A stretch of 64,000 bases of DNA from assembly GCF_003254585.1 (NCBI RefSeq), contig NZ_QJGZ01000031.1:62001-126000 (forward strand), written 5' to 3'. A program made the position numbers and the translations under genes. Source of the stretch: Flavobacterium sharifuzzamanii (GTDB lineage Bacteria > Bacteroidota > Bacteroidia > Flavobacteriales > Flavobacteriaceae). Shown piece by piece: positions 1 through 64,000 of the stretch (position 1 is its first letter; every line of letters begins with the position of its first letter). The notes beneath the pieces were generated by a model. The model did no database searches. It saw only the letters and a list, made by a program, of their open reading frames with translations, and was not told where the DNA came from.

Positions 1-2
1 AA

Positions 3-1121
3 ATTTGGTTTAAAGATGTAAAACTTGAAGTGGCTGATGACAGTGTTCCAGAAACTGGGTTAACTAAAGGACAAGAGCATAAGGAAATTCCATTTGAAGT
101 AAGGGCAAAAGCGATTGCTGATCAAATTAAAAAAATAACAGAGGATGAAAAAAATGCCTTAAAAATTGAAGTAGATTCATTAGATAATGAAGTTTCAAAA
201 GGAATAATTTCTAAAGAAAAAGCAGAAGAGCTTAAATTAAATAAAGCTAAAGTTCATGCTGCTAATATTGAAACCAATGTAGCTATCGAAGAAAATAAAC
301 TAAGCCAATTGGTTCAGGATAGAGTTGATGGAAAAATTGAGACAGAAGATGCAAATAAAAGAAAAGGGACAAAAATTATAATTGGCGATTGCAATGATTG
401 TGATAAAGGAGACCAAACAATCATTAATCTTACTTCTATGAAAGTGTATCACGGACAAAAAGATGTTGATAAACGTCAATCAAAAAGAACTACGACTCAA
501 TTTGTTTTTGCTTTTGGAGCAAATAATTTAGTGACAGATGGCCAAGTTGCCCATTCCGATTTTAAATATTTGCAATCTCACTTTTATGAATGGGGGATAA
601 CTGGAAACACTAGAATTTTAAAAGAAGATAATTTGCTGCATTTTAAATACGGAATGTCTTTGATGTATAATAATCTGCGAGCGACAGATGATCGCTATTT
701 TGAAAAAAATGGCGCACAAACCGATTTAGTGACAAGCCCCGTACATTTAGACGAATCCCGATTTAGAAATGTATATGTAATGGTGCCATTGCATTTGGAG
801 TTTGACTTTACTAAGAAAGAAGTTCGAGATGGCGTTAATTATTTTAAATCACATAAAAGTGCCAGATTTGGTATAGGAGGTTATGCAGGATTTAGAGTGA
901 AATCAAAACAAATTTTATGTTTTGATGATGCGGTTGGAAATGATGTGAAGCAAAAAACAAAAGGTAATTTTAATGTAAATGATTTTAATTATGGACTAAG
1001 TACATATATAGGTTACAAAGCAACAAGTTTGTATTTGAAATATGATTTACAGCCTTTATTTGAAAAAAATAGTGTTGATCAAAATAATATTTCCTTGGGA
1101 TTACGCTTCGATTTCAATTAA
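3..1121 (+). CDS. C-terminal part of a coiled-coil/outer-membrane beta-barrel protein (5' end outside window)
   Basis: The reading frame is open to the left edge of the window, so the protein is truncated; the GTG at 30 is internal and not a credible start. The first ~120 residues visible are charged, Lys/Glu-rich and helical-looking (probable coiled coil). A short Gly/Cys/Asp segment (GDCNDCDKGD) follows. From about residue 150 there are alternating hydrophobic/polar strands rich in aromatic residues, ending in FDFN, as in small Bacteroidota outer-membrane barrels. A hairpin terminator follows directly. I do not recognise a specific family. A role as a surface or anti-sigma-linked barrel protein would be a guess. 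Confidence 0.6.
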   Translation: MWFKDVKLEVADDSVPETGLTKGQEHKEIPFEVRAKAIADQIKKITEDEKNALKIEVDSLDNEVSKGIISKEKAEELKLNKAKVHAANIETNVAIEENKLSQLVQDRVDGKIETEDANKRKGTKIIIGDCNDCDKGDQTIINLTSMKVYHGQKDVDKRQSKRTTTQFVFAFGANNLVTDGQVAHSDFKYLQSHFYEWGITGNTRILKEDNLLHFKYGMSLMYNNLRATDDRYFEKNGAQTDLVTSPVHLDESRFRNVYVMVPLHLEFDFTKKEVRDGVNYFKSHKSARFGIGGYAGFRVKSKQILCFDDAVGNDVKQKTKGNFNVNDFNYGLSTYIGYKATSLYLKYDLQPLFEKNSVDQNNISLGLRFDFN

Positions 1122-1150
1122 ATATAAAATTAAGTTTAGTTAGTAAAAGG

Positions 1151-1175
1151 GCATCTCGTAAGAGGTGCTTTTTTT
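1151..1175 (+). terminator. Rho-independent terminator after the barrel gene
   Basis: GCATCTC-gtaa-GAGGTGC forms a 7-bp stem with one G-T pair, followed by seven T residues. Confidence 0.75.
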
Positions 1176-1210
1176 GGTTTAAAATGATTAAAATTCCAAC
1201 AAGATTTGCG

Positions 1211-1218
1211 TATTTTTG
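1211..1218 (+). promoter_or_regulatory. -7 box of the dnaG promoter
   Basis: TATTTTTG matches the Bacteroidota -7 consensus TAnnTTTG exactly. No good TTG lies at the usual -33 distance. The predicted transcript start leaves a leader of about 27 nt before the TTG start codon. Confidence 0.5.
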
Positions 1219-1249
1219 CTAGCTCTCAACTTTTAAAATTTAATACACT

Positions 1250-3322
1250 TTGATTTCACAAACCACCATTGATTCTGTTTTTGAAACTGCTCGAGTAGAG
1301 GAGGTTATTGGCGATTTTGTGAATTTGAAGCGCGCAGGAAGCAATTTTAAAGGGTTGAGTCCATTTTCAGATGAGCGTTCGCCGTCGTTCATGGTGTCGC
1401 CCGCAAAAGGAATCTGGAAAGATTTTAGTACTGGAAAAGGAGGAAATTCTGTTAAATTCTTAATGGAGCATTCACAATTTACCTATCCAGAAGCCATTCG
1501 ATATTTAGCTAAAAAGTACAATATCGAAATCGAAGAAACTGAACAGACAGAAGCAGAAAAAGCAAATACAGATCTTCGCGAAAGTATGTACTTGGTTTCT
1601 GAATTTGCTGCCAAATATTTTCAGGATGTTTTGGTTAATTCTGAAGAAGGAAAAGCAATTGGTTTGTCTTATTTTAAAGAAAGAGGATTCACCAACGAAA
1701 CCATTAAGAAATTCAATTTAGGATATTCACCAGAAACTTGGGATGCCTTGACGAAAGAAGCCCTTGGAAAAGGTTATAAATTAGAATTTTTAGAAAGTAC
1801 AGGTTTAACAATTCCGAGAGAAGATCGTCCGTTTGACCGATTTAAAGGGCGTGTAATGTTTCCGATTCAAAGTATGTCTGGCCGTGTTTTAGGTTTTGGA
1901 GGGCGTATCTTAACCAATGATAAAAAAGCAGCAAAATACCTGAATTCGCCAGAAAGTGATATTTACCATAAAAGTAAAGTCCTTTACGGAATTTATCATG
2001 CCAAACAATCTATAGCGAAGCAAAACAACTGTTATTTGGTAGAAGGTTATACCGACGTGATTCAATTTAGTCAAGCCGGAATAGAAAATGTTGTGGCTTC
2101 GTCTGGAACAGCTTTAACGCCAGATCAAATTCGTTTGATCAATCGTCTGACGCGAAATATCACCGTTCTGTTTGATGGAGATGCTGCGGGTTTACGAGCA
2201 GCTATTCGAGGAATTGATTTGATTTTGGAAGAAGGTATGAATGTTCGTGTTTGTTCTTTTCCTCAGGGAGAAGATCCAGACAGTTTTGCTCGAAAAAATT
2301 CACATGATGATTTAGTTTCCTACTTAGAAAACAATAGTAAAGATTTTATACAGTTTAAGGCTTCGATTTTAATGGGCGAAGCTAAAAACGACCCGATAAA
2401 AAAAGCTGATCTGATTCGCGATATGGTTGCGAGTATTTCTAAAATACCAGATCGTATACAGCGCGAGGTCTACATTCAGGAATGTGCTCGAATTATGGAT
2501 ATTTCGGAGCAAGTCTTGACGAGCACTTTAGCACAGCTTATTCAGAAAGATATAGCTGACGCTAATAAAAAGCAGAAACAAGAGCAGAAGCCTTTTGAAG
2601 TAGTTAGAAATCAGCCTCCACAAGCAGGTACATTTTCAGGAGGAGACCCCGAAGATCCAAGAACGGGTCCGCCAGAAGGTTATGATTATCCAGGAGATCC
2701 AGGATATTATCCGCCAGAACAAACTCAAAAAGTAGATATTTTATATGGTTTTGAAAAGAAAGTCATTGAGATTTTGCTATTGTACGGAAGTGTTGTCGAA
2801 AGTTTTGAAGACGTTTTCTTGAAAGCAGATGAAGAAGGAAATGTAAAAGAAGTTTCGGAAAAAAGACAATATAAAGTGTTTGAAAAAATATATTTGAGTC
2901 TTCAAGAAGATGAGGTAGAATTGTCGAATATCTTATTTCAAAATATTTACAATAACATTATTGCTTTTTACAATCAGAATGAGACTTTTAGTTTAGATAA
3001 ATATTTGATGCATCTAGAGCCTGAATTTGCTCAAGAAGTGACCAATATTTTAATGGAAGACGAAAGGCTGACTATTCATAATTGGGAAGGACAGAATATT
3101 TTTCCAAAACACAAAAGCGAAACCATAGAGCAGAATGTTTCTGATACGATATTTTCTATGAGATGGTATTTGGTATCTGGAATTATTGCAGAATTAAAGA
3201 ATTCTCTTTTAACCGATCCGCAAGAAGATAATTCAGAAATTTTAAGTATGGTGATAGATTATTCTAAACTGCTGAATAATTTTTCGAAAAAACTAGGCCG
3301 AGTAGTGGTGCCTTATCACTAA
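1250..3322 (+). CDS. dnaG: DNA primase DnaG, zinc-less N-terminal domain
   Basis: Primase that makes RNA primers at the replication fork. The start is TTG, chosen because the conserved N-terminus (ISQTTIDSVFETARVEEVIGD) begins right there. Residues 1-90 correspond to the CHC2 zinc-binding domain, but the four ligands are replaced: GLSPFS where GLCPFH is usual, and WKDFSTG where YxCFGCG is usual. The TOPRIM core spans about 257-345 with VEGYTD (Glu265), DGDAAG (309-314) and DPDSF. A Pro/Gly-rich linker (about 440-490) leads to the C-terminal helicase-interaction region. Length of 690 aa is somewhat longer than the usual ~600, mainly through this linker. It is flanked by its own -7 box and a bidirectional terminator, so it is probably monocistronic. 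Confidence 0.95.
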   Translation: MISQTTIDSVFETARVEEVIGDFVNLKRAGSNFKGLSPFSDERSPSFMVSPAKGIWKDFSTGKGGNSVKFLMEHSQFTYPEAIRYLAKKYNIEIEETEQTEAEKANTDLRESMYLVSEFAAKYFQDVLVNSEEGKAIGLSYFKERGFTNETIKKFNLGYSPETWDALTKEALGKGYKLEFLESTGLTIPREDRPFDRFKGRVMFPIQSMSGRVLGFGGRILTNDKKAAKYLNSPESDIYHKSKVLYGIYHAKQSIAKQNNCYLVEGYTDVIQFSQAGIENVVASSGTALTPDQIRLINRLTRNITVLFDGDAAGLRAAIRGIDLILEEGMNVRVCSFPQGEDPDSFARKNSHDDLVSYLENNSKDFIQFKASILMGEAKNDPIKKADLIRDMVASISKIPDRIQREVYIQECARIMDISEQVLTSTLAQLIQKDIADANKKQKQEQKPFEVVRNQPPQAGTFSGGDPEDPRTGPPEGYDYPGDPGYYPPEQTQKVDILYGFEKKVIEILLLYGSVVESFEDVFLKADEEGNVKEVSEKRQYKVFEKIYLSLQEDEVELSNILFQNIYNNIIAFYNQNETFSLDKYLMHLEPEFAQEVTNILMEDERLTIHNWEGQNIFPKHKSETIEQNVSDTIFSMRWYLVSGIIAELKNSLLTDPQEDNSEILSMVIDYSKLLNNFSKKLGRVVVPYH

Positions 3323-3330
3323 AAAGAGAA

Positions 3331-3374
3331 AAACTCTATCTAATTTGATGAATCAAAAAAGATAGAGTTTTTAT
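3331..3374. terminator. Bidirectional terminator between dnaG and the response regulator
   Basis: AAACTCTATC and GATAGAGTTT pair perfectly over 10 bp around a 20-nt loop, with A- and T-runs on the outer sides. It can therefore serve both convergent genes. Confidence 0.8.
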
Positions 3375-3415
3375 AAATTTTTGACTGCTTAAAATTTTAA
3401 GCTAGCCGATTTAAA

Positions 3416-4045
3416 TTAAATAATTTCTAAAGTCTTAGCTTTGTTTACTAAGTCAACTAAATTAGTAACGTTTAATTTCGTTAATAATCTCAGTTTGTAA
3501 GTACTGATCGTTTTTTCGTTCAGATTTAAGATTTTAGAGATTTCATTGTTTTTCTTACCATCACTTAAGTAACGTAAAACTTCGATCTCACGGTTAGAAA
3601 GTTTTCTGTACAGACGCTCACTTTTGCTTTGTTTAGCAATAAGTGCCATGTTTTTACGTACTGTTTCGTTGATGATAATTTTTCCTTCGTGTACTTTAAT
3701 AATAGAATGGCCTAATGTTTCAAGTTTTTCTGTTTTGTGCACATACCCAGAAACTCCTGCTTTAATTGCGTTTGGAGCGTACATTTGCTCAGCAAGATCA
3801 CTGAAAATAACAATTTTTGTTTTTGGGAAATTTTTCAGGATTGATTTGATTTCGAAGATGCTTGAAAGCCCTTCTAGTTCTAAATCTAAGATTAGAATAT
3901 CGATTTCCTTCGTTTGAAGGATATCTCTAACCATTGAAAAATTGCCTACATTGGCAACAATTGAAATTTGATCGTGGTCTTTGAAATAAGACTTAACGCC
4001 AAAGTGCGTCACAGGATGATTGTCTGCTAGACATACTTTAATCAT
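3416..4045 (-). CDS. Orphan NarL/FixJ-type response regulator
   Basis: Two-domain transcription factor of 209 aa, the standard length. The receiver domain (1-120) has the acidic pocket D8-N9, phosphoacceptor Asp54 in LILDLE, and Lys104 in the VHKTEKL segment. The LuxR-type helix-turn-helix spans about 145-205 and contains the signature LSNREIEVLRYLSDGKKNNEISK. No histidine kinase is adjacent, so it is an orphan; its partner and targets cannot be read from this window. It is convergent with dnaG and divergent from nothing obvious; nadE lies upstream on the same strand, 92 bp away. The second acidic-pocket residue is Asn rather than Asp, which is tolerated in this family. Confidence 0.9.
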   Translation of the reverse strand: MIKVCLADNHPVTHFGVKSYFKDHDQISIVANVGNFSMVRDILQTKEIDILILDLELEGLSSIFEIKSILKNFPKTKIVIFSDLAEQMYAPNAIKAGVSGYVHKTEKLETLGHSIIKVHEGKIIINETVRKNMALIAKQSKSERLYRKLSNREIEVLRYLSDGKKNNEISKILNLNEKTISTYKLRLLTKLNVTNLVDLVNKAKTLEII

Positions 4046-4137
4046 AATTTTTACCTTTTTTAGAATTGTTCATGTTTTTGGAACGGTAAAATTAATAAAT
4101 AAATTCTGTAATAACTCGCAGAGAATGTTAAAATGTG

Positions 4138-4944
4138 TTATTTTAACGTTTTTGGTATTAAACAAACCGGAATTGGATCCATTTTGTGCTTGTTGCTGGT
4201 GTTTAATCGTTTATAAATTTCAAAGACAGATTTTTCTCTCCCCTCAAAGTCAGATGCCGTATTTCCTGACTCCGCGGCCAACATCGCCCATTCTAATTCG
4301 TCATAACTTGCACCTAATTGGTCTTCATCAGTACGATTATCGCCAAATAATCCGTCTGTAGGTGCTGCTGTTAAAATTGACTTCGGAATTTCTAAAAATT
4401 CTCCTAAAGCATATACATCAGATTTCATTAAATCAGCTATCGGACTTAAATCTACGCCACCATCTCCATATTTTGTATAAAAGCCAACGCCAAAATCTTC
4501 AACCTTGTTTCCTGTTCCTGCAACAAGTAAGCCATGAATTCCAGCTAAATAATATAAAGAAGTCATTCTAATACGTGCACGTGTGTTTGCCAAAGCTAAA
4601 TTTACTTTAGCTGTATCCTCTGTTGAAGGAACAGCACTTTTAAACGATTCAAAAGTTTCTGTCAAATCAGTCTTAACATCAGACACATTAGGGAAACGTT
4701 TTTTAAGCTGGTCGATATGTTCTCTTCCTCTTGAGACTTGACTTTCTGCCTGATGAATTGGCATTTCTACACATAAAACTTTCAGTCCGGTCTGTGCGCA
4801 TAAAGTTGAAGTTACTGCAGAATCTACACCACCTGAGATTCCAATTACAAAACCATTTACTTTTGCATTAGTAGCGTAATTTTTTAACCACTCTACAATG
4901 TGCGTATTTACTTTTTCTGTCTGAATTGTGCTTTTTTTAGCCAT
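4138..4944 (-). CDS. nadE: NH3-dependent NAD+ synthetase
   Basis: Converts deamido-NAD+ to NAD+ with ATP and ammonia, the last step of NAD synthesis in the cytosol. The PP-loop ATP pyrophosphatase motif SGGVDSA is at residues 37-43. Further family motifs are GTGNKVE and the segment KYGDGGVDLSPIADL. There is no N-terminal glutaminase (nitrilase) domain; 268 aa fits the short ammonia-using class. The start ATG gives MAKKSTIQTEKV. A 99-bp divergent gap to gldB carries a promoter for gldB. Confidence 0.95.
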   Translation of the reverse strand: MAKKSTIQTEKVNTHIVEWLKNYATNAKVNGFVIGISGGVDSAVTSTLCAQTGLKVLCVEMPIHQAESQVSRGREHIDQLKKRFPNVSDVKTDLTETFESFKSAVPSTEDTAKVNLALANTRARIRMTSLYYLAGIHGLLVAGTGNKVEDFGVGFYTKYGDGGVDLSPIADLMKSDVYALGEFLEIPKSILTAAPTDGLFGDNRTDEDQLGASYDELEWAMLAAESGNTASDFEGREKSVFEIYKRLNTSNKHKMDPIPVCLIPKTLK

Positions 4945-4973
4945 AATAGTTTAAGTTTTAAGATACAGGGATG

Positions 4974-4981
4974 TATATTTG
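4974..4981 (+). promoter_or_regulatory. -7 box upstream of gldB
   Basis: TATATTTG is an exact TAnnTTTG match, giving a leader of about 58 nt for gldB. No clear -33 TTG is present. Confidence 0.45.
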
Positions 4982-5043
4982 CAGAATTATTTTGAGTATG
5001 CACTTACTTAAAATTCTGATAACACAAATCTAATTAAAATAAA

Positions 5044-6000
5044 ATGAAAATATATCGCTTTGCAGTGGTTCTATGCCTGTTTTTTTTGTCTTGCAATCAA
5101 AAAAGTAAGGTTGAAAAAGCAGTAGAAGAAATTCCTGTTGATATTAAAGTGGAAAGATTTGACAAGGTGTTTTTTGAGACCAAGCCTCAAGATCTTCCAA
5201 AAATAAAAAAACAATATCCTTTTTTCTTTCCTGGCAATGATGATAATGTCTGGATTCAGAAAATGAACGATCCAATCTGGAGAGAAGTTTACGAAGAAGT
5301 TCAGAAAAAATACAGCAATTTTGAACCTGTTCGCAAAGAGTTTAATGAGCTTTTTCAGCATGTAAAATATTATTTTCCTAAGACTAGAATTCCTAAAGTA
5401 ATTACAGTTATTGGAGAAATGGATTATAATGCGAAATCAATTTATGCAGACAGTCTTGTAGTTGTAGCTTTGGAATTGTATTTAGGAAAGAATCATAAAT
5501 TTTATGAGTTTCCAAATTACTTAAAAGAGAATTTTGAAGAAAGACAGATTATGCCAGATGTGGTTTCCAGTTTTTCTTATCGAAATATTCCAAATTCAAT
5601 TGACAGGAGTTTGGTTGCTCAAATGATTTTTGAAGGAAAACAGCTTTACGCAAAAGATTTGCTGATTCCTGAATATACCGATGCTGAAAAAATGGGGTAT
5701 ACTCCTGAGCAGATAAAATGGTGTGAAGAAAATGAAGCATACATGTGGCGTTATTTTATAGAAAATGAAATGCTTTACAATGAAGATCCTAAATTGAGAG
5801 CACGATTTATAGCTCCAGCACCTTTTTCAAAATTCTTTTTAGAAATAGATAACGATTCTCCAGGGCGAGTGGGAGCTTGGATTGGCTGGCAGATGGTACG
5901 TTCTTATATGAAAAATAATAGTGATGTTTCTTTGGCTGAATTGTTCAAACTTGAGCCAAAAGAAATCTTCGAAAAATCAAAATATAAACCTAAGAAATAA
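5044..6000 (+). CDS. gldB: Gliding motility lipoprotein GldB
   Basis: GldB is a lipoprotein required for gliding of Flavobacterium on surfaces; its biochemical role is not established. The N-terminus is a lipoprotein signal peptide (hydrophobic 5-16, lipobox LFLS-C with Cys17). The remaining ~300 residues are soluble, charged and rich in aromatic residues, with the conserved-looking stretches PFFFPG and PGRVGAWIGWQMVRSYM. The 318-aa length fits known GldB. Its stop codon overlaps the ATG of gldC by one base (TAATG), so the two are translationally coupled. A distant similarity of this family to metallopeptidase-like proteins has been suggested in general; I cannot confirm it here. Confidence 0.93.
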   Translation: MKIYRFAVVLCLFFLSCNQKSKVEKAVEEIPVDIKVERFDKVFFETKPQDLPKIKKQYPFFFPGNDDNVWIQKMNDPIWREVYEEVQKKYSNFEPVRKEFNELFQHVKYYFPKTRIPKVITVIGEMDYNAKSIYADSLVVVALELYLGKNHKFYEFPNYLKENFEERQIMPDVVSSFSYRNIPNSIDRSLVAQMIFEGKQLYAKDLLIPEYTDAEKMGYTPEQIKWCEENEAYMWRYFIENEMLYNEDPKLRARFIAPAPFSKFFLEIDNDSPGRVGAWIGWQMVRSYMKNNSDVSLAELFKLEPKEIFEKSKYKPKK

Positions 6001-6332
6001 TGGCAAATATAAACTCAGAGATTAAATTTAATATAGAATTGGACGAAAACCGCGTTCCTGAAAAACTAACTTGGAGTGCGCAAGACGGTGGAGTTCAAGC
6101 TGAAGAGGCAAAAGCAATTATGCTGTCTATTTGGGATAGTAAAGCAAAAGAAACAATGCGTATTGATTTGTGGACGAAAGATATGCCGGTAGATGAAATG
6201 AAAATTTTCTTTCATCAAACTTTAGTAGCTATGTCGGACACTTTTAAACGTGCAACAGATGACGAAAAAATGTCTGATACTATGAAAGACTTTTGTGATT
6301 ACTTTGCGGAAAAACTGGAACTTACGAAATAG
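6000..6332 (+). CDS. gldC: Gliding motility protein GldC
   Basis: Small soluble protein (110 aa) encoded with GldB and needed for full gliding. There is no signal peptide, so it is probably cytoplasmic. Sequence features include ENRVPEKLTWSAQDGGVQ and a conserved acidic C-terminal helix (DFCDYFAEKLELTK). The start codon overlaps the gldB stop codon. A hairpin terminator follows, which makes gldBC a two-gene operon. The molecular function is unknown; it is named from family and context. Confidence 0.93.
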   Translation: MANINSEIKFNIELDENRVPEKLTWSAQDGGVQAEEAKAIMLSIWDSKAKETMRIDLWTKDMPVDEMKIFFHQTLVAMSDTFKRATDDEKMSDTMKDFCDYFAEKLELTK

Positions 6333-6350
6333 TCAAGCTTCAAATAAAAG

Positions 6351-6394
6351 AAATCCCAAATTCCAATATTAAAGATTGGGTTTGGGATTTTTTG
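6351..6394 (+). terminator. gldBC terminator built from the AAATCCCAAATTCC-type palindrome
   Basis: AAATCCCAAA-ttCCAAT pairs with ATTGG-gTTTGGGATTT around a 7-nt loop, followed by a T-run. The same sequence type recurs at 7091, 14205, 25770 and 48431, so this terminator is also one member of a dispersed repeat family. Confidence 0.7.
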
Positions 6395-6430
6395 TTTTTT
6401 ATTGTAAATTGTCTAGGTAAAACAAATTAT

Positions 6431-7090
6431 ATGCTGTTCGCTTTTCTTGTAAGTCTTATCGGGTTGTTTTTTTTACTTGCCAATGCGATACGTTTTTACA
6501 TGACCTGCAAAAACAGAGATATACTGTATCGTATTATAACAACATATTTGGTATTGTTGTTTTGTGTAGAATTACTTTGTCATATAATCGGATTCCTTTA
6601 TCCTAATTCTAATTTCTTCCTTTCACACTATTATTTTATTTTCCAGTTTATCACGCTTAATCTCTTTTTTTATAAAAGTTTTTCAAGTAAAGTGCTGAAG
6701 CAGATTATGGTAATTGTATTTGTTTCGGTGATGCTTTTCTTAACGTATCAATATTTTGATAATCCTTCGCTTTATTGGGAGTTTAATTTGATAGAAATTG
6801 CCATAACATCGATTCCGCTGTTGTTTTATGCAATCTATTTTATTATTTCAAATTTTAAAAAACATAAGCATAATTATTTCTATTTCTGTAACGGGCTAAT
6901 TATTTACGTCACAAGCAGCGCTAGTATTTTTCTATCTGGAAATAGTGATTCGGTGTTTTTTACAGAGCCATTTGTGCTCGATTTCTGGTTTTTCAATTCT
7001 CTCTTTTATATTTTATATCAGTATCTGATTTATAAAGAATGGAGAGTTTTAAATTTCAGAAGAAAAACGAAGAAAAAGCTACAAGAATAA
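6431..7090 (+). CDS. Orphan multi-span membrane protein
   Basis: I do not recognise a family. The protein is 219 aa with six or seven hydrophobic segments (about 3-20, 33-53, 65-80, 90-106, 118-140, 150-168 and 178-200) and ends in a basic tail (RRKTKKKLQE), which suggests a cytoplasmic C-terminus. I chose the ATG at 6431. An in-frame TTG at 6392 would place the start inside the T-run of the gldBC terminator. Its position directly behind gldBC might suggest an envelope role, but the terminator separates them. It resembles the membrane part of a 7TM sensor without a kinase domain. Confidence 0.65.
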   Translation: MLFAFLVSLIGLFFLLANAIRFYMTCKNRDILYRIITTYLVLLFCVELLCHIIGFLYPNSNFFLSHYYFIFQFITLNLFFYKSFSSKVLKQIMVIVFVSVMLFLTYQYFDNPSLYWEFNLIEIAITSIPLLFYAIYFIISNFKKHKHNYFYFCNGLIIYVTSSASIFLSGNSDSVFFTEPFVLDFWFFNSLFYILYQYLIYKEWRVLNFRRKTKKKLQE

Positions 7091-7202
7091 ATTCCAATAA
7101 AAAAATCCCAAATTCCAATTGTAAGTTTGGGATTTGGGATTTGGGATTTAATATTTTGAGTTTCTAAAGTTTAGAATTTGGAATTTCAAAAAATTGGAAT
7201 TT
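7091..7202. repeat. AAATTCC/GGGATTT palindromic repeat, convergent terminator region
   Basis: AAATCCCAAATTCCAA (7103-7118) faces three tandem TTTGGGA units (7126-7149); a second inverted pair (TTTGGAATTTC and AAATTGGAATTT) follows. It lies between convergent genes and probably ends both transcripts. Confidence 0.6.
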
Positions 7203-7207
7203 AAACT

Positions 7208-7828
7208 TTAAAATTCCGAGTTGTTTTTAAAAACTTCCTGATTCACTTGATCGATATAAGATAAAAGTTCTTCTTTTCCCATTGATTCTGTAGATGAGGT
7301 TACAAAATACTGTGGCATTTCGGCCCAGTTGTTGGCAAACATCTGTTTTTTGTAAGCGGCGATATGCGAATCTATTTTAGTTTTACCAATTTTATCTGCT
7401 TTAGTAAAAATAATGCAGAACGGAATTTCGCTTTCACCCATATAAGACATGAATTCAATGTCAATATTTTGCGCTTCGTGACGAATATCAATTAAAACAA
7501 AAGCACAAACCAATTGCTCTCTGTTTTCGAAATAATCGGTAATAAACTGTTGGAAAATTGATTTTGTTTTCTTTGAAACTTTAGCATATCCGTAACCTGG
7601 TAAATCGACCAAAAACCAATTGTTGTTGATTTTAAAATGATTGATTAATTGCGTTTTTCCTGGTTTTCCAGATGTTTTAGCTAAGTTTTTGTTGTTGGTA
7701 AGCATATTTATCAAAGATGACTTACCTACGTTTGATCTTCCTATAAAAGCATATTCTGGCAAAAAATCCTTCGGACATTTTGAAGCGTCAGAATTGCTGA
7801 CAATAAATTCGGCGGTGTTAATTTTCAT
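7208..7828 (-). CDS. engB: Ribosome-biogenesis GTPase EngB/YsxC
   Basis: Small TRAFAC GTPase needed for large ribosomal subunit assembly. The motifs are in order: G1 GRSNVGKSS (30-38), G2 in GKPGKTQ (about 55-60), G3 DLPGYG (75-80) and G4 TKAD (about 142-145). The 206-aa length is typical. It lies 42 bp downstream of an alpha/beta hydrolase gene on the same strand with no terminator between, so they probably form an operon. The start codon is ATG and the domain is complete. Confidence 0.95.
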   Translation of the reverse strand: MKINTAEFIVSNSDASKCPKDFLPEYAFIGRSNVGKSSLINMLTNNKNLAKTSGKPGKTQLINHFKINNNWFLVDLPGYGYAKVSKKTKSIFQQFITDYFENREQLVCAFVLIDIRHEAQNIDIEFMSYMGESEIPFCIIFTKADKIGKTKIDSHIAAYKKQMFANNWAEMPQYFVTSSTESMGKEELLSYIDQVNQEVFKNNSEF

Positions 7829-7870
7829 AATCTCTCGTTTTAAAACCTCCTAAAAAAATAAATTTTATGG

Positions 7871-8635
7871 CTAAAAATTCTTTTCAGTAAGCCATTTTTC
7901 AAGAATTTCATTGAATTCCTGAGGGTGTTCCATCATTGCTGCGTGTCCGCATTTGTCAATCCAGTATAAAGTTGAATTTGGTAGTAATTTATCAAATTCT
8001 TCTGCAACATTTGGAGGTGTTACAGAGTCATTTTTTCCCCAAATAATACAAGTTTCAACGTCCATTTTTGGCAAATCTTTAGCCATATTATGACGGATCG
8101 CACTTTTTGCAATGGTTAAAGTTTTGATTAATTTGATTCGATCATTAGCTGTAGCATAAACTTCATCAATCAAATCTGGGGTTGCAATTTTTGGGTCATA
8201 AAATACAGCTTCAGCTTTTGTTTTGATGTATTCGTAATCGCCTCTTCGTGGGTAACTGTCTCCCATTGCACTTTCGTAAAGTCCAGAACTTCCTGTGATT
8301 ACAAGTCCGGCAACTTTTTCTGGATAAAGTTTTGTGTGATACAAAGCGATGTGTCCTCCTAATGAATTTCCTAGAAGAATTACTTTGTCAAAACCTTTAA
8401 AAGTGATAAAGTCTTTTACGTATTTCGCAAAACTTTTTACGTTCGTTTTTAAAATGCTTTGGGTGTATATTGGCAAATCTGGGATAACAACTTTATATCC
8501 TTTTGTTGGGAAATATTGTGCTACACCATCAAAGTTACTTAGGCCTCCCATTAAACCATGCAGGATAACGATCGGAGTTCCTTCTCCAGCTTCGAAATAG
8601 CTGTATTTGCCTTCTTTTTTATAGTGTTTGTCCAT
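7871..8635 (-). CDS. Alpha/beta-fold hydrolase
   Basis: Predicted serine hydrolase of 254 aa with no signal peptide, hence cytosolic. Oxyanion motif HGLMGG is at 26-31. The nucleophile elbow is GNSLGG with Ser91. The acid is probably the Asp in WGKNDSVTPP (about 205), and the base is the His in DKCGHAAMMEHP near the C-terminus. A cap region sits between strands 6 and 7. The substrate cannot be deduced. It is transcribed away from mraZ and towards engB, with its own promoter. Confidence 0.88.
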   Translation of the reverse strand: MDKHYKKEGKYSYFEAGEGTPIVILHGLMGGLSNFDGVAQYFPTKGYKVVIPDLPIYTQSILKTNVKSFAKYVKDFITFKGFDKVILLGNSLGGHIALYHTKLYPEKVAGLVITGSSGLYESAMGDSYPRRGDYEYIKTKAEAVFYDPKIATPDLIDEVYATANDRIKLIKTLTIAKSAIRHNMAKDLPKMDVETCIIWGKNDSVTPPNVAEEFDKLLPNSTLYWIDKCGHAAMMEHPQEFNEILEKWLTEKNF

Positions 8636-8662
8636 CTAATCTAATGCCAATTTCAATTTCGA

Positions 8663-8670
8663 CAAATATA
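8663..8670 (-). promoter_or_regulatory. -7 box for the hydrolase-engB operon
   Basis: On the minus strand TATATTTG matches TAnnTTTG, about 28 nt before the ATG at 8635. Confidence 0.45.
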
Positions 8671-8908
8671 GGGTTAATTCAACAAAAATGAATTTTTGAT
8701 GCCATTTTTTAACTAGATAATTTGAGTAGAATATGTAAAAGGTTAAAAATCAGTAATTAAACGTGTATTTGTTAAAATATTCAAATGTTAAGAAATATGC
8801 ATTATAATCAATTTTTTAAGAAAATTAGCGCATTATTTTTTTGAATGAATAGCGTATTTAAGGATCTGTTAATTAATAGTTAAGGTATTGATTGAATGAG
8901 GATTATGG

Positions 8909-8969
8909 AAAGTGGTAGCAAAGTGGTTAAACTTATTAACAAAGTGGTATAAAGTGGTAAAATGTGGTA
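8909..8969 (+). promoter_or_regulatory. Probable MraZ operator: five AAAGTGGTA-like boxes
   Basis: Boxes start at 8909, 8920, 8941, 8951 and 8961 (AAAGTGGTA, AAAGTGGTT, AAAGTGGTA, AAAGTGGTA, AATGTGGTA). Spacings of 11, 21, 10 and 10 bp put all on one face of the helix. MraZ in other bacteria binds tandem GTG-containing boxes upstream of its own gene. The boxes cover the -33 region of the adjacent promoter, as expected for autorepression. The rest of the 376-bp gap (8636-9012) holds the two promoters and nothing else I can see. Confidence 0.75.
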
Positions 8970-8979
8970 ATATTTTTTA

Positions 8980-8987
8980 TATTTTTG
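8980..8987 (+). promoter_or_regulatory. -7 box of the dcw operon promoter
   Basis: TATTTTTG matches TAnnTTTG, directly downstream of the fifth MraZ-type box. It predicts a leader of about 20 nt before the TTG start of mraZ. Confidence 0.6.
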
Positions 8988-9012
8988 CTGTATAACATGT
9001 TAACTAGTTTTT

Positions 9013-9486
9013 TTGAACACAATTGTTGGAACATATGAGTGTAAAGTCGATGCTAAAGGAAGGCTAATGATGCCTGCTCCTTTAAAAAAGCAGTTGACAG
9101 CTTCTCTTCAAGACGGATTTGTTTTGAAGCGCTCTGTTTTTCAGCCGTGTTTAGAATTGTATCCTATGGTAGAATGGGATGCGATGATGAAAAAAATCAA
9201 CAAGCTTAATCGCTTTGTAAAAAAGAACAACGATTTCATTAGAAGGTTTACTGCTGGTGTTAAAGTGGTTGAGGTTGATGCATTAGGGAGATTGCTTGTT
9301 CCCAAAGATTTGGTAACGTTTGCAAGTATTTCTAAAGATGTGGTTTTTTCATCTGCGGTTAATATTGTTGAGATTTGGGACAAAGATTTATACGAGAAAT
9401 CAATTAGCGGCGAAGATATGGATTTTGCAGATCTAGCCGAAGAAGTAATGGGAAATATTAATGACGACGAAGATGGAATATCATAA
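9013..9486 (+). CDS. mraZ: MraZ, transcriptional repressor of the dcw operon
   Basis: DNA-binding protein with two tandem SpoVT/AbrB-like half-domains, each with the DxxGR signature: DAKGRLMMP (about 13-21) and DALGRLLVP (about 92-100). The start is TTG, since the family's N-terminus (MNTIVGTYECK) begins exactly there and no ATG is in reach. 157 aa is typical. The family binds its own promoter and represses or tunes the division cluster; the tandem boxes just upstream support this. The 3' end overlaps rsmH by 26 nt. Confidence 0.95.
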   Translation: MNTIVGTYECKVDAKGRLMMPAPLKKQLTASLQDGFVLKRSVFQPCLELYPMVEWDAMMKKINKLNRFVKKNNDFIRRFTAGVKVVEVDALGRLLVPKDLVTFASISKDVVFSSAVNIVEIWDKDLYEKSISGEDMDFADLAEEVMGNINDDEDGIS

Positions 9487-10369
9487 TCCGGTTTTGCTTC
9501 ATCCAACAGTAGATGGTTTAAATATTAAACCTGATGGTGTGTATGTAGATGTTACGTTTGGAGGCGGTGGTCATTCAAAAGAGATTTTAAAAAGATTAGG
9601 ACCAAACGGAAGGCTGTTTGCATTTGATCAAGACGAAGACGCGCTTGCCAATGCATTGCCAGACGAAAGGTTCACTTTGATAAATGAGAATTTTAGATTT
9701 ATAAAAAGATTTTTACGTTTTCACGGAGTAAAAGCGGTTGATGGAATCTTGGCAGATTTAGGAGTTTCATCACATCAGTTTGATGTTCCTGAAAGAGGTT
9801 TTTCAACAAGATTTGATGCCGAGTTAGATATGCGGATGAGTCAAAGAAATGATTTAAATGCTTATCGAGTGGTTAACGAATATGAAGAACAGGATTTACG
9901 TCGTGTTTTTTTTGATTATGGGGAGTTGAAAAATGCACCTGTTTTGGCAAGAACAATTGTTGAGGCAAGAAAAGATTATCCAATCAAAACGACTGAAGAA
10001 TTAAAAGAAGTTCTGAAAAAGTTTTTGCCAGAGAAAGTTCGAAACAAAGTATTGGCTCAGATTTATCAAGCAATCAGAATCGAGGTGAATCAGGAAATGG
10101 ATGTTCTGAAAGAATTTATAGAACAGTCATTGGAGATTTTAAAACCTGGAGGAAGATTTTCTGTAATCTCTTACCATTCTTTAGAAGATCGTCTGGTAAA
10201 AAGATTTATCAAAAACGGAATGTTTGAAGGAGAGCCAGAAAGAGATTTCTATGGAAACTTTTCAGTTCCATTTAAAACTATCGGGAAATTGATTGTTCCA
10301 GATAACGAAGAAATCAAGATTAATAATAGAGCAAGAAGTGCCAAATTAAGAGTTGCAGAAAAGCTATAA
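9461..10369 (+). CDS. rsmH: 16S rRNA (cytosine-1402-N4) methyltransferase RsmH
   Basis: SAM-dependent methyltransferase (old name MraW) acting on C1402 of 16S rRNA. The SAM-binding motif DVTFGGGGHS follows the conserved N-terminus MEYHNPVLL. Other family signatures visible are GILADLGVSSHQFD, RGFS and FSVISYHSLEDRLVK near the C-terminus. 302 aa is the normal length. Two ATGs are possible (9461 or 9473); both overlap mraZ, which indicates coupled translation as second gene of the dcw operon. Confidence 0.95.
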   Translation: MTTKMEYHNPVLLHPTVDGLNIKPDGVYVDVTFGGGGHSKEILKRLGPNGRLFAFDQDEDALANALPDERFTLINENFRFIKRFLRFHGVKAVDGILADLGVSSHQFDVPERGFSTRFDAELDMRMSQRNDLNAYRVVNEYEEQDLRRVFFDYGELKNAPVLARTIVEARKDYPIKTTEELKEVLKKFLPEKVRNKVLAQIYQAIRIEVNQEMDVLKEFIEQSLEILKPGGRFSVISYHSLEDRLVKRFIKNGMFEGEPERDFYGNFSVPFKTIGKLIVPDNEEIKINNRARSAKLRVAEKL

Positions 10370-10390
10370 TATATATTAAGGTAGGAAATA

Positions 10391-10738
10391 ATGAAAAGTG
10401 GCGTATTTAGCATATTAAAAGCAAGATTCCTGATTCATGAAGATGCAGTGAAAAACTGGCGATTTATTGTCTTTATAATTCTGCTGGCCATTTTGATGAT
10501 CGCCAATACACAGCGATACGAGCAGAAGGTTTTTGAAATCGCGAAATTGAATAATGAAGTAAAAGAACTAAGATCTGAATTTGTTGATCGACGTTCAGAA
10601 TTGATGAAGTTAAAAATGGAGTCAACCATTTCGGATAAAATGTTAGAAAAACAAATTTTTCCGTCAACAGTTCCTCCAGTAAAAATAGAAGTTACAAAAG
10701 AAGAAGAAAAAAGTTTCTTTAAAAGAATATGGCAGTAG
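10391..10738 (+). CDS. ftsL: FtsL-like divisome protein
   Basis: Small bitopic protein of 115 aa: basic cytoplasmic N-terminus, one membrane helix (about 24-40, RFIVFIILLAILMIA), then a periplasmic coiled coil (about 43-85) with heptad-like Leu/Ile spacing. This architecture and its place between rsmH and ftsI identify it as FtsL, a subunit of the FtsQLB/FtsWI activation complex. The sequence is poorly conserved, so identification is mostly by context. It overlaps ftsI by 10 nt. Confidence 0.85.
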   Translation: MKSGVFSILKARFLIHEDAVKNWRFIVFIILLAILMIANTQRYEQKVFEIAKLNNEVKELRSEFVDRRSELMKLKMESTISDKMLEKQIFPSTVPPVKIEVTKEEEKSFFKRIWQ

Positions 10739-12738
10739 AAGATAAACATATATCCTACAGAATTTACCTCGTAGCAGTTTTCATCTTTTTGATGGCAATT
10801 GCTATTGTTGTTAAATTAACCAATATTCAATGGGTTGAAGGAGACTATTACAGAAAACTGGCAAAACAGCGTACCGTAAGAAACTTTGTAATTCCTGCCA
10901 ATAAAGGAAATATTTATTCTGCTGACGGAAGTTTGCTGGCAACATCAATTCCGAATTATGAAATTCGTTTTGATGCAAAAACGCCGAAAAAAGAAACGTT
11001 TGAGAAGTACGTAAAACCATTATCAGATTCTCTGGCAACAGTTTTAGATAAACCTAGCAGTTATTTCCAGAAAGAATTGCGAAAAGCACGCGAAAATAAA
11101 AATCGCTATTATTTGATTGCCCGCAATTTGAGTTATACTGAATATGTGAAAATTAAAGGTTTTCCATTATTCAATTTAGGAGCTTTCAAAGGTGGGATTA
11201 TTGTTGAGCAGGAAACGGTTAGAAAACATCCAATCGGTAAAATTGCAGAAAGAACAATTGGTTACGATCGTATAGATCCAGCGACAGGAGTAGAGGTAGG
11301 AAAAGGAATTGAATGGGCTTTTAAAAGTTATTTGAACGGAAAAGACGGTAAAATTTTAAAGCAGAAAATAGCAAAAGGACAGTGGAAACCAATTCGTGAT
11401 GTTAACGAAGTGGATCCAATTGATGGTTACGATGTAATTTCAACAATTGATGTTTTCATTCAAGATATCGCACACCACGCTTTGCTAAAACAATTGGAAG
11501 ATTACGAGGCAGATCACGGTTGTGTCGTGGTAATGGAGACGGAAACGGGACATGTAAAAGCAATTTCTAATTTAGGAAGAGCAGAAGACGGATCGTATTA
11601 TGAAACAACGAACTATGCAATTGCTGAATCTCACGAGCCTGGGTCGACTTTTAAATTAGTTGATTTGATGGCTATTTTAGAAGACAAAGTAGCTGATACA
11701 AGTACAGTTTATGATAGTCATAATGGGGTCGTTAAATATTATGGAAGATCTGTTCGTGACTCGCACAACGGTGGTTATGGAAAAGTTTCATTAGCGCGTG
11801 GATTTGAGCTTTCATCAAATACGGTAATGGTTCAGGCGGTTTATGAAGGATATAAGAGCAATCCATCAAAATTTGTTAATCATATTAATAGTTACGGATT
11901 AAATAAAACATTAGGGTTGCATTTTAAAGGAGAAGGAAGACCATATATTCCGCAACCAGGAGATAAGCATTGGTCAGGAGTATCACTTCCGTGGATGGCA
12001 TTTGGATATGGAGTTTCAGTTACACCAATGCAAACTTTGGCACTGTACAATTCAGTTGCAAATAATGGCGTGATGGTAAAACCGCAGTTTGTATCTGAAA
12101 TTAAAGAATGGAACAAAACCATCAAGAAGTTTGATGTTGAAGTTATAAATCCAAAAGTTTGTTCGTCAGAAACATTAAAGAAAGTGAAAGCGGTTTTGCT
12201 TAATGTGGTTAAGAAAGGAACAGGTTCTAAATTGTATTCGAAAGATTTTTCGATGGCAGGAAAAACAGGAACAGCTCAGATGAATTATGGAGGAAAAGAA
12301 GGGAAGTCAGCCTTGTATTACGCTTCTTCTTTTGTGGGATATTTCCCGGCTGATCATCCTAAATATTCTTGTATCGTAGTGGTTCATAAACCAAATACAT
12401 CTAGAAATAACTATTATGGAGCAGATGTTGCTGGGCCAGTTTTCAAAAGAATTGCGCAAAAGATTTTTACTGATGCACCTTCGACAAATAAGATTAAAAA
12501 ATTAGACACTAGAATTCCAAAGCAGGATGCTAGTTATGATAAATACACGGCTGAAGCTAATAAAAAGCTTAATCAGATTCCTAATTTAAAAGGAATGCCA
12601 GGAATGGACGCGATTGCTTTACTAGAGAATTTAGGTTTGAAAGTAAAAGTAAATGGAATGGGGAAAGTAAAAAATCAATCGATTCAAGCTGGAACTAGTA
12701 TTAGCAAAAACACAACAATTGTATTAGAATTATCGTGA
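10729..12738 (+). CDS. ftsI: Division transpeptidase FtsI (PBP3) with C-terminal PASTA domain
   Basis: Cross-links septal peptidoglycan. Single N-terminal membrane helix (about 9-29), class B dimerisation domain, then the transpeptidase with SxxK S306-T-F-K309, SxN S362-S-N364 and KTGT 512-515. The final ~60 residues form one PASTA-like domain (from IPNLKGMPGMDAIALLENLG). 669 aa is longer than E. coli FtsI because of the PASTA tail, as is usual in Bacteroidota. It overlaps ftsL upstream and murE downstream (GTGA), so it is tightly coupled in the operon. Confidence 0.95.
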   Translation: MAVEDKHISYRIYLVAVFIFLMAIAIVVKLTNIQWVEGDYYRKLAKQRTVRNFVIPANKGNIYSADGSLLATSIPNYEIRFDAKTPKKETFEKYVKPLSDSLATVLDKPSSYFQKELRKARENKNRYYLIARNLSYTEYVKIKGFPLFNLGAFKGGIIVEQETVRKHPIGKIAERTIGYDRIDPATGVEVGKGIEWAFKSYLNGKDGKILKQKIAKGQWKPIRDVNEVDPIDGYDVISTIDVFIQDIAHHALLKQLEDYEADHGCVVVMETETGHVKAISNLGRAEDGSYYETTNYAIAESHEPGSTFKLVDLMAILEDKVADTSTVYDSHNGVVKYYGRSVRDSHNGGYGKVSLARGFELSSNTVMVQAVYEGYKSNPSKFVNHINSYGLNKTLGLHFKGEGRPYIPQPGDKHWSGVSLPWMAFGYGVSVTPMQTLALYNSVANNGVMVKPQFVSEIKEWNKTIKKFDVEVINPKVCSSETLKKVKAVLLNVVKKGTGSKLYSKDFSMAGKTGTAQMNYGGKEGKSALYYASSFVGYFPADHPKYSCIVVVHKPNTSRNNYYGADVAGPVFKRIAQKIFTDAPSTNKIKKLDTRIPKQDASYDKYTAEANKKLNQIPNLKGMPGMDAIALLENLGLKVKVNGMGKVKNQSIQAGTSISKNTTIVLELS

Positions 12739-14198
12739 AAGTATTAAAAGACATATTATATAAAGTGGCTATTGAATCTGTAAAAGGTTCAACAGATATT
12801 GCTATTTCTAAAATTGAATTTGATTCACGTAAGGTTGAAACAAATGATGTTTTTGTTGCGATCAGAGGTTCGCTTTCAGACGGACATGATTACATAGAGA
12901 AAGCAATTCAGCTCGGAGCAAAAGCAATTATTTGTGATACGCTTCCAGTAAATGCCGCTAATGATGTAACCTATATTCAAGTAAAAGATACCAATACGGC
13001 TTTGGCTTTTATGGCGGCTAATTATTTTGAAGATCCGTCCTCAAAATTAAAATTAGTTGGTGTAACAGGAACAAATGGAAAAACGACGATTGCTTCGTTG
13101 TTATTTCAATTGTTTGAAAAAGCAGGTTTTAAAGTGGGATTATTGTCGACTGTAAAAATTGTAGTAGATAAAACAGAATATCCTGCAACACATACAACGC
13201 CAGATTCTTTGACTATTAATCATTATTTAAATGAAATGGTTGAAGCTGGAGTTACACATTGCTTTATGGAGGTAAGTTCGCATGGAATTCACCAGAAGCG
13301 TACAGAAGCTTTGCATTTTGTGGGTGGAATTTTTACGAATCTTTCTCACGATCATTTAGATTATCATCCAACATTTGCTGAATATAGAGATGTTAAAAAG
13401 TCATTTTTTGATTCACTTCCAAAATCAGCTTTTGTTTTATCAAACATTGATGATAAAAATGGTTCTGTAATGCTTCAGAACACTGTTGCTAAAAAGCTGA
13501 CTTACGCTTTAAAATCTTACGCAGATTATAGAGCCCAGATTTTAGAAAGCCAATTGTCTGGATTATTGTTGAAAATTAACGACAATGAAGTTTGGGTAAA
13601 ACTGATTGGTACTTTCAATGCATACAATGTTTTAGCGATTTACGGAACTGCTGTGGAGCTAGGGATTGATAGTCTAGAAGCGTTGCGATTACTGTCTGAT
13701 TTAGAAAGTGTTTCAGGTCGTTTTCAGTATATCGTGTCAGATAGCGGAATTACAGCCGTTGTAGATTACGCACATACGCCAGATGCATTGGAAAATGTTT
13801 TAAAAACGATAAATGATATCCGTACTAAAAACGAGCAATTGATTACTGTAGTTGGTTGTGGAGGGAATCGTGATAAAACGAAGCGTCCGATAATGGCAAA
13901 GATTGCTTCGGATATGAGTGATAAAGCAGTTCTGACTTCGGATAATCCAAGAAATGAAGATCCAGAAGTTATTTTGGATGAAATGGAACAGGGAGTTGAG
14001 CCACACAACTATAAAAAAATGCTGCGAATTACAGATAGAAAACAGGCAATTAAAACAGCTTGTCAATTGGCTCAGCCTAAAGATATCATTCTAATTGCAG
14101 GAAAAGGGCACGAAACATATCAAGAAATAAATGGTGTTCGCCATCATTTTGATGATATGGAAACGGTAAAAGAAATTTTAGAACAACTAAATAAATAA
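12735..14198 (+). CDS. murE: UDP-MurNAc-tripeptide synthetase MurE (meso-DAP-adding)
   Basis: Mur ligase adding the third amino acid to UDP-MurNAc-L-Ala-D-Glu. The ATP loop GVTGTNGKTT is at 109-118. The substrate-specificity motif DNPR (403-406, in TSDNPRNEDPE) indicates meso-diaminopimelate rather than lysine. Start codon is GTG, overlapping the ftsI stop by four bases. 487 aa is typical. It is followed by a ~100-bp gap that carries a palindromic repeat, the first real break in the operon. Confidence 0.96.
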   Translation: MKVLKDILYKVAIESVKGSTDIAISKIEFDSRKVETNDVFVAIRGSLSDGHDYIEKAIQLGAKAIICDTLPVNAANDVTYIQVKDTNTALAFMAANYFEDPSSKLKLVGVTGTNGKTTIASLLFQLFEKAGFKVGLLSTVKIVVDKTEYPATHTTPDSLTINHYLNEMVEAGVTHCFMEVSSHGIHQKRTEALHFVGGIFTNLSHDHLDYHPTFAEYRDVKKSFFDSLPKSAFVLSNIDDKNGSVMLQNTVAKKLTYALKSYADYRAQILESQLSGLLLKINDNEVWVKLIGTFNAYNVLAIYGTAVELGIDSLEALRLLSDLESVSGRFQYIVSDSGITAVVDYAHTPDALENVLKTINDIRTKNEQLITVVGCGGNRDKTKRPIMAKIASDMSDKAVLTSDNPRNEDPEVILDEMEQGVEPHNYKKMLRITDRKQAIKTACQLAQPKDIILIAGKGHETYQEINGVRHHFDDMETVKEILEQLNK

Positions 14199-14204
14199 CA
14201 AAAA

Positions 14205-14288
14205 GGAAATTCCAAATTCCAAATCCCAATAAATTTGGATTTTGGGTTTTAAAAAATTGGAATTTAATTCGAGATTGGAATTTAAAAA
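14205..14288. repeat. AAATTCC-type palindromic repeat between murE and mraY
   Basis: AAATTCC and AAATCCC units on the left (14208-14229) face TTTGGATTTTGGG and TTGGAATTT units on the right. It is a member of the same family as 6351, 7091, 25770 and 48431. Inside the dcw operon it could form an mRNA hairpin (attenuation or processing). Confidence 0.6.
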
Positions 14289-14298
14289 ATAAGAAAAT

Positions 14299-15531
14299 AT
14301 GCTGTACTATTTATTTGAATATTTTGATAAGACATTGGACATTCCTGGAACAGGAGTTTTCCAGTATATCACATTTAGGTCAGCTTTGGCATTTATGCTT
14401 TCGTTGCTTCTGTCGACTATTTATGGTAAAAGAGTAATTAACTTTTTGCGCCGTCAGCAAGTGGGAGAAACAGTTCGAGAACTTGGTCTTGCTGGTCAGA
14501 ATGAAAAAGCTGGTACGCCAACAATGGGTGGATTAATCATCATTTTGGCTACTCTTATCCCTGTTTTGTTATTTGCAAGATTGCACAACATTTATATCGT
14601 TTTGCTAATTGTAACTACCTTATGGATGGGGACTATTGGTTTTGTTGACGATTATATCAAAATATTTAAAAAAGATAAACAAGGATTAAAAGGTATTTTT
14701 AAAGTAATTGGTCAAGTTGGTCTTGGAATCATCGTTGGGGCAGTACTTTATTTTAATCCCGCAGTTACAGTAAGAACAGACACAGGTCGTGCAGATATTT
14801 TTAAAACAGCAGCAAATTCAACAGTTGTTGTTCCTGCTGGTGTTGAAGAAAAATCTACAGCAACCACAATTCCTTTCGTGAAAAACAACGAATTTGACTA
14901 TGCTGAAGTTTTGTCTTTCATGGGTGATGGATATGAAAAATGGGCTTGGCTAGTATTTATTCCAGTAGTAATTTTTATTATCACAGCAGTTTCAAACGGA
15001 GCAAATTTAACAGATGGTATCGACGGACTCGCCGCAGGAACCTCTGCAATATCCGTCCTCGCGCTCGGGATTTTTACATTCGTTTCAGGTAATATTATTT
15101 TCTCGAATTATCTAAACATTATGTATATCCCTAATTCGGGAGAAATGACGGTCTTTATTTCTGCCTTTGTAGGAGCTCTTATTGGATTTCTTTGGTACAA
15201 CTCATATCCGGCATCGGTTTTTATGGGAGATACAGGAAGTTTAACTATTGGAGGAATCATCGCAGTATTGGCAATTGCAGTTCGTAAAGAAATATTGATT
15301 GTTTTATTCTGTGGAATTTTCTTGGCAGAAAGTGCTTCGGTAATTATTCAGGTAACTTATTTTAAATATACAAAGAAGCGTTTCGGAGAAGGACGAAGAA
15401 TTTTCCTGATGTCGCCTTTACATCATCATTATCAGAAAAAAGGGTATCACGAAAGTAAAATCGTAACACGTTTCTGGATTGTTGCCGTAATGTTAGCCAT
15501 ATTGTCAATCATTACCCTAAAATTAAGATAA
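14299..15531 (+). CDS. mraY: Phospho-MurNAc-pentapeptide transferase MraY
   Basis: Integral membrane enzyme that makes lipid I from UDP-MurNAc-pentapeptide and undecaprenyl phosphate. Motifs: [12 protein letters not shown], the catalytic segment [15 protein letters not shown], and [12 protein letters not shown]. About ten membrane segments are visible. At 410 aa it is longer than the ~360-aa proteobacterial enzyme; the extra ~60 residues (about 152-212, from [11 protein letters not shown] on) form a periplasmic loop, common in this phylum. The stop codon abuts the murD ATG. Confidence 0.96.
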
Positions 15532-16863
15532 ATGAGATTAGTAGTTTTAGGTGGAGGAGAAAGCGGGGTAGGAACCGCGATCCTCGGTAAGAAACAAGGA
15601 TATGATGTTTTTGTATCCGATTTTGGAAAAATAAAAGAAAGTTATAAAGAAGTTCTTATCATTAATAAAATAGCCTGGGAAGAGGAGCAGCATACAGAAG
15701 ATTTGATTCTAAATGCAGATGTGGTGATGAAAAGCCCAGGAATTCCAGATAAATCTCCAATAGTAAAAAAGCTGGTTGCAGCGGGAGTAAAAGTGATTTC
15801 TGAAATTGAATTTGCATTTCCTTACACAGAAGCAATGACAATAGGGATTACGGGAAGTAATGGCAAAACGACCACCACAATGCTCACGCATCATTTAGTA
15901 AAATATGCGGGATTAAATGTCGGATTAGGAGGAAATATTGGAAAAAGCTTCGCCTGGCAGGTGGCTGAAAATAAATTTGATGCCTACGTTCTTGAATTAA
16001 GCAGTTTTCAGTTAGACGGAATAATAAATTATAGACCTGATATTGCCATAATAACCAATATCAGTCCGGACCATTTAGATCGATACGAATATAAATATGA
16101 AAATTATATCAATTCGAAGTTCCGAATAACAATGAACCAGACTGAAAATGACTATCTCATTTACGATGCAGATGATGAAGCAAGCATAGAATGGTTAAAG
16201 AAGAACAAAACAAAAGCAAAACTAATTCCTTTTTCATTGACGAAAAAATTTGATGAAGGGGCTTCTATAAATAACAACAAAATGGAAATAAAGATCAACC
16301 AAGAAGAGTTTACAATGGATACAGAACACATTGCGTTAGAAGGAAAACATAATATGAAAAACGCCATGGCAGCAAGCTCTGTAGCTAAATTGATGCAAAT
16401 TAGAAATGCAACGATTCGTGAAAGTCTATCTAATTTCCAAGGTGTTGAGCACCGTTTAGAAAAAGTATTAAAAATACAGAACGTTCAATATATCAACGAT
16501 TCAAAAGCAACAAACGTAAACGCTACTTTCTTTGCTTTAGATAGTATGAATGCGCCGACAGTATGGATCGTTGGAGGTGTTGATAAAGGAAATGATTACA
16601 ACGAATTAATGTCTTTAGTACGTGAAAAAGTAAAAGCAATTATCTGTCTTGGAATCGATAACCGCAAAATCATTGATGCTTTTGGAAACGTTGTTGATAT
16701 TATGGTTGAAGTAAACAACATGAATGATGCAGTAAAAACTGCTCAAAGATTAACAGAAAAAGGTGATGTAGTTTTATTGTCTCCAGCCTGCGCAAGTTTC
16801 GATTTGTTCGAAAACTACGAAGACCGTGGAAAACAATTCAAGCAAGCTGTACATAACTTGTAG
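15532..16863 (+). CDS. murD: UDP-MurNAc-L-alanine:D-glutamate ligase MurD
   Basis: Mur ligase adding D-Glu. N-terminal Rossmann-type UDP-binding segment (VVLGGGESGVGTA), ATP loop GITGSNGKTTTT from residue 105, and the central motif SSFQLDGI. The C-terminal domain holds NDSKATNVNAT and LLSPACASFD, as in the family. 443 aa is typical. It starts immediately after the mraY stop codon. Confidence 0.96.
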   Translation: MRLVVLGGGESGVGTAILGKKQGYDVFVSDFGKIKESYKEVLIINKIAWEEEQHTEDLILNADVVMKSPGIPDKSPIVKKLVAAGVKVISEIEFAFPYTEAMTIGITGSNGKTTTTMLTHHLVKYAGLNVGLGGNIGKSFAWQVAENKFDAYVLELSSFQLDGIINYRPDIAIITNISPDHLDRYEYKYENYINSKFRITMNQTENDYLIYDADDEASIEWLKKNKTKAKLIPFSLTKKFDEGASINNNKMEIKINQEEFTMDTEHIALEGKHNMKNAMAASSVAKLMQIRNATIRESLSNFQGVEHRLEKVLKIQNVQYINDSKATNVNATFFALDSMNAPTVWIVGGVDKGNDYNELMSLVREKVKAIICLGIDNRKIIDAFGNVVDIMVEVNNMNDAVKTAQRLTEKGDVVLLSPACASFDLFENYEDRGKQFKQAVHNL

Positions 16864-16865
16864 AA

Positions 16866-16950
16866 AATAGTTTAAAGTTTCATGTTTCAGGTTTCAAGTT
16901 GAATGCCTAAAACATGAAATCTGAAACAAAAGAAACTTGAAACAAAACAA
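16866..16950. repeat. GTTTCAxGTTTCA imperfect palindrome between murD and ftsW
   Basis: GTTTCATGTTTCAGGTTTC on the left faces AACATGAAATCTGAAAC and GAAACTTGAAAC on the right. It is a second break of the dcw operon filled by an inverted repeat. Confidence 0.5.
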
Positions 16951-16953
16951 CAA

Positions 16954-18273
16954 ATGAAGGAGTTAGTTAACAAACTAAAAGGAGATAGAGTAATATGGTC
17001 ATTCGTGGCCCTATTGGCGTTGTTTTCATTTATGCCTGTTTTTAGTGCAAGTAGTAATCTGGCGTACATAGGTCATGGAACGGGAAATACATTGGGTTAT
17101 TTGGTAAAACATCTGGCTCACGTTTGTATCGGTTTCTTGATTATTTACTGGGTTCATAAAGTGCCGTACCATTATTTTAGAGCAATTTCAAAAATTGCAC
17201 TTCCAGTGGTTTGGCTTTTGTTGTTGTATACTTTATTGAAAGGGACGGTAATCGCAGGAGCAAATGCGAGCCGTTGGATTCAGGTGCCGTTCATTGGAAT
17301 TACGTTTCAAACTTCGACTTTAGCGGCAAGCGTATTGTTTATTTACGTTGCACGTTATCTGTCGAAAACTAAAGAAGAAAACGAGCCATTTCAAACTTCG
17401 TTTATTCAGCTTTGGATTCCGGTATTTATCACTTTGGCATTAATATTACCAGCCAACTTCTCGACCACAGCGTTGATATTTTCAATGGTAATGATGCTTA
17501 CGTTTATTGGTAAATATCCATTAAAATATATTGCTTTTATTATAGGATCGGGAATTGCAATGTTAGCCTTTTTCCTTTTGGTGGCTAAAGCATTTCCAGA
17601 TTCAAGATTCTTCAGCAGGGTTTCTACATGGGAAAGTCGTATTATGAACTTTACAACCGATAAACCAGACGAAGATGATTATCAGATTGAAAAAGCAAAA
17701 ATTGCAATTGCATCGGGAAGATTGGGCGGATTAGGACCAGGAAAAAGTGTTCAGAAAAATTTCTTGCCACAATCATCTTCAGATTTTATTTACGCAATTG
17801 TAGTAGAAGAATATGGTTTAGTTGGTGGTGTTGCAATATTGGTTTTGTACTTATTGTTATTGTTCCGATTTGTGATAGCATCGCATAAAGCCAATACATT
17901 GTTTGGAAAATTAGTTGTCGTCGGCCTCGGATTTCCGATGATATTTCAGGCCATGATTAATATGGCGGTTGCAGTAGAATTATTGCCGGTAACAGGACAG
18001 ACGCTTCCGCTGATAAGCTCTGGAGGTAGTTCTATCTGGATGACATGTTTCTCTCTCGGAATCATTATTAGTGTAACTAAGAAAGAAGAAGAAATCGCCG
18101 AAGAGCAAGAAGAAAAAGCAAGAAGAAAAGAAGCGCTTCAAAGATTAATAGATAAAGAATTGGCAGAAGAAGATTTGGCCAGCGATGAAAAAGAAGAGAT
18201 TTACGACGAAGAAGCTTTGTATTCTATCGAAGATAATTCGAGAAATCCGATGAATGCAGTTTTGAACAAATAA
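16954..18273 (+). CDS. ftsW: Septal peptidoglycan glycosyltransferase FtsW
   Basis: SEDS-family polytopic membrane protein that polymerises lipid II together with FtsI. About ten hydrophobic segments. SEDS signatures include the periplasmic-loop motif GGLGPGKSVQKNFLPQSSSDFIYAIVVEE (split here as GGLGPGKS and PQSSSDFI) and PLISSGGSS near the last helices. The C-terminal cytoplasmic tail (about 375-439) is long and very acidic, with EEE/KEE runs. It lies between murD and murG as in other Bacteroidota. Confidence 0.95.
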   Translation: MKELVNKLKGDRVIWSFVALLALFSFMPVFSASSNLAYIGHGTGNTLGYLVKHLAHVCIGFLIIYWVHKVPYHYFRAISKIALPVVWLLLLYTLLKGTVIAGANASRWIQVPFIGITFQTSTLAASVLFIYVARYLSKTKEENEPFQTSFIQLWIPVFITLALILPANFSTTALIFSMVMMLTFIGKYPLKYIAFIIGSGIAMLAFFLLVAKAFPDSRFFSRVSTWESRIMNFTTDKPDEDDYQIEKAKIAIASGRLGGLGPGKSVQKNFLPQSSSDFIYAIVVEEYGLVGGVAILVLYLLLLFRFVIASHKANTLFGKLVVVGLGFPMIFQAMINMAVAVELLPVTGQTLPLISSGGSSIWMTCFSLGIIISVTKKEEEIAEEQEEKARRKEALQRLIDKELAEEDLASDEKEEIYDEEALYSIEDNSRNPMNAVLNK

Positions 18274-18289
18274 TAAGGATTGAATAGTT

Positions 18290-19378
18290 ATGACAAAGTA
18301 TAAATTCATACTTAGCGGAGGAGGAACAGGAGGGCATATCTATCCTGCAATTGCGATTGCAAATGAATTAAAATTACAATTTCCTGATGCGGAATTTCTT
18401 TTTGTAGGTGCCAAAGATAAAATGGAAATGCAGAAAGTGCCTCAAGCGGGTTACGAAATAAAAGGTCTTTGGATTGCTGGTTTACAGCGAAAACTGACTT
18501 TGCAGAACTTAATGTTTCCGTTAAAATTGGCAAGCAGTTTATTGGAATCAAAAAGAATAATAAAAAAGTTTAAGCCTAATGTTGTAATTGGAACGGGTGG
18601 TTTTGCCAGCGGTCCTTTATTGCAAGCGGCAGGTTCAGCAGGAATTCCAACAGTGGTTCAAGAACAGAATTCTTATCCAGGAATAACAAATAAATTGTTG
18701 AGCAAAAAGGCAAATGCAATTTGTGTGGCGTATCAAAATTTAGAACGTTTTTTTCCGAAAGAGAAAATCGTTTTAACAGGGAATCCAGTTCGTCAGGATT
18801 TGATTGATATCGAAAGTAAACGAGAGGAAGCAATTGCTTTTTATGGTTTAGACCCAAATAAGAAAACATTATTGGTTTTAGGAGGGAGTTTAGGAGCAAG
18901 AAGAATCAATCAATTAATTGAAAAAGAATTGCAAAATTTTTTTTCGCAAGATGTTCAGGTAATCTGGCAATGTGGGAAATTATATTTTGAAGAATATAAA
19001 AAATACAATCAGCCAAATGTAAAAGTGGTTGATTTTATTGAAAGAATGGATTTTGTTTACGCAGCATCAGATGTCATAATTTCACGTGCAGGTGCTTCAT
19101 CGGTGTCAGAATTATGTATTGTTGGAAAACCAGTGATTTTTATTCCGTCGCCGAATGTAGCTGAGGATCACCAAACTAAAAATGCGCAGGCAATTGTGGA
19201 TGAAAAAGGTGCGATTTTGTTGAAAGAATCTGAGCTTGACAGTCAGTTTAGCATTGTTTTTGAAGCGCTGCTGAAAGATCACGGAAAACAGAAACAATTA
19301 AGTGATAACATTAAAAAACTGGCAAGACCAAAAGCTACTCAAGATATTGTAGCAGAGATTGTGAAGTTAATTAAATAG
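18290..19378 (+). CDS. murG: Undecaprenyl-PP-MurNAc-pentapeptide GlcNAc transferase MurG
   Basis: Peripheral membrane glycosyltransferase (GT28) that converts lipid I to lipid II. The N-terminal G-loop [11 protein letters not shown] is at 10-20. The second loop [10 protein letters not shown], the segment TGNPVR, and the UDP-GlcNAc-binding segment [19 protein letters not shown] are present. 362 aa is typical. It is separated from ftsW by 16 bp. Confidence 0.96.
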
Positions 19379-19453
19379 AAAAATTTAAAAAGCTGAAGGT
19401 ATATAGTTAAGAGACTTTAAAAACTTTGGACTTTAAGACATTAAGACTCAATT

Positions 19454-20803
19454 ATGAATTTAAATCAAATACAAAACGTTTATTTTATTGGTATCGGAGG
19501 AATCGGAATGAGTGCTCTGGCTCGTTATTTCAAGTTTATTGGAAAACAAGTTTCAGGTTACGACAAAACGCCTTCTATGCTGACTAATGAATTGATTGAG
19601 AGTGGTATTGATATTCATTTTGAAGATGATATAAACTTAATTCCAAAAGATTATTATGTAGAGAATACGTTGGTAATATATACGCCGGCTGTTCCAAAAA
19701 CACATTCAGAATGGAATTATTTTATTGAAAGAAATTTTGAGGTTAAAAAACGTGCTGAAGTTCTTGGAATTATAAGTAGAGATACTTTTTGTTTTGCAGT
19801 TGCTGGAACACACGGAAAAACAACAACATCAAGTATTTTGGGACATATTTTGTTTCAAAGTGGTGCTGATGTAACAGCTTTCATTGGTGGAATTGTAGAA
19901 AATTACAATTCGAATTTAATCGGAAACGGAAAAACAGTAACGGTTGTTGAAGCAGATGAATTTGACAGATCGTTTTTGCATTTGCGTCCAGATATCGCTT
20001 GTGTGACTTCTATGGATGCGGATCATTTGGATATTTATGGAACTAGCGATGCAATTCAAGCTTCGTTTAGAGAATTTGCTTCAAAAGTTGAGGATAAAAA
20101 TAATCTCTTCATTACCAAAGAATTGCCTTTAGATGGTGTTCAATGCGCTATAAATGAAGATGCTGTATATAAAGCTTATAATGTTCGAATAGAGGATGGG
20201 GCTTATGTTTTTGATGTGCAGACGCCATCAGAAATTATGAAAGATTTACGTTTCGGATTGCCTGGAAAACACAATTTAATGAATGGATTGATGGCTATTG
20301 CGATGGCTAAAACTTTCGGCACCCCGACCGATTCTATTGCAAAAGCCATTGCTTCATTCAACGGAATCAGAAGACGTTTTTCGTATCAGATTAAGAGCGA
20401 AAATTTAGTATATATTGATGATTATGCACATCATCCGACAGAAATAAATGCTGTTCATCAAGCAGTTAGAGAATTGTATCCAGGACGTAAAGTGCTGGCA
20501 ATTTTCCAACCGCATTTATTTAGTAGAACAAGAGATTTCGTTGACGGATTTGCAGCAAGCTTATCGCAGTTTGATGAAGTGTTTTTGATGGATATTTACC
20601 CTGCTAGAGAGCTTCCGATGGAAGGAGTGACCTCTGAATGGCTTTTAGGTAAAATGACAAATTCGAACAAAAAAATTGTTGCAAAAGAAGATTTATTAGG
20701 TGAAATCAAAGCCAGTGATGCACCTATTATTGTAACAATTGGAGCTGGTGATCTGGGAGAGATGGTTCCGTCAATTAAAAAGGTTTTAAATGAAAATATT
20801 TAA
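19454..20803 (+). CDS. murC: UDP-MurNAc:L-alanine ligase MurC
   Basis: First Mur ligase in stem-peptide synthesis. The UDP-binding GIGGIGMSALAR lies near the N-terminus, the ATP loop AGTHGKTTTS at about 117-126, and the C-terminal motif DDYAHHPTEI is present. 449 aa is typical. A 75-bp gap to murG shows no clear promoter. The 3' end overlaps ftsQ by 14 nt. Confidence 0.96.
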   Translation: MNLNQIQNVYFIGIGGIGMSALARYFKFIGKQVSGYDKTPSMLTNELIESGIDIHFEDDINLIPKDYYVENTLVIYTPAVPKTHSEWNYFIERNFEVKKRAEVLGIISRDTFCFAVAGTHGKTTTSSILGHILFQSGADVTAFIGGIVENYNSNLIGNGKTVTVVEADEFDRSFLHLRPDIACVTSMDADHLDIYGTSDAIQASFREFASKVEDKNNLFITKELPLDGVQCAINEDAVYKAYNVRIEDGAYVFDVQTPSEIMKDLRFGLPGKHNLMNGLMAIAMAKTFGTPTDSIAKAIASFNGIRRRFSYQIKSENLVYIDDYAHHPTEINAVHQAVRELYPGRKVLAIFQPHLFSRTRDFVDGFAASLSQFDEVFLMDIYPARELPMEGVTSEWLLGKMTNSNKKIVAKEDLLGEIKASDAPIIVTIGAGDLGEMVPSIKKVLNENI

Positions 20804-21512
20804 TTGGGCAAATATAAGATTAGTACTTATTTTCGGACTGGTTTTATTTCTATATTCCTTCGCACAACATCGAAATGGAGATCGAAAATTGAAAAAATCG
20901 ATGGTTGTTTTTGTAGGAGAAAATACGCTTTTTGTGAAGCCAGAAACGGTTAATAAATTGTTGATAGAAAATAAAAGAGACGCTTCCAGTATTAGAAAAG
21001 ATGAAGTAGATTTGAATAAGATAGAGAAAACCCTCGATACGCAAGAGATGATTGAGAAGTCAAATGTTTTTGTAAGTATCGATGGAGTTCTAAAAGCAGT
21101 AGTAAAACAGAAGACGCCCATAGCAAGAGTTTATGATGGCGCTGCTTCTTTTTATATTGACTATGAGGGTAATAAAATGCCCTTGTCGGACAATTTCACT
21201 GCGCGAGTTCCTCTTGTTTCAGGGGCAATAAATGCAAAAAATAACGAAGATTTAGCAGCTTTATTTCGCACAATTTATGACGATGCGTTTTTGAAAAAAA
21301 ACATCATTGCTATAGAGATTATGCCGAATGGAAGCTTAAAAATGTTTAATCGTAACTATGATTACTTCATAGATTTTGGCAGAACGATGAATGTTGATAA
21401 GAAATTTAGAAACTATAAAGCGTTTTTTCAAAAAGCGGTTTTAGATAGTTCGTTATACAAATACAAAAAAATTGACCTTAGGTTTACGGAACAAGTAGTT
21501 TGCACTAAATAA
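20790..21512 (+). CDS. ftsQ: Divisome protein FtsQ/DivIB
   Basis: Bitopic membrane protein: one N-terminal helix (about 8-25), then a periplasmic POTRA-like region (about 40-110, including LNKIEKTLDTQEMIEKSNVFVSIDG split as LDTQEMIEKSNVFVS) and a C-terminal beta domain. It links FtsL/FtsB to the rest of the divisome. Sequence conservation is weak and the call rests on topology, the POTRA-like pattern and location between murC and ftsA. Confidence 0.88.
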   Translation: MKIFNWANIRLVLIFGLVLFLYSFAQHRNGDRKLKKSMVVFVGENTLFVKPETVNKLLIENKRDASSIRKDEVDLNKIEKTLDTQEMIEKSNVFVSIDGVLKAVVKQKTPIARVYDGAASFYIDYEGNKMPLSDNFTARVPLVSGAINAKNNEDLAALFRTIYDDAFLKKNIIAIEIMPNGSLKMFNRNYDYFIDFGRTMNVDKKFRNYKAFFQKAVLDSSLYKYKKIDLRFTEQVVCTK

Positions 21513-21518
21513 TAGAAA

Positions 21519-22925
21519 ATGGAAAAAGATAACATTGCAGTAGGTCTAGATATTGGAACAACCAAAATCGTTGCCATGATTGGCAAAAAAAATGAATATG
21601 GTAAGTTGGAGATTTTGGGCATTGGTAAATCCAAAAGTTTGGGAGTTGCCAGAGGAGTAGTAAACAACATCACGCAGACGATTCAATCGATACAACAAGC
21701 GATAATCGAAGCAGAAAATAATTCAGGATACAAAATCAAAGATGTGGTTGTGGGTATTGCCGGACAGCACATCAGAAGTATTCAGCATACTGATTACATC
21801 AGCAGAAATAATCCTGAAGAAGTAATTGGGGAAAAAGATATTCAGCTTCTAATCGATCAGGTAAATAAACTGGCGATGTTACCAGGAGAAGAAATTATTC
21901 ACGTTTTACCGCAAGAATTTAAAATCGACGGACAATCTGAAATTAAAGAGCCAATCGGAATGTACGGCGGAAGATTAGAATCTAGTTTTCATGTTGTAGT
22001 TGGACAGGCATCTTCAATTAGAAACGTTGGAAGATGTATTCAGAGTTCAGGAATAGAATTGTCTGGATTGACATTAGAGCCATTGGCTTCGGCTGATGCC
22101 GTTTTAAGTCAGGAAGAAAAAGAAGCTGGTGTTGCGCTTATCGATATTGGAGGCGGAACAACAGATTTGGCTATTTTCAAAGATGGCATCATTCGTCATA
22201 CTGCAGTAATTCCTTTTGGAGGAAATGTAATTACAGATGATATCAAAGAAGGATGTTCGATTATTGAAAAACAAGCTGAACTTTTAAAGATAAAATTCGG
22301 ATCTGCTTGGCCAGGAGAAAATAAAGACAATGAAATTGTTTCAATCCCAGGTTTGAGAGGAAGAGAGCCAAAAGAGATTTCGCTTAAAAACTTATCTAAA
22401 ATTATCCATGCAAGAGTTGTGGAAATTGTAGAACAGGTTTTTGCAGAGATTAAAGCTTATGGGCACGAAGATCCACGTAAAAAACTAATCGCTGGAATTG
22501 TATTAACAGGTGGAGGTGCACAATTAAAGCACATTAAACAGTTGGTAGAATACATTACAGGAATGGATACTAGAATTGGTTATCCGAACGAGCATTTGGC
22601 AGGTAACTCTAGTGAAGAAATCTCTAGCCCGTTATTTGCAACTGCAGTAGGATTAGTAATGAACAGTATCGAAAACAGTTCGCAAAGTGCTGTTAGATTG
22701 GAAATGGTTCAAGAACAGCCAAAAGTTGTTTACAGAACTGCTCCGCCAGTGCAGCGATACGAAGTTGAAGAAAACTACGTTGAGAAAGTAGAAACCATTG
22801 AAGAACCTAGAGAAACCGTAAGTCAAAGGGTGCCTAAAAATGAATCTACTGAAACCAAAATAAGAAGATCATTTTTTGATCGATATGTCGACAAAATCAA
22901 AGAATTTTTAGACAACGCAGAATAA
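21519..22925 (+). CDS. ftsA: Division protein FtsA
   Basis: Actin-fold ATPase that anchors FtsZ at the membrane. Phosphate-1 motif GLDIGTTKIVAMIG is near the N-terminus. The phosphate-2 motif IDIGGGTTDLAIF is at about 208-220 and the adenosine motif GIVLTGGGAQL at about 327-337. The C-terminal tail (IRRSFFDRYVDKIKEFLDN) looks like the amphipathic membrane-targeting helix. At 468 aa it is about 50 aa longer than E. coli FtsA owing to a charged linker before this helix. Confidence 0.96.
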   Translation: MEKDNIAVGLDIGTTKIVAMIGKKNEYGKLEILGIGKSKSLGVARGVVNNITQTIQSIQQAIIEAENNSGYKIKDVVVGIAGQHIRSIQHTDYISRNNPEEVIGEKDIQLLIDQVNKLAMLPGEEIIHVLPQEFKIDGQSEIKEPIGMYGGRLESSFHVVVGQASSIRNVGRCIQSSGIELSGLTLEPLASADAVLSQEEKEAGVALIDIGGGTTDLAIFKDGIIRHTAVIPFGGNVITDDIKEGCSIIEKQAELLKIKFGSAWPGENKDNEIVSIPGLRGREPKEISLKNLSKIIHARVVEIVEQVFAEIKAYGHEDPRKKLIAGIVLTGGGAQLKHIKQLVEYITGMDTRIGYPNEHLAGNSSEEISSPLFATAVGLVMNSIENSSQSAVRLEMVQEQPKVVYRTAPPVQRYEVEENYVEKVETIEEPRETVSQRVPKNESTETKIRRSFFDRYVDKIKEFLDNAE

Positions 22926-23004
22926 TAAAAAGAGAAGGATTATTTCTTGCCCCAAGTCAAGAAGTAAAAAATGTACTTAATAAGAATTTCAAAAAACCAA
23001 AAAG

Positions 23005-25002
23005 ATGATGAGCAACTCAGAATTTGGAAGTATTTCATTTGATTTACCAAAAAATCAATCAAATGTAATCAAAGTAATAGGTGTAGGTGGGGGCGGAAGT
23101 AACGCTATTAACCACATGTTCAAACAAGGTATTAAAGGCGTAGATTTTATCGTTTGTAATACCGATTCGCAAGCGCTTCAAAATAGTTCAGTACCCAATA
23201 AGATTCAGTTAGGAGTTAATTTAACTGAAGGATTAGGAGCAGGAGCAAATCCAGACGTTGGACAGCAGTCGGCTATCGAAAGTATTTCGGATATTGAAAA
23301 AATGTTGGATAAGAATACTAAGATGGTATTCATTACTGCTGGTATGGGTGGAGGAACTGGAACTGGTGCAGCTCCGGTAATTGCTCAATTAGCAAAAGAA
23401 AGAGAAATATTAACAGTTGGTATCGTGACAATTCCATTTCAGTTTGAAGGGAAAGTACGTCAGGAGCAAGCGATTATTGGAATTGAGAAATTGCGTAAGC
23501 AGGTCGATTCTTTAATTGTAATCAACAACAATAAATTAAGAGAAGTATACGGAAATCTTGGTTTTAAAGCAGGATTCTCTAAAGCGGATGAAGTTTTGGC
23601 AACAGCCTCCAGAGGTATTGCTGAAGTAATTACGCACCACTATACTCAAAATATCGATTTACGTGACGCAAAAACTGTTTTGGCTAACAGTGGAACTGCG
23701 ATCATGGGATCTTCTGTGGCTGAAGGCGACAACAGAGCTAAAGATGCTATTGTTTCAGCGTTAGATTCTCCATTGTTAAATGACAATAAAATTACGGGTG
23801 CCAAAAACGTATTGTTGCTTATCGTTTCTGGAACTAATGAAATTACTCTTGACGAAATTGGAGAAATCAACGATCACATTCAAGATGAAGCTGGTTATAA
23901 TGCAAATATCATTATGGGAGTTGGTGAAGACGAAACTCTTGGTGAAGCTATTGCTGTAACTATTATCGCTACAGGTTTTGACGTAGAACAACAAAACGAA
24001 ATTGTAAATACAGAGCCAAAGAAAATCATTCACACGTTAGAAGATGAGCAGAGAAGTGTTCATAATTTAACAAACAAACCGCTTGCTTCTTTTGACCTAA
24101 CTGTTGATACACCGACAGCGAAAGTGGAAGATAAAGTTGTTTTTGATTTAATTGATGATGATGAAACATTTACTCCAACTGCACAAGCTGTTGCTCCAGC
24201 AATCAATCAGGAAGAGTTAGTGGTGATGTCTGAGTTTATCAAAAATCTAGATGTAACTTTCGAAATTGTTTCGCCAATTACAGATATCGATTTTACAATT
24301 TCATCTCCTGAGGCACCAGCCGTTCAACAAGTACAACAAGTACAGCAACAGCAGCCATTCCAGCCAGTGCAACAACAAAGAGTTTTTGAAAAAGAGGAAC
24401 AGACAACTTTCTCTTTTGATCTTCCTTTGTTTAAGCAAGAGCCTGTAAAAAGAGAACCAGTTGTTGAGGATAATAGAGTTCTGTTTGAATTGACAAATGA
24501 AACTCGTGATATTAAAGTAAACGATCCAGTACAATTTGTTCCTGTAACTGAAGTTTCAGACAACGGAATTATTAAATATTCTCTAGAAGAATATATGGAA
24601 GTTGAAAATGATTTATTGGCTTCTAAACCAGTTGAAAAAGTAGTTGAGCCTACAATTCCAGAAGAATTAAATATTACATTGAAGCAAAGAGTTGATTTTG
24701 CAAGTCAGCCTGATATTTCTACAACTTCTGAAGTTTCTCCTTTAGAATTAACTATTGAAGAAACATTACGTTTAAGAGCAGAAGAAAGAAGAAAGAAACT
24801 AAAAGAATTTAACTATAAATTCCATAACAATGTTTCTAGAATCGATGAGTTGGAAAAAGAGCCAGCTTACAAAAGATTAGGAATAGATTTGTCTAATTCT
24901 CAGTCTAATAATACTAATTCTAGAATCTCTGTTGGAACAGACAGTAATAATGATTTACAATTACGTTCAAACAATTCATTTTTGCACGATAACGTAGATT
25001 AA
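23005..25002 (+). CDS. ftsZ: Cell division GTPase FtsZ with very long C-terminal linker
   Basis: Tubulin homologue forming the Z ring. N-terminal [13 protein letters not shown] (26-38), tubulin signature GGGTGTG (115-121) and the synergy-loop region are intact, so the GTPase core (to about residue 330) looks functional. The remaining ~330 residues are a low-complexity linker rich in Val, Gln, Glu and Pro (with [11 protein letters not shown]). A candidate conserved C-terminal peptide [11 protein letters not shown] (about 619-629) is followed by another ~35 Ser/Asn-rich residues. Total 665 aa compares with ~380 in E. coli. A strong terminator follows. Confidence 0.96.
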
Positions 25003-25024
25003 TTTTTAGAATCATAATATTAGG

Positions 25025-25064
25025 TAACCCGAAAATTGGATTTAATTTTCGGGTTATTTTTTTT
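25025..25064 (+). terminator. Terminator of the dcw operon
   Basis: TAACCCGAAAATT (25025-25037) pairs perfectly with AATTTTCGGGTTA (25044-25056), followed by a T-run. Confidence 0.88.
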
Positions 25065-25071
25065 ATCTTCG
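25064..25071 (+). promoter_or_regulatory. Candidate -7 box for the GatB/YqeY gene
   Basis: TATCTTCG matches TAnnTTTG at all but one position, starting where the ftsZ terminator ends. It would give a ~190-nt leader that contains the repeat at 25121. Confidence 0.35.
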
Positions 25072-25120
25072 CACAGAATTTCAAAATTTGACTTTTAAAT
25101 AGTACTTTTAAAATAATATT

Positions 25121-25183
25121 GTCACCCTGAGCGTAGTCGAAGGGTTTTTTGTCGAAAAGAGCTTCGACTCCGCTCAGCCTGAC
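25121..25183. repeat. GTCACCCTGAGC palindromic repeat
   Basis: The arms GTCACCCTGAGCGTAGTCGA and its near-complement TCGACTCCGCTCAGCCTGAC enclose a short loop. It shares GTCAxCCTGAG termini with the units at 33499-34281. Elsewhere, half an arm (TCACTCAGGGTGAC) occurs at 41881. Confidence 0.75.
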
Positions 25184-25265
25184 AAACTATAGGATTAGTT
25201 AAATAAAAATTCCAAATTAATATATCAATTAATAAGCGCTTAGCTTATTCAAATAAAATATAGAC

Positions 25266-25715
25266 ATGAGTTTACAAACACAAATCATGGACGAAATTAA
25301 AACGGCCATGAAAGCAAAAGATACAGTAGCTTTAGAAGCTTTAAGAGCTGTTAAATCTGAATTATTATTGGCTTCAACAGCTTCAGGATCTAAAGAAGAT
25401 TTATCTGAAGATGATGAAATTAAATTACTTCAAAGATTGGTTAAAACTCGTAAAGAAAGCGCAAGAATCTTTACAGAGCAAAACCGTCCAGATTTAGCAG
25501 AACCAGAATTGGCTCAAGTTGCTGTAATTGAGAAGTTTTTACCAGCTCAATTAAGCGAAGAAGAAGTAGAAGCTGTAGTAGCAAAAATCATTGCTGAAAC
25601 AGGAGCTTCTGGAATTGCTTCAATGGGTAAAGTAATGGGATTAGCATCTGCTCAATTAGGAGGAACTGCTGAAGGAAAAACCATTTCTACAATTGTAAAA
25701 AAATTACTGTCGTAA
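25266..25715 (+). CDS. GatB/YqeY-domain protein
   Basis: 149-aa soluble protein of the YqeY family, which resembles the tRNA-binding tail domain of GatB. Family features: N-terminal IMDEIKTAMKAKDTVALEALRAVKSEL, split as MDEIKTAMKAKD and LEALRAVKSEL, and the C-terminal segment ASMGKVMG. It is frequently found near ftsZ in Bacteroidota. A role in tRNA amidotransfer has been inferred only from the domain; the true function is unknown. It is followed by a repeat and then tRNA-Arg. Confidence 0.9.
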   Translation: MSLQTQIMDEIKTAMKAKDTVALEALRAVKSELLLASTASGSKEDLSEDDEIKLLQRLVKTRKESARIFTEQNRPDLAEPELAQVAVIEKFLPAQLSEEEVEAVVAKIIAETGASGIASMGKVMGLASAQLGGTAEGKTISTIVKKLLS

Positions 25716-25836
25716 TTTTTAAATTCCAATAAAGAAAATCTAAATTCCAAATTGGAAAGCTCAATATATAAATTCCAAATTCCAATACTAAACTTGGAAT
25801 TTGGGATTTTAAAAAATTGAAAATTTAAATATTTTT
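25716..25836. repeat. AAATTCC-type palindromic repeat before tRNA-Arg
   Basis: AAATTCCAAATTCCAA (25770-25785) pairs with TTGGAATTTGGGATTT (25794-25809), preceded by two further AAATTCCAA units. It probably ends the GatB/YqeY transcript. Confidence 0.65.
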
Positions 25837-25910
25837 GACCTCGTAGTTCAACTGGATAGAATATCAGATTTCGGCTCTGAGGGTTGGGGGTTCGAACCCC
25901 TCCGGGGTCA
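25837..25910 (+). tRNA. tRNA-Arg (anticodon UCG)
   Basis: Acceptor stem GACCTCG/CGGGGTC closes with one T-G pair. D stem GTTC/GAAT; anticodon stem TCAGA/TCTGA with loop TTTCGGC, anticodon TCG at 25871-25873, which reads CGA and possibly other CGN codons. T arm GGGGG-TTCGAAC-CCCTC. Discriminator A73; the CCA end is not encoded. Length is 74 nt. A terminator hairpin follows. Confidence 0.97.
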
Positions 25911-25923
25911 CTATAAAAGTTGA

Positions 25924-25957
25924 AAGCCTGAGAATATTGATTCTCAGGCTTTTTTTT
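25924..25957 (+). terminator. Terminator of tRNA-Arg
   Basis: AAGCCTGAGAAT pairs perfectly with ATTCTCAGGCTT over 12 bp with a 4-nt loop, followed by a T-run. A near copy lies at 27145. Confidence 0.85.
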
Positions 25958-26046
25958 ATGATACGAAAATACATTCTTAACTTTGGTTTCAATATTGGTT
26001 TACACATCATGAATCTTTAATTGAAACGAAATATAGATCCAAAAGC

Positions 26047-26988
26047 ATGACAAAAGAAGAGTCTATTAAAGAGTACTATTTTAGAATTAATAAGAGTATA
26101 GATTATATTAAAGAGAATCTTCATGAAGAACTTTCTTTAGAGCAATTGGCTGTTCTTTCGAATTTTTCAAAATTTCATTTTCATAGAATTTTCAAGTCAG
26201 TTACAGGAAAAACAATTAATGATTTTATTAAAAATGCAAAAATTGAAAGAGCCTTATTCTTCTTAATGAACAATCCTTCAAAAACGATTAGTGAAATTGC
26301 AACTGATTGTGGCTTTTTAAGTATTTCGTCCTTTTCAAGAGCTTTTCGTGAAGTTAAACAGCAAACACCTTCTGAATGGCGGAAGTTGTATAAAAATAGC
26401 AATATTGGTATAATAGATAGCAATATTGGAAAAATGCAGTCCGAAATTGAAAACTACCTTGCACTCAAATTAAATAATTTAAAAAATATTGAAATGAGTG
26501 AAACTATAAAACTTGATTTTGAAATCAAAAAGCTCGATGCATTTAATGTTATTTACATTCGAAATCTGAATATTCACAAACATGATAGTGAAACATTTGA
26601 AGATATGTTTAAACAGCTTTTTAGCTGGGCTTCTCCGAGAAATTTGGTGAATTTTCCTGAAACAAAAGCACTAACTGTTTATAGAAGCAATGCTAATTTA
26701 GAAGGAATGCTTCAGGCAGATGTTTGTTTGTCTGTCCCTGAAAAAATAGTTGGAGAAGGTATAATTGGCAATACAACCATAAGTGGCGGATTATATGCTA
26801 TTTTCCATAAAGAAGCGCCAATGTCTGAATGCTTTAAAACATGGAAGTATATTTACGAAGTATGGTTTGAAGAAAATGGGTATCAGCCAGATAATAGAAA
26901 TTTCTTTTTGAGTCATTTAAATGATCCTAAATTACATCCCGAAAATCATCACATTATTGATATTTATATACCAATAAAATTATTGTGA
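26047..26988 (+). CDS. AraC-family regulator with GyrI-like effector domain
   Basis: Transcription regulator of 313 aa. An N-terminal AraC double helix-turn-helix (about 15-115) includes LSLEQLAVLSNFSKFHFHRIFK and the second-HTH signature ISEIATDCGFLSISSFSRAFRE (read as CGFLSISSFSRAFRE). The C-terminal half (about 155-313) fits the GyrI/BmrR small-molecule-binding domain, ending in DIYIPIKLL as such domains often do. This places it with Rob/SoxS-like multidrug-sensing regulators. Neighbouring genes are not clear targets. No TAnnTTTG box is evident upstream. Confidence 0.9.
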   Translation: MTKEESIKEYYFRINKSIDYIKENLHEELSLEQLAVLSNFSKFHFHRIFKSVTGKTINDFIKNAKIERALFFLMNNPSKTISEIATDCGFLSISSFSRAFREVKQQTPSEWRKLYKNSNIGIIDSNIGKMQSEIENYLALKLNNLKNIEMSETIKLDFEIKKLDAFNVIYIRNLNIHKHDSETFEDMFKQLFSWASPRNLVNFPETKALTVYRSNANLEGMLQADVCLSVPEKIVGEGIIGNTTISGGLYAIFHKEAPMSECFKTWKYIYEVWFEENGYQPDNRNFFLSHLNDPKLHPENHHIIDIYIPIKLL

Positions 26989-27144
26989 TAATTATGAAAT
27001 TGTCCTTTACAGTCTCATTTTCTTTTACAGCTAATGGTATGCAATTCAATTTTAGAATAAATTATTTTTAAATATTATATCGAAGTACTTAAGCTATGAT
27101 GTTACTTAAGTAGAAAATAGGCATTAGATTATGCAGCTATTTAA

Positions 27145-27176
27145 AATCCTGAGAATGTAGATTCTCAGGATTTTTT
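27145..27176 (+). terminator. Terminator downstream of the AraC-type gene (copy of the tRNA-Arg terminator)
   Basis: AATCCTGAGAAT-gtag-ATTCTCAGGATT plus a T-run. The core CCTGAGAAT...ATTCTCAGG is identical to that of the tRNA-Arg terminator at 25924. Confidence 0.75.
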
Positions 27177-27257
27177 ATGGTTTGAATTTTTTTTAAATTT
27201 TCTTTAGTTTAAAAGTGCCTATGATTAATGGAGGTTTTGGTTCGAACCTTGGCAATT

Positions 27258-27809
27258 CTACTTATTAATTTGATCGTTTCTTAAAGTGTAAGTTACCAGA
27301 TTTTTTATATTCTCATGGGTATTATTATATTTTTTATTCTCCAATTCAAAGTTCATTTTTTTTAATATTGATACAGAATTAATGTTGTCGGAAGACGGAA
27401 AAGCAGTTATCATTTTTGCTTTTATTTTTTCAAACGCATATTCTATTACTTTTTTGATTGCTTCAGTCATTATTCCTTTGCCTTGAAATTCACTCAGCAT
27501 TTCATATCCTATTTCTACAATTTCATTTTCAATATCAAAATTCCATAAACAAACTGAACCAATTAGGTTGTTATTTCCTTTTTCCGTTATGACCCAATAA
27601 ATGCATTCATTTCTCGCAATTAAATTTTGCATTTTAATTATGTATTCTTCTGCTTTTTTTAAGCTTGACGAATTGTCTCTTCCGACAAACGCATTTACAA
27701 TTGCATCAGAATGTAATTTATGAATTAAAACAACATCCGTGTTTTCAATATTTCTTAATATTAATCTTTCGGTAATCAGTTTAGGGAAATCTCTAAAATT
27801 CAATTCCAT
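27258..27809 (-). CDS. GNAT-family N-acetyltransferase (RimJ/RimL-like)
   Basis: 183-aa single-domain acetyltransferase. The N-terminal segment FPKLITERLILRNI is the usual start of the RimJ/RimL group. The acetyl-CoA-binding motif A is visible as EIGYEMLSEFQGKGIMTEAIKKVIEYAF (core QGKGIMTEA at about 110-118). Substrate unknown; family members acetylate protein N-termini or small amines. It belongs to a minus-strand run of small accessory genes that begins near 30150. Confidence 0.88.
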   Translation of the reverse strand: MELNFRDFPKLITERLILRNIENTDVVLIHKLHSDAIVNAFVGRDNSSSLKKAEEYIIKMQNLIARNECIYWVITEKGNNNLIGSVCLWNFDIENEIVEIGYEMLSEFQGKGIMTEAIKKVIEYAFEKIKAKMITAFPSSDNINSVSILKKMNFELENKKYNNTHENIKNLVTYTLRNDQINK

Positions 27810-27834
27810 TCTGTATTTTTTTTTGATTAATTTT

Positions 27835-28437
27835 TTACAGACTTATTTGACAATCTATTTCATAAGGTTCTTTATGAAAACTGTATAAAATGATCTTGTG
27901 GCTGTCTACATATTTTATTGGGAGTAAATTGTCTAAATTGGCATTTTCATAAAACGAAACAAACAATGTATCATTTAACTTTTCTATTAGAATTTTCCGT
28001 CCCTCTCTATTCATTCGTTTGTTTATTTCTTGTATGTATGGAGGATCTAAATCTTCATTAAAACGTACATTTATTTTTTCCCCGTTCCAATTAAACTCAA
28101 ATTTCAAACCCTCAATTTCATTTTCTGTTAATCTTGTTTCGGTCGGATGTAGTTTTTGATAATCATTTTCGAAAATGCAATCTTCTGTAATAGATTCTTC
28201 GTTACTCAAAGAGTAACATATTTTACCTTTTTCAAAAAAACGAATCCTATTTGGATTTATAAATTGATGTTTTGTTTCGGCTAAATTTCCACTTCTATTT
28301 TCATCTTTTATTTTTAATAGAGAATCTTCGTTGCTTTTTTCAATGATAAAATAATTAATGTCATTATTGTTAAATTGAATAACATGGGGAGCTCCATAAC
28401 AATCTGGAGATTTGATATATAACCAATTCTCTTTCAT
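27835..28437 (-). CDS. Hypothetical protein, 200 aa
   Basis: I do not recognise a family. The protein is soluble with no signal peptide, rich in Asn, Glu and Ile, with a beta-rich pattern. Gene spacing is 25 bp to the GNAT gene downstream and 31 bp to a small membrane-protein gene upstream, so the run may be co-transcribed. Codon use is AT-rich like its neighbours. The complete frame with ATG and the operon-like spacing support a real gene. Confidence 0.65.
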   Translation of the reverse strand: MKENWLYIKSPDCYGAPHVIQFNNNDINYFIIEKSNEDSLLKIKDENRSGNLAETKHQFINPNRIRFFEKGKICYSLSNEESITEDCIFENDYQKLHPTETRLTENEIEGLKFEFNWNGEKINVRFNEDLDPPYIQEINKRMNREGRKILIEKLNDTLFVSFYENANLDNLLPIKYVDSHKIILYSFHKEPYEIDCQISL

Positions 28438-28468
28438 AAACTTTTCGAGGTTTATTATTAATTATATT

Positions 28469-28654
28469 TTATTTCTTTTTAGAATTTTTAATGATGTAAT
28501 AAACCGAAAATAAAAAGACAATACCATAAATGACGGCCATTGCCGGATTCTCAAATTTCAGATTTTTAAAATCAAATTGCTTAAATAAAGTTACGCCTAA
28601 AATAATGGCTACTATCCAAAAAACAAATGTAATAGGTTGGTTTTTATTTTCCAT
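28469..28654 (-). CDS. Small two-helix membrane protein, 61 aa
   Basis: Two hydrophobic helices (about 8-24, ITFVFWIVAIILGVTLF, and 36-55, PAMAVIYGIVFLFSVYYIIK) linked by a short polar stretch, ending in KNSKKK, so the C-terminus is probably cytoplasmic. No family recognised. It fits neatly between two neighbours on the same strand (31 and 40 bp), which supports it as real despite its size. Confidence 0.6.
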   Translation of the reverse strand: MENKNQPITFVFWIVAIILGVTLFKQFDFKNLKFENPAMAVIYGIVFLFSVYYIIKNSKKK

Positions 28655-28694
28655 ATTTAGATTGTTGGTTGTTAAAGATGTTTCTAGTTCAGAT

Positions 28695-29552
28695 TTATAG
28701 CTTATCCTGTTCAGCTCTTAGTAAATCAAAAATATTTTCGTTCTTGAAGTTCTCCATAAATAAATTAATTAGAGGTACAGTTGGGCTCTTTGGATATTTT
28801 TTCATGAATCGGTTAAATTCCTGAATATTTTCTGGATAAATATAGTTTTCATCTGTTGCTCTTTCCGCAGTTGGTGTATTGTCTTGACCCACAAGATAAT
28901 CCATCTGGTAATTTTTGTATTGCTCTTTTACAGATGCAATCAAATTTGAATCAGGATATTTGGTCATAAAATTTTCCCATGAAATTATTCTGTCTCCCAA
29001 ATCTTTAAAAGAGATAACAAGTCCAGCATCTGCAGAGTATAACGATTTGCTTTCTTCGCTAACTAAATATAAATAATCTTTATAATCATTTGTAACGTAG
29101 TCTTTAAAAATCTGATAGTAAAAATCATGAACGGGATCTATTTCAACATATCCTTCGCCAATTTCAGAAAACTCTAGTTGGTGCTTAGAAAGTTTTTCGC
29201 CCAAAAGCTTAACTGCTTTTTTATTGGCCTCATCTTCATAGTAGAATTTATCTAATACTCCAGCTTCTTTTTCGGCTATTTGCTGTACTAAAGCGGTATT
29301 TTCTTCAGAATATTTTTCATACAAAGCATTGGCTTCTTTATTAGAAAGTGTTTTTAATTTATGAATAACTTCATTTTTGTTTTTAGAAAATTGTTCTAAC
29401 AAGTCAGAATTTGATTGTACGGTTTGTGAAGAATTTTCAATTTTAATGCTGTCTTTTTTTGTTGTCTCTTTGTTCTGAATGTTTTTAGTGTCTGTTTGTT
29501 TGCATGAAGAAAGTAAAATTACGGAAGTAATTACTGTCAAGAGTTTTCTCAT
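28695..29552 (-). CDS. Predicted lipoprotein, 285 aa
   Basis: I start at the ATG at 29552 because it gives a perfect lipoprotein signal (MRKLLTVITSVILLSSC, Cys17); an upstream ATG at 29585 would bury it. The mature part begins with a Thr/Lys/Ser-rich linker, followed by a helical domain of about 230 residues without obvious motifs. It has segments such as WENFMTKYPDSNLIA and FNRFMKKYPKSPTVPL, which resemble repeated helical units (xFMxKYPxS). Function unknown; probably attached to the outer membrane facing the periplasm. Confidence 0.72.
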   Translation of the reverse strand: MRKLLTVITSVILLSSCKQTDTKNIQNKETTKKDSIKIENSSQTVQSNSDLLEQFSKNKNEVIHKLKTLSNKEANALYEKYSEENTALVQQIAEKEAGVLDKFYYEDEANKKAVKLLGEKLSKHQLEFSEIGEGYVEIDPVHDFYYQIFKDYVTNDYKDYLYLVSEESKSLYSADAGLVISFKDLGDRIISWENFMTKYPDSNLIASVKEQYKNYQMDYLVGQDNTPTAERATDENYIYPENIQEFNRFMKKYPKSPTVPLINLFMENFKNENIFDLLRAEQDKL

Positions 29553-29645
29553 TTTATAGATTAAGTTTTTAAATGAAAAAGACAAAAAAGATAAAATTCC
29601 TCTTTGTCCTTAATTTTTTAGAATTGATTTAGGATTTAAAGAACG

Positions 29646-30152
29646 TTAGAAAGTGTGTTTAAATTTGCTCATTCCGCTAAATTCTTTATACTCTGAATAT
29701 ATTTCAATACCAAGAAGTGTCCATTTTCTAGTTCCTCCAGCCTGATATTGAAAGGTGTTTTTCTTTTCTGTTTTATTTATAGTAATGTACTGTGTAGACC
29801 ATTCTGTACCACAAAAAAATCCAGTTCTTGGAATCAATGCTGAACGAGCATTTTCGTCATCGAAAATAACGTACAATTCGATTTTTGAAAAGAGATCATC
29901 TTCGAGAGTAGTTTTTGAAAGATAGGTATTGTAATTTGAAGATTGTTTTTCTGTTTCCCTATTTTCAAATTCAAATTTTTTATCTTTTTGTTCTTTGCTA
30001 GGCCTTGTCATAAAGGATAAAGCAAAAAAAGAAAAGAGAATGGCAACCGATAAGCTAACTTTTTTACGAATCTCTACTGCTTTTTTTGCGCTAAAAATAA
30101 GAAGCCCTAAAGACAGTACAATGTTTAGTATTCCCCAGATTAACTGTATCAT
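29646..30152 (-). CDS. Hypothetical membrane-anchored protein, 168 aa
   Basis: Two N-terminal hydrophobic segments (about 2-20 and 33-48) are followed by a polar, beta-rich C-terminal domain with a GTEWSTQYITI segment. No family recognised. It has its own -7 box (TACTTTTG on the minus strand) about 20 nt before the ATG and probably starts the minus-strand transcript that includes the lipoprotein gene. Confidence 0.62.
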   Translation of the reverse strand: MIQLIWGILNIVLSLGLLIFSAKKAVEIRKKVSLSVAILFSFFALSFMTRPSKEQKDKKFEFENRETEKQSSNYNTYLSKTTLEDDLFSKIELYVIFDDENARSALIPRTGFFCGTEWSTQYITINKTEKKNTFQYQAGGTRKWTLLGIEIYSEYKEFSGMSKFKHTF

Positions 30153-30171
30153 GATTTTATTTTTGGTATAT

Positions 30172-30179
30172 CAAAAGTA
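30172..30179 (-). promoter_or_regulatory. -7 box for the 168-aa membrane protein gene
   Basis: Minus-strand TACTTTTG matches TAnnTTTG, 19 nt upstream of the start codon. Confidence 0.45.
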
Positions 30180-30251
30180 CATTATATTTTAAAAATAAGA
30201 GAATACTTATGTTTAATTGTTCTTCAATATTGTAATATTATTTTGAATGAT

Positions 30252-30716
30252 TTATTTCCTAGAAAACAAATTCTCAACAACCCAAGCAGGACCGATCAAC
30301 AAAAACTGAAGATCTTTTAAGAAAGAAGGTTTTTTGCCTTCAATATTATGCCCGTAAAATTGTCCGATCCAAGCAATAACAAAAACTCCTATTGAAAATG
30401 CCCAAAGCGGAACAACTTGTCCAATAAAATAATTTAAGATTAAACAGATTCCCGAGAACAAAGCAATTTTAATAGCCATTGCAACCGATAATCTAATGTA
30501 GAAAACCAATACAAAAAGCAGAACCACAAAAGCCCAGTTTTCGATAATAGGCAAATTTAGGTTTAAAGTATTGGCAATAATCCCGCTCGGAATACTCATT
30601 AACAAGCCTACGATAGAAAAGAAAATTGCTGGCACACAAATGTAATGTATTGCCTTGTTTGTTGGGTTCTGATGACTTACGGCATATTCTGCAAACCATT
30701 GATCTAATGTTCTCAT
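30252..30716 (-). CDS. DUF962/Mpo1-like integral membrane protein
   Basis: 154 aa with about four membrane helices. The N-terminal signature WFAEYAVSHQNPTNKAIHYICVP (key residues H15, N17-P18, H24) and the C-terminal GQFYGHNIEGKKPS match the Mpo1/YGL010w family. The yeast member is an Fe(II)-dependent dioxygenase of 2-hydroxy fatty acids, with His ligands in these same places. The bacterial role is not established, but lipid alpha-oxidation is a reasonable inference. A duplicated fragment of the DUF2199 gene lies 42 bp upstream. Confidence 0.85.
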   Translation of the reverse strand: MRTLDQWFAEYAVSHQNPTNKAIHYICVPAIFFSIVGLLMSIPSGIIANTLNLNLPIIENWAFVVLLFVLVFYIRLSVAMAIKIALFSGICLILNYFIGQVVPLWAFSIGVFVIAWIGQFYGHNIEGKKPSFLKDLQFLLIGPAWVVENLFSRK

Positions 30717-30757
30717 TTTTGTGGTTTTAAGGTTAGATGCGTAAATCTAGTAAAATT

Positions 30758-30799
30758 TCTTTTAGCTTTTACCGTGCTGTATTTTCATTATTTCGTCTA
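30758..30799. repeat. 42-bp direct repeat, copy 1 (fragment of the DUF2199 gene end)
   Basis: This stretch is identical over 42 bp to 31640-31681. It reproduces, on the minus strand, the last codons and stop of the DUF2199 gene (DEIMKIQHGKS). The two copies flank the 252-aa gene. Confidence 0.9.
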
Positions 30800-30854
30800 A
30801 AATAAAATTTAAATGATTATTTTTTGTAATTTTATTCTTTCAAAAAAAAGAATA

Positions 30855-31613
30855 ATGTATAAAGATGGATTTAAAGATTACTGTTATATTTATGGTTATT
30901 CCAGTGATATTTCAGTATGGATTAAAAAATCAATTGAATTGTTTTCAGAAATTGGTTTTATACTCAAAAGTGTAAGTTACGACATAAATTATGAAAGATT
31001 TGAAAGGAAGAGCCTTAACAAATTTCTTAATGAATTTGATTTAGATAATGAGGCGTCTGTAGAAAAATTATATTCATTCACAATCTTTTATGGTAAAAAC
31101 TTAAAATACCCAGATTCATGGAGTTATGGAGTTAGATTTGATAAACCAAGTAGTTCATTACAAATTTTTTTTGATAAAAGTGTTGAAAATAGTGCTGAAA
31201 TTATTTTAAAAATCTTGCAAAGCTATTTAGAAGATAAAATAATAAATTTTGGTTATTTTTCTTTAGAATCTCCTGCGGGTCGTGAAACCTCATTAAACCT
31301 TTATAAGGAAGATAATCATTCCTGGTGGCTTGCATTAAATCCAAGAAATAGACAGATATTATATAATTCTTCTCCAAAATTGAGACATATTTACCCTTGT
31401 AATATTATCAATCGTGATTTTTATTATTACAAAGAGAAAGAATTTTCTTTTAAGGAATGGATTAAGGATTCTGAAAATGGTACTTTAAAAAAAATTGGAA
31501 GTGAAAATTGGTTGTGGACCGTTCCTCATAATCGATTACATGAAATTGGAAAGTTGTTTTATGAAAAAAATCTTTTACTTGGAGTTAAGGATACGGCTTT
31601 CAATCTAATTTAA
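30855..31613 (+). CDS. Orphan protein, 252 aa, between 42-bp direct repeats
   Basis: I do not recognise the family. I start at the ATG at 30855 (MYKDGFKDYCYIYGYSS), though an upstream ATG at 30813 is in frame. The protein is soluble, rich in Tyr, Phe, Lys and Trp, with a beta-rich middle (YGVRFDKPSSSLQIFFDKS) and a C-terminal helix. Overall it recalls small immunity-type proteins, but no motif proves it. It is the only plus-strand gene in a minus-strand stretch and lies between two perfect 42-bp direct repeats, which suggests recent insertion. Confidence 0.65.
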   Translation: MYKDGFKDYCYIYGYSSDISVWIKKSIELFSEIGFILKSVSYDINYERFERKSLNKFLNEFDLDNEASVEKLYSFTIFYGKNLKYPDSWSYGVRFDKPSSSLQIFFDKSVENSAEIILKILQSYLEDKIINFGYFSLESPAGRETSLNLYKEDNHSWWLALNPRNRQILYNSSPKLRHIYPCNIINRDFYYYKEKEFSFKEWIKDSENGTLKKIGSENWLWTVPHNRLHEIGKLFYEKNLLLGVKDTAFNLI

Positions 31614-31639
31614 ATATGAATTTTGGATCAATTATAACC

Positions 31640-31681
31640 TCTTTTAGCTTTTACCGTGCTGTATTTTCATTATTTCGTCTA
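31640..31681. repeat. 42-bp direct repeat, copy 2
   Basis: Identical to 30758-30799. This copy is the genuine 3' end of the DUF2199 gene plus four bases. Confidence 0.9.
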
Positions 31682-32159
31682 CAATCGAAATGGCTTTTTC
31701 CAATGTAATTCCGTTTTCTTGATCTAAGGTTAAAGGGTGATTTTCTTCGATCATTTTTATTTCAGGAATTAATCCTAAACCTTGTTCAATGGCGATTGAT
31801 TTTAGAGATATGGTTTTGCCGTAAGTGGGAACATCAGTTTGCATCCAGCCAAAATAAGGTTCTTGGTGAATTCTATTTGGATCTTCCCATAAATCCATTC
31901 GAAGACAAAAATTATCTTCGCTTATCGTTGTCCAGACATTAAAAACCAAATCTTCATGATAATCGATTATCGGAATTGTCAATCTCCCGCGATGAAAAAA
32001 ATGTTCTTCGTCTACGTAACACCAACTTCCTCCATATTCAATTCGTTTCTCTCTTTCTTCTGGCGGAATAGCAAAATAATAAGCAGGAAATTCGTTGCCA
32101 AAACATAAAGGCATTTCATCAAAAACTTCTCCGCAGCAAGAACATTTGTAGATATACAT
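31644..32159 (-). CDS. DUF2199 protein
   Basis: 171-aa soluble protein. N-terminal CSCCGEVFDEMPLCFG carries closely spaced cysteines typical of the DUF2199 family. The central segments GSWCYVDEEHFFHRGRLTIPI and FGWMQTDVPTYGKT (read in parts) also fit it. Function unknown. It lies two bases behind the DUF3754 gene on the same strand, so the two are co-transcribed. Its last 38 bases are duplicated at 30758. Confidence 0.85.
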   Translation of the reverse strand: MYIYKCSCCGEVFDEMPLCFGNEFPAYYFAIPPEEREKRIEYGGSWCYVDEEHFFHRGRLTIPIIDYHEDLVFNVWTTISEDNFCLRMDLWEDPNRIHQEPYFGWMQTDVPTYGKTISLKSIAIEQGLGLIPEIKMIEENHPLTLDQENGITLEKAISIVDEIMKIQHGKS

Positions 32160-32161
32160 TT

Positions 32162-33409
32162 TTAATTATTTAGAGCATCTGCTTTCTGGTTATACTGAAA
32201 AACATTATCCCAAAGTTCATCAATGGCAATAAGTGCTTCATTTAGCGGAATCACATCCCATTTACCATTAGTTTCTAATCCTAAACCAATGCTTTTTAAT
32301 TTTAATAAAGCATCATTTACGTCAAAATCTAAATCGGTATTTAGTTTGGTTTTAAACCAAGATTCAATTTGATTGTCTAGTTCTTCGGCTGTTAAAGAAT
32401 TTTCACTTTCGTGTAAAAAAGTATAAGCCAGAATGGTTTCTTTTAAAGCTTCCTCTTCAGAAGAATTTAATAAAGAATAAAACGCGCCGCTATTGTTGCC
32501 AACATTCTTAAAATATAAACTATCAGAAAGTGTCTTAGAATATCTGATTTTCTTATTTATGAAGTTATTGTATTGACGGAAACAATATGCTCCTAAAAAT
32601 CCTAGAGCAATTAAGCCTTGATTTAAGGAAGTTTTACTGTTTAATAGATCGATGGTTTCGCCAGTCTGATAAGCTTCATACATATTTATCAGGGCTGGAA
32701 TCACCTTGGCACTTAATAACGAAAGCCCACCAAAAACACCTGGAACCCAAAGCAGCAATTTATCTCTGAGAGACATTTTCGGAATAGCGTTCGGGAAAAT
32801 GGTTTCAAGGTCGTTTTTAGGAACACGTTTAAAGATTTTTAATGCAATAGAGCCTGGATCGATTGGCATTTTACCTAATTTGACTTTCTTTTCTTTCAGG
32901 TAATCTGCTTCGCTGTAATTAAGATAAATAAGCACTCGATCATAATATTCAATTTCGACTTCTTTGGTCCAGAAAAAGTATTTTTTGACCTTTTCTTTCG
33001 CTTTATGATGTCCGCGTGCATAGAGTTCGAAATCTTTAAAAGCATTAAAATCAATAGAAAGGTTTAACCCGATCAAATCAGATTCATTAAAGGCGTCGTT
33101 TAAAGCTTTCTGATTAATTCTGTAGTAATTGCCACGTTCGAGAACTTTCAGCAGTGTTTCTTTAAAAATTGGGAAATTGCTTTTATTTATAAACTGTTCG
33201 CGTTCTTTTTCGCTTAAATCTGGATCGTAGAGTGCGTAATGCTGTTTTAGATTTCGGTTAAGGTTAAAAGATTCGTAATGATAATAGTGTTCGATAATTT
33301 CGAACAGCTTCTTAAAATCATCAACCTTTTGCGGATTTTCAGAAAAAGCGGAAATTTGCTGTTCCAGTAAAAATTCTTTGTTAAACGGAATATAATGTTC
33401 TCTAGTCAT
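32162..33409 (-). CDS. DUF3754 (TMEM143-like) membrane protein
   Basis: 415 aa. N-terminal soluble region (1-215) begins with REHYIPFNKEFLLEQQ; a membrane hairpin follows (about 219-245 and 262-280). The C-terminal region (about 310-400) starts with LKETILAYTFLHESEN and has a winged-helix-like pattern. This layout fits the DUF3754/TMEM143 family, known from bacteria and mitochondria, function unknown. It is first gene of a two-gene operon with DUF2199. Its promoter's -33 element overlaps the repeat-rich flank at 33467. Confidence 0.8.
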   Translation of the reverse strand: MTREHYIPFNKEFLLEQQISAFSENPQKVDDFKKLFEIIEHYYHYESFNLNRNLKQHYALYDPDLSEKEREQFINKSNFPIFKETLLKVLERGNYYRINQKALNDAFNESDLIGLNLSIDFNAFKDFELYARGHHKAKEKVKKYFFWTKEVEIEYYDRVLIYLNYSEADYLKEKKVKLGKMPIDPGSIALKIFKRVPKNDLETIFPNAIPKMSLRDKLLLWVPGVFGGLSLLSAKVIPALINMYEAYQTGETIDLLNSKTSLNQGLIALGFLGAYCFRQYNNFINKKIRYSKTLSDSLYFKNVGNNSGAFYSLLNSSEEEALKETILAYTFLHESENSLTAEELDNQIESWFKTKLNTDLDFDVNDALLKLKSIGLGLETNGKWDVIPLNEALIAIDELWDNVFQYNQKADALNN

Positions 33410-33440
33410 TCGGACTTAATTTCGTGGCTTTTACAGAATG

Positions 33441-33470
33441 CAAAAATACTGCTTTTTTCTTAGGTGCAAA
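33441..33470 (-). promoter_or_regulatory. Promoter of the DUF3754-DUF2199 operon
   Basis: Minus-strand TTTG (33470-33467) and TATTTTTG (33448-33441) are separated by 18 bp, matching the Bacteroidota TTG-N17-23-TAnnTTTG consensus. Confidence 0.65.
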
Positions 33471-33498
33471 GGAGCAGAGGTACAAAGAAACAGAGGTT

Positions 33499-33529
33499 TG
33501 TCATCCTGAGAAACGAAGGATCACACAAG
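33499..33529. repeat. R1: single arm of the GTCATCCTGAG repeat
   Basis: Contains GTCATCCTGAGAAACGAAGG and ATCACA, then diverges; the right arm is missing. Confidence 0.8.
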
Positions 33530-33572
33530 AAACTCCGTAAAGATAATGAGATAGCAATTTTCTCATGGTTTT

Positions 33573-33670
33573 GTCATCCTGAGGAACGAAGGATCACAGA
33601 AGTAGCTCCGCATAGAGAGTCTCCAAACTTTGTCGATTCCCGAGTGTGATCCTTCGTTCCTAAGGATGAC
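33573..33670. repeat. R2: complete 98-bp GTCATCCTGAGG palindromic unit
   Basis: The left arm 33573-33598 and the right arm 33645-33670 are 26-bp inverted repeats with one mismatch. The ~46-nt loop contains AGTCTCCAAACTTTGTCGAT, also found in R3 and R4. It lies 43 bp upstream of the GIY-YIG gene. Confidence 0.92.
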
Positions 33671-33713
33671 AAGATTGCTTAGTATATAAAAATAATGTAT
33701 TTTCGTACAAAAA

Positions 33714-34031
33714 ATGTTCAATCCACAAAAAGGGTATCACACTTATTACATCTACATTATTACAAATAGACATCGTTCAACATTTTACATCGGTGTGACT
33801 CAAAATTTAAAAGTAAGGCTAAAGCAACATAAAGAAAATATTGAGAATAATAATAAAACGTTTGCATCTAAATACGGAATAGAGTTTTTGGTTTATTATG
33901 AAAAATTCATCTGGATTCAAGAAGCAATTGCAAGAGAAAAGGAATTGAAAGGGTGGATTAGGGCTAAGAAAATTGATTTGATAAAAGAATTTAATCCAAC
34001 TTTTGAATTTCTAAATCATCATTTTGAATAA
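33714..34031 (+). CDS. GIY-YIG nuclease-domain protein
   Basis: 105-aa single-domain protein. The signature appears as YYIYIITN (11-18) and FYIGVTQNLKVRLKQH (24-39). Tyr25, Gly27 and Arg35 are in place, and the catalytic Glu candidate is in IAREKELKGW (Glu75). This is the small URI/UPF0213-like class, close to the catalytic half of UvrC and homing enzymes, with no DNA-binding domain. A -7-like TATTTTCG (33698-33705) precedes the ATG. Complete copies of one palindromic repeat lie on both sides (R2 left; R3 and R4 right), suggesting that the gene and repeats belong to one element. Confidence 0.9.
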   Translation: MFNPQKGYHTYYIYIITNRHRSTFYIGVTQNLKVRLKQHKENIENNNKTFASKYGIEFLVYYEKFIWIQEAIAREKELKGWIRAKKIDLIKEFNPTFEFLNHHFE

Positions 34032-34043
34032 TGCGTTCAGTTT

Positions 34044-34142
34044 GTCATCTTGACGTAAGGAAAGATCACACAGGCAGCTCCACATAGAAAGTCTCCAAAC
34101 TTTGTCGATTCCTGAGTGTGATCCTTCGTTCCTCAGGATGAC
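34044..34142. repeat. R3: palindromic unit downstream of GIY-YIG
   Basis: Same family and orientation as R2. The left arm is degenerate (GTCATCTTGACG...), the right arm 34117-34142 is intact, and the loop is nearly identical. It begins 13 bp after the GIY-YIG stop. Confidence 0.9.
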
Positions 34143-34182
34143 AGAATAATGTGGGTGTTCTTTGTTAAAGACTATTAGTTTT

Positions 34183-34281
34183 GTCATCCTGACGCAAGGA
34201 AGGATCACACAAGCAGCTCCACATAGAAAGTCTCCAAACTTTGTCGATTCTCGAGTGTGATCCTTCGTTCCTCAGGATGAC
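34183..34281. repeat. R4: palindromic unit in tandem with R3
   Basis: 99 bp, left arm GTCATCCTGACGCAAGG..., right arm 34256-34281, same loop. R3 and R4 are separated by 40 bp. Confidence 0.9.
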
Positions 34282-34576
34282 AAACAAAAAAAACTTTGCG
34301 AACTTTGTGTTATCCTTTGCGCTCTTTGCGGTAAAAAAACGGTCAGATAGATAAACAAAAAAAGTGAAATTTCTAATCGGTACCAGCGATTTGAAATTCC
34401 ACTTTCTGTTCCAAAAAAAAAGTGACAAAAAATTAAAAAGCTCTCTATATAGAAAACCTTGCCTAAACTAAAAAAATTATTCAGAACAATATTAGCTTAA
34501 AATTAAGTGATGACTACGGGTATTTATACCTGTTTTTGTAAACGGTCAAAGATTTTGAGTAGTTGGGATGCAAAGG
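34282..34576 (-). terminator. Gene-free gap with a minus-strand hairpin (34361-34405)
   Basis: AAAGTGGAATTTC pairs with GAAATTTCACTTT on the minus strand, with an inner AATCG/CGATT extension and a T-run. It may end the transcript of the gene at 34577. The rest is AT-rich, with CTTTGCG-type short repeats near 34300-34330 and no gene. Confidence 0.45.
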
Positions 34577-35041
34577 TTATTGTAATGCCGATTTCTTTAA
34601 TTCTATTACACCTTGAATATATTTTATTAATTCTTCTTTGGTAACGGCAAAAGGAGCTTTTTCTGCCTCAAATTCCAAATATAAATTAGCAATGCTTTCG
34701 GCATCGAGATTTTGAGTGAGGTAATGGTGCTCTGCGTATTGTATAAGATGATCTACAAAAAGTTCACGCTGTTTTCCTTTTTCAATGGTTTCGAGATCGC
34801 CTTCTTTTATTTTTTCGATTACTGATTCTGGCAAATCTATTGTGAGATACATGCAGTCAACAGAAACTTTCGAAAGCATTTCTTTGGGGACTCTTCCTGT
34901 TGCATCGCAGTACGCGCATGGCGCAGGACTCCATTTTAATTGACGATTTAAACGGCGGATATCATCCCAATCAACAAATCTTTTTCCAAGACATCTCGGA
35001 CATTTTGTATCGGATCTTCTAAAAAAATTAAAAATGTTCAT
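34577..35041 (-). CDS. Hypothetical zinc-ribbon-like protein, 154 aa
   Basis: Family not recognised. Near the N-terminus two CxxC pairs, CPRCLGKRF (about 14-22) and CAYCDATGRVP (about 42-52), resemble the CxxCxG units of DnaJ and would bind one zinc ion. The remaining ~100 residues are helical and acidic. There is no signal peptide. No neighbour is clearly co-transcribed: repeats lie downstream and a promoter-like gap upstream. Confidence 0.68.
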   Translation of the reverse strand: MNIFNFFRRSDTKCPRCLGKRFVDWDDIRRLNRQLKWSPAPCAYCDATGRVPKEMLSKVSVDCMYLTIDLPESVIEKIKEGDLETIEKGKQRELFVDHLIQYAEHHYLTQNLDAESIANLYLEFEAEKAPFAVTKEELIKYIQGVIELKKSALQ

Positions 35042-35373
35042 TGGTTCGTAAGTAGCTTAATGGTTTGGTTGGCGCGAATTTAAATAATTAAGTAAGAAAA
35101 GTTTCTTAGTTTGCTATTTTTTTTAAGAAAAGAATTAACAAAATCTCAATTTTGAATAGCTGCTATAGATTTAAAACAAATAAAAATAATTGTTGCCAAA
35201 ATTTGAAACCTCAGTAATTACCTGCTATGCATGATTTTATTTTGGCATTAGATTTAGCGCAAAAGGAAATAACCAATGCTTTTTTAGTTGTGAGAAAAAC
35301 GATACTTTTGTTTGCTAGAAAGGTGTTTTTATTGAAACAAAAAACTTTGAAGAATTTTAAATATCTTTGAATT
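35042..35373 (+). promoter_or_regulatory. Gap with -7 box of the XRE regulator gene
   Basis: The only feature I see is TATCTTTG (35362-35369), an exact TAnnTTTG match ending four bases before the ATG at 35374. It predicts a transcript that starts at or beside the start codon. The remainder is AT-rich and unassigned. Confidence 0.5.
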
Positions 35374-35784
35374 ATGAGCACAGCAACAAAACCAAAACAT
35401 ATCGGCAGAAATATCAGCCGAATTAGAGAGCTTAGAGGTATGAAACAAGAAGCGCTTGCTATTTCTATTGGAGTAAGCCAGCAATCTGTTTCTAATATTG
35501 AGGGAAGTGAAACCATCGATGAGGAAAGATTAAATAAAATTGCTGAAGTTTTAGGCGTTTCTGCAGAGACTATCAAGAATTTTAGTGATGAAGCCGTTTT
35601 TAATATTATTGGCAATACAGTTACTAATCACGATAATTCTGCTTTATTTCAATTTCACCCAACATTCAATCCAATCGAAAAGTTGATTGAATCTTATGAT
35701 GAAAATAAGAAACTTTATGAGCGTTTATTAGAATCTGAAAAAGAGAAGATTTCTTATTTGGAAAAGTTGCTTAAAGAGAAATAG
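35374..35784 (+). CDS. XRE-family helix-turn-helix regulator
   Basis: 136 aa. An N-terminal XRE/Cro-type HTH (about 10-68) includes RIRELRGMKQEALAISIGVS and QQSVSNIEGSE, the recognition helix region. A helical C-terminal part (about 100-136, YDENKKLYERLLESEKEKIS) is a probable coiled coil for dimerisation. Targets unknown. A frame on the opposite strand (35211-35615) is its shadow. It has a strong -7 box and a bidirectional terminator, so it stands alone. Confidence 0.9.
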   Translation: MSTATKPKHIGRNISRIRELRGMKQEALAISIGVSQQSVSNIEGSETIDEERLNKIAEVLGVSAETIKNFSDEAVFNIIGNTVTNHDNSALFQFHPTFNPIEKLIESYDENKKLYERLLESEKEKISYLEKLLKEK

Positions 35785-35810
35785 GATTTTATAAAATATT
35801 ATAAAAATGG

Positions 35811-35844
35811 AAAAAGAGACTTTTGTGAGAAAGTCTCTTTTTTT
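35811..35844. terminator. Bidirectional terminator between XRE gene and convergent 128-aa gene
   Basis: AAAAGAGACTTT (35812-35823) pairs with AAAGTCTCTTTT (35830-35841), with A and T tracts on both sides. Confidence 0.8.
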
Positions 35845-35893
35845 GTTTCTTATTTTCAGGACTTTCTTGCGAACAGTAGCAAGAGAAAAATCT

Positions 35894-36280
35894 TTATAAT
35901 AGAAATTTTGTCCAATATATATCGACTTCAGTAACAAAATCGCTAAAAATGATGCTTTTGCCAAGTTCGTCATAAATGAATATACTTTTTCTGTAGTTAC
36001 CTTTAAAAATGTCTTTTTCTGCAGAAATACAGTAGTACCAAATACAATTTATTCCATTGTAATCTTTCATTTCTGATCTTTCAATTATTCGAACTAGATC
36101 TTTTGTGTTATTGTTTGCGTAATTTTTTAATATGATTTCTGAGTCAGTTATAGTAATTTCTGTTTCCTGTTCTCTGTCCACTATATTAGACTCTTTTTTT
36201 ATAAAAGAATGGGATTTTAATTCTTGTCCGTTAGTAAAATTGTAAATGCATATTAAAAATAGCGTGATAATTTTTTTCAT
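35894..36280 (-). CDS. Hypothetical exported protein, 128 aa
   Basis: I choose the ATG at 36280, which starts a clear signal peptide (MKKIITLFLICIYNFTNGQ); a longer frame to 36328 would add a non-hydrophobic extension. The mature ~110 residues are polar and beta-rich with a WYYCISAEKD segment. No family recognised. Likely periplasmic or secreted. Confidence 0.62.
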   Translation of the reverse strand: MKKIITLFLICIYNFTNGQELKSHSFIKKESNIVDREQETEITITDSEIILKNYANNNTKDLVRIIERSEMKDYNGINCIWYYCISAEKDIFKGNYRKSIFIYDELGKSIIFSDFVTEVDIYWTKFLL

Positions 36281-36306
36281 TTTGGGTATATATTTATTAG
36301 TTTTTG

Positions 36307-36379
36307 CTAACTCGAGCATTTCACTCATGCAAATTTATTAGAAATATTTTGCATTCACGAGCGAGATGCTCGCGCTAGC
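36307..36379. repeat. Imperfect palindrome with GAGCATTTC / GAGATGCTC arms
   Basis: GCTAACTCGAGCATTTCACT on the left faces GCGAGATGCTCGCGCTAGC on the right, and ATGCAAA faces TTTGCAT inside. It lies between the 128-aa and 405-aa genes and looks like a dispersed repeat unit rather than a terminator (no T-run). Confidence 0.6.
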
Positions 36380-36402
36380 GGAAGGGGACCTATTTAAAAA
36401 CA

Positions 36403-37620
36403 TTATCTTCTGTCAACAAGAGCTTGGTAAATTATATAACGCAAATATTCAGTTGTGTCAATATCTTCATTTGCTAATAACTCTATTTTTTTTAAAACAT
36501 TTAAAAGTTCAATTATATTAGAGACGCTGTTATTAAGTTCTTTTAAGATTTCTGTTTTGTATCTTTTGATTTCCTCACTTTTTGCTTTTTCAACTTTACG
36601 TTTAACTAAAAATTTTATTTGTTCAGGTTCTTTAATATTTGCAATTTTTGAAATATCATCAAATAAAGTTTTATGTACTTTTTCTGAATTTTCGATATTT
36701 CCCAATTCTTCAATTGCTGTTTTAGGAATCTGATTATGTTTAATTGATAAAATTTTTGACTTTATTTCTTGCGGTTTTATAAATAATTCTTTCTCAATAT
36801 CTTTATGTTTAAAAATTATTGAACATATTCCTGAAAATTTAAGAGCTTCTCTTTTTATCTCATCATTTGAAATTTCAATAATATTTTTAATATTTCCAAC
36901 TTTTTCCAATTTATTGACTTCAGAACTTTCAAAAAACATTCTTATAAATGATTCGTTATATTCGCATAACTGTAAATTATAAGTTGTTTTAGATTTTTTC
37001 ATTTCATTATGAAGCGTAATCAATCCAACGACAATTGCAATATTGTTGTCATAATTGTAATAATTATTTAATGAGATAATTGCTCTTAGATAGAAGGCAT
37101 CGTCTGTCTTGTCGTGTAAAATTCTATATTTTTTAATTGTTTGGTGAATACCTTTTAATAACTGAAGATTAGTTTCTACAATTTCTTTATGCCCTCTATT
37201 TATAAGTCTTGTCGCATATTTATCCATTTGAAATAATCCTGAAAAAAAATCTCTCTGCGCAGAGTAAATAGGCGTAGTTGAAATTTCATTTAATTTCAAA
37301 TCATTGAAATATTCATTATGTCCTATATTATAAAAATTGATTGAAAAATCTTTTTTATTGAATAATGATATGTTATTTAATTCACTTTTTAAATCTTCTT
37401 TTTTGTATCTCTTATTAATCGAGTTTTGAACATCAAACAGTGTTTTAGCCCCACTAATCTTAATAAATTCATCCTTTATAGATTCAAAATCTATAAGGCT
37501 TAGTAGTTTATTTGTGAACTCATTTCTTTCTACAAGTTTTATTAGATCATAAACTTTAATTCCGTCATCACTTAGCGGAATGCTATCTTTTTTAATTGTC
37601 TTTTTTCTAAATTTTTCCAT
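36403..37620 (-). CDS. Orphan protein, 405 aa
   Basis: I do not recognise any domain. The protein is soluble, Lys/Ile/Asn-rich, mostly helical, with no signal peptide or membrane span. The C-terminal ~130 residues (from about 275) are strongly charged and coiled-coil-like (KRKVEKAKSEEIKRYKTEI). Composition is even more AT-rich than its neighbours, it lies in the accessory region and it has no partner gene; horizontal acquisition is likely. The gap of 233 bp downstream of its start contains no recognised gene. Confidence 0.6.
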   Translation of the reverse strand: MEKFRKKTIKKDSIPLSDDGIKVYDLIKLVERNEFTNKLLSLIDFESIKDEFIKISGAKTLFDVQNSINKRYKKEDLKSELNNISLFNKKDFSINFYNIGHNEYFNDLKLNEISTTPIYSAQRDFFSGLFQMDKYATRLINRGHKEIVETNLQLLKGIHQTIKKYRILHDKTDDAFYLRAIISLNNYYNYDNNIAIVVGLITLHNEMKKSKTTYNLQLCEYNESFIRMFFESSEVNKLEKVGNIKNIIEISNDEIKREALKFSGICSIIFKHKDIEKELFIKPQEIKSKILSIKHNQIPKTAIEELGNIENSEKVHKTLFDDISKIANIKEPEQIKFLVKRKVEKAKSEEIKRYKTEILKELNNSVSNIIELLNVLKKIELLANEDIDTTEYLRYIIYQALVDRR

Positions 37621-37787
37621 TTTACTATTAAATTTAATTACAGAAAATATTAATGAGTTACAAATGTTGAAATCTTTTAAAGATGATTTTTATGGAAATC
37701 CATAATTCAACAAATTTATTTCCAGACAATTATGCTAATAAATGAAAACTCAAGACCAAGTACTTCTACGCATTTTACAAATCATTT

Positions 37788-37822
37788 AAAAAAAAAGCCC
37801 AACATAAAAAAGTTGAGCTTTT
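37788..37822 (-). terminator. Terminator of the LytTR two-component operon
   Basis: On the minus strand AAAAGCTCAAC pairs with GTTGGGCTTTT (one mismatch) followed by a long T-run. Confidence 0.75.
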
Positions 37823-37853
37823 CAAAAATTATCTAATTATTAAAATTGACAAA

Positions 37854-38567
37854 TTATCTAATTGAAAGATTATTTAGCAGAATCTGATATTTCCTTCCCA
37901 CAGGAATAATATCGTCATTTGACATTGTGAGATTTTTGGTCGTAACAGCAGAAATTTTAGTTGTATTTACAATATAAGATCTGTGAACTTGCAGAAAATG
38001 TGCACAATCAATTTCGGCGCTTATACTTGCAAGCGAACCGTAAATGACAATTGGAGATTTTAATTTACAGTTGTACAATTTCATGTAATTGCCCAGACTT
38101 TCGATATATAAAATATCAGAAAGAGGCGTTTCAATTACTTGTCCGTTGGAACGATAAGAAAGTACTTTTTCGTCGTCGTTGTTTTCTTTTTTAAGATTAT
38201 TTCCCGAATGATACGTTTTGGCTTTTTCTATTGCTTTTGAGAATTTATCAAACGAAATGGGTTTCATTAAATAATCTATCGCATCGTTTTGATAGGCCGA
38301 AAGCGCAAAGTCAGAATAAGCTGTTGTCACAATCGTAATGGGGCGTTTGGGCTGAAGTTCCATTAATTCTACACCCGAAATTACGGGCATATTAATGTCA
38401 AGAAAAATAATATCGTATTGGTTTTCGTTGAGCAGTTTTATGGCTTCCATACCATTAAAAGCACTTCCAGAATGTTCCAGTTCGTCAAATTTGGAGATGT
38501 GCGAAATCAAGGCTTTGTGCGCCGGCGATTCGTCATCGATTATTAGACAGCGGTAGGTAAGTGCCAT
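37854..38567 (-). CDS. LytTR-family response regulator
   Basis: 237-aa transcription factor. Receiver domain 1-120 with acidic pair D11-D12, phosphoacceptor Asp57 (IIFLDINMP) and Lys in YLMKPIS. The LytTR DNA-binding domain spans about 135-237, including LYIESLGNYMKLYN and the FLQVHRSYIVN signature. It overlaps its kinase gene by 25 nt, so both proteins are co-translated. LytTR proteins bind two direct repeats about 20 bp apart; such a pair lies upstream of the kinase gene (39601-39633). Confidence 0.94.
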   Translation of the reverse strand: MALTYRCLIIDDESPAHKALISHISKFDELEHSGSAFNGMEAIKLLNENQYDIIFLDINMPVISGVELMELQPKRPITIVTTAYSDFALSAYQNDAIDYLMKPISFDKFSKAIEKAKTYHSGNNLKKENNDDEKVLSYRSNGQVIETPLSDILYIESLGNYMKLYNCKLKSPIVIYGSLASISAEIDCAHFLQVHRSYIVNTTKISAVTTKNLTMSNDDIIPVGRKYQILLNNLSIR

Positions 38568-39538
38568 ATACTCAATTTTACGATAAAGATATCTTTTTCT
38601 TTTTTACAGCTCAAATCATGTTTTAGACGATAAACTTCTAGACGTCTTTTTAAGTTTTCAATTCCAATTCCCGTGCTCGAAAGACGCGATCCCGAATCGA
38701 GATAATTGTTTTTCAAAGTAAAAACAACGCTTCGGCAATTTACCTTCAGATCAAGATTGATAAAAGGTTCGGCAGTTTCGGCAGAAAACTTCACTGCATT
38801 TTCTACCAAAGGCAGAAAGAACAAAGGCGGAATCTCGATTTGGTCATGAACGCCTTCAATTTTTTGCGTTACGGCAAGTCTTTCATTTCTAAAGGTGTAA
38901 TATTCTATGTATTTTTTAATAAATGCAATTTCTTCCTGCATTAAAACAAAATCTTTCTTAGAAGCTTCTATCTGATAGCGCAGCAAATCTGAAAGATTCA
39001 GGATTCGATCTGGAACTTTTTCTGGTTCTAATAAAGCTTCTCCGTAAAGATTATTCATAGCATTCAATAAAAAATGCGGATTCAGCTGTTGTTTTAAAAA
39101 CGAAAGTTCTGATTTGAAATTCATAATATCTTTATCGGCTTGGCTCATTTTTTTGCTAATAACAATATGCAGGAAATAAAAGAAACAGCCGTTTATAATA
39201 AGCGATACAATCTGAAGGGTTTTTAAATTTCCTAACTCGACAAGCGGAAGGAACCAATTCATGAAGAAATAAAAACAAGTCCAATAAGCCGCAAGAAGCG
39301 TAAAAAAGATTTTAAACCTTTTATGAAATAAAAAAGGTTTGATGATGCAGATATTAAAAATCGTAATCCAAACAATACACGGAAAATATCCCATGGCAAT
39401 TTTACTAAGAATATAAGACCAGCTGTGTCCGTCGAGTCTTACTTCGTCATAAATACAGGCCAAAATAACTAAGTAAACAAGTGTATTTACGATTAGGTTT
39501 CGCAGAAAAAAGTTTTGGTAGATTTTTGCAATTGTCAT
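38543..39538 (-). CDS. LytS/AlgZ-type sensor histidine kinase
   Basis: Membrane sensor of 331 aa. Four hydrophobic segments in the first ~140 residues, then the His_kinase domain with FLKQQLNPHFLLNAMNNLYG (phosphorylated His in NPHFLLN) and an ATPase domain with PLVENAVKFS and TGIGIENLKRRL. I place the start at the ATG at 39538, not at the longer frame to 39625, because a TAnnTTTG box and a direct-repeat site lie in between. The partner is the overlapping LytTR regulator. The signal is unknown. Confidence 0.9.
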   Translation of the reverse strand: MTIAKIYQNFFLRNLIVNTLVYLVILACIYDEVRLDGHSWSYILSKIAMGYFPCIVWITIFNICIIKPFLFHKRFKIFFTLLAAYWTCFYFFMNWFLPLVELGNLKTLQIVSLIINGCFFYFLHIVISKKMSQADKDIMNFKSELSFLKQQLNPHFLLNAMNNLYGEALLEPEKVPDRILNLSDLLRYQIEASKKDFVLMQEEIAFIKKYIEYYTFRNERLAVTQKIEGVHDQIEIPPLFFLPLVENAVKFSAETAEPFINLDLKVNCRSVVFTLKNNYLDSGSRLSSTGIGIENLKRRLEVYRLKHDLSCKKEKDIFIVKLSIWHLPTAV

Positions 39539-39543
39539 AGCGG

Positions 39544-39551
39544 CAAAAATA
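39544..39551 (-). promoter_or_regulatory. -7 box of the LytS/LytTR operon
   Basis: Minus-strand TATTTTTG, five bases before the ATG at 39538, so the transcript would have almost no leader. Confidence 0.5.
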
Positions 39552-39600
39552 ATACAATCATATAGTTTGTAGGTATTTATAAAGAAAAATTTATACCAAC

Positions 39601-39633
39601 GCCATTCGTATAAATCATACGCCATTGGTATAA
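39601..39633. promoter_or_regulatory. Candidate LytTR binding site: direct repeats GCCATTSGTATAA
   Basis: GCCATTCGTATAA (39601-39613) and GCCATTGGTATAA (39621-39633) differ at one base and are spaced 20 bp start to start, i.e. two helical turns. This is the arrangement LytTR domains bind. They lie between two divergent promoters. Confidence 0.55.
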
Positions 39634-39662
39634 AATTGCTGTTAAAATAAGGACGTCTGCTT

Positions 39663-39670
39663 TATTTTTG
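39663..39670 (+). promoter_or_regulatory. -7 box of the 81-aa gene
   Basis: TATTTTTG; a TTG at 39636-39638 lies 24 bp upstream, slightly more than the usual spacing. A leader of about 33 nt follows. Confidence 0.5.
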
Positions 39671-39708
39671 ATCTTGAGTTTCTATAATCTTTTTAATAAT
39701 AAATAAAA

Positions 39709-39954
39709 ATGTACCAGTTTAAAGAATTACAAGAAGCAGAGAGACTTGTGGAAATTTTTAAAACAAATGTCCAGAAAGAATCTGATCGGGATTATATCAT
39801 GACGGTTATGCAAAATCAGTTTCCAGATTATAAAATCAATTTTGATCTGGAAGATTGCGATAAAATTTTACGAATTGAAGGTGTTGATTTGCAATACGAT
39901 AATGTTGTGAATTATGTTTCTAGTTTGGGCTATACTTGCATAAGACTAGAATAA
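39709..39954 (+). CDS. Small hypothetical protein, 81 aa
   Basis: No family recognised. Soluble, acidic, with predicted alternating helix and strand (FKELQEAERLVEIFK then YKINFDLED and LRIEGVDLQYDNVVNYV). It is divergent from the LytS/LytTR operon with a candidate LytTR site in the shared control region, so it may belong to that regulon. The complete frame with its own promoter supports it. Confidence 0.65.
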   Translation: MYQFKELQEAERLVEIFKTNVQKESDRDYIMTVMQNQFPDYKINFDLEDCDKILRIEGVDLQYDNVVNYVSSLGYTCIRLE

Positions 39955-40162
39955 TGTTTTTATAAAAACACAGTCAAAATCGGGTAAAAGTACGCAGCTG
40001 TATTTCTTTTTTTTGTAAGTATTTTGTATGATATTCTAATTTAAAACTAAATGCAGAAATGATCGGTTTTATACTTTCGATTTTCCTATTTCTTCTAGAA
40101 CAGTTAGCTTAATAAAGCTGTCTGCGTTCTGGCTTAATTACAGCTTTTTCATTACGAAAAGG

Positions 40163-40197
40163 TTTGTGCTTTTTTGCATATTATTTTTCTAATTTTG
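40163..40197 (+). promoter_or_regulatory. Promoter of the SulP transporter gene
   Basis: TTTG at 40163-40166 and TAATTTTG at 40190-40197 are 23 bp apart, matching the Bacteroidota consensus. The -7 box ends four bases before the ATG at 40202. Confidence 0.65.
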
Positions 40198-40201
40198 TGG
40201 C

Positions 40202-41731
40202 ATGAAAAAAGCACTCCAACTCTTCGATTTTAGCCAGAAAGTCAATTACAAAAATGAAATTTTAGCGGGTTTAACTGTAGCAATGACTATGATTCCAGAA
40301 TCGCTGTCGTTTGCTATTTTGGCTGGATTTCCACCATTAGTTGGGTTATACGCAGCTTTTATTGCCGGATTGGTTACGGCTATTTTTGGCGGAAGACCCG
40401 GAATGATTTCGGGCGGAGCAGGAGCAACGGTAATTGTTTTGATCGCCTTGATGAAATCGCACGGAATAGAATATGTTTTTGCCGCCGTAGCTCTTGGCGG
40501 TGTTGTCCAGATCTGTATCGGACTCTTTAAACTCGGAAAATTTATTCGGTTAGTTCCGCAACCTGTAATGTTTGGCTTTGTAAACGGTTTGGCAGTTGTC
40601 ATTTTTATGTCTCAACTGGAACAGTTTAAAACCGTTGTAAATGGACAGGTTTCTTGGCTTGAGGGAACTCCTTTGTATATTATGTTAGGTTTGGTTGCTT
40701 TGACAATTGCAATTGTTTTGATTTTTCCGAAAATTACAAAAGCGGTTCCAGCATCTTTAGTAGCGATTATGGTTGTTTTTGCCTTGGTAATTATTTTTAA
40801 TATCGAAACCAAAACGGTTGAAGATATCGCTTCAGTTCAAGGCGGATTTCCTCCGTTTCATATTCCGAATATTCCATTTTCTTTTGAAACTTTAAAAGTG
40901 ATATTTCCGTACTCGGTAATTGTTGCAGCGGTTGGTTTGACTGAAGGTTTGCTTACGCTGAATTTGGTTGATGAAATTACGGGAACAAGAGGAAATAGCA
41001 ATAGAGAATGCATTGCGCAAGGAAGCTCGAACATTTTAAATGGCTTTTTCTACGGAATGGGAGGCTGTCCAATGATTGCGCAAACTTTAGTAAATCTTGG
41101 AGCAGGATCAAGAGCTAGACTTTCAGGAATTATTGCAGCTTTGACTATTTTAATGATTATCCTTTTTGGAGCTCCTGTAATCGGTAAATTGCCAATGGCG
41201 GCTTTAGTAGGAGTTATGATGATGGTAGCTATTACTACTTTTGAATGGGCAAGTTTCAGGATTATTAATAAAATGCCAAGACATGATATTTTTGTTGGAA
41301 TTCTAGTTGCTGTAATCACAATTGTACTGCATAATTTGGCTTTGGCAGTTTTAATTGGCGTAATTATTTCGGCTTTGGTTTTTGCTTGGGAAAGTGCCAA
41401 AAGAATCCGTGCACGACATTATATTGACGAAAACGGAATAAAACATTACGAAATTTATGGTCCATTATTCTTTGGTTCAACAGCTGCTTTTTTAGAAAAA
41501 TTTGATATCAAGAACGATCCTGATCATATTATAATTGATTTTAAAGAAAGTCGCGTTTCTGATATGTCGGCAATTGAAGCTTTGAACAATATTACGAAGA
41601 AATACAATCAGCTTAATAAAACAGTAGAGTTACAGCATTTAAGCGAAGACTGCAGACAATTGCTGAAAAATGCTGATGCTGTTATAAAAGTGAATGTTAT
41701 TGAAGATCCGACGTACAAAGTGGTGTCTTGA
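40202..41731 (+). CDS. SulP (SLC26A)-family anion transporter with STAS domain
   Basis: Inner-membrane permease of 509 aa. The N-terminal SulP signature reads NEILAGLTVAMTMIPESLSF (from about residue 19), followed by 10-12 membrane segments and GMGGCPMIAQTLVNLGAGSRARLSG, read in parts (GGCPMIAQTL, GAGSRARLSG). The cytoplasmic STAS domain (about 415-505) contains IIDFKESRVSDMSAIEAL. Substrates in the family are sulfate, bicarbonate or dicarboxylates; sequence alone does not decide. Neighbours give no sulfur-assimilation context. A long repeat-rich gap follows. Confidence 0.92.
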   Translation: MKKALQLFDFSQKVNYKNEILAGLTVAMTMIPESLSFAILAGFPPLVGLYAAFIAGLVTAIFGGRPGMISGGAGATVIVLIALMKSHGIEYVFAAVALGGVVQICIGLFKLGKFIRLVPQPVMFGFVNGLAVVIFMSQLEQFKTVVNGQVSWLEGTPLYIMLGLVALTIAIVLIFPKITKAVPASLVAIMVVFALVIIFNIETKTVEDIASVQGGFPPFHIPNIPFSFETLKVIFPYSVIVAAVGLTEGLLTLNLVDEITGTRGNSNRECIAQGSSNILNGFFYGMGGCPMIAQTLVNLGAGSRARLSGIIAALTILMIILFGAPVIGKLPMAALVGVMMMVAITTFEWASFRIINKMPRHDIFVGILVAVITIVLHNLALAVLIGVIISALVFAWESAKRIRARHYIDENGIKHYEIYGPLFFGSTAAFLEKFDIKNDPDHIIIDFKESRVSDMSAIEALNNITKKYNQLNKTVELQHLSEDCRQLLKNADAVIKVNVIEDPTYKVVS

Positions 41732-41828
41732 TAATTGTTAATTGTGAATTATTAATTGTAAATTATAAAAAACACGGCCAATATTCTGTAGAGACGCACT
41801 GCAGTGCGTCTATGCAATGTATATAAAA

Positions 41829-41872
41829 AACAAACCCGACAAGTTTTTAAAACCTGTCGGGTTTGTTATTTT
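41829..41872 (+). terminator. Terminator of the SulP gene
   Basis: ACAAACCCGACA (41830-41841) pairs with TGTCGGGTTTGT (41855-41866), followed by TTATTTTTAT. Confidence 0.75.
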
Positions 41873-41960
41873 TATCGGAATCACTCAGGGTGACATTTGA
41901 TTTTGCAACAGATAAATTTATGCTTTATTGGCTTGCCTCCAGTTTTAGCTGAGCATAAGA

Positions 41961-42002
41961 AAAAGGCTTTAGCCAAACCTAGTAGTTTGGCTAAAGCCTT
42001 TT
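41961..42002. terminator. 18-bp perfect hairpin, probable bidirectional terminator
   Basis: AAAAGGCTTTAGCCAAAC and its exact complement around the loop ctagta; A/T tracts on both sides. It would end the minus-strand phosphodiesterase transcript. Confidence 0.65.
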
Positions 42003-42087
42003 AAAATGTTTAAATAAGCTGAACTCCAGCTAAAGCTGGAGACAATTCAATTTCTTTGATTGCCTAATTATCAAATAGACACATTAT

Positions 42088-43293
42088 CTAATTTTTGCGC
42101 AGCGCACCCTCAACATCACTCAATTTCCCATCAATTTCACCTACTTGCAAACCTAAAATATGAGCAATTAAAGGATAAACCGAAACGTTCTGAAACGTTT
42201 TTATTTTTTTATTGATTTTAAAAGCAGGGCCTTTTGCGTAAAAAATGGCATGCATATCTTTTTCGTTATTGTCATAACCATGCGTTCCGCCATTTATATG
42301 AGTACTTTCTTTGCTAACTAAACTCCATCCTTTTTCAGCTTCAATAACAAAATCATGCACACGCGGATTCGTTCCGTAATGTAATCTTTCAGGAACTTCA
42401 GTCGATTTCCAGAATTTAATATGTGGCACTTTTTTCAAAGCATTGGCAATCGAATCTTGATAGCCTGGTTTTGCCTGCAAACTCATAATTGGGTTAATAA
42501 CGTCTTTATAACCTAACCATTCTGGTTTTATATAATCCAACACCGCTACTTTTTTATCATTGCTGATAGTAGCCATTCCGTGGTCAGAAACGATGATTAA
42601 ATTGATTTGTTTTCCAATAGGTAATTGATCTAATCGTCTAGAAATTTCTCCCATAATGGAATCCATTTTGATTACTGTTTTTTCAGTTTTTGGCGAAAGC
42701 GGACCAAAATTATGTCCAGTATGATCTGGCTCGTCAAAATACAAAGTCACCAAATGCGGACGCTGTTTTTCTGGAAGCTGTAGCCATTTCATAACCGTAT
42801 CGATTCTAGCTCCGTACGGAACTTTACCATCGTAATTTTTAAAATAGCTCGGATTTCTTTTGTCGATATCAGAACCTGGCCAAAAGAAAGAGGCTGTTTT
42901 TACGCCTTGCTGTTCAGCTAAATTCCAAATCGGATTTCCTCCATAAAATCTTGAATCATTTTTAGCATTGCTAGATAAAGAAAAAGACTGATTCAAAGAG
43001 GCATCATAAAAAACATTATTGATAATTCCGTGATGATCTGGATAAAGACCTGTCACAATAGAATAATGATTCGGGAAAGTCTTACTTGGATAAGACGGTT
43101 TCATTGATTTAGCATGAACGCCTTCTTTTTCAATTTGTTTCAGATTTGGAAGATTATACATTTTGCCATAATCCCAGCGAAAGCCATCCATAGAAACTAA
43201 AACTACATAATTGTCTTTAGCATTTTGGGCTTGTAAAAAGAATGAAAGCGAAAGAAAAACTAAAGATAGGAGTGAAGTAAAGTACTTTTTCAT
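42088..43293 (-). CDS. Ectonucleotide pyrophosphatase/phosphodiesterase-like enzyme
   Basis: Exported metalloenzyme of 401 aa in the alkaline phosphatase superfamily. Signal peptide 1-22 (ends FLQAQ). Nucleophile Thr72 in SKTFPNHYS, first metal Asp36 in VSMDGFRWD, further metal ligands in YFDEPDHTGHNFGP and SDHGM, and a late His in HGYDNNEKDM. This fits the ENPP/NPP group, which splits phosphodiester or pyrophosphate bonds of nucleotides. Periplasmic or surface location is expected; the exact substrate is not evident. It has its own promoter. Confidence 0.92.
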   Translation of the reverse strand: MKKYFTSLLSLVFLSLSFFLQAQNAKDNYVVLVSMDGFRWDYGKMYNLPNLKQIEKEGVHAKSMKPSYPSKTFPNHYSIVTGLYPDHHGIINNVFYDASLNQSFSLSSNAKNDSRFYGGNPIWNLAEQQGVKTASFFWPGSDIDKRNPSYFKNYDGKVPYGARIDTVMKWLQLPEKQRPHLVTLYFDEPDHTGHNFGPLSPKTEKTVIKMDSIMGEISRRLDQLPIGKQINLIIVSDHGMATISNDKKVAVLDYIKPEWLGYKDVINPIMSLQAKPGYQDSIANALKKVPHIKFWKSTEVPERLHYGTNPRVHDFVIEAEKGWSLVSKESTHINGGTHGYDNNEKDMHAIFYAKGPAFKINKKIKTFQNVSVYPLIAHILGLQVGEIDGKLSDVEGALRKN

Positions 43294-43315
43294 TTTTAAT
43301 GTTATTGTGAAGTCG

Positions 43316-43323
43316 CAAAGGTA
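43316..43323 (-). promoter_or_regulatory. -7 box of the phosphodiesterase gene
   Basis: Minus-strand TACCTTTG (TAnnTTTG), 22 bases upstream of the ATG. Confidence 0.45.
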
Positions 43324-43367
43324 GAGATAACAGATTTTTTAAAGAAAAAGAGAATGTTAAATAAAGG

Positions 43368-43533
43368 AATAGCCACGAATTCACGAATTATTTTTTTATA
43401 ATCTTTATCTATATTTTTATTGGCCACAGATTACACAGATTAAAAGGATTATAACCTGTGATAATCTTTTTAATCTGTGGCAAATAAATAAATACACAGA
43501 TTAGAAAAAATAATTCGTGAATTCGTGGCTATT
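43368..43533. repeat. 166-bp nested palindrome with GCCACGAATTC ends
   Basis: Outer arms 43368-43396 and 43505-43533 are 29-bp perfect inverted repeats containing GCCACGAATTCACGAATTA. Inner arms (GCCACAGATTACACAGATTA from 43423, and the facing AATCTGTGGC ending 43481) form a second inverted repeat. No coding frame. The outer ends resemble those flanking the GxxExxY gene at 49832-50314. Confidence 0.85.
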
Positions 43534-43554
43534 TTTCTTAGTTGAGTCGTGGCT

Positions 43555-43590
43555 AAAAAAAAAAGCGCCAGAAGTAAATCTAGCGCTTTT
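43555..43590 (-). terminator. groESL terminator
   Basis: Minus strand AAAAGCGCTAGA and TCTGGCGCTTTT pair (one mismatch), then a T-run. Confidence 0.8.
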
Positions 43591-43611
43591 AAGTTTTAAG
43601 AAGAGAATGAA

Positions 43612-45255
<1,644 letters not shown>

Positions 45256-45327
45256 TTAAAGTTTGATTTTGTTTTAAGTTAAATGAAGTTCTTAATTCTT
45301 AATACTTCGTACTTAATACAATATTTT

Positions 45328-45603
45328 TTAGATAATTGCAAGGATATCGTCCTCACGCATAATCAAATAATCAGTACCTTCTAATTTTAATTCAGTACCT
45401 GCATATTTTCCGTAAAGAACAGTATCACCAACTTTTACAGTCATAGTGTGATCTTTAGTTCCGTTTCCTACTGCAACTACAGTTCCTTTTTGTGGTTTCT
45501 CTTTGGCAGTATCTGGAATAAAAATACCTGAGGCAGTTTTAGTTTCAGCTGCAACAGGCTCAATAAGTACGCGGTCTGAAAGCGGTTTAATGTTTAAAGC
45601 CAT
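45328..45603 (-). CDS. groES: Co-chaperonin GroES
   Basis: 91 aa (typical). Conserved start [18 protein letters not shown], the mobile loop around [19 protein letters not shown] (read as [15 protein letters not shown]), and the end [15 protein letters not shown] plus [12 protein letters not shown]. First gene of the groESL operon. Neither a CIRCE element (inverted TTAGCACTC) nor a good TAnnTTTG box is visible upstream. Confidence 0.98.
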
Positions 45604-45693
45604 GATTTTATATTATTATAAGTTATACGATTTTTTTCTGTTCTATAAACTTTCAGAAACTGTGCCATGCTAGAAAAACTGACATTATTTCTT

Positions 45694-45724
45694 AAAAAAA
45701 ATGCCAGCTTTGACAGGCTGGCAT
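45694..45724 (-). terminator. secG-operon terminator
   Basis: Minus strand ATGCCAGC-ctgtcaaa-GCTGGCAT, a perfect 8-bp stem, then a T-run. It separates the lptE-secG run from groESL. Confidence 0.85.
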
Positions 45725-45746
45725 TAGATTTTATATAGAGCTTCTA

Positions 45747-46091
45747 TTATTTAGCTGGTGCTGGAGTTGCAGGAGCTGGTGTAGTTCCTTGCGCTGGAGC
45801 TGCAGGTGCATTTGCAGGAGCTTCAGTTTTGTCAATGATTTTAGATTCTGTATCGCTTAAAGATCCAGAGAAGCTTAAGCTAGAAAGTAAAATTAGCACA
45901 ATTAAAACAGTAGCTAAAGTCCAAGTACTTTTATCTAAAAAGTCAGTTGTTTTTTGTACTCCACCTAACATTTGAGTTCCGCTGATAGTAGACGATAATC
46001 CGCCTCCTTTAGGGTTTTGTACCATGATAACTACGATCAATAGAAAACAAACTATTGTGATTAAAACTAAAAAAATTGAAAATGTGCTCAT
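45747..46091 (-). CDS. secG: Preprotein translocase subunit SecG
   Basis: Two-span inner-membrane subunit of the SecYEG channel, 114 aa. First helix about 3-23, cytoplasmic loop QNPKGGGLSSTISGTQMLGG containing the family's QxxKGGGL and a phase similar to other SecG, second helix about 57-76. The C-terminus is a low-complexity Pro/Ala tail (APAAPAQGTTPAPATPAPAK), common in this phylum. The gene begins three bases after the preceding stop codon, so it is coupled. Confidence 0.93.
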   Translation of the reverse strand: MSTFSIFLVLITIVCFLLIVVIMVQNPKGGGLSSTISGTQMLGGVQKTTDFLDKSTWTLATVLIVLILLSSLSFSGSLSDTESKIIDKTEAPANAPAAPAQGTTPAPATPAPAK

Positions 46092-46094
46092 TAC

Positions 46095-47810
46095 TTAATT
46101 ATTGTTATTGTTATTTTGTTGTAAAATCTTTATATCCGATATGCGGTCTGCAAAGAAAGTAATTTTTTCTGGATATTTCAAAATTAATATTTCATAAGCT
46201 TGAATTGCTTTTGTATATTTCTTTTGTTCCAGATATACTCTGGCCAGAGTCTCGGTCATTAGATACGAATTGTCCTCTACAGGGGGCTCAATTTGAACTA
46301 CTGGAGCACTTGTTCCAGGTTTAATTGGAGAGATTTTCGGATTGGTTTCGATAAATTTATCGATAATTTCAGCCTTCTTTTGTCTCTCTTCTTCTTTTGC
46401 AGCTTCAATTTTAGCTTGTTCTTCTGGAGAAAGTTCATTTGACCTGTCAATTGGTTCTGTTCTAGATAGTTGAAGCCATTCTTGAAATGAATGTTTTTCG
46501 CTAAGAGAAAAATCCAAAGGTTTTCCAATTTCTAAATGCTCCGCAGCTGTTTTTGCAGGTTCATTAGGCTCTTCTTCTTCGATTATTTCTTCAATTGGCT
46601 CTTCGTTTTCTTCTTGAATTTTCTCTTCTTCTTCTTTATCCTCAGATTGCAGAACTTCTAGAATCTCTTCTTTTGTTTCTTCAGGCGCTTTTGTTTCAGC
46701 TTCTTTAATTGAAGAAAGAATAGATCGTTCAACAGAATTCATTTTAAATTCCGGAATGATCATTTCTTCAATAACGCTGTCATCTTCCTCTTCTTCAACA
46801 GAATTTAAAACAGGCACATCAATAGTAAGTTCCGATTTTATTTCCTCAGCTTTTGCAGATTGTTCAATAGTTGCAGCTTCTGATTCTTTAATCGAGCTTA
46901 AAATAGAATTTTCAATACGATCAAATTTATGCTCCTCAACTACATTTATAGATTCGGGTTCAGTTACAGAAGGAGTTTCAGAAACTTTAATAGAACTTAA
47001 AATAGAGTTTTCTATACGATCAATTTTAGGTTCTTCTGTTATTATTGGTTCTTCTTCTATTTCTTCTTCTGATAAGATTTCATTTTCTTTCTCAATATTT
47101 GAGACTGAATCAACAACATCAATTTTATTTTCTGTTTCGATTACTGGTTTTTCAAAACTAATTGAATGCGCTTCTTTAATAGCAAGAAAAATAGACGGAT
47201 CTATTTCAGGAAGTTTTTTAGGCTCTTCTATTATTACTGGTTTCTCAAAAGTAACAGAATGTGCTTCTTTTATGGCCAGAAAAATAGAAGGGTCAATTTC
47301 AGGAACTTTTTTAGGTTCTTCAATAATTACAGGTTCTTCGGCTTTTAATGGTTCCTGCGATTTTATTGGCTCTTCGATTTTTGTAAATGAAGGAGTTTCA
47401 ATTGAAGAAATAAGTGTTTCTTTTATTACATCTTGAACTGGCTGCTCTTCAAGATCTGTCTTTATTTCAATAGCTTTCTGAATCTGTTCTGGCGAAATGA
47501 TTTCGCTGTCAAAAACTGTAATTTCAAGAAGATCTCTCAATTTTTGTTCGTAGAAATCATTCTGAATAGAAGTGAAAGCTTCTGAAGTAATGAAATCAAA
47601 TAAAACAGAACGATCTGCTGTATGTGCAGCCGTTACCTTTAAAGCATAATTATACTTAAAACTGTTTTGATTGTAAAGTCCTTTTAATCGTAATGCGCGT
47701 GCACTTTGAAAATACGGAAACTCATTCAAAACACTGCCTAATGCATCCGCTTGCTTTTCTGTAATAGCATCGGGTTTGTTCATTAAGTAGGTATAATCGC
47801 TAACGTTCAT
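46095..47810 (-). CDS. Acidic repeat protein with C-terminal TPR, 571 aa
   Basis: Family not recognised by name; it occupies a conserved place between lptE and secG in flavobacteria. An ordered N-terminal domain (1-120) starts MNVSDYTYLMNKPDAITEKQ. A long, Glu-rich and probably disordered middle (121-430) contains five copies of an SIxxxIKEAE-like motif (175-185, 206-216, 269-279, 302-312, 363-373); the first two sit in a 31-aa tandem repeat. A TPR-like pair of helices at 515-565 is followed by an Asn run. No signal peptide or membrane span, so it is likely cytosolic. The TPR and motifs suggest a scaffold. Confidence 0.8.
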   Translation of the reverse strand: MNVSDYTYLMNKPDAITEKQADALGSVLNEFPYFQSARALRLKGLYNQNSFKYNYALKVTAAHTADRSVLFDFITSEAFTSIQNDFYEQKLRDLLEITVFDSEIISPEQIQKAIEIKTDLEEQPVQDVIKETLISSIETPSFTKIEEPIKSQEPLKAEEPVIIEEPKKVPEIDPSIFLAIKEAHSVTFEKPVIIEEPKKLPEIDPSIFLAIKEAHSISFEKPVIETENKIDVVDSVSNIEKENEILSEEEIEEEPIITEEPKIDRIENSILSSIKVSETPSVTEPESINVVEEHKFDRIENSILSSIKESEAATIEQSAKAEEIKSELTIDVPVLNSVEEEEDDSVIEEMIIPEFKMNSVERSILSSIKEAETKAPEETKEEILEVLQSEDKEEEEKIQEENEEPIEEIIEEEEPNEPAKTAAEHLEIGKPLDFSLSEKHSFQEWLQLSRTEPIDRSNELSPEEQAKIEAAKEEERQKKAEIIDKFIETNPKISPIKPGTSAPVVQIEPPVEDNSYLMTETLARVYLEQKKYTKAIQAYEILILKYPEKITFFADRISDIKILQQNNNNNN

Positions 47811-47899
47811 TCTTTATTTTTGGTTTAATCGGTTAATTGTTTAATCGTTTATTCGTTTTTGTTTGTTTTATCGATTAAACGATTCAACAAACAGCAAAA

Positions 47900-48403
47900 C
47901 TACCATTTTGCTAATGATTCATTAAAGATATCCTGCGTAATTCTTTCAAAAATAACTCTGATTGCTTCACTTAAAACAGATCCTGTTGGTAAGTCTCTTC
48001 CTGGGAAATCATAATAGAATTCAAAAGACTTTTCAAAATCATCTGTTTCTTTCTTTTTATTCATGAATCTCACATTAACACGAATCGATAAACGGTTTTG
48101 AGCTGCCTGTTGGTCTGCGGTCGCAGTCATTGGAGTGATTCTGTAATCTGTAATTTCCCCTTCATAAACTAAATCCCCGCCATTGCTAACTAAGTTTAAA
48201 TTAGTTTGATTCATAATCAAATCCTGTAAAGCCAAGGTGAAAGTTCTGTCGATTCCAGGTTCAATTAAATCGGCATTATTGTGAAAGAAGTTAACCTGAA
48301 ATGTTTTGGCATCGATTTTTCCAGTTCCTGTAAAGTTATATACAGAACAGCCACTTAACATAAAAAGGCTTAAAAGTGCAAAAAGAGAATATATTTTTTT
48401 CAT
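47900..48403 (-). CDS. lptE: LPS-assembly lipoprotein LptE
   Basis: Outer-membrane lipoprotein that plugs the LptD barrel for LPS insertion. I start at 48403 (MKKIYSLFALLSLFMLSGC, lipobox Cys19); the longer frame to 48439 hides the signal peptide. The mature domain begins SVYNFTGTGKIDAKTFQVNF, typical of the Bacteroidota LptE family, and continues with the conserved strand-helix pattern (YEGEITDYRITPM; VLSEAIRVIFERITQDIFN). 167 aa is typical. It lies downstream of the sigma-54 activator gene on the same strand. Confidence 0.93.
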   Translation of the reverse strand: MKKIYSLFALLSLFMLSGCSVYNFTGTGKIDAKTFQVNFFHNNADLIEPGIDRTFTLALQDLIMNQTNLNLVSNGGDLVYEGEITDYRITPMTATADQQAAQNRLSIRVNVRFMNKKKETDDFEKSFEFYYDFPGRDLPTGSVLSEAIRVIFERITQDIFNESLAKW

Positions 48404-48430
48404 AATATTTAAGAGGAAATCCCAATTTTT

Positions 48431-48481
48431 AAATTCCAAATTCCAATTGCGCCAAATATAGGTAATTGGAATTTGGAATTT
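48431..48481. repeat. AAATTCC-type perfect palindrome upstream of lptE
   Basis: AAATTCCAAATTCCAATT (48431-48448) pairs over 18 bp with AATTGGAATTTGGAATTT (48464-48481). The 15-nt loop contains the -7 box noted below. Confidence 0.85.
48453..48460 (-). promoter_or_regulatory. -7 box of lptE inside the palindrome loop
   Basis: Minus-strand TATATTTG (TAnnTTTG). It predicts a ~45-nt leader that carries one palindrome arm. Confidence 0.45.
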
Positions 48482-48503
48482 CGAAATTGTAATTTAATTA
48501 TTT

Positions 48504-49763
48504 TTATAAGTCGAATTGCTTGATTTTACGGTATAAAGTTCTTTCAGAAATACCTAGTTCATCTGCAGCAGCTTTACGTTTTCCTTTGTTTTTTTCTAAT
48601 GATTTTTTGATCATTTCGATTTCTTTTTGCTCCAAACGTAAAATTTCTTCCTCTTCGATCGTTTCAGCAAATAAATAATTATCGTCTTGCATTTGATAAT
48701 TGTCTTCTCGAACAGCAGGCGTTGTCATAACAGCAGTTCTTGGTTCTTCTTCAAAATCAATTTCGCTGTCGTTTTGCTGATTTCCGTATATTTTCTGAAT
48801 TAGATTCGGATTAATATCCTGTACTTTAGACGTACCATTTTTCATCAACTCTAAAGTCAGTTTTTTCAAGTCGTTCAAGTCGCTTCTCATATCAAAAAGC
48901 ACTTTGTACAGAATGTCTCTTTCTGTGCTAAAGTCACTTTCTTTTTTACTGTCGTTGATAACAGAAGGCAAATTGCTTCCTTCAGCTGGCAAGTAAGATT
49001 GTAAAGTAGCAAGACTAATATCGCGATTGGTTTCTAAAACAGAAATCTGCTCAGCTACATTTCGAAGCTGACGAATATTTCCGCTCCATCTAAACTTTTG
49101 CAAAAGCTGAACGGCATCATCATCCAATCGTAAAGGAGGCATTTTGTATTTATGAGCAAAATCGGCCACAAATTTTCTGAACAACAAATGAATATCGTCA
49201 TTTCTTTCGCGTAAAGGTGGTAATGTAATTTCGACTGTACTTAAACGATAGTACAGATCTTCACGGAATTTTCCTTTTTCGATTGCATTGAATAAATTCA
49301 CGTTTGTTGCAGCAACAATACGGACATTGGTTTTTTGAACTTGTGAAGAACCTACTTTAATAAATTCTCCGTTCTCAAGAACACGAAGCAATCTTACCTG
49401 AGTGGTTAGTGGTAATTCACCAACTTCATCTAAGAAGATTGTTCCGCCATCGGCCACTTCAAAATAACCTTCACGAGTACTTGTAGCACCTGTAAACGCG
49501 CCTTTTTCGTGACCAAAAAGTTCACTGTCAATTGTTCCTTCCGGAATTGCACCGCAGTTTACGGCAATATATTTACCATGCTTTCTGTGTGAAAGCGAAT
49601 GTATAATTCTAGGAATATTTTCTTTACCAACACCACTTTCCCCAGTTACCATAACCGAAATATCAGTTGGAGCAACCTGAATGGCTTTTTCGATAGCACG
49701 ATTTAATTTCGGATCATTACCAATAATCTCAAATCGCTGTTTTATTGCTTGAACTGTTTCCAT
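48504..49763 (-). CDS. Sigma-54-dependent transcriptional activator without receiver domain
   Basis: 419-aa bacterial enhancer-binding protein. AAA+ domain from the N-terminus: Walker A GESGVGKE (41-48), RpoN-contacting GAFTGA (88-93), Walker B GGTIFLDEVGEL (106-117) and R-finger region. An acidic linker with a short insertion (about 270-370) leads to a Fis-type HTH at the C-terminus (IKKSLEKNKGKRKAAADELGISERTLYRK, key LGISERTLYRKIK). No receiver or GAF domain, so activity is presumably set by another protein or by its level. It is conserved next to miaB and lptE in Bacteroidota; targets unknown. Confidence 0.94.
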   Translation of the reverse strand: METVQAIKQRFEIIGNDPKLNRAIEKAIQVAPTDISVMVTGESGVGKENIPRIIHSLSHRKHGKYIAVNCGAIPEGTIDSELFGHEKGAFTGATSTREGYFEVADGGTIFLDEVGELPLTTQVRLLRVLENGEFIKVGSSQVQKTNVRIVAATNVNLFNAIEKGKFREDLYYRLSTVEITLPPLRERNDDIHLLFRKFVADFAHKYKMPPLRLDDDAVQLLQKFRWSGNIRQLRNVAEQISVLETNRDISLATLQSYLPAEGSNLPSVINDSKKESDFSTERDILYKVLFDMRSDLNDLKKLTLELMKNGTSKVQDINPNLIQKIYGNQQNDSEIDFEEEPRTAVMTTPAVREDNYQMQDDNYLFAETIEEEEILRLEQKEIEMIKKSLEKNKGKRKAAADELGISERTLYRKIKQFDL

Positions 49764-49831
49764 ATAGATTTTGTTTCAAGTTTTTATTTGTTTCAGGTTT
49801 TGCCTAAAACTTTGGCTTGTATTTTTTGTCT

Positions 49832-50314
49832 GCCACGAATTTCTCGAATTTCACAAATTCTTGAAAAGTGGTTAATGAATTACTCTTTTGTGTTGTAATG
49901 TCTTTTTATTAAAATTAACGATAATTCCTAAATCACTATCAGCTAATTTTAAATAATTTATTGTTTGAGCGATATATTCATCAACTATTTCTTTTGGTGC
50001 TTTTACTTCTAATATGATTTCGTGATAAACTACAAAATCGGCATAAAATTTATGCGCTAAAACAATTTCTTTATATTGAATATCGTATTCTTTTTCACGT
50101 TCATAGGGGATATTATGTTTTTTGAACTCGTATTCTAACGCGTCTTTGTAAACAATTTCCAAAAGACCTCCGCCTAAAATTCTATGAACTTCCATACAAA
50201 TTCCAACAATTTTATAGTACTCTTCTTTTCTGTATAATTCCATGCTTGTTTTTTTAAAACAAAGCTATAGAAATTTTTGAAAGAAAATTCGTGTAAATTT
50301 GTGAAATTCGTGGC
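49832..50314. mobile_element. Candidate element: GxxExxY gene between GCCACGAATTTC inverted ends
   Basis: The left end 49832-49860 starts GCCACGAATTTC; the right end (50283-50314) read on the other strand also starts GCCACGAATTTC and continues CACAAATT. The 483-bp interval contains only the 372-bp GxxExxY gene. It separates miaB from the sigma-54 activator gene, which are otherwise neighbours on one strand. Confidence 0.6.
49872..50243 (-). CDS. GxxExxY protein (PD-(D/E)XK nuclease-fold family)
   Basis: 123 aa, standard length for this family. The name motif is G26-LLE29-IVY32. The core of a PD-(D/E)XK nuclease is visible as Asp69 (YADFVV), Glu79 and Lys81 (ILEVKA), with Gln93 in IAQTINYLKL. 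No biochemical role is established for this family. The gene sits between inverted repeats and outside the logic of the surrounding operon, so I infer it belongs to a mobile repeat element. Confidence 0.9.
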   Translation of the reverse strand: MELYRKEEYYKIVGICMEVHRILGGGLLEIVYKDALEYEFKKHNIPYEREKEYDIQYKEIVLAHKFYADFVVYHEIILEVKAPKEIVDEYIAQTINYLKLADSDLGIIVNFNKKTLQHKRVIH

Positions 50315-50325
50315 GAAAAAAAAAC

Positions 50326-51771
50326 TTAATTCATGCTACTAAGCCCAACTGCTTCGCCTTTTAAAGTTCCGCTAGTACAGCTTGTGATTTTTACGTTGAC
50401 GAAATCTCCAATTTTGTAATTTTCTTTTGGGAAAACCACCGTTATGCTTTGAGAGTTTCTTCCAGAAAATTCATCTTTAGATTTCTTAGAAACTTTCTCT
50501 ACTAAAACTTCAACTGTTTTGCCAACGAATTCCTCACTTCTAAACCAAGCATGTTTTTGTTGTAAATCGACAATTTCTTGTAATCTTCTTGCTTTAGTTT
50601 CCTCTTCAACATCATCCTTCATTTTTCTTCCAGCCAAAGTTCCAGGACGTTCAGAATACGAATACATATAACCGAAATTATATTTTACATATTCCATCAA
50701 GCTCATTGTATCTTGATGATCTTCTTCAGTTTCGGTTGGGAAACCAGCAATCATATCTTGAGAGATCGAAGCATCTGGAACAATTGCTCTAATTTTGTCA
50801 ATCAAAGCCATGTATTCTTCACGAGAATGCAAACGATTCATTTCTTTTAAAATTCGGTTACTTCCAGATTGAACAGGAAGGTGAATATGTTTACAAATGT
50901 TTGGATATTTCGCAATAACATGTAAAATACTCTCATGCATATCCTGCGGATTTGAAGTCGAAAATCGAATACGCATTTTAGGAAAACCAGCAGCAACCAT
51001 TTCTAACAATTGATCAAAATCAACTGCAGTTGCTTTTTGCATTTCAGAAGCATTTACGAAATCCTTTTTCAAACCGCCGCCGTACCAAAGGTAACTGTCA
51101 ACGTTTTGACCTAAAAGCGTAACTTCTTTATAGCCTTTGTTCCATAAATCCTGAATTTCGGCCATAATACTTTGCGGCTCACGGCTTCTTTCGCGTCCGC
51201 GTGTAAATGGTACAACGCAAAACGTACACATATTATCGCATCCGCGCGTGATCGAAACCAAAGCGGTGATTCCGTTGCTCATTAAACGAACAGGTGAAAT
51301 ATCTCCGTACGTTTCTTCTTTTGATAAAATTACATTAATGGCGTCGCGTCCTTCTTCAACTTCAGCCAATAAATTCGGAAGATCTTTATAAGCATCAGGA
51401 CCAACAACAAGATCAACTATTTTCTCTTCTTCCAAAAACTGACTTTTCAAACGTTCAGCCATACAACCCAAAACGCCCACTTTCATTTTTGGATTCGTGC
51501 GTTTTACTGCATTGTATTTCTCTAAACGCTTGCGAATGGTCTGTTCTGCTTTATCTCTAATAGAGCAAGTGTTCACCAAAACCAAATCGGCTTCTTCTAG
51601 AACAGAAGTTGTGTTATAACCTCCGTCAGACAAAATGGAAGCTACGACTTCACTGTCCGAAAAATTCATCGCACAGCCGTAACTTTCTATGAATAGTTTT
51701 TTAGTATTCTCAGGTTTATTTTCCAAAACAAGACTTTCGCCTTGTTTGCTTTCTTCAATAATCTTTTCCAT
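50326..51771 (-). CDS. miaB: tRNA methylthiotransferase MiaB
   Basis: Radical-SAM enzyme making 2-methylthio-N6-isopentenyl-A37 in tRNAs. N-terminal MTTase domain with cluster cysteines Cys33 (YGCAMN), Cys69 (NTCSIRD) and Cys103 (LGCMAE). Radical-SAM motif RGCDNMCTFC (Cys178, Cys182, Cys185) with the family sequence FTRGRERSRE. C-terminal TRAM domain (about 415-478). 481 aa is typical. It has a well-formed promoter with both -33 and -7 elements. Confidence 0.96.
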   Translation of the reverse strand: MEKIIEESKQGESLVLENKPENTKKLFIESYGCAMNFSDSEVVASILSDGGYNTTSVLEEADLVLVNTCSIRDKAEQTIRKRLEKYNAVKRTNPKMKVGVLGCMAERLKSQFLEEEKIVDLVVGPDAYKDLPNLLAEVEEGRDAINVILSKEETYGDISPVRLMSNGITALVSITRGCDNMCTFCVVPFTRGRERSREPQSIMAEIQDLWNKGYKEVTLLGQNVDSYLWYGGGLKKDFVNASEMQKATAVDFDQLLEMVAAGFPKMRIRFSTSNPQDMHESILHVIAKYPNICKHIHLPVQSGSNRILKEMNRLHSREEYMALIDKIRAIVPDASISQDMIAGFPTETEEDHQDTMSLMEYVKYNFGYMYSYSERPGTLAGRKMKDDVEEETKARRLQEIVDLQQKHAWFRSEEFVGKTVEVLVEKVSKKSKDEFSGRNSQSITVVFPKENYKIGDFVNVKITSCTSGTLKGEAVGLSSMN

Positions 51772-51788
51772 TGTAAAAATTCAAAGTG

Positions 51789-51820
51789 CAAAGATAGCGT
51801 AATTGAAACGAATATGACAA
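51789..51820 (-). promoter_or_regulatory. Promoter of miaB
   Basis: Minus-strand TTG (51820-51818), 21-bp spacer, TATCTTTG (51796-51789): full match to the Bacteroidota consensus. A leader of about 12-13 nt. Confidence 0.7.
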
Positions 51821-51854
51821 GATGTCAGATAAAGAATTAACAATGTTTTAAAAA

Positions 51855-51970
51855 TTTTAGATTGCAGATTTTGGATTTTAGATTATGTGGTGTTTATCAA
51901 TTGATTTGTACTGGTTGTAAGTTTAAATTCAACTGCAAAAAATCTAAAATCTAAAATCTGCAATCTAAAA
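51855..51970. repeat. 30-bp inverted repeat around TTTTAGATTGCAGATTTT
   Basis: Arms 51855-51884 and 51941-51970 are complementary except for one base. The 56-nt loop has no gene. It lies between the divergent miaB and topA genes; the rest of the gap holds their promoters. Confidence 0.85.
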
Positions 51971-52116
51971 TAAAGGGATTCCTTGGTTAAAAATCACTAA
52001 AAGTTATACCTATATATATTATCGATATTATTACAGATAAATCTGCAATTTTAAGTTTCATAATATCAAAATACCTCAAAAATGCATTCGTAAGGTTAAT
52101 ATTTAAAAAAAATAAA

Positions 52117-52124
52117 TACTTTTG
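52117..52124 (+). promoter_or_regulatory. -7 box of topA
   Basis: TACTTTTG (TAnnTTTG), 18 bases before the ATG at 52143. Confidence 0.5.
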
Positions 52125-52142
52125 TTGCAGAAAAATAGAGCA

Positions 52143-54671
52143 ATGGCAAAGAATTTAGTAATAGTGGAGTCACCTGCAAAGGCGAAAACGATCGAGAAAT
52201 TTCTTGGGAGTGATTTTCAGGTGGAGTCAAGTTATGGACACATAGCGGACTTACCATCAAAGGAAATAGGAGTAGATGTAGAAAATGGTTTTAAACCAAA
52301 ATATGAAGTTTCTCCGGATAAAAAAGCCTTGGTAACGAAACTTAAATCACTATCTAAGAATGCCGAAACGGTTTGGTTAGCATCCGATGAGGACCGCGAG
52401 GGAGAGGCTATTTCATGGCACTTGGCGGAAGAATTAAAATTGGATACAAAAAAGACCAAACGAATTGTTTTTCATGAGATTACAAAATCTGCGATTCTCA
52501 AAGCAATCGATAATCCAAGAGAAATTGACTATAATTTAGTAAACGCACAACAAGCACGTCGTGTTTTAGATCGTTTAGTGGGTTACGAATTGTCTCCTGT
52601 TTTATGGAGAAAAATCAAAGGCGGACTTTCAGCAGGTCGTGTGCAGTCAGTTTCTGTACGTTTGATTGTGGAAAGAGAACGCGAAATTCAAAATTTTAAT
52701 GCAGTTGCAACATATTCAATTGTTGCAGAATTTGTAAACGAAGCTGGAAAAGCTTTCAAAGCAAAACTTCCAAAAAACTTCAATACTAAAAAAGAAGCCG
52801 AAGATTTCTTAAATCAAAACATCGGCTCTAAATATAAGGTAGCCGATTTAGAAACTAAGCCTACCAAAAAATCTCCAACAGCACCTTTTACAACTTCGAC
52901 ACTTCAGCAGGAAGCGGCGAGAAAATTGTATTTGCCAGTTGGAATTACCATGCAGTTAGCACAGCGTTTATATGAGGCGGGACTTATTACTTATATGAGA
53001 ACCGATTCTGTAAATCTTTCTAAAGAGGCAATGGATGCTGCACAAGCAGAAATTATCAAATCTTACGGAAAAGAATTCTCTAAGCCGAGAGTTTTTGCTA
53101 ATAAAAATAAAGGAGCACAAGAAGCGCACGAAGCAATTCGTCCAACTGATATGTCTCGACATACTGTAAATATCGACCGTGATCAGGCTCGTTTATACGA
53201 TTTGATCTGGAAAAGAACTTTGGCTTCGCAAATGAGCGATGCACAGCTTGAAAGAACAAATGTGAAGATCGAAGCAGATAATCATGATGAGATTTTTACA
53301 GCTTCAGGAGAAGTATTACTTTTTGAAGGTTTTTTAAAAGTATACTTAGAAGGTCATGATGATGACGAAGAAGAGCAAGAAGGAATGCTTCCAGCTTTAA
53401 AAGTAAACGAAAAACTGGCTAATAACTATATTACAGCCACAGAACGATATTCAAGACCGCCTGCACGTTACACAGAGGCATCTTTGGTTAAAAAACTGGA
53501 GGAACTTGGAATTGGTCGTCCTTCGACTTACGCGCCAACAATTTCTACAATTATCAATAGAAATTATGTTGAAAAAGGAACTCTTGAAGGGGTAGAGCGT
53601 AATTATACACAGCTTACTTTGCAAAATAGTAAAGTAGGTGAGAAGGTTCTGAAAGAAAATACAGGTTCTGATAAAGGAAAATTGGTTCCTACAGATATCG
53701 GAACGATTGTTACTGATTTCTTGGTAAAGAATTTTGGAAACATTTTAGATTATAATTTCACTGCGAAAGTAGAGCAGGATTTTGACGAAATTGCCGAAGG
53801 AAATATAGACTGGGCAAAAATGATGCAGGATTTCTACAATAAATTTCATCCAAATGTAAAAGAAGTTGAGGCCAACGCCGAACGCGAAAGTGGAGAAAGA
53901 ATTTTAGGAAAAGATGCTGACGGAAGACAAGTTTCTGTTCGTTTAGGAAAATTTGGGCCAATGGCACAGATTGGAGAGGCAGACGATGAAGATAAAAAGT
54001 TTGCCAGCTTAATGGCAGATCAAAATATAGGAAACATTACGCTTGAAGAAGCTTTGAATTTATTCTTGCTTCCAAAAAGTTTAGGTGAATATAAAGGAGA
54101 AGAGGTAGAAGTAAATAATGGTCGTTACGGTCCTTATGTTCGTCACGGAAGTGTTTTTATCTCATTGCCTAGAGGAGAAGATCCTTTAAATGTTTCTAAA
54201 GAAAGAGCTCAGGAGTTAATTGACGAAAAAGCACTTGCGGATGCGCCAATTGCAGTTTATAAAGGAGAAGCTGTTCAAAAAGGAGTGGGACGTTTTGGAC
54301 CATTCATTAAATGGAACGGTCTTTTTGTAAATGTGAGCAAGAAATACAATTTTGATAATCTTTCTCAAGCAGATGTTGAAGAATTGATTGAAGAAAAACT
54401 TCAGAAAAACATCGATAAGGTTATTCATAACTGGGAAGAAGAAGGAATTGTAGTAGAAAAAGCTCGTTGGGGACGTTCTGTAATTTTAAAAGGAAAAATC
54501 AAAATTGAATTAAGCAAAGATGTTGATGCGACAAAATTAACATTAGCACAAGTTCAAGAAATGATTGCGGCTAAAACGCCTGCTAAAAAAGCGCCTGCAA
54601 AGAAAACTGCAGCTAAAACAACAACGGCTAAAAAAGCTCCAGCTAAAAAAACAGCTGCTAAAAAGAAATAA
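52143..54671 (+). CDS. topA: DNA topoisomerase I
   Basis: Type IA topoisomerase that relaxes negative supercoils, 842 aa. I start at the ATG at 52143 (MAKNLVIVESPAKAKTIEKF); a TTG at 52122 overlaps the -7 box. N-terminal TOPRIM with IVESPAKAKT and SDEDREGEAISWH. The active-site Tyr284 is in ITYMRTDS. The C-terminal half has Topo-C repeats (GRYGPYVRHGSVF, GRFGPFIKWNGLFV) in place of zinc ribbons. A histone-H1-like tail of Lys/Ala/Pro repeats (about 815-842) should bind DNA. The next gene starts nine bases later. Confidence 0.96.
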   Translation: MAKNLVIVESPAKAKTIEKFLGSDFQVESSYGHIADLPSKEIGVDVENGFKPKYEVSPDKKALVTKLKSLSKNAETVWLASDEDREGEAISWHLAEELKLDTKKTKRIVFHEITKSAILKAIDNPREIDYNLVNAQQARRVLDRLVGYELSPVLWRKIKGGLSAGRVQSVSVRLIVEREREIQNFNAVATYSIVAEFVNEAGKAFKAKLPKNFNTKKEAEDFLNQNIGSKYKVADLETKPTKKSPTAPFTTSTLQQEAARKLYLPVGITMQLAQRLYEAGLITYMRTDSVNLSKEAMDAAQAEIIKSYGKEFSKPRVFANKNKGAQEAHEAIRPTDMSRHTVNIDRDQARLYDLIWKRTLASQMSDAQLERTNVKIEADNHDEIFTASGEVLLFEGFLKVYLEGHDDDEEEQEGMLPALKVNEKLANNYITATERYSRPPARYTEASLVKKLEELGIGRPSTYAPTISTIINRNYVEKGTLEGVERNYTQLTLQNSKVGEKVLKENTGSDKGKLVPTDIGTIVTDFLVKNFGNILDYNFTAKVEQDFDEIAEGNIDWAKMMQDFYNKFHPNVKEVEANAERESGERILGKDADGRQVSVRLGKFGPMAQIGEADDEDKKFASLMADQNIGNITLEEALNLFLLPKSLGEYKGEEVEVNNGRYGPYVRHGSVFISLPRGEDPLNVSKERAQELIDEKALADAPIAVYKGEAVQKGVGRFGPFIKWNGLFVNVSKKYNFDNLSQADVEELIEEKLQKNIDKVIHNWEEEGIVVEKARWGRSVILKGKIKIELSKDVDATKLTLAQVQEMIAAKTPAKKAPAKKTAAKTTTAKKAPAKKTAAKKK

Positions 54672-54679
54672 GTATATAA

Positions 54680-55831
54680 ATGGAATTTGATTTTCTAGAA
54701 CCAGTTAATGATGGAATTGTAAGATTCATCGGAGGGCTGTCTTCACAAGAGCTTGGAAGTAAAGTTGTTTTTCATACCCAAGATCAGTTTCCTGATATTG
54801 CACAAATTAGCATTGCTATAATTGGTGTATTGGAAGACCGTACAAACATCAATATGATTAACGAAGTTAATCTTTCTGCTGTGCGTAAAAAGCTTTATAG
54901 TATGTTTCCGGGCAATTGGGATGCATCAATTGCAGATTTAGGAGATATACTTGCAGGCGATTCTGTAGAGGATACTTATTTTGCATTAAAGAAAGTTACA
55001 TCTGCATTAATCAAGAATAAAGTCATACCTATAGTCCTAGGAGGTTCTCAGGATTTGACCTATGCTTTATATCGTGCTTATGATGATTTGGAGCAGATGG
55101 TAAATTTGGTTGCAGTTGATAATAAATTCGATTTTGGTAAAGAAAATGAGTCAGTTTCGGCTAATTCATATCTTACAAAAATCATTATTGATGAGCCAAA
55201 TAACCTTTTTAACTATTGTAATATAGGATATCAAACTTATTATAATTCGCAAGAGGAAATCGATCTGATTGAGAAACTGTTTTTTGATGCTTACCGTTTG
55301 GGTGAAATTTCAAATAAAATTACATTGGCTGAGCCAGTTTTTAGAGATGCAGACTTGGTTAGTATAGATTTGAATTCTGTAAAGTCTTCTGCTTCAGCAA
55401 ACATGGTTACTTTTGAGCCAAACGGATTCAACGGAAAAGAAATTTGTGCTTTGGCTAGATATGCTGGTATCAGTGATAAAGTTTCCTCTTTTGGAGTATT
55501 TAATCATAACAGTACATTGGCAGAATCAGCTATCATTGCTCAGATTGTATGGTATTTTATTGAAGGTTATCACTACCGCTCAAAAGAATATCCGTTTGGA
55601 AGTAGAGCCAACTATTTAAAATATATTGTGCCGCTAGATGATGAAGAATTGATATTTTACAAAAGTGATAAAACTGACCGCTGGTGGATCGAAATTCCAT
55701 ACGAATCAAATGGCAGCAATAAACTGAAAAGAAATACGTTATTACCTTGTTCTTACGAAGAATATTTGTCGGCTTGCAATCAAGAATTGCCAGAAAGATG
55801 GTGGAAAGCGCAAAGAAAAAATGCTTTATAG
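54680..55831 (+). CDS. Ureohydrolase-fold protein (formimidoylglutamase-like), probably without metal centre
   Basis: 383 aa with the arginase/agmatinase/formimidoylglutamase fold pattern. Where active enzymes have GG(D/G)HS, DAHxD and SxDxDxxDP, this protein shows VLGGSQDLTYA, VDNKFDFG and SIDLNSVKSSASA. Most of the Asp/His ligands of the dimanganese site are therefore missing. I infer a non-catalytic or changed role. It follows topA by nine bases and precedes gldK by 262 bp; a homologue commonly sits before gldK in Bacteroidota, which hints at a link with gliding/secretion genes. A C-terminal extension (LPERWWKAQRKNAL) is rich in Trp. Confidence 0.8.
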   Translation: MEFDFLEPVNDGIVRFIGGLSSQELGSKVVFHTQDQFPDIAQISIAIIGVLEDRTNINMINEVNLSAVRKKLYSMFPGNWDASIADLGDILAGDSVEDTYFALKKVTSALIKNKVIPIVLGGSQDLTYALYRAYDDLEQMVNLVAVDNKFDFGKENESVSANSYLTKIIIDEPNNLFNYCNIGYQTYYNSQEEIDLIEKLFFDAYRLGEISNKITLAEPVFRDADLVSIDLNSVKSSASANMVTFEPNGFNGKEICALARYAGISDKVSSFGVFNHNSTLAESAIIAQIVWYFIEGYHYRSKEYPFGSRANYLKYIVPLDDEELIFYKSDKTDRWWIEIPYESNGSNKLKRNTLLPCSYEEYLSACNQELPERWWKAQRKNAL

Positions 55832-55990
55832 ATCGAAAATTTAAGTGAATTCTTAGGTTTTTAAAACCTTGTTAAAAAGGTTAAAATAAATTAGTAAGAA
55901 AATATTTATATAACATAAAAATTAACGTTTTACATCGATTTTTTACTACAGTTTATCGATAAAATATTTTTTTTTTATTTTATTTAACAT

Positions 55991-55998
55991 TATTTTTG
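55991..55998 (+). promoter_or_regulatory. -7 box of the gldKLMN operon
   Basis: TATTTTTG (TAnnTTTG) with a ~90-nt leader to gldK. No clear -33 TTG; the upstream stretch is a long T-rich tract. Confidence 0.5.
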
Positions 55999-56093
55999 AA
56001 CGGTAAAATAAATTCGCAAGTAGTATTGTTTTTTAGATAAATAATAAATACGTTTACGGACTTTTAATAATGAATAGATAATCCCAAATTTAT

Positions 56094-57488
56094 ATGAAGA
56101 AGTTTATTGCATTTGCAGCAATGTTAACACTAGTAATCGGCTGTGGTAAGTCTGGTGACAAAGGTGAATTAGTCGGTGTTACAGGAGGGAAATGGCATCC
56201 CGAGAAGCCTTATGGAATGACATTAGTTCCGGGTGGATCTTTTATTATGGGTAAATCAGATGCTGATTTAGCTAACGTAGAAGATGCTCCAACTAAAACT
56301 GTAACTGTTCGTTCATTTTATATGGATGAAACTGAGATTACAAATAGTGAGTATCGTCAATTTGTGGAGTGGGTAAAAGACTCTACAATGAGAGTTCGTT
56401 TAGCAATCTTAGCAGACGAAACTGGGCAAAAAGCTACTGATGGAAAAGGTAAAAAAGGCGGAAGCATTGCTGATTACGCTTTTAATGATTCTGATCCAGA
56501 AAAAATGACAGCTTATGACAAATATATGTACGACAACTACTATAGTGTTGGTACAAAAGATGATCCATATGCTGGAAGAAAATTAAACAGAAAAGTAAAA
56601 TTAATTAAAGATACAAAAGCTTATCCAGATGAGTATTACGCTGAAGTAATGGATTCTATGTATTTGCCAATTGAAGAATCGTACAACGGTTTAAGAACAA
56701 TTGATGTAAATAAATTGAAGTTCCGTTATTCTTGGATGGATATTCAAGCTGCTGCAAAAGCAAAAGTTGGAAAAAGAAGTGACTTCGTAAAAACTGAGCA
56801 GGTTAATGTTTATCCTGATACTGCAGTTTGGATTAAAGATTTCGCTTATTCATATAATGAGCCAATGCACAATGATTACTTCTGGCACAAGGCTTATGGA
56901 GATTATCCAGTAGTGGGTGTGACTTGGAAACAAGCTAAAGCATTCTGTGCTTGGAGAACTTTAAACAAAAACAGCTACATTAAATCTAAGAAAAAAGGAC
57001 GTGATTTAGTAAATGCTTTCAGATTACCTACTGAAGCAGAATGGGAGTATGCTGCTAGAGGTGGTCTAGAGTCTGCAACTTACCCATGGGGAGGTCCTTA
57101 TACTAAGAGTGATAGAGGTTGTTTCTTAGCTAACTTCAAACCAAGTAGAGGAGATTATGCTGCTGATGAAGCACTTTATACAGTTGAAGCTAAATCATAC
57201 GATGTAAATGGTTATGGATTGTACAACATGGCAGGAAACGTTTCTGAGTGGACAGATTCAGCTTACAATCCAAACGCTTACGAATATGTATCAACAATGA
57301 ATCCAAACGTTATCGATGGTAAAAACCAAAGAAAAGTTGTTCGTGGAGGTTCTTGGAAAGACGTTGCTTATTTCCTACAGGTAAGTACTCGTGACCACGA
57401 ATATGCTGACTCAGCAAGAAGTTATATCGGATTCAGAACTGTACAAGATTACATGGGTACTCAAGTTACAGGAAACAGAAAAAAGTAA
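56094..57488 (+). CDS. gldK: Gliding/T9SS lipoprotein GldK
   Basis: Outer-membrane lipoprotein that forms periplasmic rings with GldN in the type IX secretion system. Signal peptide with lipobox ending at Cys17 (LTLVIGC). The mature protein has a formylglycine-generating-enzyme (sulfatase-modifying factor) fold: VPGGSFIMGKSD near residue 45, LPTEAEWEYAARGG, and the C-terminal VRGGSWKD with YIGFRTV. Insertions in the middle (about 95-230) are typical for GldK. 464 aa fits. First gene of gldKLMN. Confidence 0.97.
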   Translation: MKKFIAFAAMLTLVIGCGKSGDKGELVGVTGGKWHPEKPYGMTLVPGGSFIMGKSDADLANVEDAPTKTVTVRSFYMDETEITNSEYRQFVEWVKDSTMRVRLAILADETGQKATDGKGKKGGSIADYAFNDSDPEKMTAYDKYMYDNYYSVGTKDDPYAGRKLNRKVKLIKDTKAYPDEYYAEVMDSMYLPIEESYNGLRTIDVNKLKFRYSWMDIQAAAKAKVGKRSDFVKTEQVNVYPDTAVWIKDFAYSYNEPMHNDYFWHKAYGDYPVVGVTWKQAKAFCAWRTLNKNSYIKSKKKGRDLVNAFRLPTEAEWEYAARGGLESATYPWGGPYTKSDRGCFLANFKPSRGDYAADEALYTVEAKSYDVNGYGLYNMAGNVSEWTDSAYNPNAYEYVSTMNPNVIDGKNQRKVVRGGSWKDVAYFLQVSTRDHEYADSARSYIGFRTVQDYMGTQVTGNRKK

Positions 57489-57543
57489 TTTATAATTAAT
57501 TCAATATCCAACAAATCTATTTTAAACCTAAAAAAAAAGTATT

Positions 57544-58191
57544 ATGGCATTATTAAGTAAAAAAGCAATGAATTTCGCTTATGGTATGGGAGCGGCAGTG
57601 GTAATCGTTGGAGCGTTATTCAAAATTACTCACTTTGAGATTGGACCATTAACAGGTACAGTTATGCTTTCAGTAGGATTAGTTACTGAGGCGTTAATTT
57701 TTGCGCTTTCTGCTTTCGAACCAGTTGAAGAAGAACTAGATTGGACTCTAGTTTACCCAGAATTAGCTAACGGACAAGCTAGAGAGAAAAAAGCTAAAGC
57801 TGAAACTCCAACTGATGCTCAAGGATTATTATCTCAAAAATTAGACACATTATTAAAAGAAGCTAAAATTGACGGTGAATTAATGTCAAGTTTAGGAAAC
57901 AGCATTAAAAACTTCGAATCTGCTGCTAAAGGAATTGCTCCAACTGTAGATTCAATCGCTGGACAAAAGAAATATTCTGAAGAATTATCTGTTGCTGCAG
58001 CTCAAATGGAATCATTAAACAGTTTATATAAAGTACAATTAGAAAGTGCTTCTAGAAATGCTGAGGCTAACAAAGAAATTGCTGAAAACGCTTCTAAATT
58101 AAAAGAACAAATGGCATCTATGACTGCAAACATTGCTTCTTTAAACAGCGTTTACGGTGGTATGCTTTCTGCAATGAGTAACAAAGGATAA
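57544..58191 (+). CDS. gldL: T9SS/gliding motor protein GldL
   Basis: Inner-membrane protein of 215 aa. Two N-terminal membrane helices (about 10-28, MGAAVVIVGALFKITHF, and 34-56, TGTVMLSVGLVTEALIFALSAF), with Glu49 in the second helix as the candidate proton-coupling residue. A cytoplasmic coiled-coil tail follows (about 90-215). With GldM it forms the proton-motive-force-driven rotary motor. It lies 55 bp behind gldK. Confidence 0.97.
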   Translation: MALLSKKAMNFAYGMGAAVVIVGALFKITHFEIGPLTGTVMLSVGLVTEALIFALSAFEPVEEELDWTLVYPELANGQAREKKAKAETPTDAQGLLSQKLDTLLKEAKIDGELMSSLGNSIKNFESAAKGIAPTVDSIAGQKKYSEELSVAAAQMESLNSLYKVQLESASRNAEANKEIAENASKLKEQMASMTANIASLNSVYGGMLSAMSNKG

Positions 58192-58242
58192 TTAGTTTTT
58201 AACTAAATATTAAATTTATTAATAAGAACTAATTAAAGAAAA

Positions 58243-59784
58243 ATGGCAGGAGGAAAATTAACCCCTAGACAGAAGATGATTAACCTGATGTATCTGGTTT
58301 TCATCGCGATGTTAGCAATGAACGTATCAAAAGAAGTTATTTCTGCTTTTGGTTTGATGAATGAAAAATTTGAAGGTGCAAATAAAACATCGACAGAGAC
58401 AAATGCAGGTTTATTAACTTCTTTGGATCAAAAAGCTGCTGAAGCAAAAGGAGAATTTGCAATTGCTGCAGTAACAGCTCACAAAGTTGAAACAATTACA
58501 AAAGAATTTTATGATTATATAGGTACTCTAAAAACTCAGGCTGTTAAAGGTTTCGAAGTTGATAAAGCAACTGGAAAAATGCCTTATGAGTCTATGGATA
58601 GAGGTGATAATATCGACGACTGGTTTACAGGAGACGGTTACACTAAAAAAGGTAACGAAATTATCGCTAAAATCGAAAAATATAAAGCTGATATCAAAGC
58701 TGCTTTAGGAACAGACAAAAAATACGCAGCAATTATCGCTGAGGTTGAAAAGAAATTTGATGTTTCTGATGTTAAAAATAAAGAAGGACTTAAAGAAAAG
58801 TATTTAGCTTACCACTTTAAAGGATTCCCAGCTATTGCTTCTGCGGCTAAACTTTCAGCTTGGCAGAATGATGTTAAAAAGACTGAAACAGACGTTTACA
58901 ACAGTGCATTAGGTAAAGCTGCAGTTGCTGCTGCTTCTTACAGCAACTACCAAGCGATCGTTGTTTTAGATAAAAATGCTTATTTCCAAGGAGAAAAAGT
59001 TACTGGTAAAGTTGTTTTAGGTCGTTATGATGAAAACACTACACCAACTTCTTTCCAAGGTCCTGGACAAATTGTAAACGGACAAGCTGTTATCTCTTTA
59101 ACTGCTGGTGGAGTTGGAGAACAAGATATCAACGGACAATTTACTTTCTTAGAGGATGGAAAAAATATTCCTTTAAAATTTTCTGGTAAATACGTTGTAG
59201 TTCCAAGACCAAACGCTGCTACAATTTCTGCAGATAAAATGAACGTAGTATATAGAGGTGTTGTTAACCCAATCTCTGTATCTTTCGCAGGTGTTGACGC
59301 TAACAAGATTGTTGCAAGTGCTCCAGGTTTATCTTCTGCTGGAAAACCAGGAAAATATAACATGAGCCCAGGTCAAGGTACTGAAACTACAATTTCTGTA
59401 ACTGGTACTTTACCAAACGGTGATAAAGTAACTGATAAGAAAACATTCAGAATTAAAGGTATTCCTGGTCCAACAGGAACAATTAGAGGTGAGATGGGAG
59501 TTGTTAAAGGTCCTAAATCTAACTTAGAGATTGCTACTATTGGAGCTAAACTTCTTGATTTTGATTTTGAAGTTGGTTTAGATGTTGTTGGATTCAATAT
59601 GAAAATTGCTGGACAACCTACAGTTGTTGTTACAGGAAACAAAATGAATGCACAATGTAAACAAGTACTTTCAAGAGCAGGTAAAGGAGACCAAGTTACT
59701 ATTTCTGAAATTAAAACTAAACTTGTTGGAGCTGGTAGCTATTTATTACCAAGAACTGCTCCTGTAATTTACGAAATACAATAA
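58243..59784 (+). CDS. gldM: T9SS/gliding motor protein GldM
   Basis: 513 aa. Short cytoplasmic N-terminus (GGKLTPRQKMINLMY), one membrane helix (about 12-34, MYLVFIAMLAMNVSKEVISAF), then a long periplasmic region made of a helical domain and beta-rich domains (from about 215 to the end). Two Cys-poor immunoglobulin-like segments start near 225 and 320. It spans the periplasm to contact GldK/GldN rings. Spacing of 51 bp after gldL and 44 bp before gldN fits a single operon. Confidence 0.97.
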   Translation: MAGGKLTPRQKMINLMYLVFIAMLAMNVSKEVISAFGLMNEKFEGANKTSTETNAGLLTSLDQKAAEAKGEFAIAAVTAHKVETITKEFYDYIGTLKTQAVKGFEVDKATGKMPYESMDRGDNIDDWFTGDGYTKKGNEIIAKIEKYKADIKAALGTDKKYAAIIAEVEKKFDVSDVKNKEGLKEKYLAYHFKGFPAIASAAKLSAWQNDVKKTETDVYNSALGKAAVAAASYSNYQAIVVLDKNAYFQGEKVTGKVVLGRYDENTTPTSFQGPGQIVNGQAVISLTAGGVGEQDINGQFTFLEDGKNIPLKFSGKYVVVPRPNAATISADKMNVVYRGVVNPISVSFAGVDANKIVASAPGLSSAGKPGKYNMSPGQGTETTISVTGTLPNGDKVTDKKTFRIKGIPGPTGTIRGEMGVVKGPKSNLEIATIGAKLLDFDFEVGLDVVGFNMKIAGQPTVVVTGNKMNAQCKQVLSRAGKGDQVTISEIKTKLVGAGSYLLPRTAPVIYEIQ

Positions 59785-59828
59785 TAAAGTAGTGTAAGCT
59801 ACATTCAATATCTTATAACGATACCACG

Positions 59829-60818
59829 ATGAAAGTAAGAAATTTATTAATAGCTATTGTTTCTATCGCTGGAGGTTTTGCTTCTAATGCGCAATCAAAT
59901 TTGCTAAACGCTAAAACTCCTGCTCAGATTGGACTTAAAACTCCTGCTCAATTAATATCTGACAATGATAAGCCATTGGCTTATGGTTATGTAGATGATA
60001 GAGATATCTTGATGGGAAAAACAACATGGGAAATCATTGATTTAAATGAAAAAATCAACTTTCCAATGTATTTTCCGGTAGATACAGCTAATATTGGTCC
60101 TAACAGACGTTCTCTTTATGACGTTTTAACTAAAGCTATTAAAAGTGGAAAAATAACTGAAGTATATACTGATAGTTATTTCAATACTAAAAAATCTATG
60201 AAAGACATCGAAGGATCTTTATCTCGTATTGATACAACTGATGCAGGTAGAGAGTTAATTAACCAATACCCTGATGACTACAAATCACGTGTTGTGAAGA
60301 AAAAAGTGGTTTCTGGTAAAGGTAAAAACAAATCGGTTTCTTACGTAGAAGAGACAGTTGGGCCAACAAGAACGGTTCCTGCTGAGTACATCTTGAAACA
60401 AGATCTTACTGCTGCAGATGTTAGTCAGTATAAAATTAAAGGATACTGGTATTTTGATAAACGTCAAAGTGAATTGAAATATCGTTTACTAGGAATTTGT
60501 CCAGTAACTCCTGACGTTTATACAATGAATAGTGATGAAAAGGATTATATTGAATTGTTTTGGGTATTCTTCCCAAATGCCAGAGAAGCACTGCATGAAG
60601 CAAAAGCTTTTAATGACAACAACTCAGCTCTTCCAATCTCATTTGATCAGATTTTGAATTCAAGACGTTTTAATGCTGTTGTTTACAAAGAAGAAAACCT
60701 TTACGGAGACAGAGCAATTAGCGATTACATGAAAGACAACGCACAAAACCAGTTGTTAGAATCTGAAAGAGTGAAAGAGAAAATTCGCAATTTCGAACAA
60801 GATATGTGGAACTACTAA
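59829..60818 (+). CDS. gldN: T9SS/gliding ring protein GldN
   Basis: Exported periplasmic protein of 329 aa with a signal peptide (MKVRNLLIAIVSIAGGFASNAQS; cleavage probably after Asn-Ala-Gln). Conserved segments include DDRDILMGKTTWEIIDLNEK (in part) and IKGYWYFDKRQSELKYRLLG. It forms rings with GldK. A terminator follows, so gldK-L-M-N is one unit. A closely similar paralogue, gldO, lies directly downstream. Confidence 0.97.
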   Translation: MKVRNLLIAIVSIAGGFASNAQSNLLNAKTPAQIGLKTPAQLISDNDKPLAYGYVDDRDILMGKTTWEIIDLNEKINFPMYFPVDTANIGPNRRSLYDVLTKAIKSGKITEVYTDSYFNTKKSMKDIEGSLSRIDTTDAGRELINQYPDDYKSRVVKKKVVSGKGKNKSVSYVEETVGPTRTVPAEYILKQDLTAADVSQYKIKGYWYFDKRQSELKYRLLGICPVTPDVYTMNSDEKDYIELFWVFFPNAREALHEAKAFNDNNSALPISFDQILNSRRFNAVVYKEENLYGDRAISDYMKDNAQNQLLESERVKEKIRNFEQDMWNY

Positions 60819-60842
60819 GTTGATACATAGTATAATAATTAA

Positions 60843-60878
60843 AAAACTCTTACTACCTTTGTAGTAAGAGTTTTTTTT
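60843..60878 (+). terminator. Terminator of gldKLMN
   Basis: AAAACTCTTACTAC pairs perfectly over 14 bp with GTAGTAAGAGTTTT, followed by T residues. A near copy follows gldO. Confidence 0.85.
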
Positions 60879-60994
60879 ATGTCGAAAAGTGAACAACAGT
60901 ATGTTTTGAGTTAATATTTGATTTCTTTTTGATTATGTAAGAAAAATAACAATATTTGTAATAAAATTTCGTTTAATGTTCTGTAAAATTTATC

Positions 60995-61987
60995 ATGATG
61001 AAAGTAGGAAATTTATTAGTTGCTATTGTTGCTGTTCTCGGAAGTTTATCTTCTAATGCTCAGTCTAATTTACTTAATGCCAAAACAGCCGATCAGATAG
61101 GGATTAAGACGCCAGCTCAAATGATATCAGATAACGATAAGCCTTTAGCGTATGGTTATGTTGATGATAGAGATGTTTTGATGGGGAAAATGGTTTGGGA
61201 AATTATTGATTTGAATGAAAAAATCAATTTTCCATTATATTTTCCAGTAGATACTGCAAATATTGGTCCAGATAGAAGGTCGCTTTACGATATTTTGACG
61301 AAAGGAATCAGAAGCGGTAGAATAACAGAAGTCTATACAGATAGTTATTTTAATACAAAAAAGACCTTAAAAGATATTCAAGGGGCTTTATCTCGTGTTG
61401 ATACCACAGATGCAGGTCGAGAACTTATTAATCAATATCCTGATGATTACAGAACGCGTGTTGTTAAGAAAAAAGTAGTTACAGGTACAGGAAAGAATAA
61501 GAAAGTAAATTACGTTGACCAAACTGTAGGGCCTACTAGAACAGTTCCTGCTGAATATATTTTGAAACAGGATCTTACAGCTGCAGATGTGAGTCAGTAT
61601 AAGATTAAGGGTTTTTGGTACTTTGATAAAAGGCAAAGTGATCTAAAATACCGTCTATTGGGAATTTGTCCTGTAACTCCAGATGTTTACACAATGAATA
61701 GTGATGAAAAGGATTATATAGAGCTATTCTGGGTCTTTTTCCCTAATGCGCGCGAGGTACTGCATGAAGGAAAAGCTTTTAATGACAAAAACTCTGCCTT
61801 GCCTATTTCATTTGATCAGATCTTAAATTCGAGACGTTTTAATTCTGTGATATATAAAGAAGAAAATGTTTATGGGGATCGTGAAATCAAAGATTATATT
61901 AAAGATAATGCACAAAGCCAATTGTTGGAAGCTGAAAGAGTAAAAGAGAAGATTCGTAATTTTGAAGAAGATATGTGGAATTACTAA
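60995..61987 (+). CDS. gldO: GldN paralogue GldO
   Basis: 330 aa, nearly identical to GldN along its whole length with scattered substitutions (for example TWEIIDL versus VWEIIDL, GYWYFDK versus GFWYFDK). Signal peptide MKVGNLLVAIVAVLGSLSSNAQS. In F. johnsoniae gldO is a known partly redundant copy of gldN. Codon use has drifted from gldN, so the duplication is not recent. The gene is separated from gldN by the gldKLMN terminator and may have its own promoter in the 176-bp gap. Confidence 0.94.
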   Translation: MMKVGNLLVAIVAVLGSLSSNAQSNLLNAKTADQIGIKTPAQMISDNDKPLAYGYVDDRDVLMGKMVWEIIDLNEKINFPLYFPVDTANIGPDRRSLYDILTKGIRSGRITEVYTDSYFNTKKTLKDIQGALSRVDTTDAGRELINQYPDDYRTRVVKKKVVTGTGKNKKVNYVDQTVGPTRTVPAEYILKQDLTAADVSQYKIKGFWYFDKRQSDLKYRLLGICPVTPDVYTMNSDEKDYIELFWVFFPNAREVLHEGKAFNDKNSALPISFDQILNSRRFNSVIYKEENVYGDREIKDYIKDNAQSQLLEAERVKEKIRNFEEDMWNY

Positions 61988-62008
61988 GCTCATAAACTCA
62001 TAATAAGA

Positions 62009-62046
62009 AAAACTCTTGCTACCTTTGTAGTAAGAGTTTTTTTATT
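62009..62046 (+). terminator. Terminator of gldO (copy of the gldN terminator)
   Basis: AAAACTCTTGCTAC and GTAGTAAGAGTTTT, same stem and loop as at 60843 except for one base. It precedes the next ATG by only 19 bases. Confidence 0.85.
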
Positions 62047-62064
62047 TTATCTATATACTTCACA

Positions 62065-63138
62065 ATGCTTGATTATTTAATTGTCGGATCTGGATTGGCT
62101 GGAATTTCTTTTGCCGAAGTCGCCCTTAAGAATAACAAATCAATTTTACTTTTAGATGACAAATCTCAGAATTCCTCTAGAGTTGCTGGCGGTTTGTACA
62201 ATCCCGTAATCTTAAAGCGCTTTAGTGAAGTCTGGAATGCAAAAGAACAGCTTGTATTAATGAACGAGTTTTATGATAAAGTAGAAGAGAAGCTCAAAGA
62301 GAAGTTCAATTTTAAAATGCCAGTTTTAAGAAAGTTCTTTTCAATTGAAGAGCAGAACAATTGGTTTTCGGCTTCAGATAAAATCAATCTAGTTCCTTTT
62401 TTATCAACTAAATTAATTTCAAAAAAATATAGCAGCATTGACTCTCCATTTGATTACGGAGAAGTTCTACATACAGGATATGTTGATACGGCTTTATTGC
62501 TAGATACTTATAGACAATATTTGCTTCAGAATGATTTGTTGAGAGAAGAATCTTTTGATTTTAGTGATATAGAATTTTTAGATTCAGGAATTCAATATAA
62601 AAACATTCAGGCTCGTCATATCATTTTTGCCGAAGGATTTGGAATGCATAAAAACCCATTTTTTAACTATCTTCCATTGGATGGAACAAAAGGTGAATTG
62701 TTTATTATAAAAGCTCCAGATTTAAATCTAGATGTGATTGTAAATACAAGTGTTTTTATTTTGCCTCTAGGGGATGATTTGTTTAAGGTTGGAGCAACCT
62801 ATAATTGGCATGATAAAACTGCTGAACCTACAGAAGAAGGTAAACAAGAGCTTTTAGAGCGTATTAAAGAAATTATAACTTGTGACTTCGAGATAGTAAA
62901 ACATTTTGCAGGAGTTCGACCAACAGTTGCAGACAGAAGACCTTTGCTAGGAACACATGAACAGCATAAGTCTCTGCACATTCTAAACGGATTAGGTACA
63001 AGAGGTGTTATGCTTGGTCCGGCAATGGCGCAAGCATTATATGATCATATCGAGAATAATATTCCACTAGATAAAGAAGCCGACATTAAACGATTTTATA
63101 AACGATATTTGAAAGGTCTTACTTTTGGGCAGCATTAG
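62065..63138 (+). CDS. FAD-dependent oxidoreductase (DAO family)
   Basis: 357-aa flavoenzyme. N-terminal FAD-binding Rossmann motif YLIVGSGLAGISFAEVAL, conserved VAGGLYNPVIL, and a C-terminal motif around GVRPTVADRRPLLG and LGTRGVMLGP, as in the D-amino-acid oxidase/glycine oxidase group. Substrate unknown; related enzymes include the tRNA-modifying MnmC oxidase. No signal peptide. It starts 19 bp after the gldO terminator. The last 20 bases overlap the convergent DUF983 gene. Confidence 0.88.
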   Translation: MLDYLIVGSGLAGISFAEVALKNNKSILLLDDKSQNSSRVAGGLYNPVILKRFSEVWNAKEQLVLMNEFYDKVEEKLKEKFNFKMPVLRKFFSIEEQNNWFSASDKINLVPFLSTKLISKKYSSIDSPFDYGEVLHTGYVDTALLLDTYRQYLLQNDLLREESFDFSDIEFLDSGIQYKNIQARHIIFAEGFGMHKNPFFNYLPLDGTKGELFIIKAPDLNLDVIVNTSVFILPLGDDLFKVGATYNWHDKTAEPTEEGKQELLERIKEIITCDFEIVKHFAGVRPTVADRRPLLGTHEQHKSLHILNGLGTRGVMLGPAMAQALYDHIENNIPLDKEADIKRFYKRYLKGLTFGQH

Positions 63139-63502
63139 GATCGTAAGAAACAAACATATTAATATATAAGTTTCTTGAAAGACGTAAAACGAATGGGAAT
63201 AAAATAACCAGTGTGATAATAATTGCCAAAAAAGACTGTTCTATTGTGGTGTTAAAAAACACAAAAGAAACTATAAAGGCTGCGACACCTACGGCTACGT
63301 TTAGAGCATAACTAACATACATGGCACCATAAAAAAACGAAGGTTCGATCTGGTATTTGAATCCGCAGTGGCTGCAATGCTCATTCATTTTTAGAACTTT
63401 ACTTAAATGAAGCGGATTTTTGTCTTCATACATGCTTTCTTTTTGGCATTTTGGACAACTTCCTGTTATTATACTATTTAGTTTGGAGCCTCTTTTGAAC
63501 AT
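63119..63502 (-). CDS. DUF983 zinc-finger membrane protein
   Basis: 127 aa. N-terminal zinc-binding pairs CPKCQKESMY (16-25) and CSHCGFKYQIEPSFFYGAMY (read as CSHCGF and EPSFFYGAMY), followed by two membrane helices (about 62-85 and 90-110). This layout fits DUF983, whose function is unknown. Convergent overlap of 20 bp with the FAD oxidoreductase gene. Its promoter (TATATTTG on the minus strand) lies about 80 bases upstream. Confidence 0.88.
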   Translation of the reverse strand: MFKRGSKLNSIITGSCPKCQKESMYEDKNPLHLSKVLKMNEHCSHCGFKYQIEPSFFYGAMYVSYALNVAVGVAAFIVSFVFFNTTIEQSFLAIIITLVILFPFVLRLSRNLYINMFVSYDPNAAQK

Positions 63503-63579
63503 TTTAAGTAGATTTTATAGTCTTTAATTCACCTCATTTGTATTTGGATACCAGTGTGAATTGGAGTAATTATTTAAAG

Positions 63580-63587
63580 CAAATATA
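63580..63587 (-). promoter_or_regulatory. -7 box of the DUF983 gene
   Basis: Minus-strand TATATTTG (TAnnTTTG), giving a ~70-nt leader. Confidence 0.4.
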
Positions 63588-63833
63588 AGGTATTTTCAGG
63601 CGTTAAGCTATTAAATCAGGATAAAAACTTACAGCTTATGCTGATTTGATTTTGAGTATAATTTTTGTCGAGACAATGTTTCTTTTTTTCTAAAATGTAT
63701 ATAAGAGTTTATTCTCAATGCAATTATTTTTTGATTCATTAAAGAAGAAAAGTTCAGAATTAAACAAGGTTTTTAGTTTTTGAATTTTACAAAAGCTATT
63801 GTTTTTCAGTATAAAAACTTCAATTAAAAGTTA

Positions 63834-63841
63834 TACTTTTG
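63834..63841 (+). promoter_or_regulatory. -7 box of the ABC-F gene
   Basis: TACTTTTG (TAnnTTTG). The ~94-nt leader includes GTAACAG...CTGTTTAC and AAAGG-ttttcta-GCCTTT inverted repeats. The rest of the 437-bp gap (63503-63939) shows only promoters. Confidence 0.45.
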
Positions 63842-63939
63842 CACTTTCAAAATTGTAACAGGATAATTCGTCTGTTTACGGTTTATTTTATTTAATGAAT
63901 AAAAAGGTTTTCTAGCCTTTACATTTACAGCAATACGTT

Positions 63940-64000
63940 ATGCTTAATATACACAATCTTTCCGTTTCTTTTGGAGGAACCTATTTATTTGAAGAAGTTA
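63940..64000 (+). CDS. ABC-F family ATPase (start only; runs off the window)
   Basis: Only the first 20 codons are present, reading MLNIHNLSVSFGGTYLFEEV. This is the typical N-terminus of ABC-F proteins (Uup/YdiF/EttA group), which bind ribosomes. The window ends before the Walker A motif, so the subfamily cannot be assigned. ATG start, promoter TACTTTTG about 100 bp upstream. Confidence 0.7.
   Translation, partial: MLNIHNLSVSFGGTYLFEEV

What the first reader, a model, noticed from the sequence alone, without database searches (positions are those of the whole stretch)
33499..34281. GIY-YIG nuclease gene embedded in GTCATCCTGAGG palindromic repeats
Three complete ~99-bp palindromic units (33573-33670, 34044-34142, 34183-34281) and one single arm (33499-33529) surround a 105-aa GIY-YIG gene. 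All units have the same orientation and nearly identical loops. The layout resembles enterobacterial REP elements with their RAYT endonuclease, but with an unrelated nuclease. I infer that the GIY-YIG protein may cut or move these repeats, forming a REP-like mobile system.
Basis: partly seen in the sequence, partly recalled or inferred. Interest (0 to 1): 0.78.

Follow-up and report, generated by a model that had tools for sequence, protein, structure and literature searches.

The report
GIY-YIG nuclease paired with hairpin repeats
A tiny DNA-cutting enzyme gene sits inside the same family of hairpin repeats that is scattered through the genome, and the same pairing recurs in many bacteria, which points to a missing partner enzyme for a large class of bacterial repeats.

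Summary
In detail: three palindromic units and a half unit bracket a 105-aa bare GIY-YIG gene. It is no local coincidence. In Flavobacterium, 42 of 46 group A and B nucleases carry GTC-tagged hairpins within 600 bp, against 17 of 475 other ORFs in the same loci; distant group C gives 2 of 14 against 2 of 125. Tyrosine-transposase loci give 0 of 20. The repeat stem follows the nuclease tree (24 changes; shuffles 44 or more). Two copies in one genome are homologous exactly from terminal hairpin to terminal hairpin. Homologues in rhizobia, Azospirillum, Neisseria, Aeromonas, Planktothrix and Spirosoma sit in equivalent hairpins, of dRS3 pattern in Neisseria. The repeats resemble published 'CGTC-tagged REPs', which 'apparently lack a dedicated transposase'. 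Best reading: GIY-YIG proteins are that partner, a REPIN-like system with an unrelated enzyme. Association, pairing and boundaries are shown; cutting and movement are inferred. Against: copy number tracks the gene only partly, and within-genome pairing is weak (186 of 2000 shuffles) after thinning syntenic loci.

The parts
33500..34281 (+). composite nuclease-repeat element (left half unit to right end of last unit)
   Evidence: In G006 (91% identical flank) homology stops at 33499, the base before GTC, and resumes at 34289; in G015 it stops at 33470 and resumes at 34351
33500..33543 (+). half unit: one GTC head (stem ATCCT, loop GAGAAACGA) plus part of the spacer
33573..33670 (+). complete inverted-doublet (REPIN-like) unit 1, upstream of the gene
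   Evidence: DNA fold -31.9 kcal/mol, z -10.2
33714..34031 (+). 105-aa bare GIY-YIG nuclease gene
   Evidence: PF01541, E 7.8e-17; AlphaFold2 mean pLDDT 91.5; Y14, Y25, G27, R35, H39, E75 and N94 invariant in 16 aligned sequences
34044..34142 (+). complete unit 2; 12 nt separate it from the stop codon
   Evidence: fold z -2.1
34183..34281 (+). complete unit 3
   Evidence: fold z -6.1

Best explanation
This is a nuclease-bearing copy of a REP-like element family. Each repeat 'head' is an unpaired (T/C)GTC tag followed by a short stem-loop and a tail starting with C. Two heads in inverted orientation around a spacer of about 45-50 nt form the non-autonomous unit; a pair with the GIY-YIG gene inside forms the autonomous unit. 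The GIY-YIG protein most probably recognises the tagged hairpin of its own family in single-stranded or extruded DNA and nicks beside GTC. The head-to-head segment is then spread to new sites by replication or repair, without target-site duplication. Shown: the association, its recurrence across phyla, correspondence of nuclease clade and repeat stem, head-to-head boundaries, one unit holding a remnant of the nuclease gene, and a copy-number correlation in one family. Inferred: binding, cutting and mobilisation by the enzyme.
For: Distance: GTCAT-type heads 3.45/kb within 500 bp of 20 close homologues against 0.017/kb at 4-10 kb. Controls: group A 19 of 20 and group B 23 of 26 nucleases against 7 of 192 and 10 of 283 other ORFs, p 2e-20 and 7e-24; tyrosine-transposase loci 0 of 20; the five other GIY-YIG genes of this genome 0 of 5. 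Named loci: 75 of 80, these being the best 80 of 577 confirmed matches. Stem pairing: 135 of 186 near sites, chosen without regard to pairing, pair at all five positions; 90 of 150 pairs over 30 distinct sites against a shuffle maximum of 80 in 2000. Pairing with the nuclease: 24 parsimony changes over 87 labelled nucleases against 44 or more in 2000 shuffles; one locus per synteny cluster 19.7 against 28.9, minimum 23. Boundaries: two copies in G228 are homologous from head to head, with unrelated flanks. Remnant: an S. meliloti repeat unit contains the last 27 residues of the nuclease at 93% identity. Copy number: median 28 in 13 genomes with the matching nuclease against 1 in 108 without. 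Other phyla: hairpins at 14 of 15 fetched plasmid-collection records, out of 32 that matched.
Against: No cleavage or movement was observed. The window locus is syntenic in two relatives, so the gene may be mostly vertical. The 103 nuclease loci form only 56 synteny clusters, and with one per cluster the within-genome pairing test gives 186 of 2000 shuffles as good as observed. Group C nucleases meet the strict head definition in only 2 of 14; 16 of the 103 nucleases got no stem label. G103, G099, G014 and G056 have 51, 33, 20 and 17 copies of the ATTGC repeat without the matching gene, and G039 has the gene without a copy. G077, G102 and G083 have 36, 25 and 24 ATCCT copies although no nuclease fetched from them is mainly ATCCT-flanked. 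Sites that lack a unit in G006 or G063 are not clean empty sites. Copy-number tests are not corrected for phylogeny.
Confidence: 0.7

Rival explanations
1. Homing-like model: the nuclease cuts DNA at related hairpins, and the repeat (with or without the gene) is copied in by double-strand-break repair or gene conversion; there is no excised intermediate.
For: At three of the nine unit sites that I printed as alignments, a relative carries an ATTTC unit or half unit where G000 has an ATCCT unit (L231 in G006, L228 in G063 and G006, L001 in G006). GIY-YIG enzymes are known homing nucleases (recalled).
Against: Elements also sit at non-homologous sites with homology ending at the heads, which needs insertion into unrelated sequence at least sometimes.
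Confidence: 0.2
2. Landing-site model: the hairpins spread by other means, and small selfish GIY-YIG genes merely prefer to insert in them.
For: Several GIY-YIG genes are found in one genome, and some genomes hold many repeats without the matching gene.
Against: Repeat stem follows the nuclease clade; homologous elements at different sites carry heads at their ends; copy number follows the gene in one family.
Confidence: 0.07
3. The repeats are mobilised by RAYT/IS200 tyrosine transposases, as proposed for GTAG REPs, and the nuclease is a bystander.
For: All 12 genomes tested have Y1_Tnp matches; Di Nocera et al. left this open.
Against: 0 of the 20 fetched Y1_Tnp loci, which come from all 12 genomes, have a GTC head within 600 bp. 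Weaker Y1_Tnp matches were not fetched.
Confidence: 0.03

Closest known systems
CGTC-tagged REPs (Di Nocera et al. 2013, PMC3733652; abstract, found passages and section 6 read)
   Same: Unpaired CGTC/TGTC/CCTC tag, AT-starting stem, C-starting tail, inverted dimers; the published set includes Neisseria dRS3 and repeats of S. meliloti and A. lipoferum
   Different: No enzyme was assigned to them ('apparently lack a dedicated transposase'); Flavobacterium group A heads have a 5-bp stem and mostly a 9-11-nt loop instead of an 8-9-bp stem and a 4-5-nt loop
REP/RAYT and REPIN systems (PMC3116915, found passages read)
   Same: Hairpin-forming inverted doublets with a spacer, linked to specific transposase genes, several groups in one genome
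   Different: RAYT is an HUH tyrosine enzyme and the tag is GTAG (PMC3733652); here the enzyme is an unrelated GIY-YIG protein and the tag is GTC
Neisserial intergenic mosaic elements and dRS3 repeats (PMC3898611, found passages read)
   Same: The N. gonorrhoeae nuclease lies among 16 heads of ATTCCC(N8)GGGAAT pattern in 3.3 kb
   Different: The passages that I read discuss a phage integrase acting on dRS3, not a GIY-YIG protein
UPF0213 single-domain GIY-YIG proteins
   Same: The best matches among solved structures are UPF0213 proteins 1ywl and 1zg2
   Different: The entry titles that I saw name no link to repeats

Membership tests
CGTC-tagged REPs | Unpaired CGTC tag, often TGTC or CCTC | tested here: met
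   TGTC in Flavobacterium; CGTC in G228, Azospirillum and Neisseria
CGTC-tagged REPs | Stem of 8-9 bp beginning with AT, loop of 4-5 nt | tested here: inconclusive
   Stem and loop length met in 12 of 15 fetched plasmid-collection loci, e.g. ATCCCCGC/GAAG and ATCCTCGGG/CTTGA; the Sphingobium stem begins with AC; Planktothrix, Spirosoma and Novosphingobium do not fit. Not met in Flavobacterium, where group A stems are 5 bp and most loops 9-11 nt
CGTC-tagged REPs | Inverted (head-to-head) dimers | tested here: met
REP/RAYT (REPIN) system | GTAG tag | tested here: not met
   Tag is GTC
REP/RAYT (REPIN) system | Cognate Y1 HUH transposase flanked by the repeats | tested here: not met
   0 of 20 fetched Y1_Tnp loci
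REP/RAYT (REPIN) system | Inverted hairpin doublets dispersed in the genome | tested here: met
   Of 39 exact 12-mer hits, 26 form inverted pairs whose starts lie 84-99 nt apart (sequences). That they lie between genes was not tested formally
GIY-YIG superfamily | Domain match, fold and conserved catalytic residues | tested here: met
   invariant residues in 16 of 16 sequences; UPF0213 and Slx1 as best fold matches. Which residues are catalytic is recalled
GIY-YIG homing endonucleases (intron or phage Seg type) | Separate DNA-binding region | tested here: not met
   105-aa protein with one compact domain
DDE insertion sequences and their MITEs | DDE transposase and target-site duplication | tested here: not met
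   The G228 element of about 349 bp holds only the GIY-YIG gene, and no target duplication is visible at its two copies

The most novel reading that the evidence does not exclude
GIY-YIG nucleases are the dedicated enzymes of the whole CGTC-REP superfamily, from Bacteroidota and cyanobacteria to rhizobia and Neisseria. They define a second, independent way in which bacteria host REPIN-like mobile hairpins, run by a GIY-YIG enzyme instead of an HUH transposase, with each nuclease clade co-evolving with its own hairpin. Neisserial dRS3/NIME arrays would be one branch of it.
Probability: 0.6. Interest if true: 0.93.

Novelty: new variant of a known kind. Interest (0 to 1): 0.87.

Why it matters
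CGTC REPs were reported from five phyla, among them dRS3 with 646-725 copies per meningococcal genome, and the 2013 survey that named them found no dedicated enzyme. A cognate nuclease makes the question of how they spread directly testable, suggests that REP-like systems arose with two unrelated enzyme types, and would give a role to many genes annotated only as 'GIY-YIG nuclease family protein'.

Tried and rejected
Rejected: chance cluster; association only through intergenic location (heads per intergenic kb 5.49 near against 0.078 far in group A, 5.70 against 0.093 in B, 0.25 against 0.102 in C); RAYT as the partner; a known structured RNA (Rfam over 33300-34500 gave two matches up to E 1, both far below their gathering scores).

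Led nowhere or weak: strain-level empty sites. Sixteen G000 unit sites were used as query against G006 and G063; 15 had an ortholog that I compared, 9 were printed as alignments and 6 were not. Of the 9, L227 is shared with G063 and L240 has a related unit in G006; the rest lack the ATCCT unit in the relatives shown, but intergenic DNA was too diverged for clean joints. A 100-kb comparison of S. meliloti Ak57 and Sinorhizobium K101 gave one alignable 50-kb half and no clean unit insertion; the K101 gltA-lpxB site lacks the nuclease but keeps hairpin remnants. The L217 duplicate includes flanking genes and says nothing about boundaries. My first palindrome finder merged neighbouring units; I then used shorter spans and the head definition. 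In one search two of seven folded stretches (L065, L055) did not cover the intended units and show nothing. In one search I labelled L298 as outside the genus; it lies in the genus, so outside the genus the count is 18 of 22. The hairpin definition was lax: at the far density of 0.39/kb about a third of loci would show a hit by chance. The 183 loci contain places counted twice, because some named loci are the same genomes as G handles. The pairs are not independent. In one search three of 105 rows (L021, L041, L045) were read on the wrong strand; this was mended from then on, before the tree.

Literature: searches listed no paper that I could see linking GIY-YIG proteins to REP-like repeats; the one paper with both terms (PMC9465073, passages read) only lists both genes in a table. 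Only open-licence PMC papers are held and listings were capped, so such a paper could have been missed.

Full report
What is in the window. The 105-aa ORF at 33714-34031 is a single GIY-YIG domain (PF01541, E 7.8e-17) with a confident predicted fold (mean pLDDT 91.5). Its best matches among solved structures are UPF0213 proteins and then Slx1. Three palindromic units (33573-33670, 34044-34142, 34183-34281) and a half unit from 33500 surround it. The 12-mer GTCATCCTGAGG occurs 39 times in the genome and its backward control 0 times.

Three nucleases, three repeats. The genome has eight GIY-YIG matches. Three belong to the window group. Each lies next to a different repeat family: GTC-ATCCT here, GTC-ATTCC at C6:549028 and GTC-ATTTC at C19:173674. 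The loci of the other five, about 3.2 kb each, have no such heads.

Anatomy. In groups A and B each head is an unpaired GTC tag, a 5-bp stem, a loop that usually begins with GA, the complementary stem, and a tail starting with C. Stems differ between families but stay paired. Of 186 near-gene sites chosen without regard to pairing, 135 pair at all five positions; over 30 distinct sites 90 of 150 pairs form, against a shuffle mean of 64.9 and a maximum of 80 in 2000. Two heads in inverted orientation make the unit of about 98 nt, which recurs in the genome with conserved heads and variable spacers. Within 500 bp of the gene, 104 of 183 loci have heads on both sides, and in 55 of these the nearest ones are a + head upstream and a - head downstream, where a quarter would be expected; 57 loci have heads on one side and 22 none (some places counted twice).

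Association. Homologues at E 1e-3 or better were found in 95 of 121 genomes of the genus. I fetched sixty loci of up to 20 kb. Group A (62% identity or more) has 3.45 heads/kb within 500 bp and 0.017/kb at 4-10 kb. With a strict head definition, 19 of 20 group A and 23 of 26 group B nucleases have a head within 600 bp, against 7 of 192 and 10 of 283 other ORFs in the same loci; group C gives 2 of 14 against 2 of 125. Several group C loci have tagged repeats of another shape. Of the 80 best named loci, out of 577 confirmed matches, 75 have a head within 600 bp and 49 have them on both sides. The 20 fetched tyrosine-transposase loci of 12 such genomes have none.

Pairing. On a tree of 103 nucleases, the dominant stem of the 87 labelled ones needs 24 changes; 2000 global shuffles need 44 or more, and 5000 shuffles within 19 genomes need 28 or more. 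The tree rests on few columns and half of its inner branches are poorly supported. Part of the signal is vertical inheritance of whole loci: the 103 loci fall into 56 synteny clusters. With one locus per cluster the global result holds (19.7 against 28.9, minimum 23), but within-genome shuffles reach the observed value in 186 of 2000, with about seven informative genomes left. I therefore call the pairing strong across the tree and only suggestive within genomes at independent sites.

Copy number. For the ATTGC repeat, 13 genomes with a nuclease at least 75% identical to the cognate have a median of 28 copies against 1 in the other 108; at 61% the medians are 11 (25 genomes) and 0 (96). G103, G099, G014 and G056 have 51, 33, 20 and 17 copies without the gene, and G039 has the gene without a copy. 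For the ATCCT repeat, 17 of 43 genomes with a nuclease at least 62% identical to the window's, and 2 of 78 others, have it. The two genomes in which I saw a mainly ATCCT-flanked group A nuclease, G000 and G042, have the highest counts (47 and 38); G033, whose distant nuclease L075 has ATCCT heads with another loop, has 6; G077, G102 and G083 have 36, 25 and 24 without such a nuclease among those fetched. None of this is corrected for phylogeny.

Boundaries and mobility. In G228 two nuclease copies are 91% identical over about 349 bp that begin at CGTC of one head and end at GACG of the other; their flanks are unrelated and show no target duplication. In G214 two 99% identical copies share a right end at a head. 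Between non-syntenic pairs, homology ends within 10 bp of an outer head edge in 330 of 591 right ends and 92 of 400 left ends, against 28 and 14 for random points; these pairs are not independent. The window element is present in F. ginsenosidimutans and G042 at the same site. In G006 homology stops at 33499, directly before GTC, and resumes at 34289, with about 360 bp of unrelated sequence between; G015 also lacks the element. Whether it was gained or lost cannot be told from this. At three of nine unit sites printed, a relative carries another repeat family in the same place. One S. meliloti unit contains the last 27 residues of the nuclease, as expected of an internally deleted copy.

Beyond the genus. 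A tblastn of the plasmid collection gave 32 records; I fetched 15, and 14 have tagged hairpins within 500 bp (Novosphingobium does not). Their best matches are 34-48% identical to the window protein. Examples: between sufB and sufC in Azospirillum, between two glycoside hydrolase genes in Spirosoma, next to drmA in Planktothrix. In N. gonorrhoeae an intact 94-aa ORF lies among 16 heads of the dRS3 pattern (pattern from PMC3898611, passages read). In Bacteroidota, 148 of 247 genomes have a homologue; of 23 loci examined 19 have a hairpin (18 of 22 outside the genus), by a lax definition for which about a third would be expected by chance.

Known or new. Di Nocera et al. 2013 (PMC3733652; abstract, passages and section 6 read) described CGTC-tagged REPs, including dRS3 and repeats of S. 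meliloti and A. lipoferum, and concluded that they apparently lack a dedicated transposase; the term GIY-YIG does not occur in its main text. It also does not occur in the main texts of the RepRanger, HUH-superfamily, Coxiella MITE and REPIN papers (term searches). My ten searches listed no later paper making the link, within the open-licence library only.

Judgement. The nuclease-repeat partnership is well supported; that the protein cuts and moves the repeats is the likeliest reading but untested.

Noticed in passing
L010 (G000:C5:279377-279589) and L012 (G000:C5:326240-326437): Two other GIY-YIG genes of this genome each lie between a tRNA-like stretch and a partial duplicate of it (65-nt and 33-nt direct repeats), without GTC heads: possible tRNA-targeting selfish genes. 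No tRNA program was run on them.
   Followed up: partly
window 35374-35784 and L013 2498-2926: Similar small helix-turn-helix genes lie downstream of two of the three nuclease elements of this genome (81% DNA identity).
   Followed up: no
L328, L326, L324, L327: Some Bacteroidota hold local arrays of nuclease copies, e.g. three tandem copies with a period of about 415 bp in G206, or three nucleases amid 34 heads in 12 kb of G337.
   Followed up: partly
L231, L228 and L001 and their orthologs in G006/G063: The same intergenic site holds repeat units of different families in related species.
   Followed up: partly
L321 10862-11152: S. meliloti Ak57 has a second, different GIY-YIG gene between hflX and mazG, 54% identical to the first.
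   Followed up: no
L245 around 1630-1990: Where G006 lacks the window element it has a roughly 200-bp tandem duplication of other intergenic repeat sequence (TTTGCG type; read by eye).
   Followed up: no
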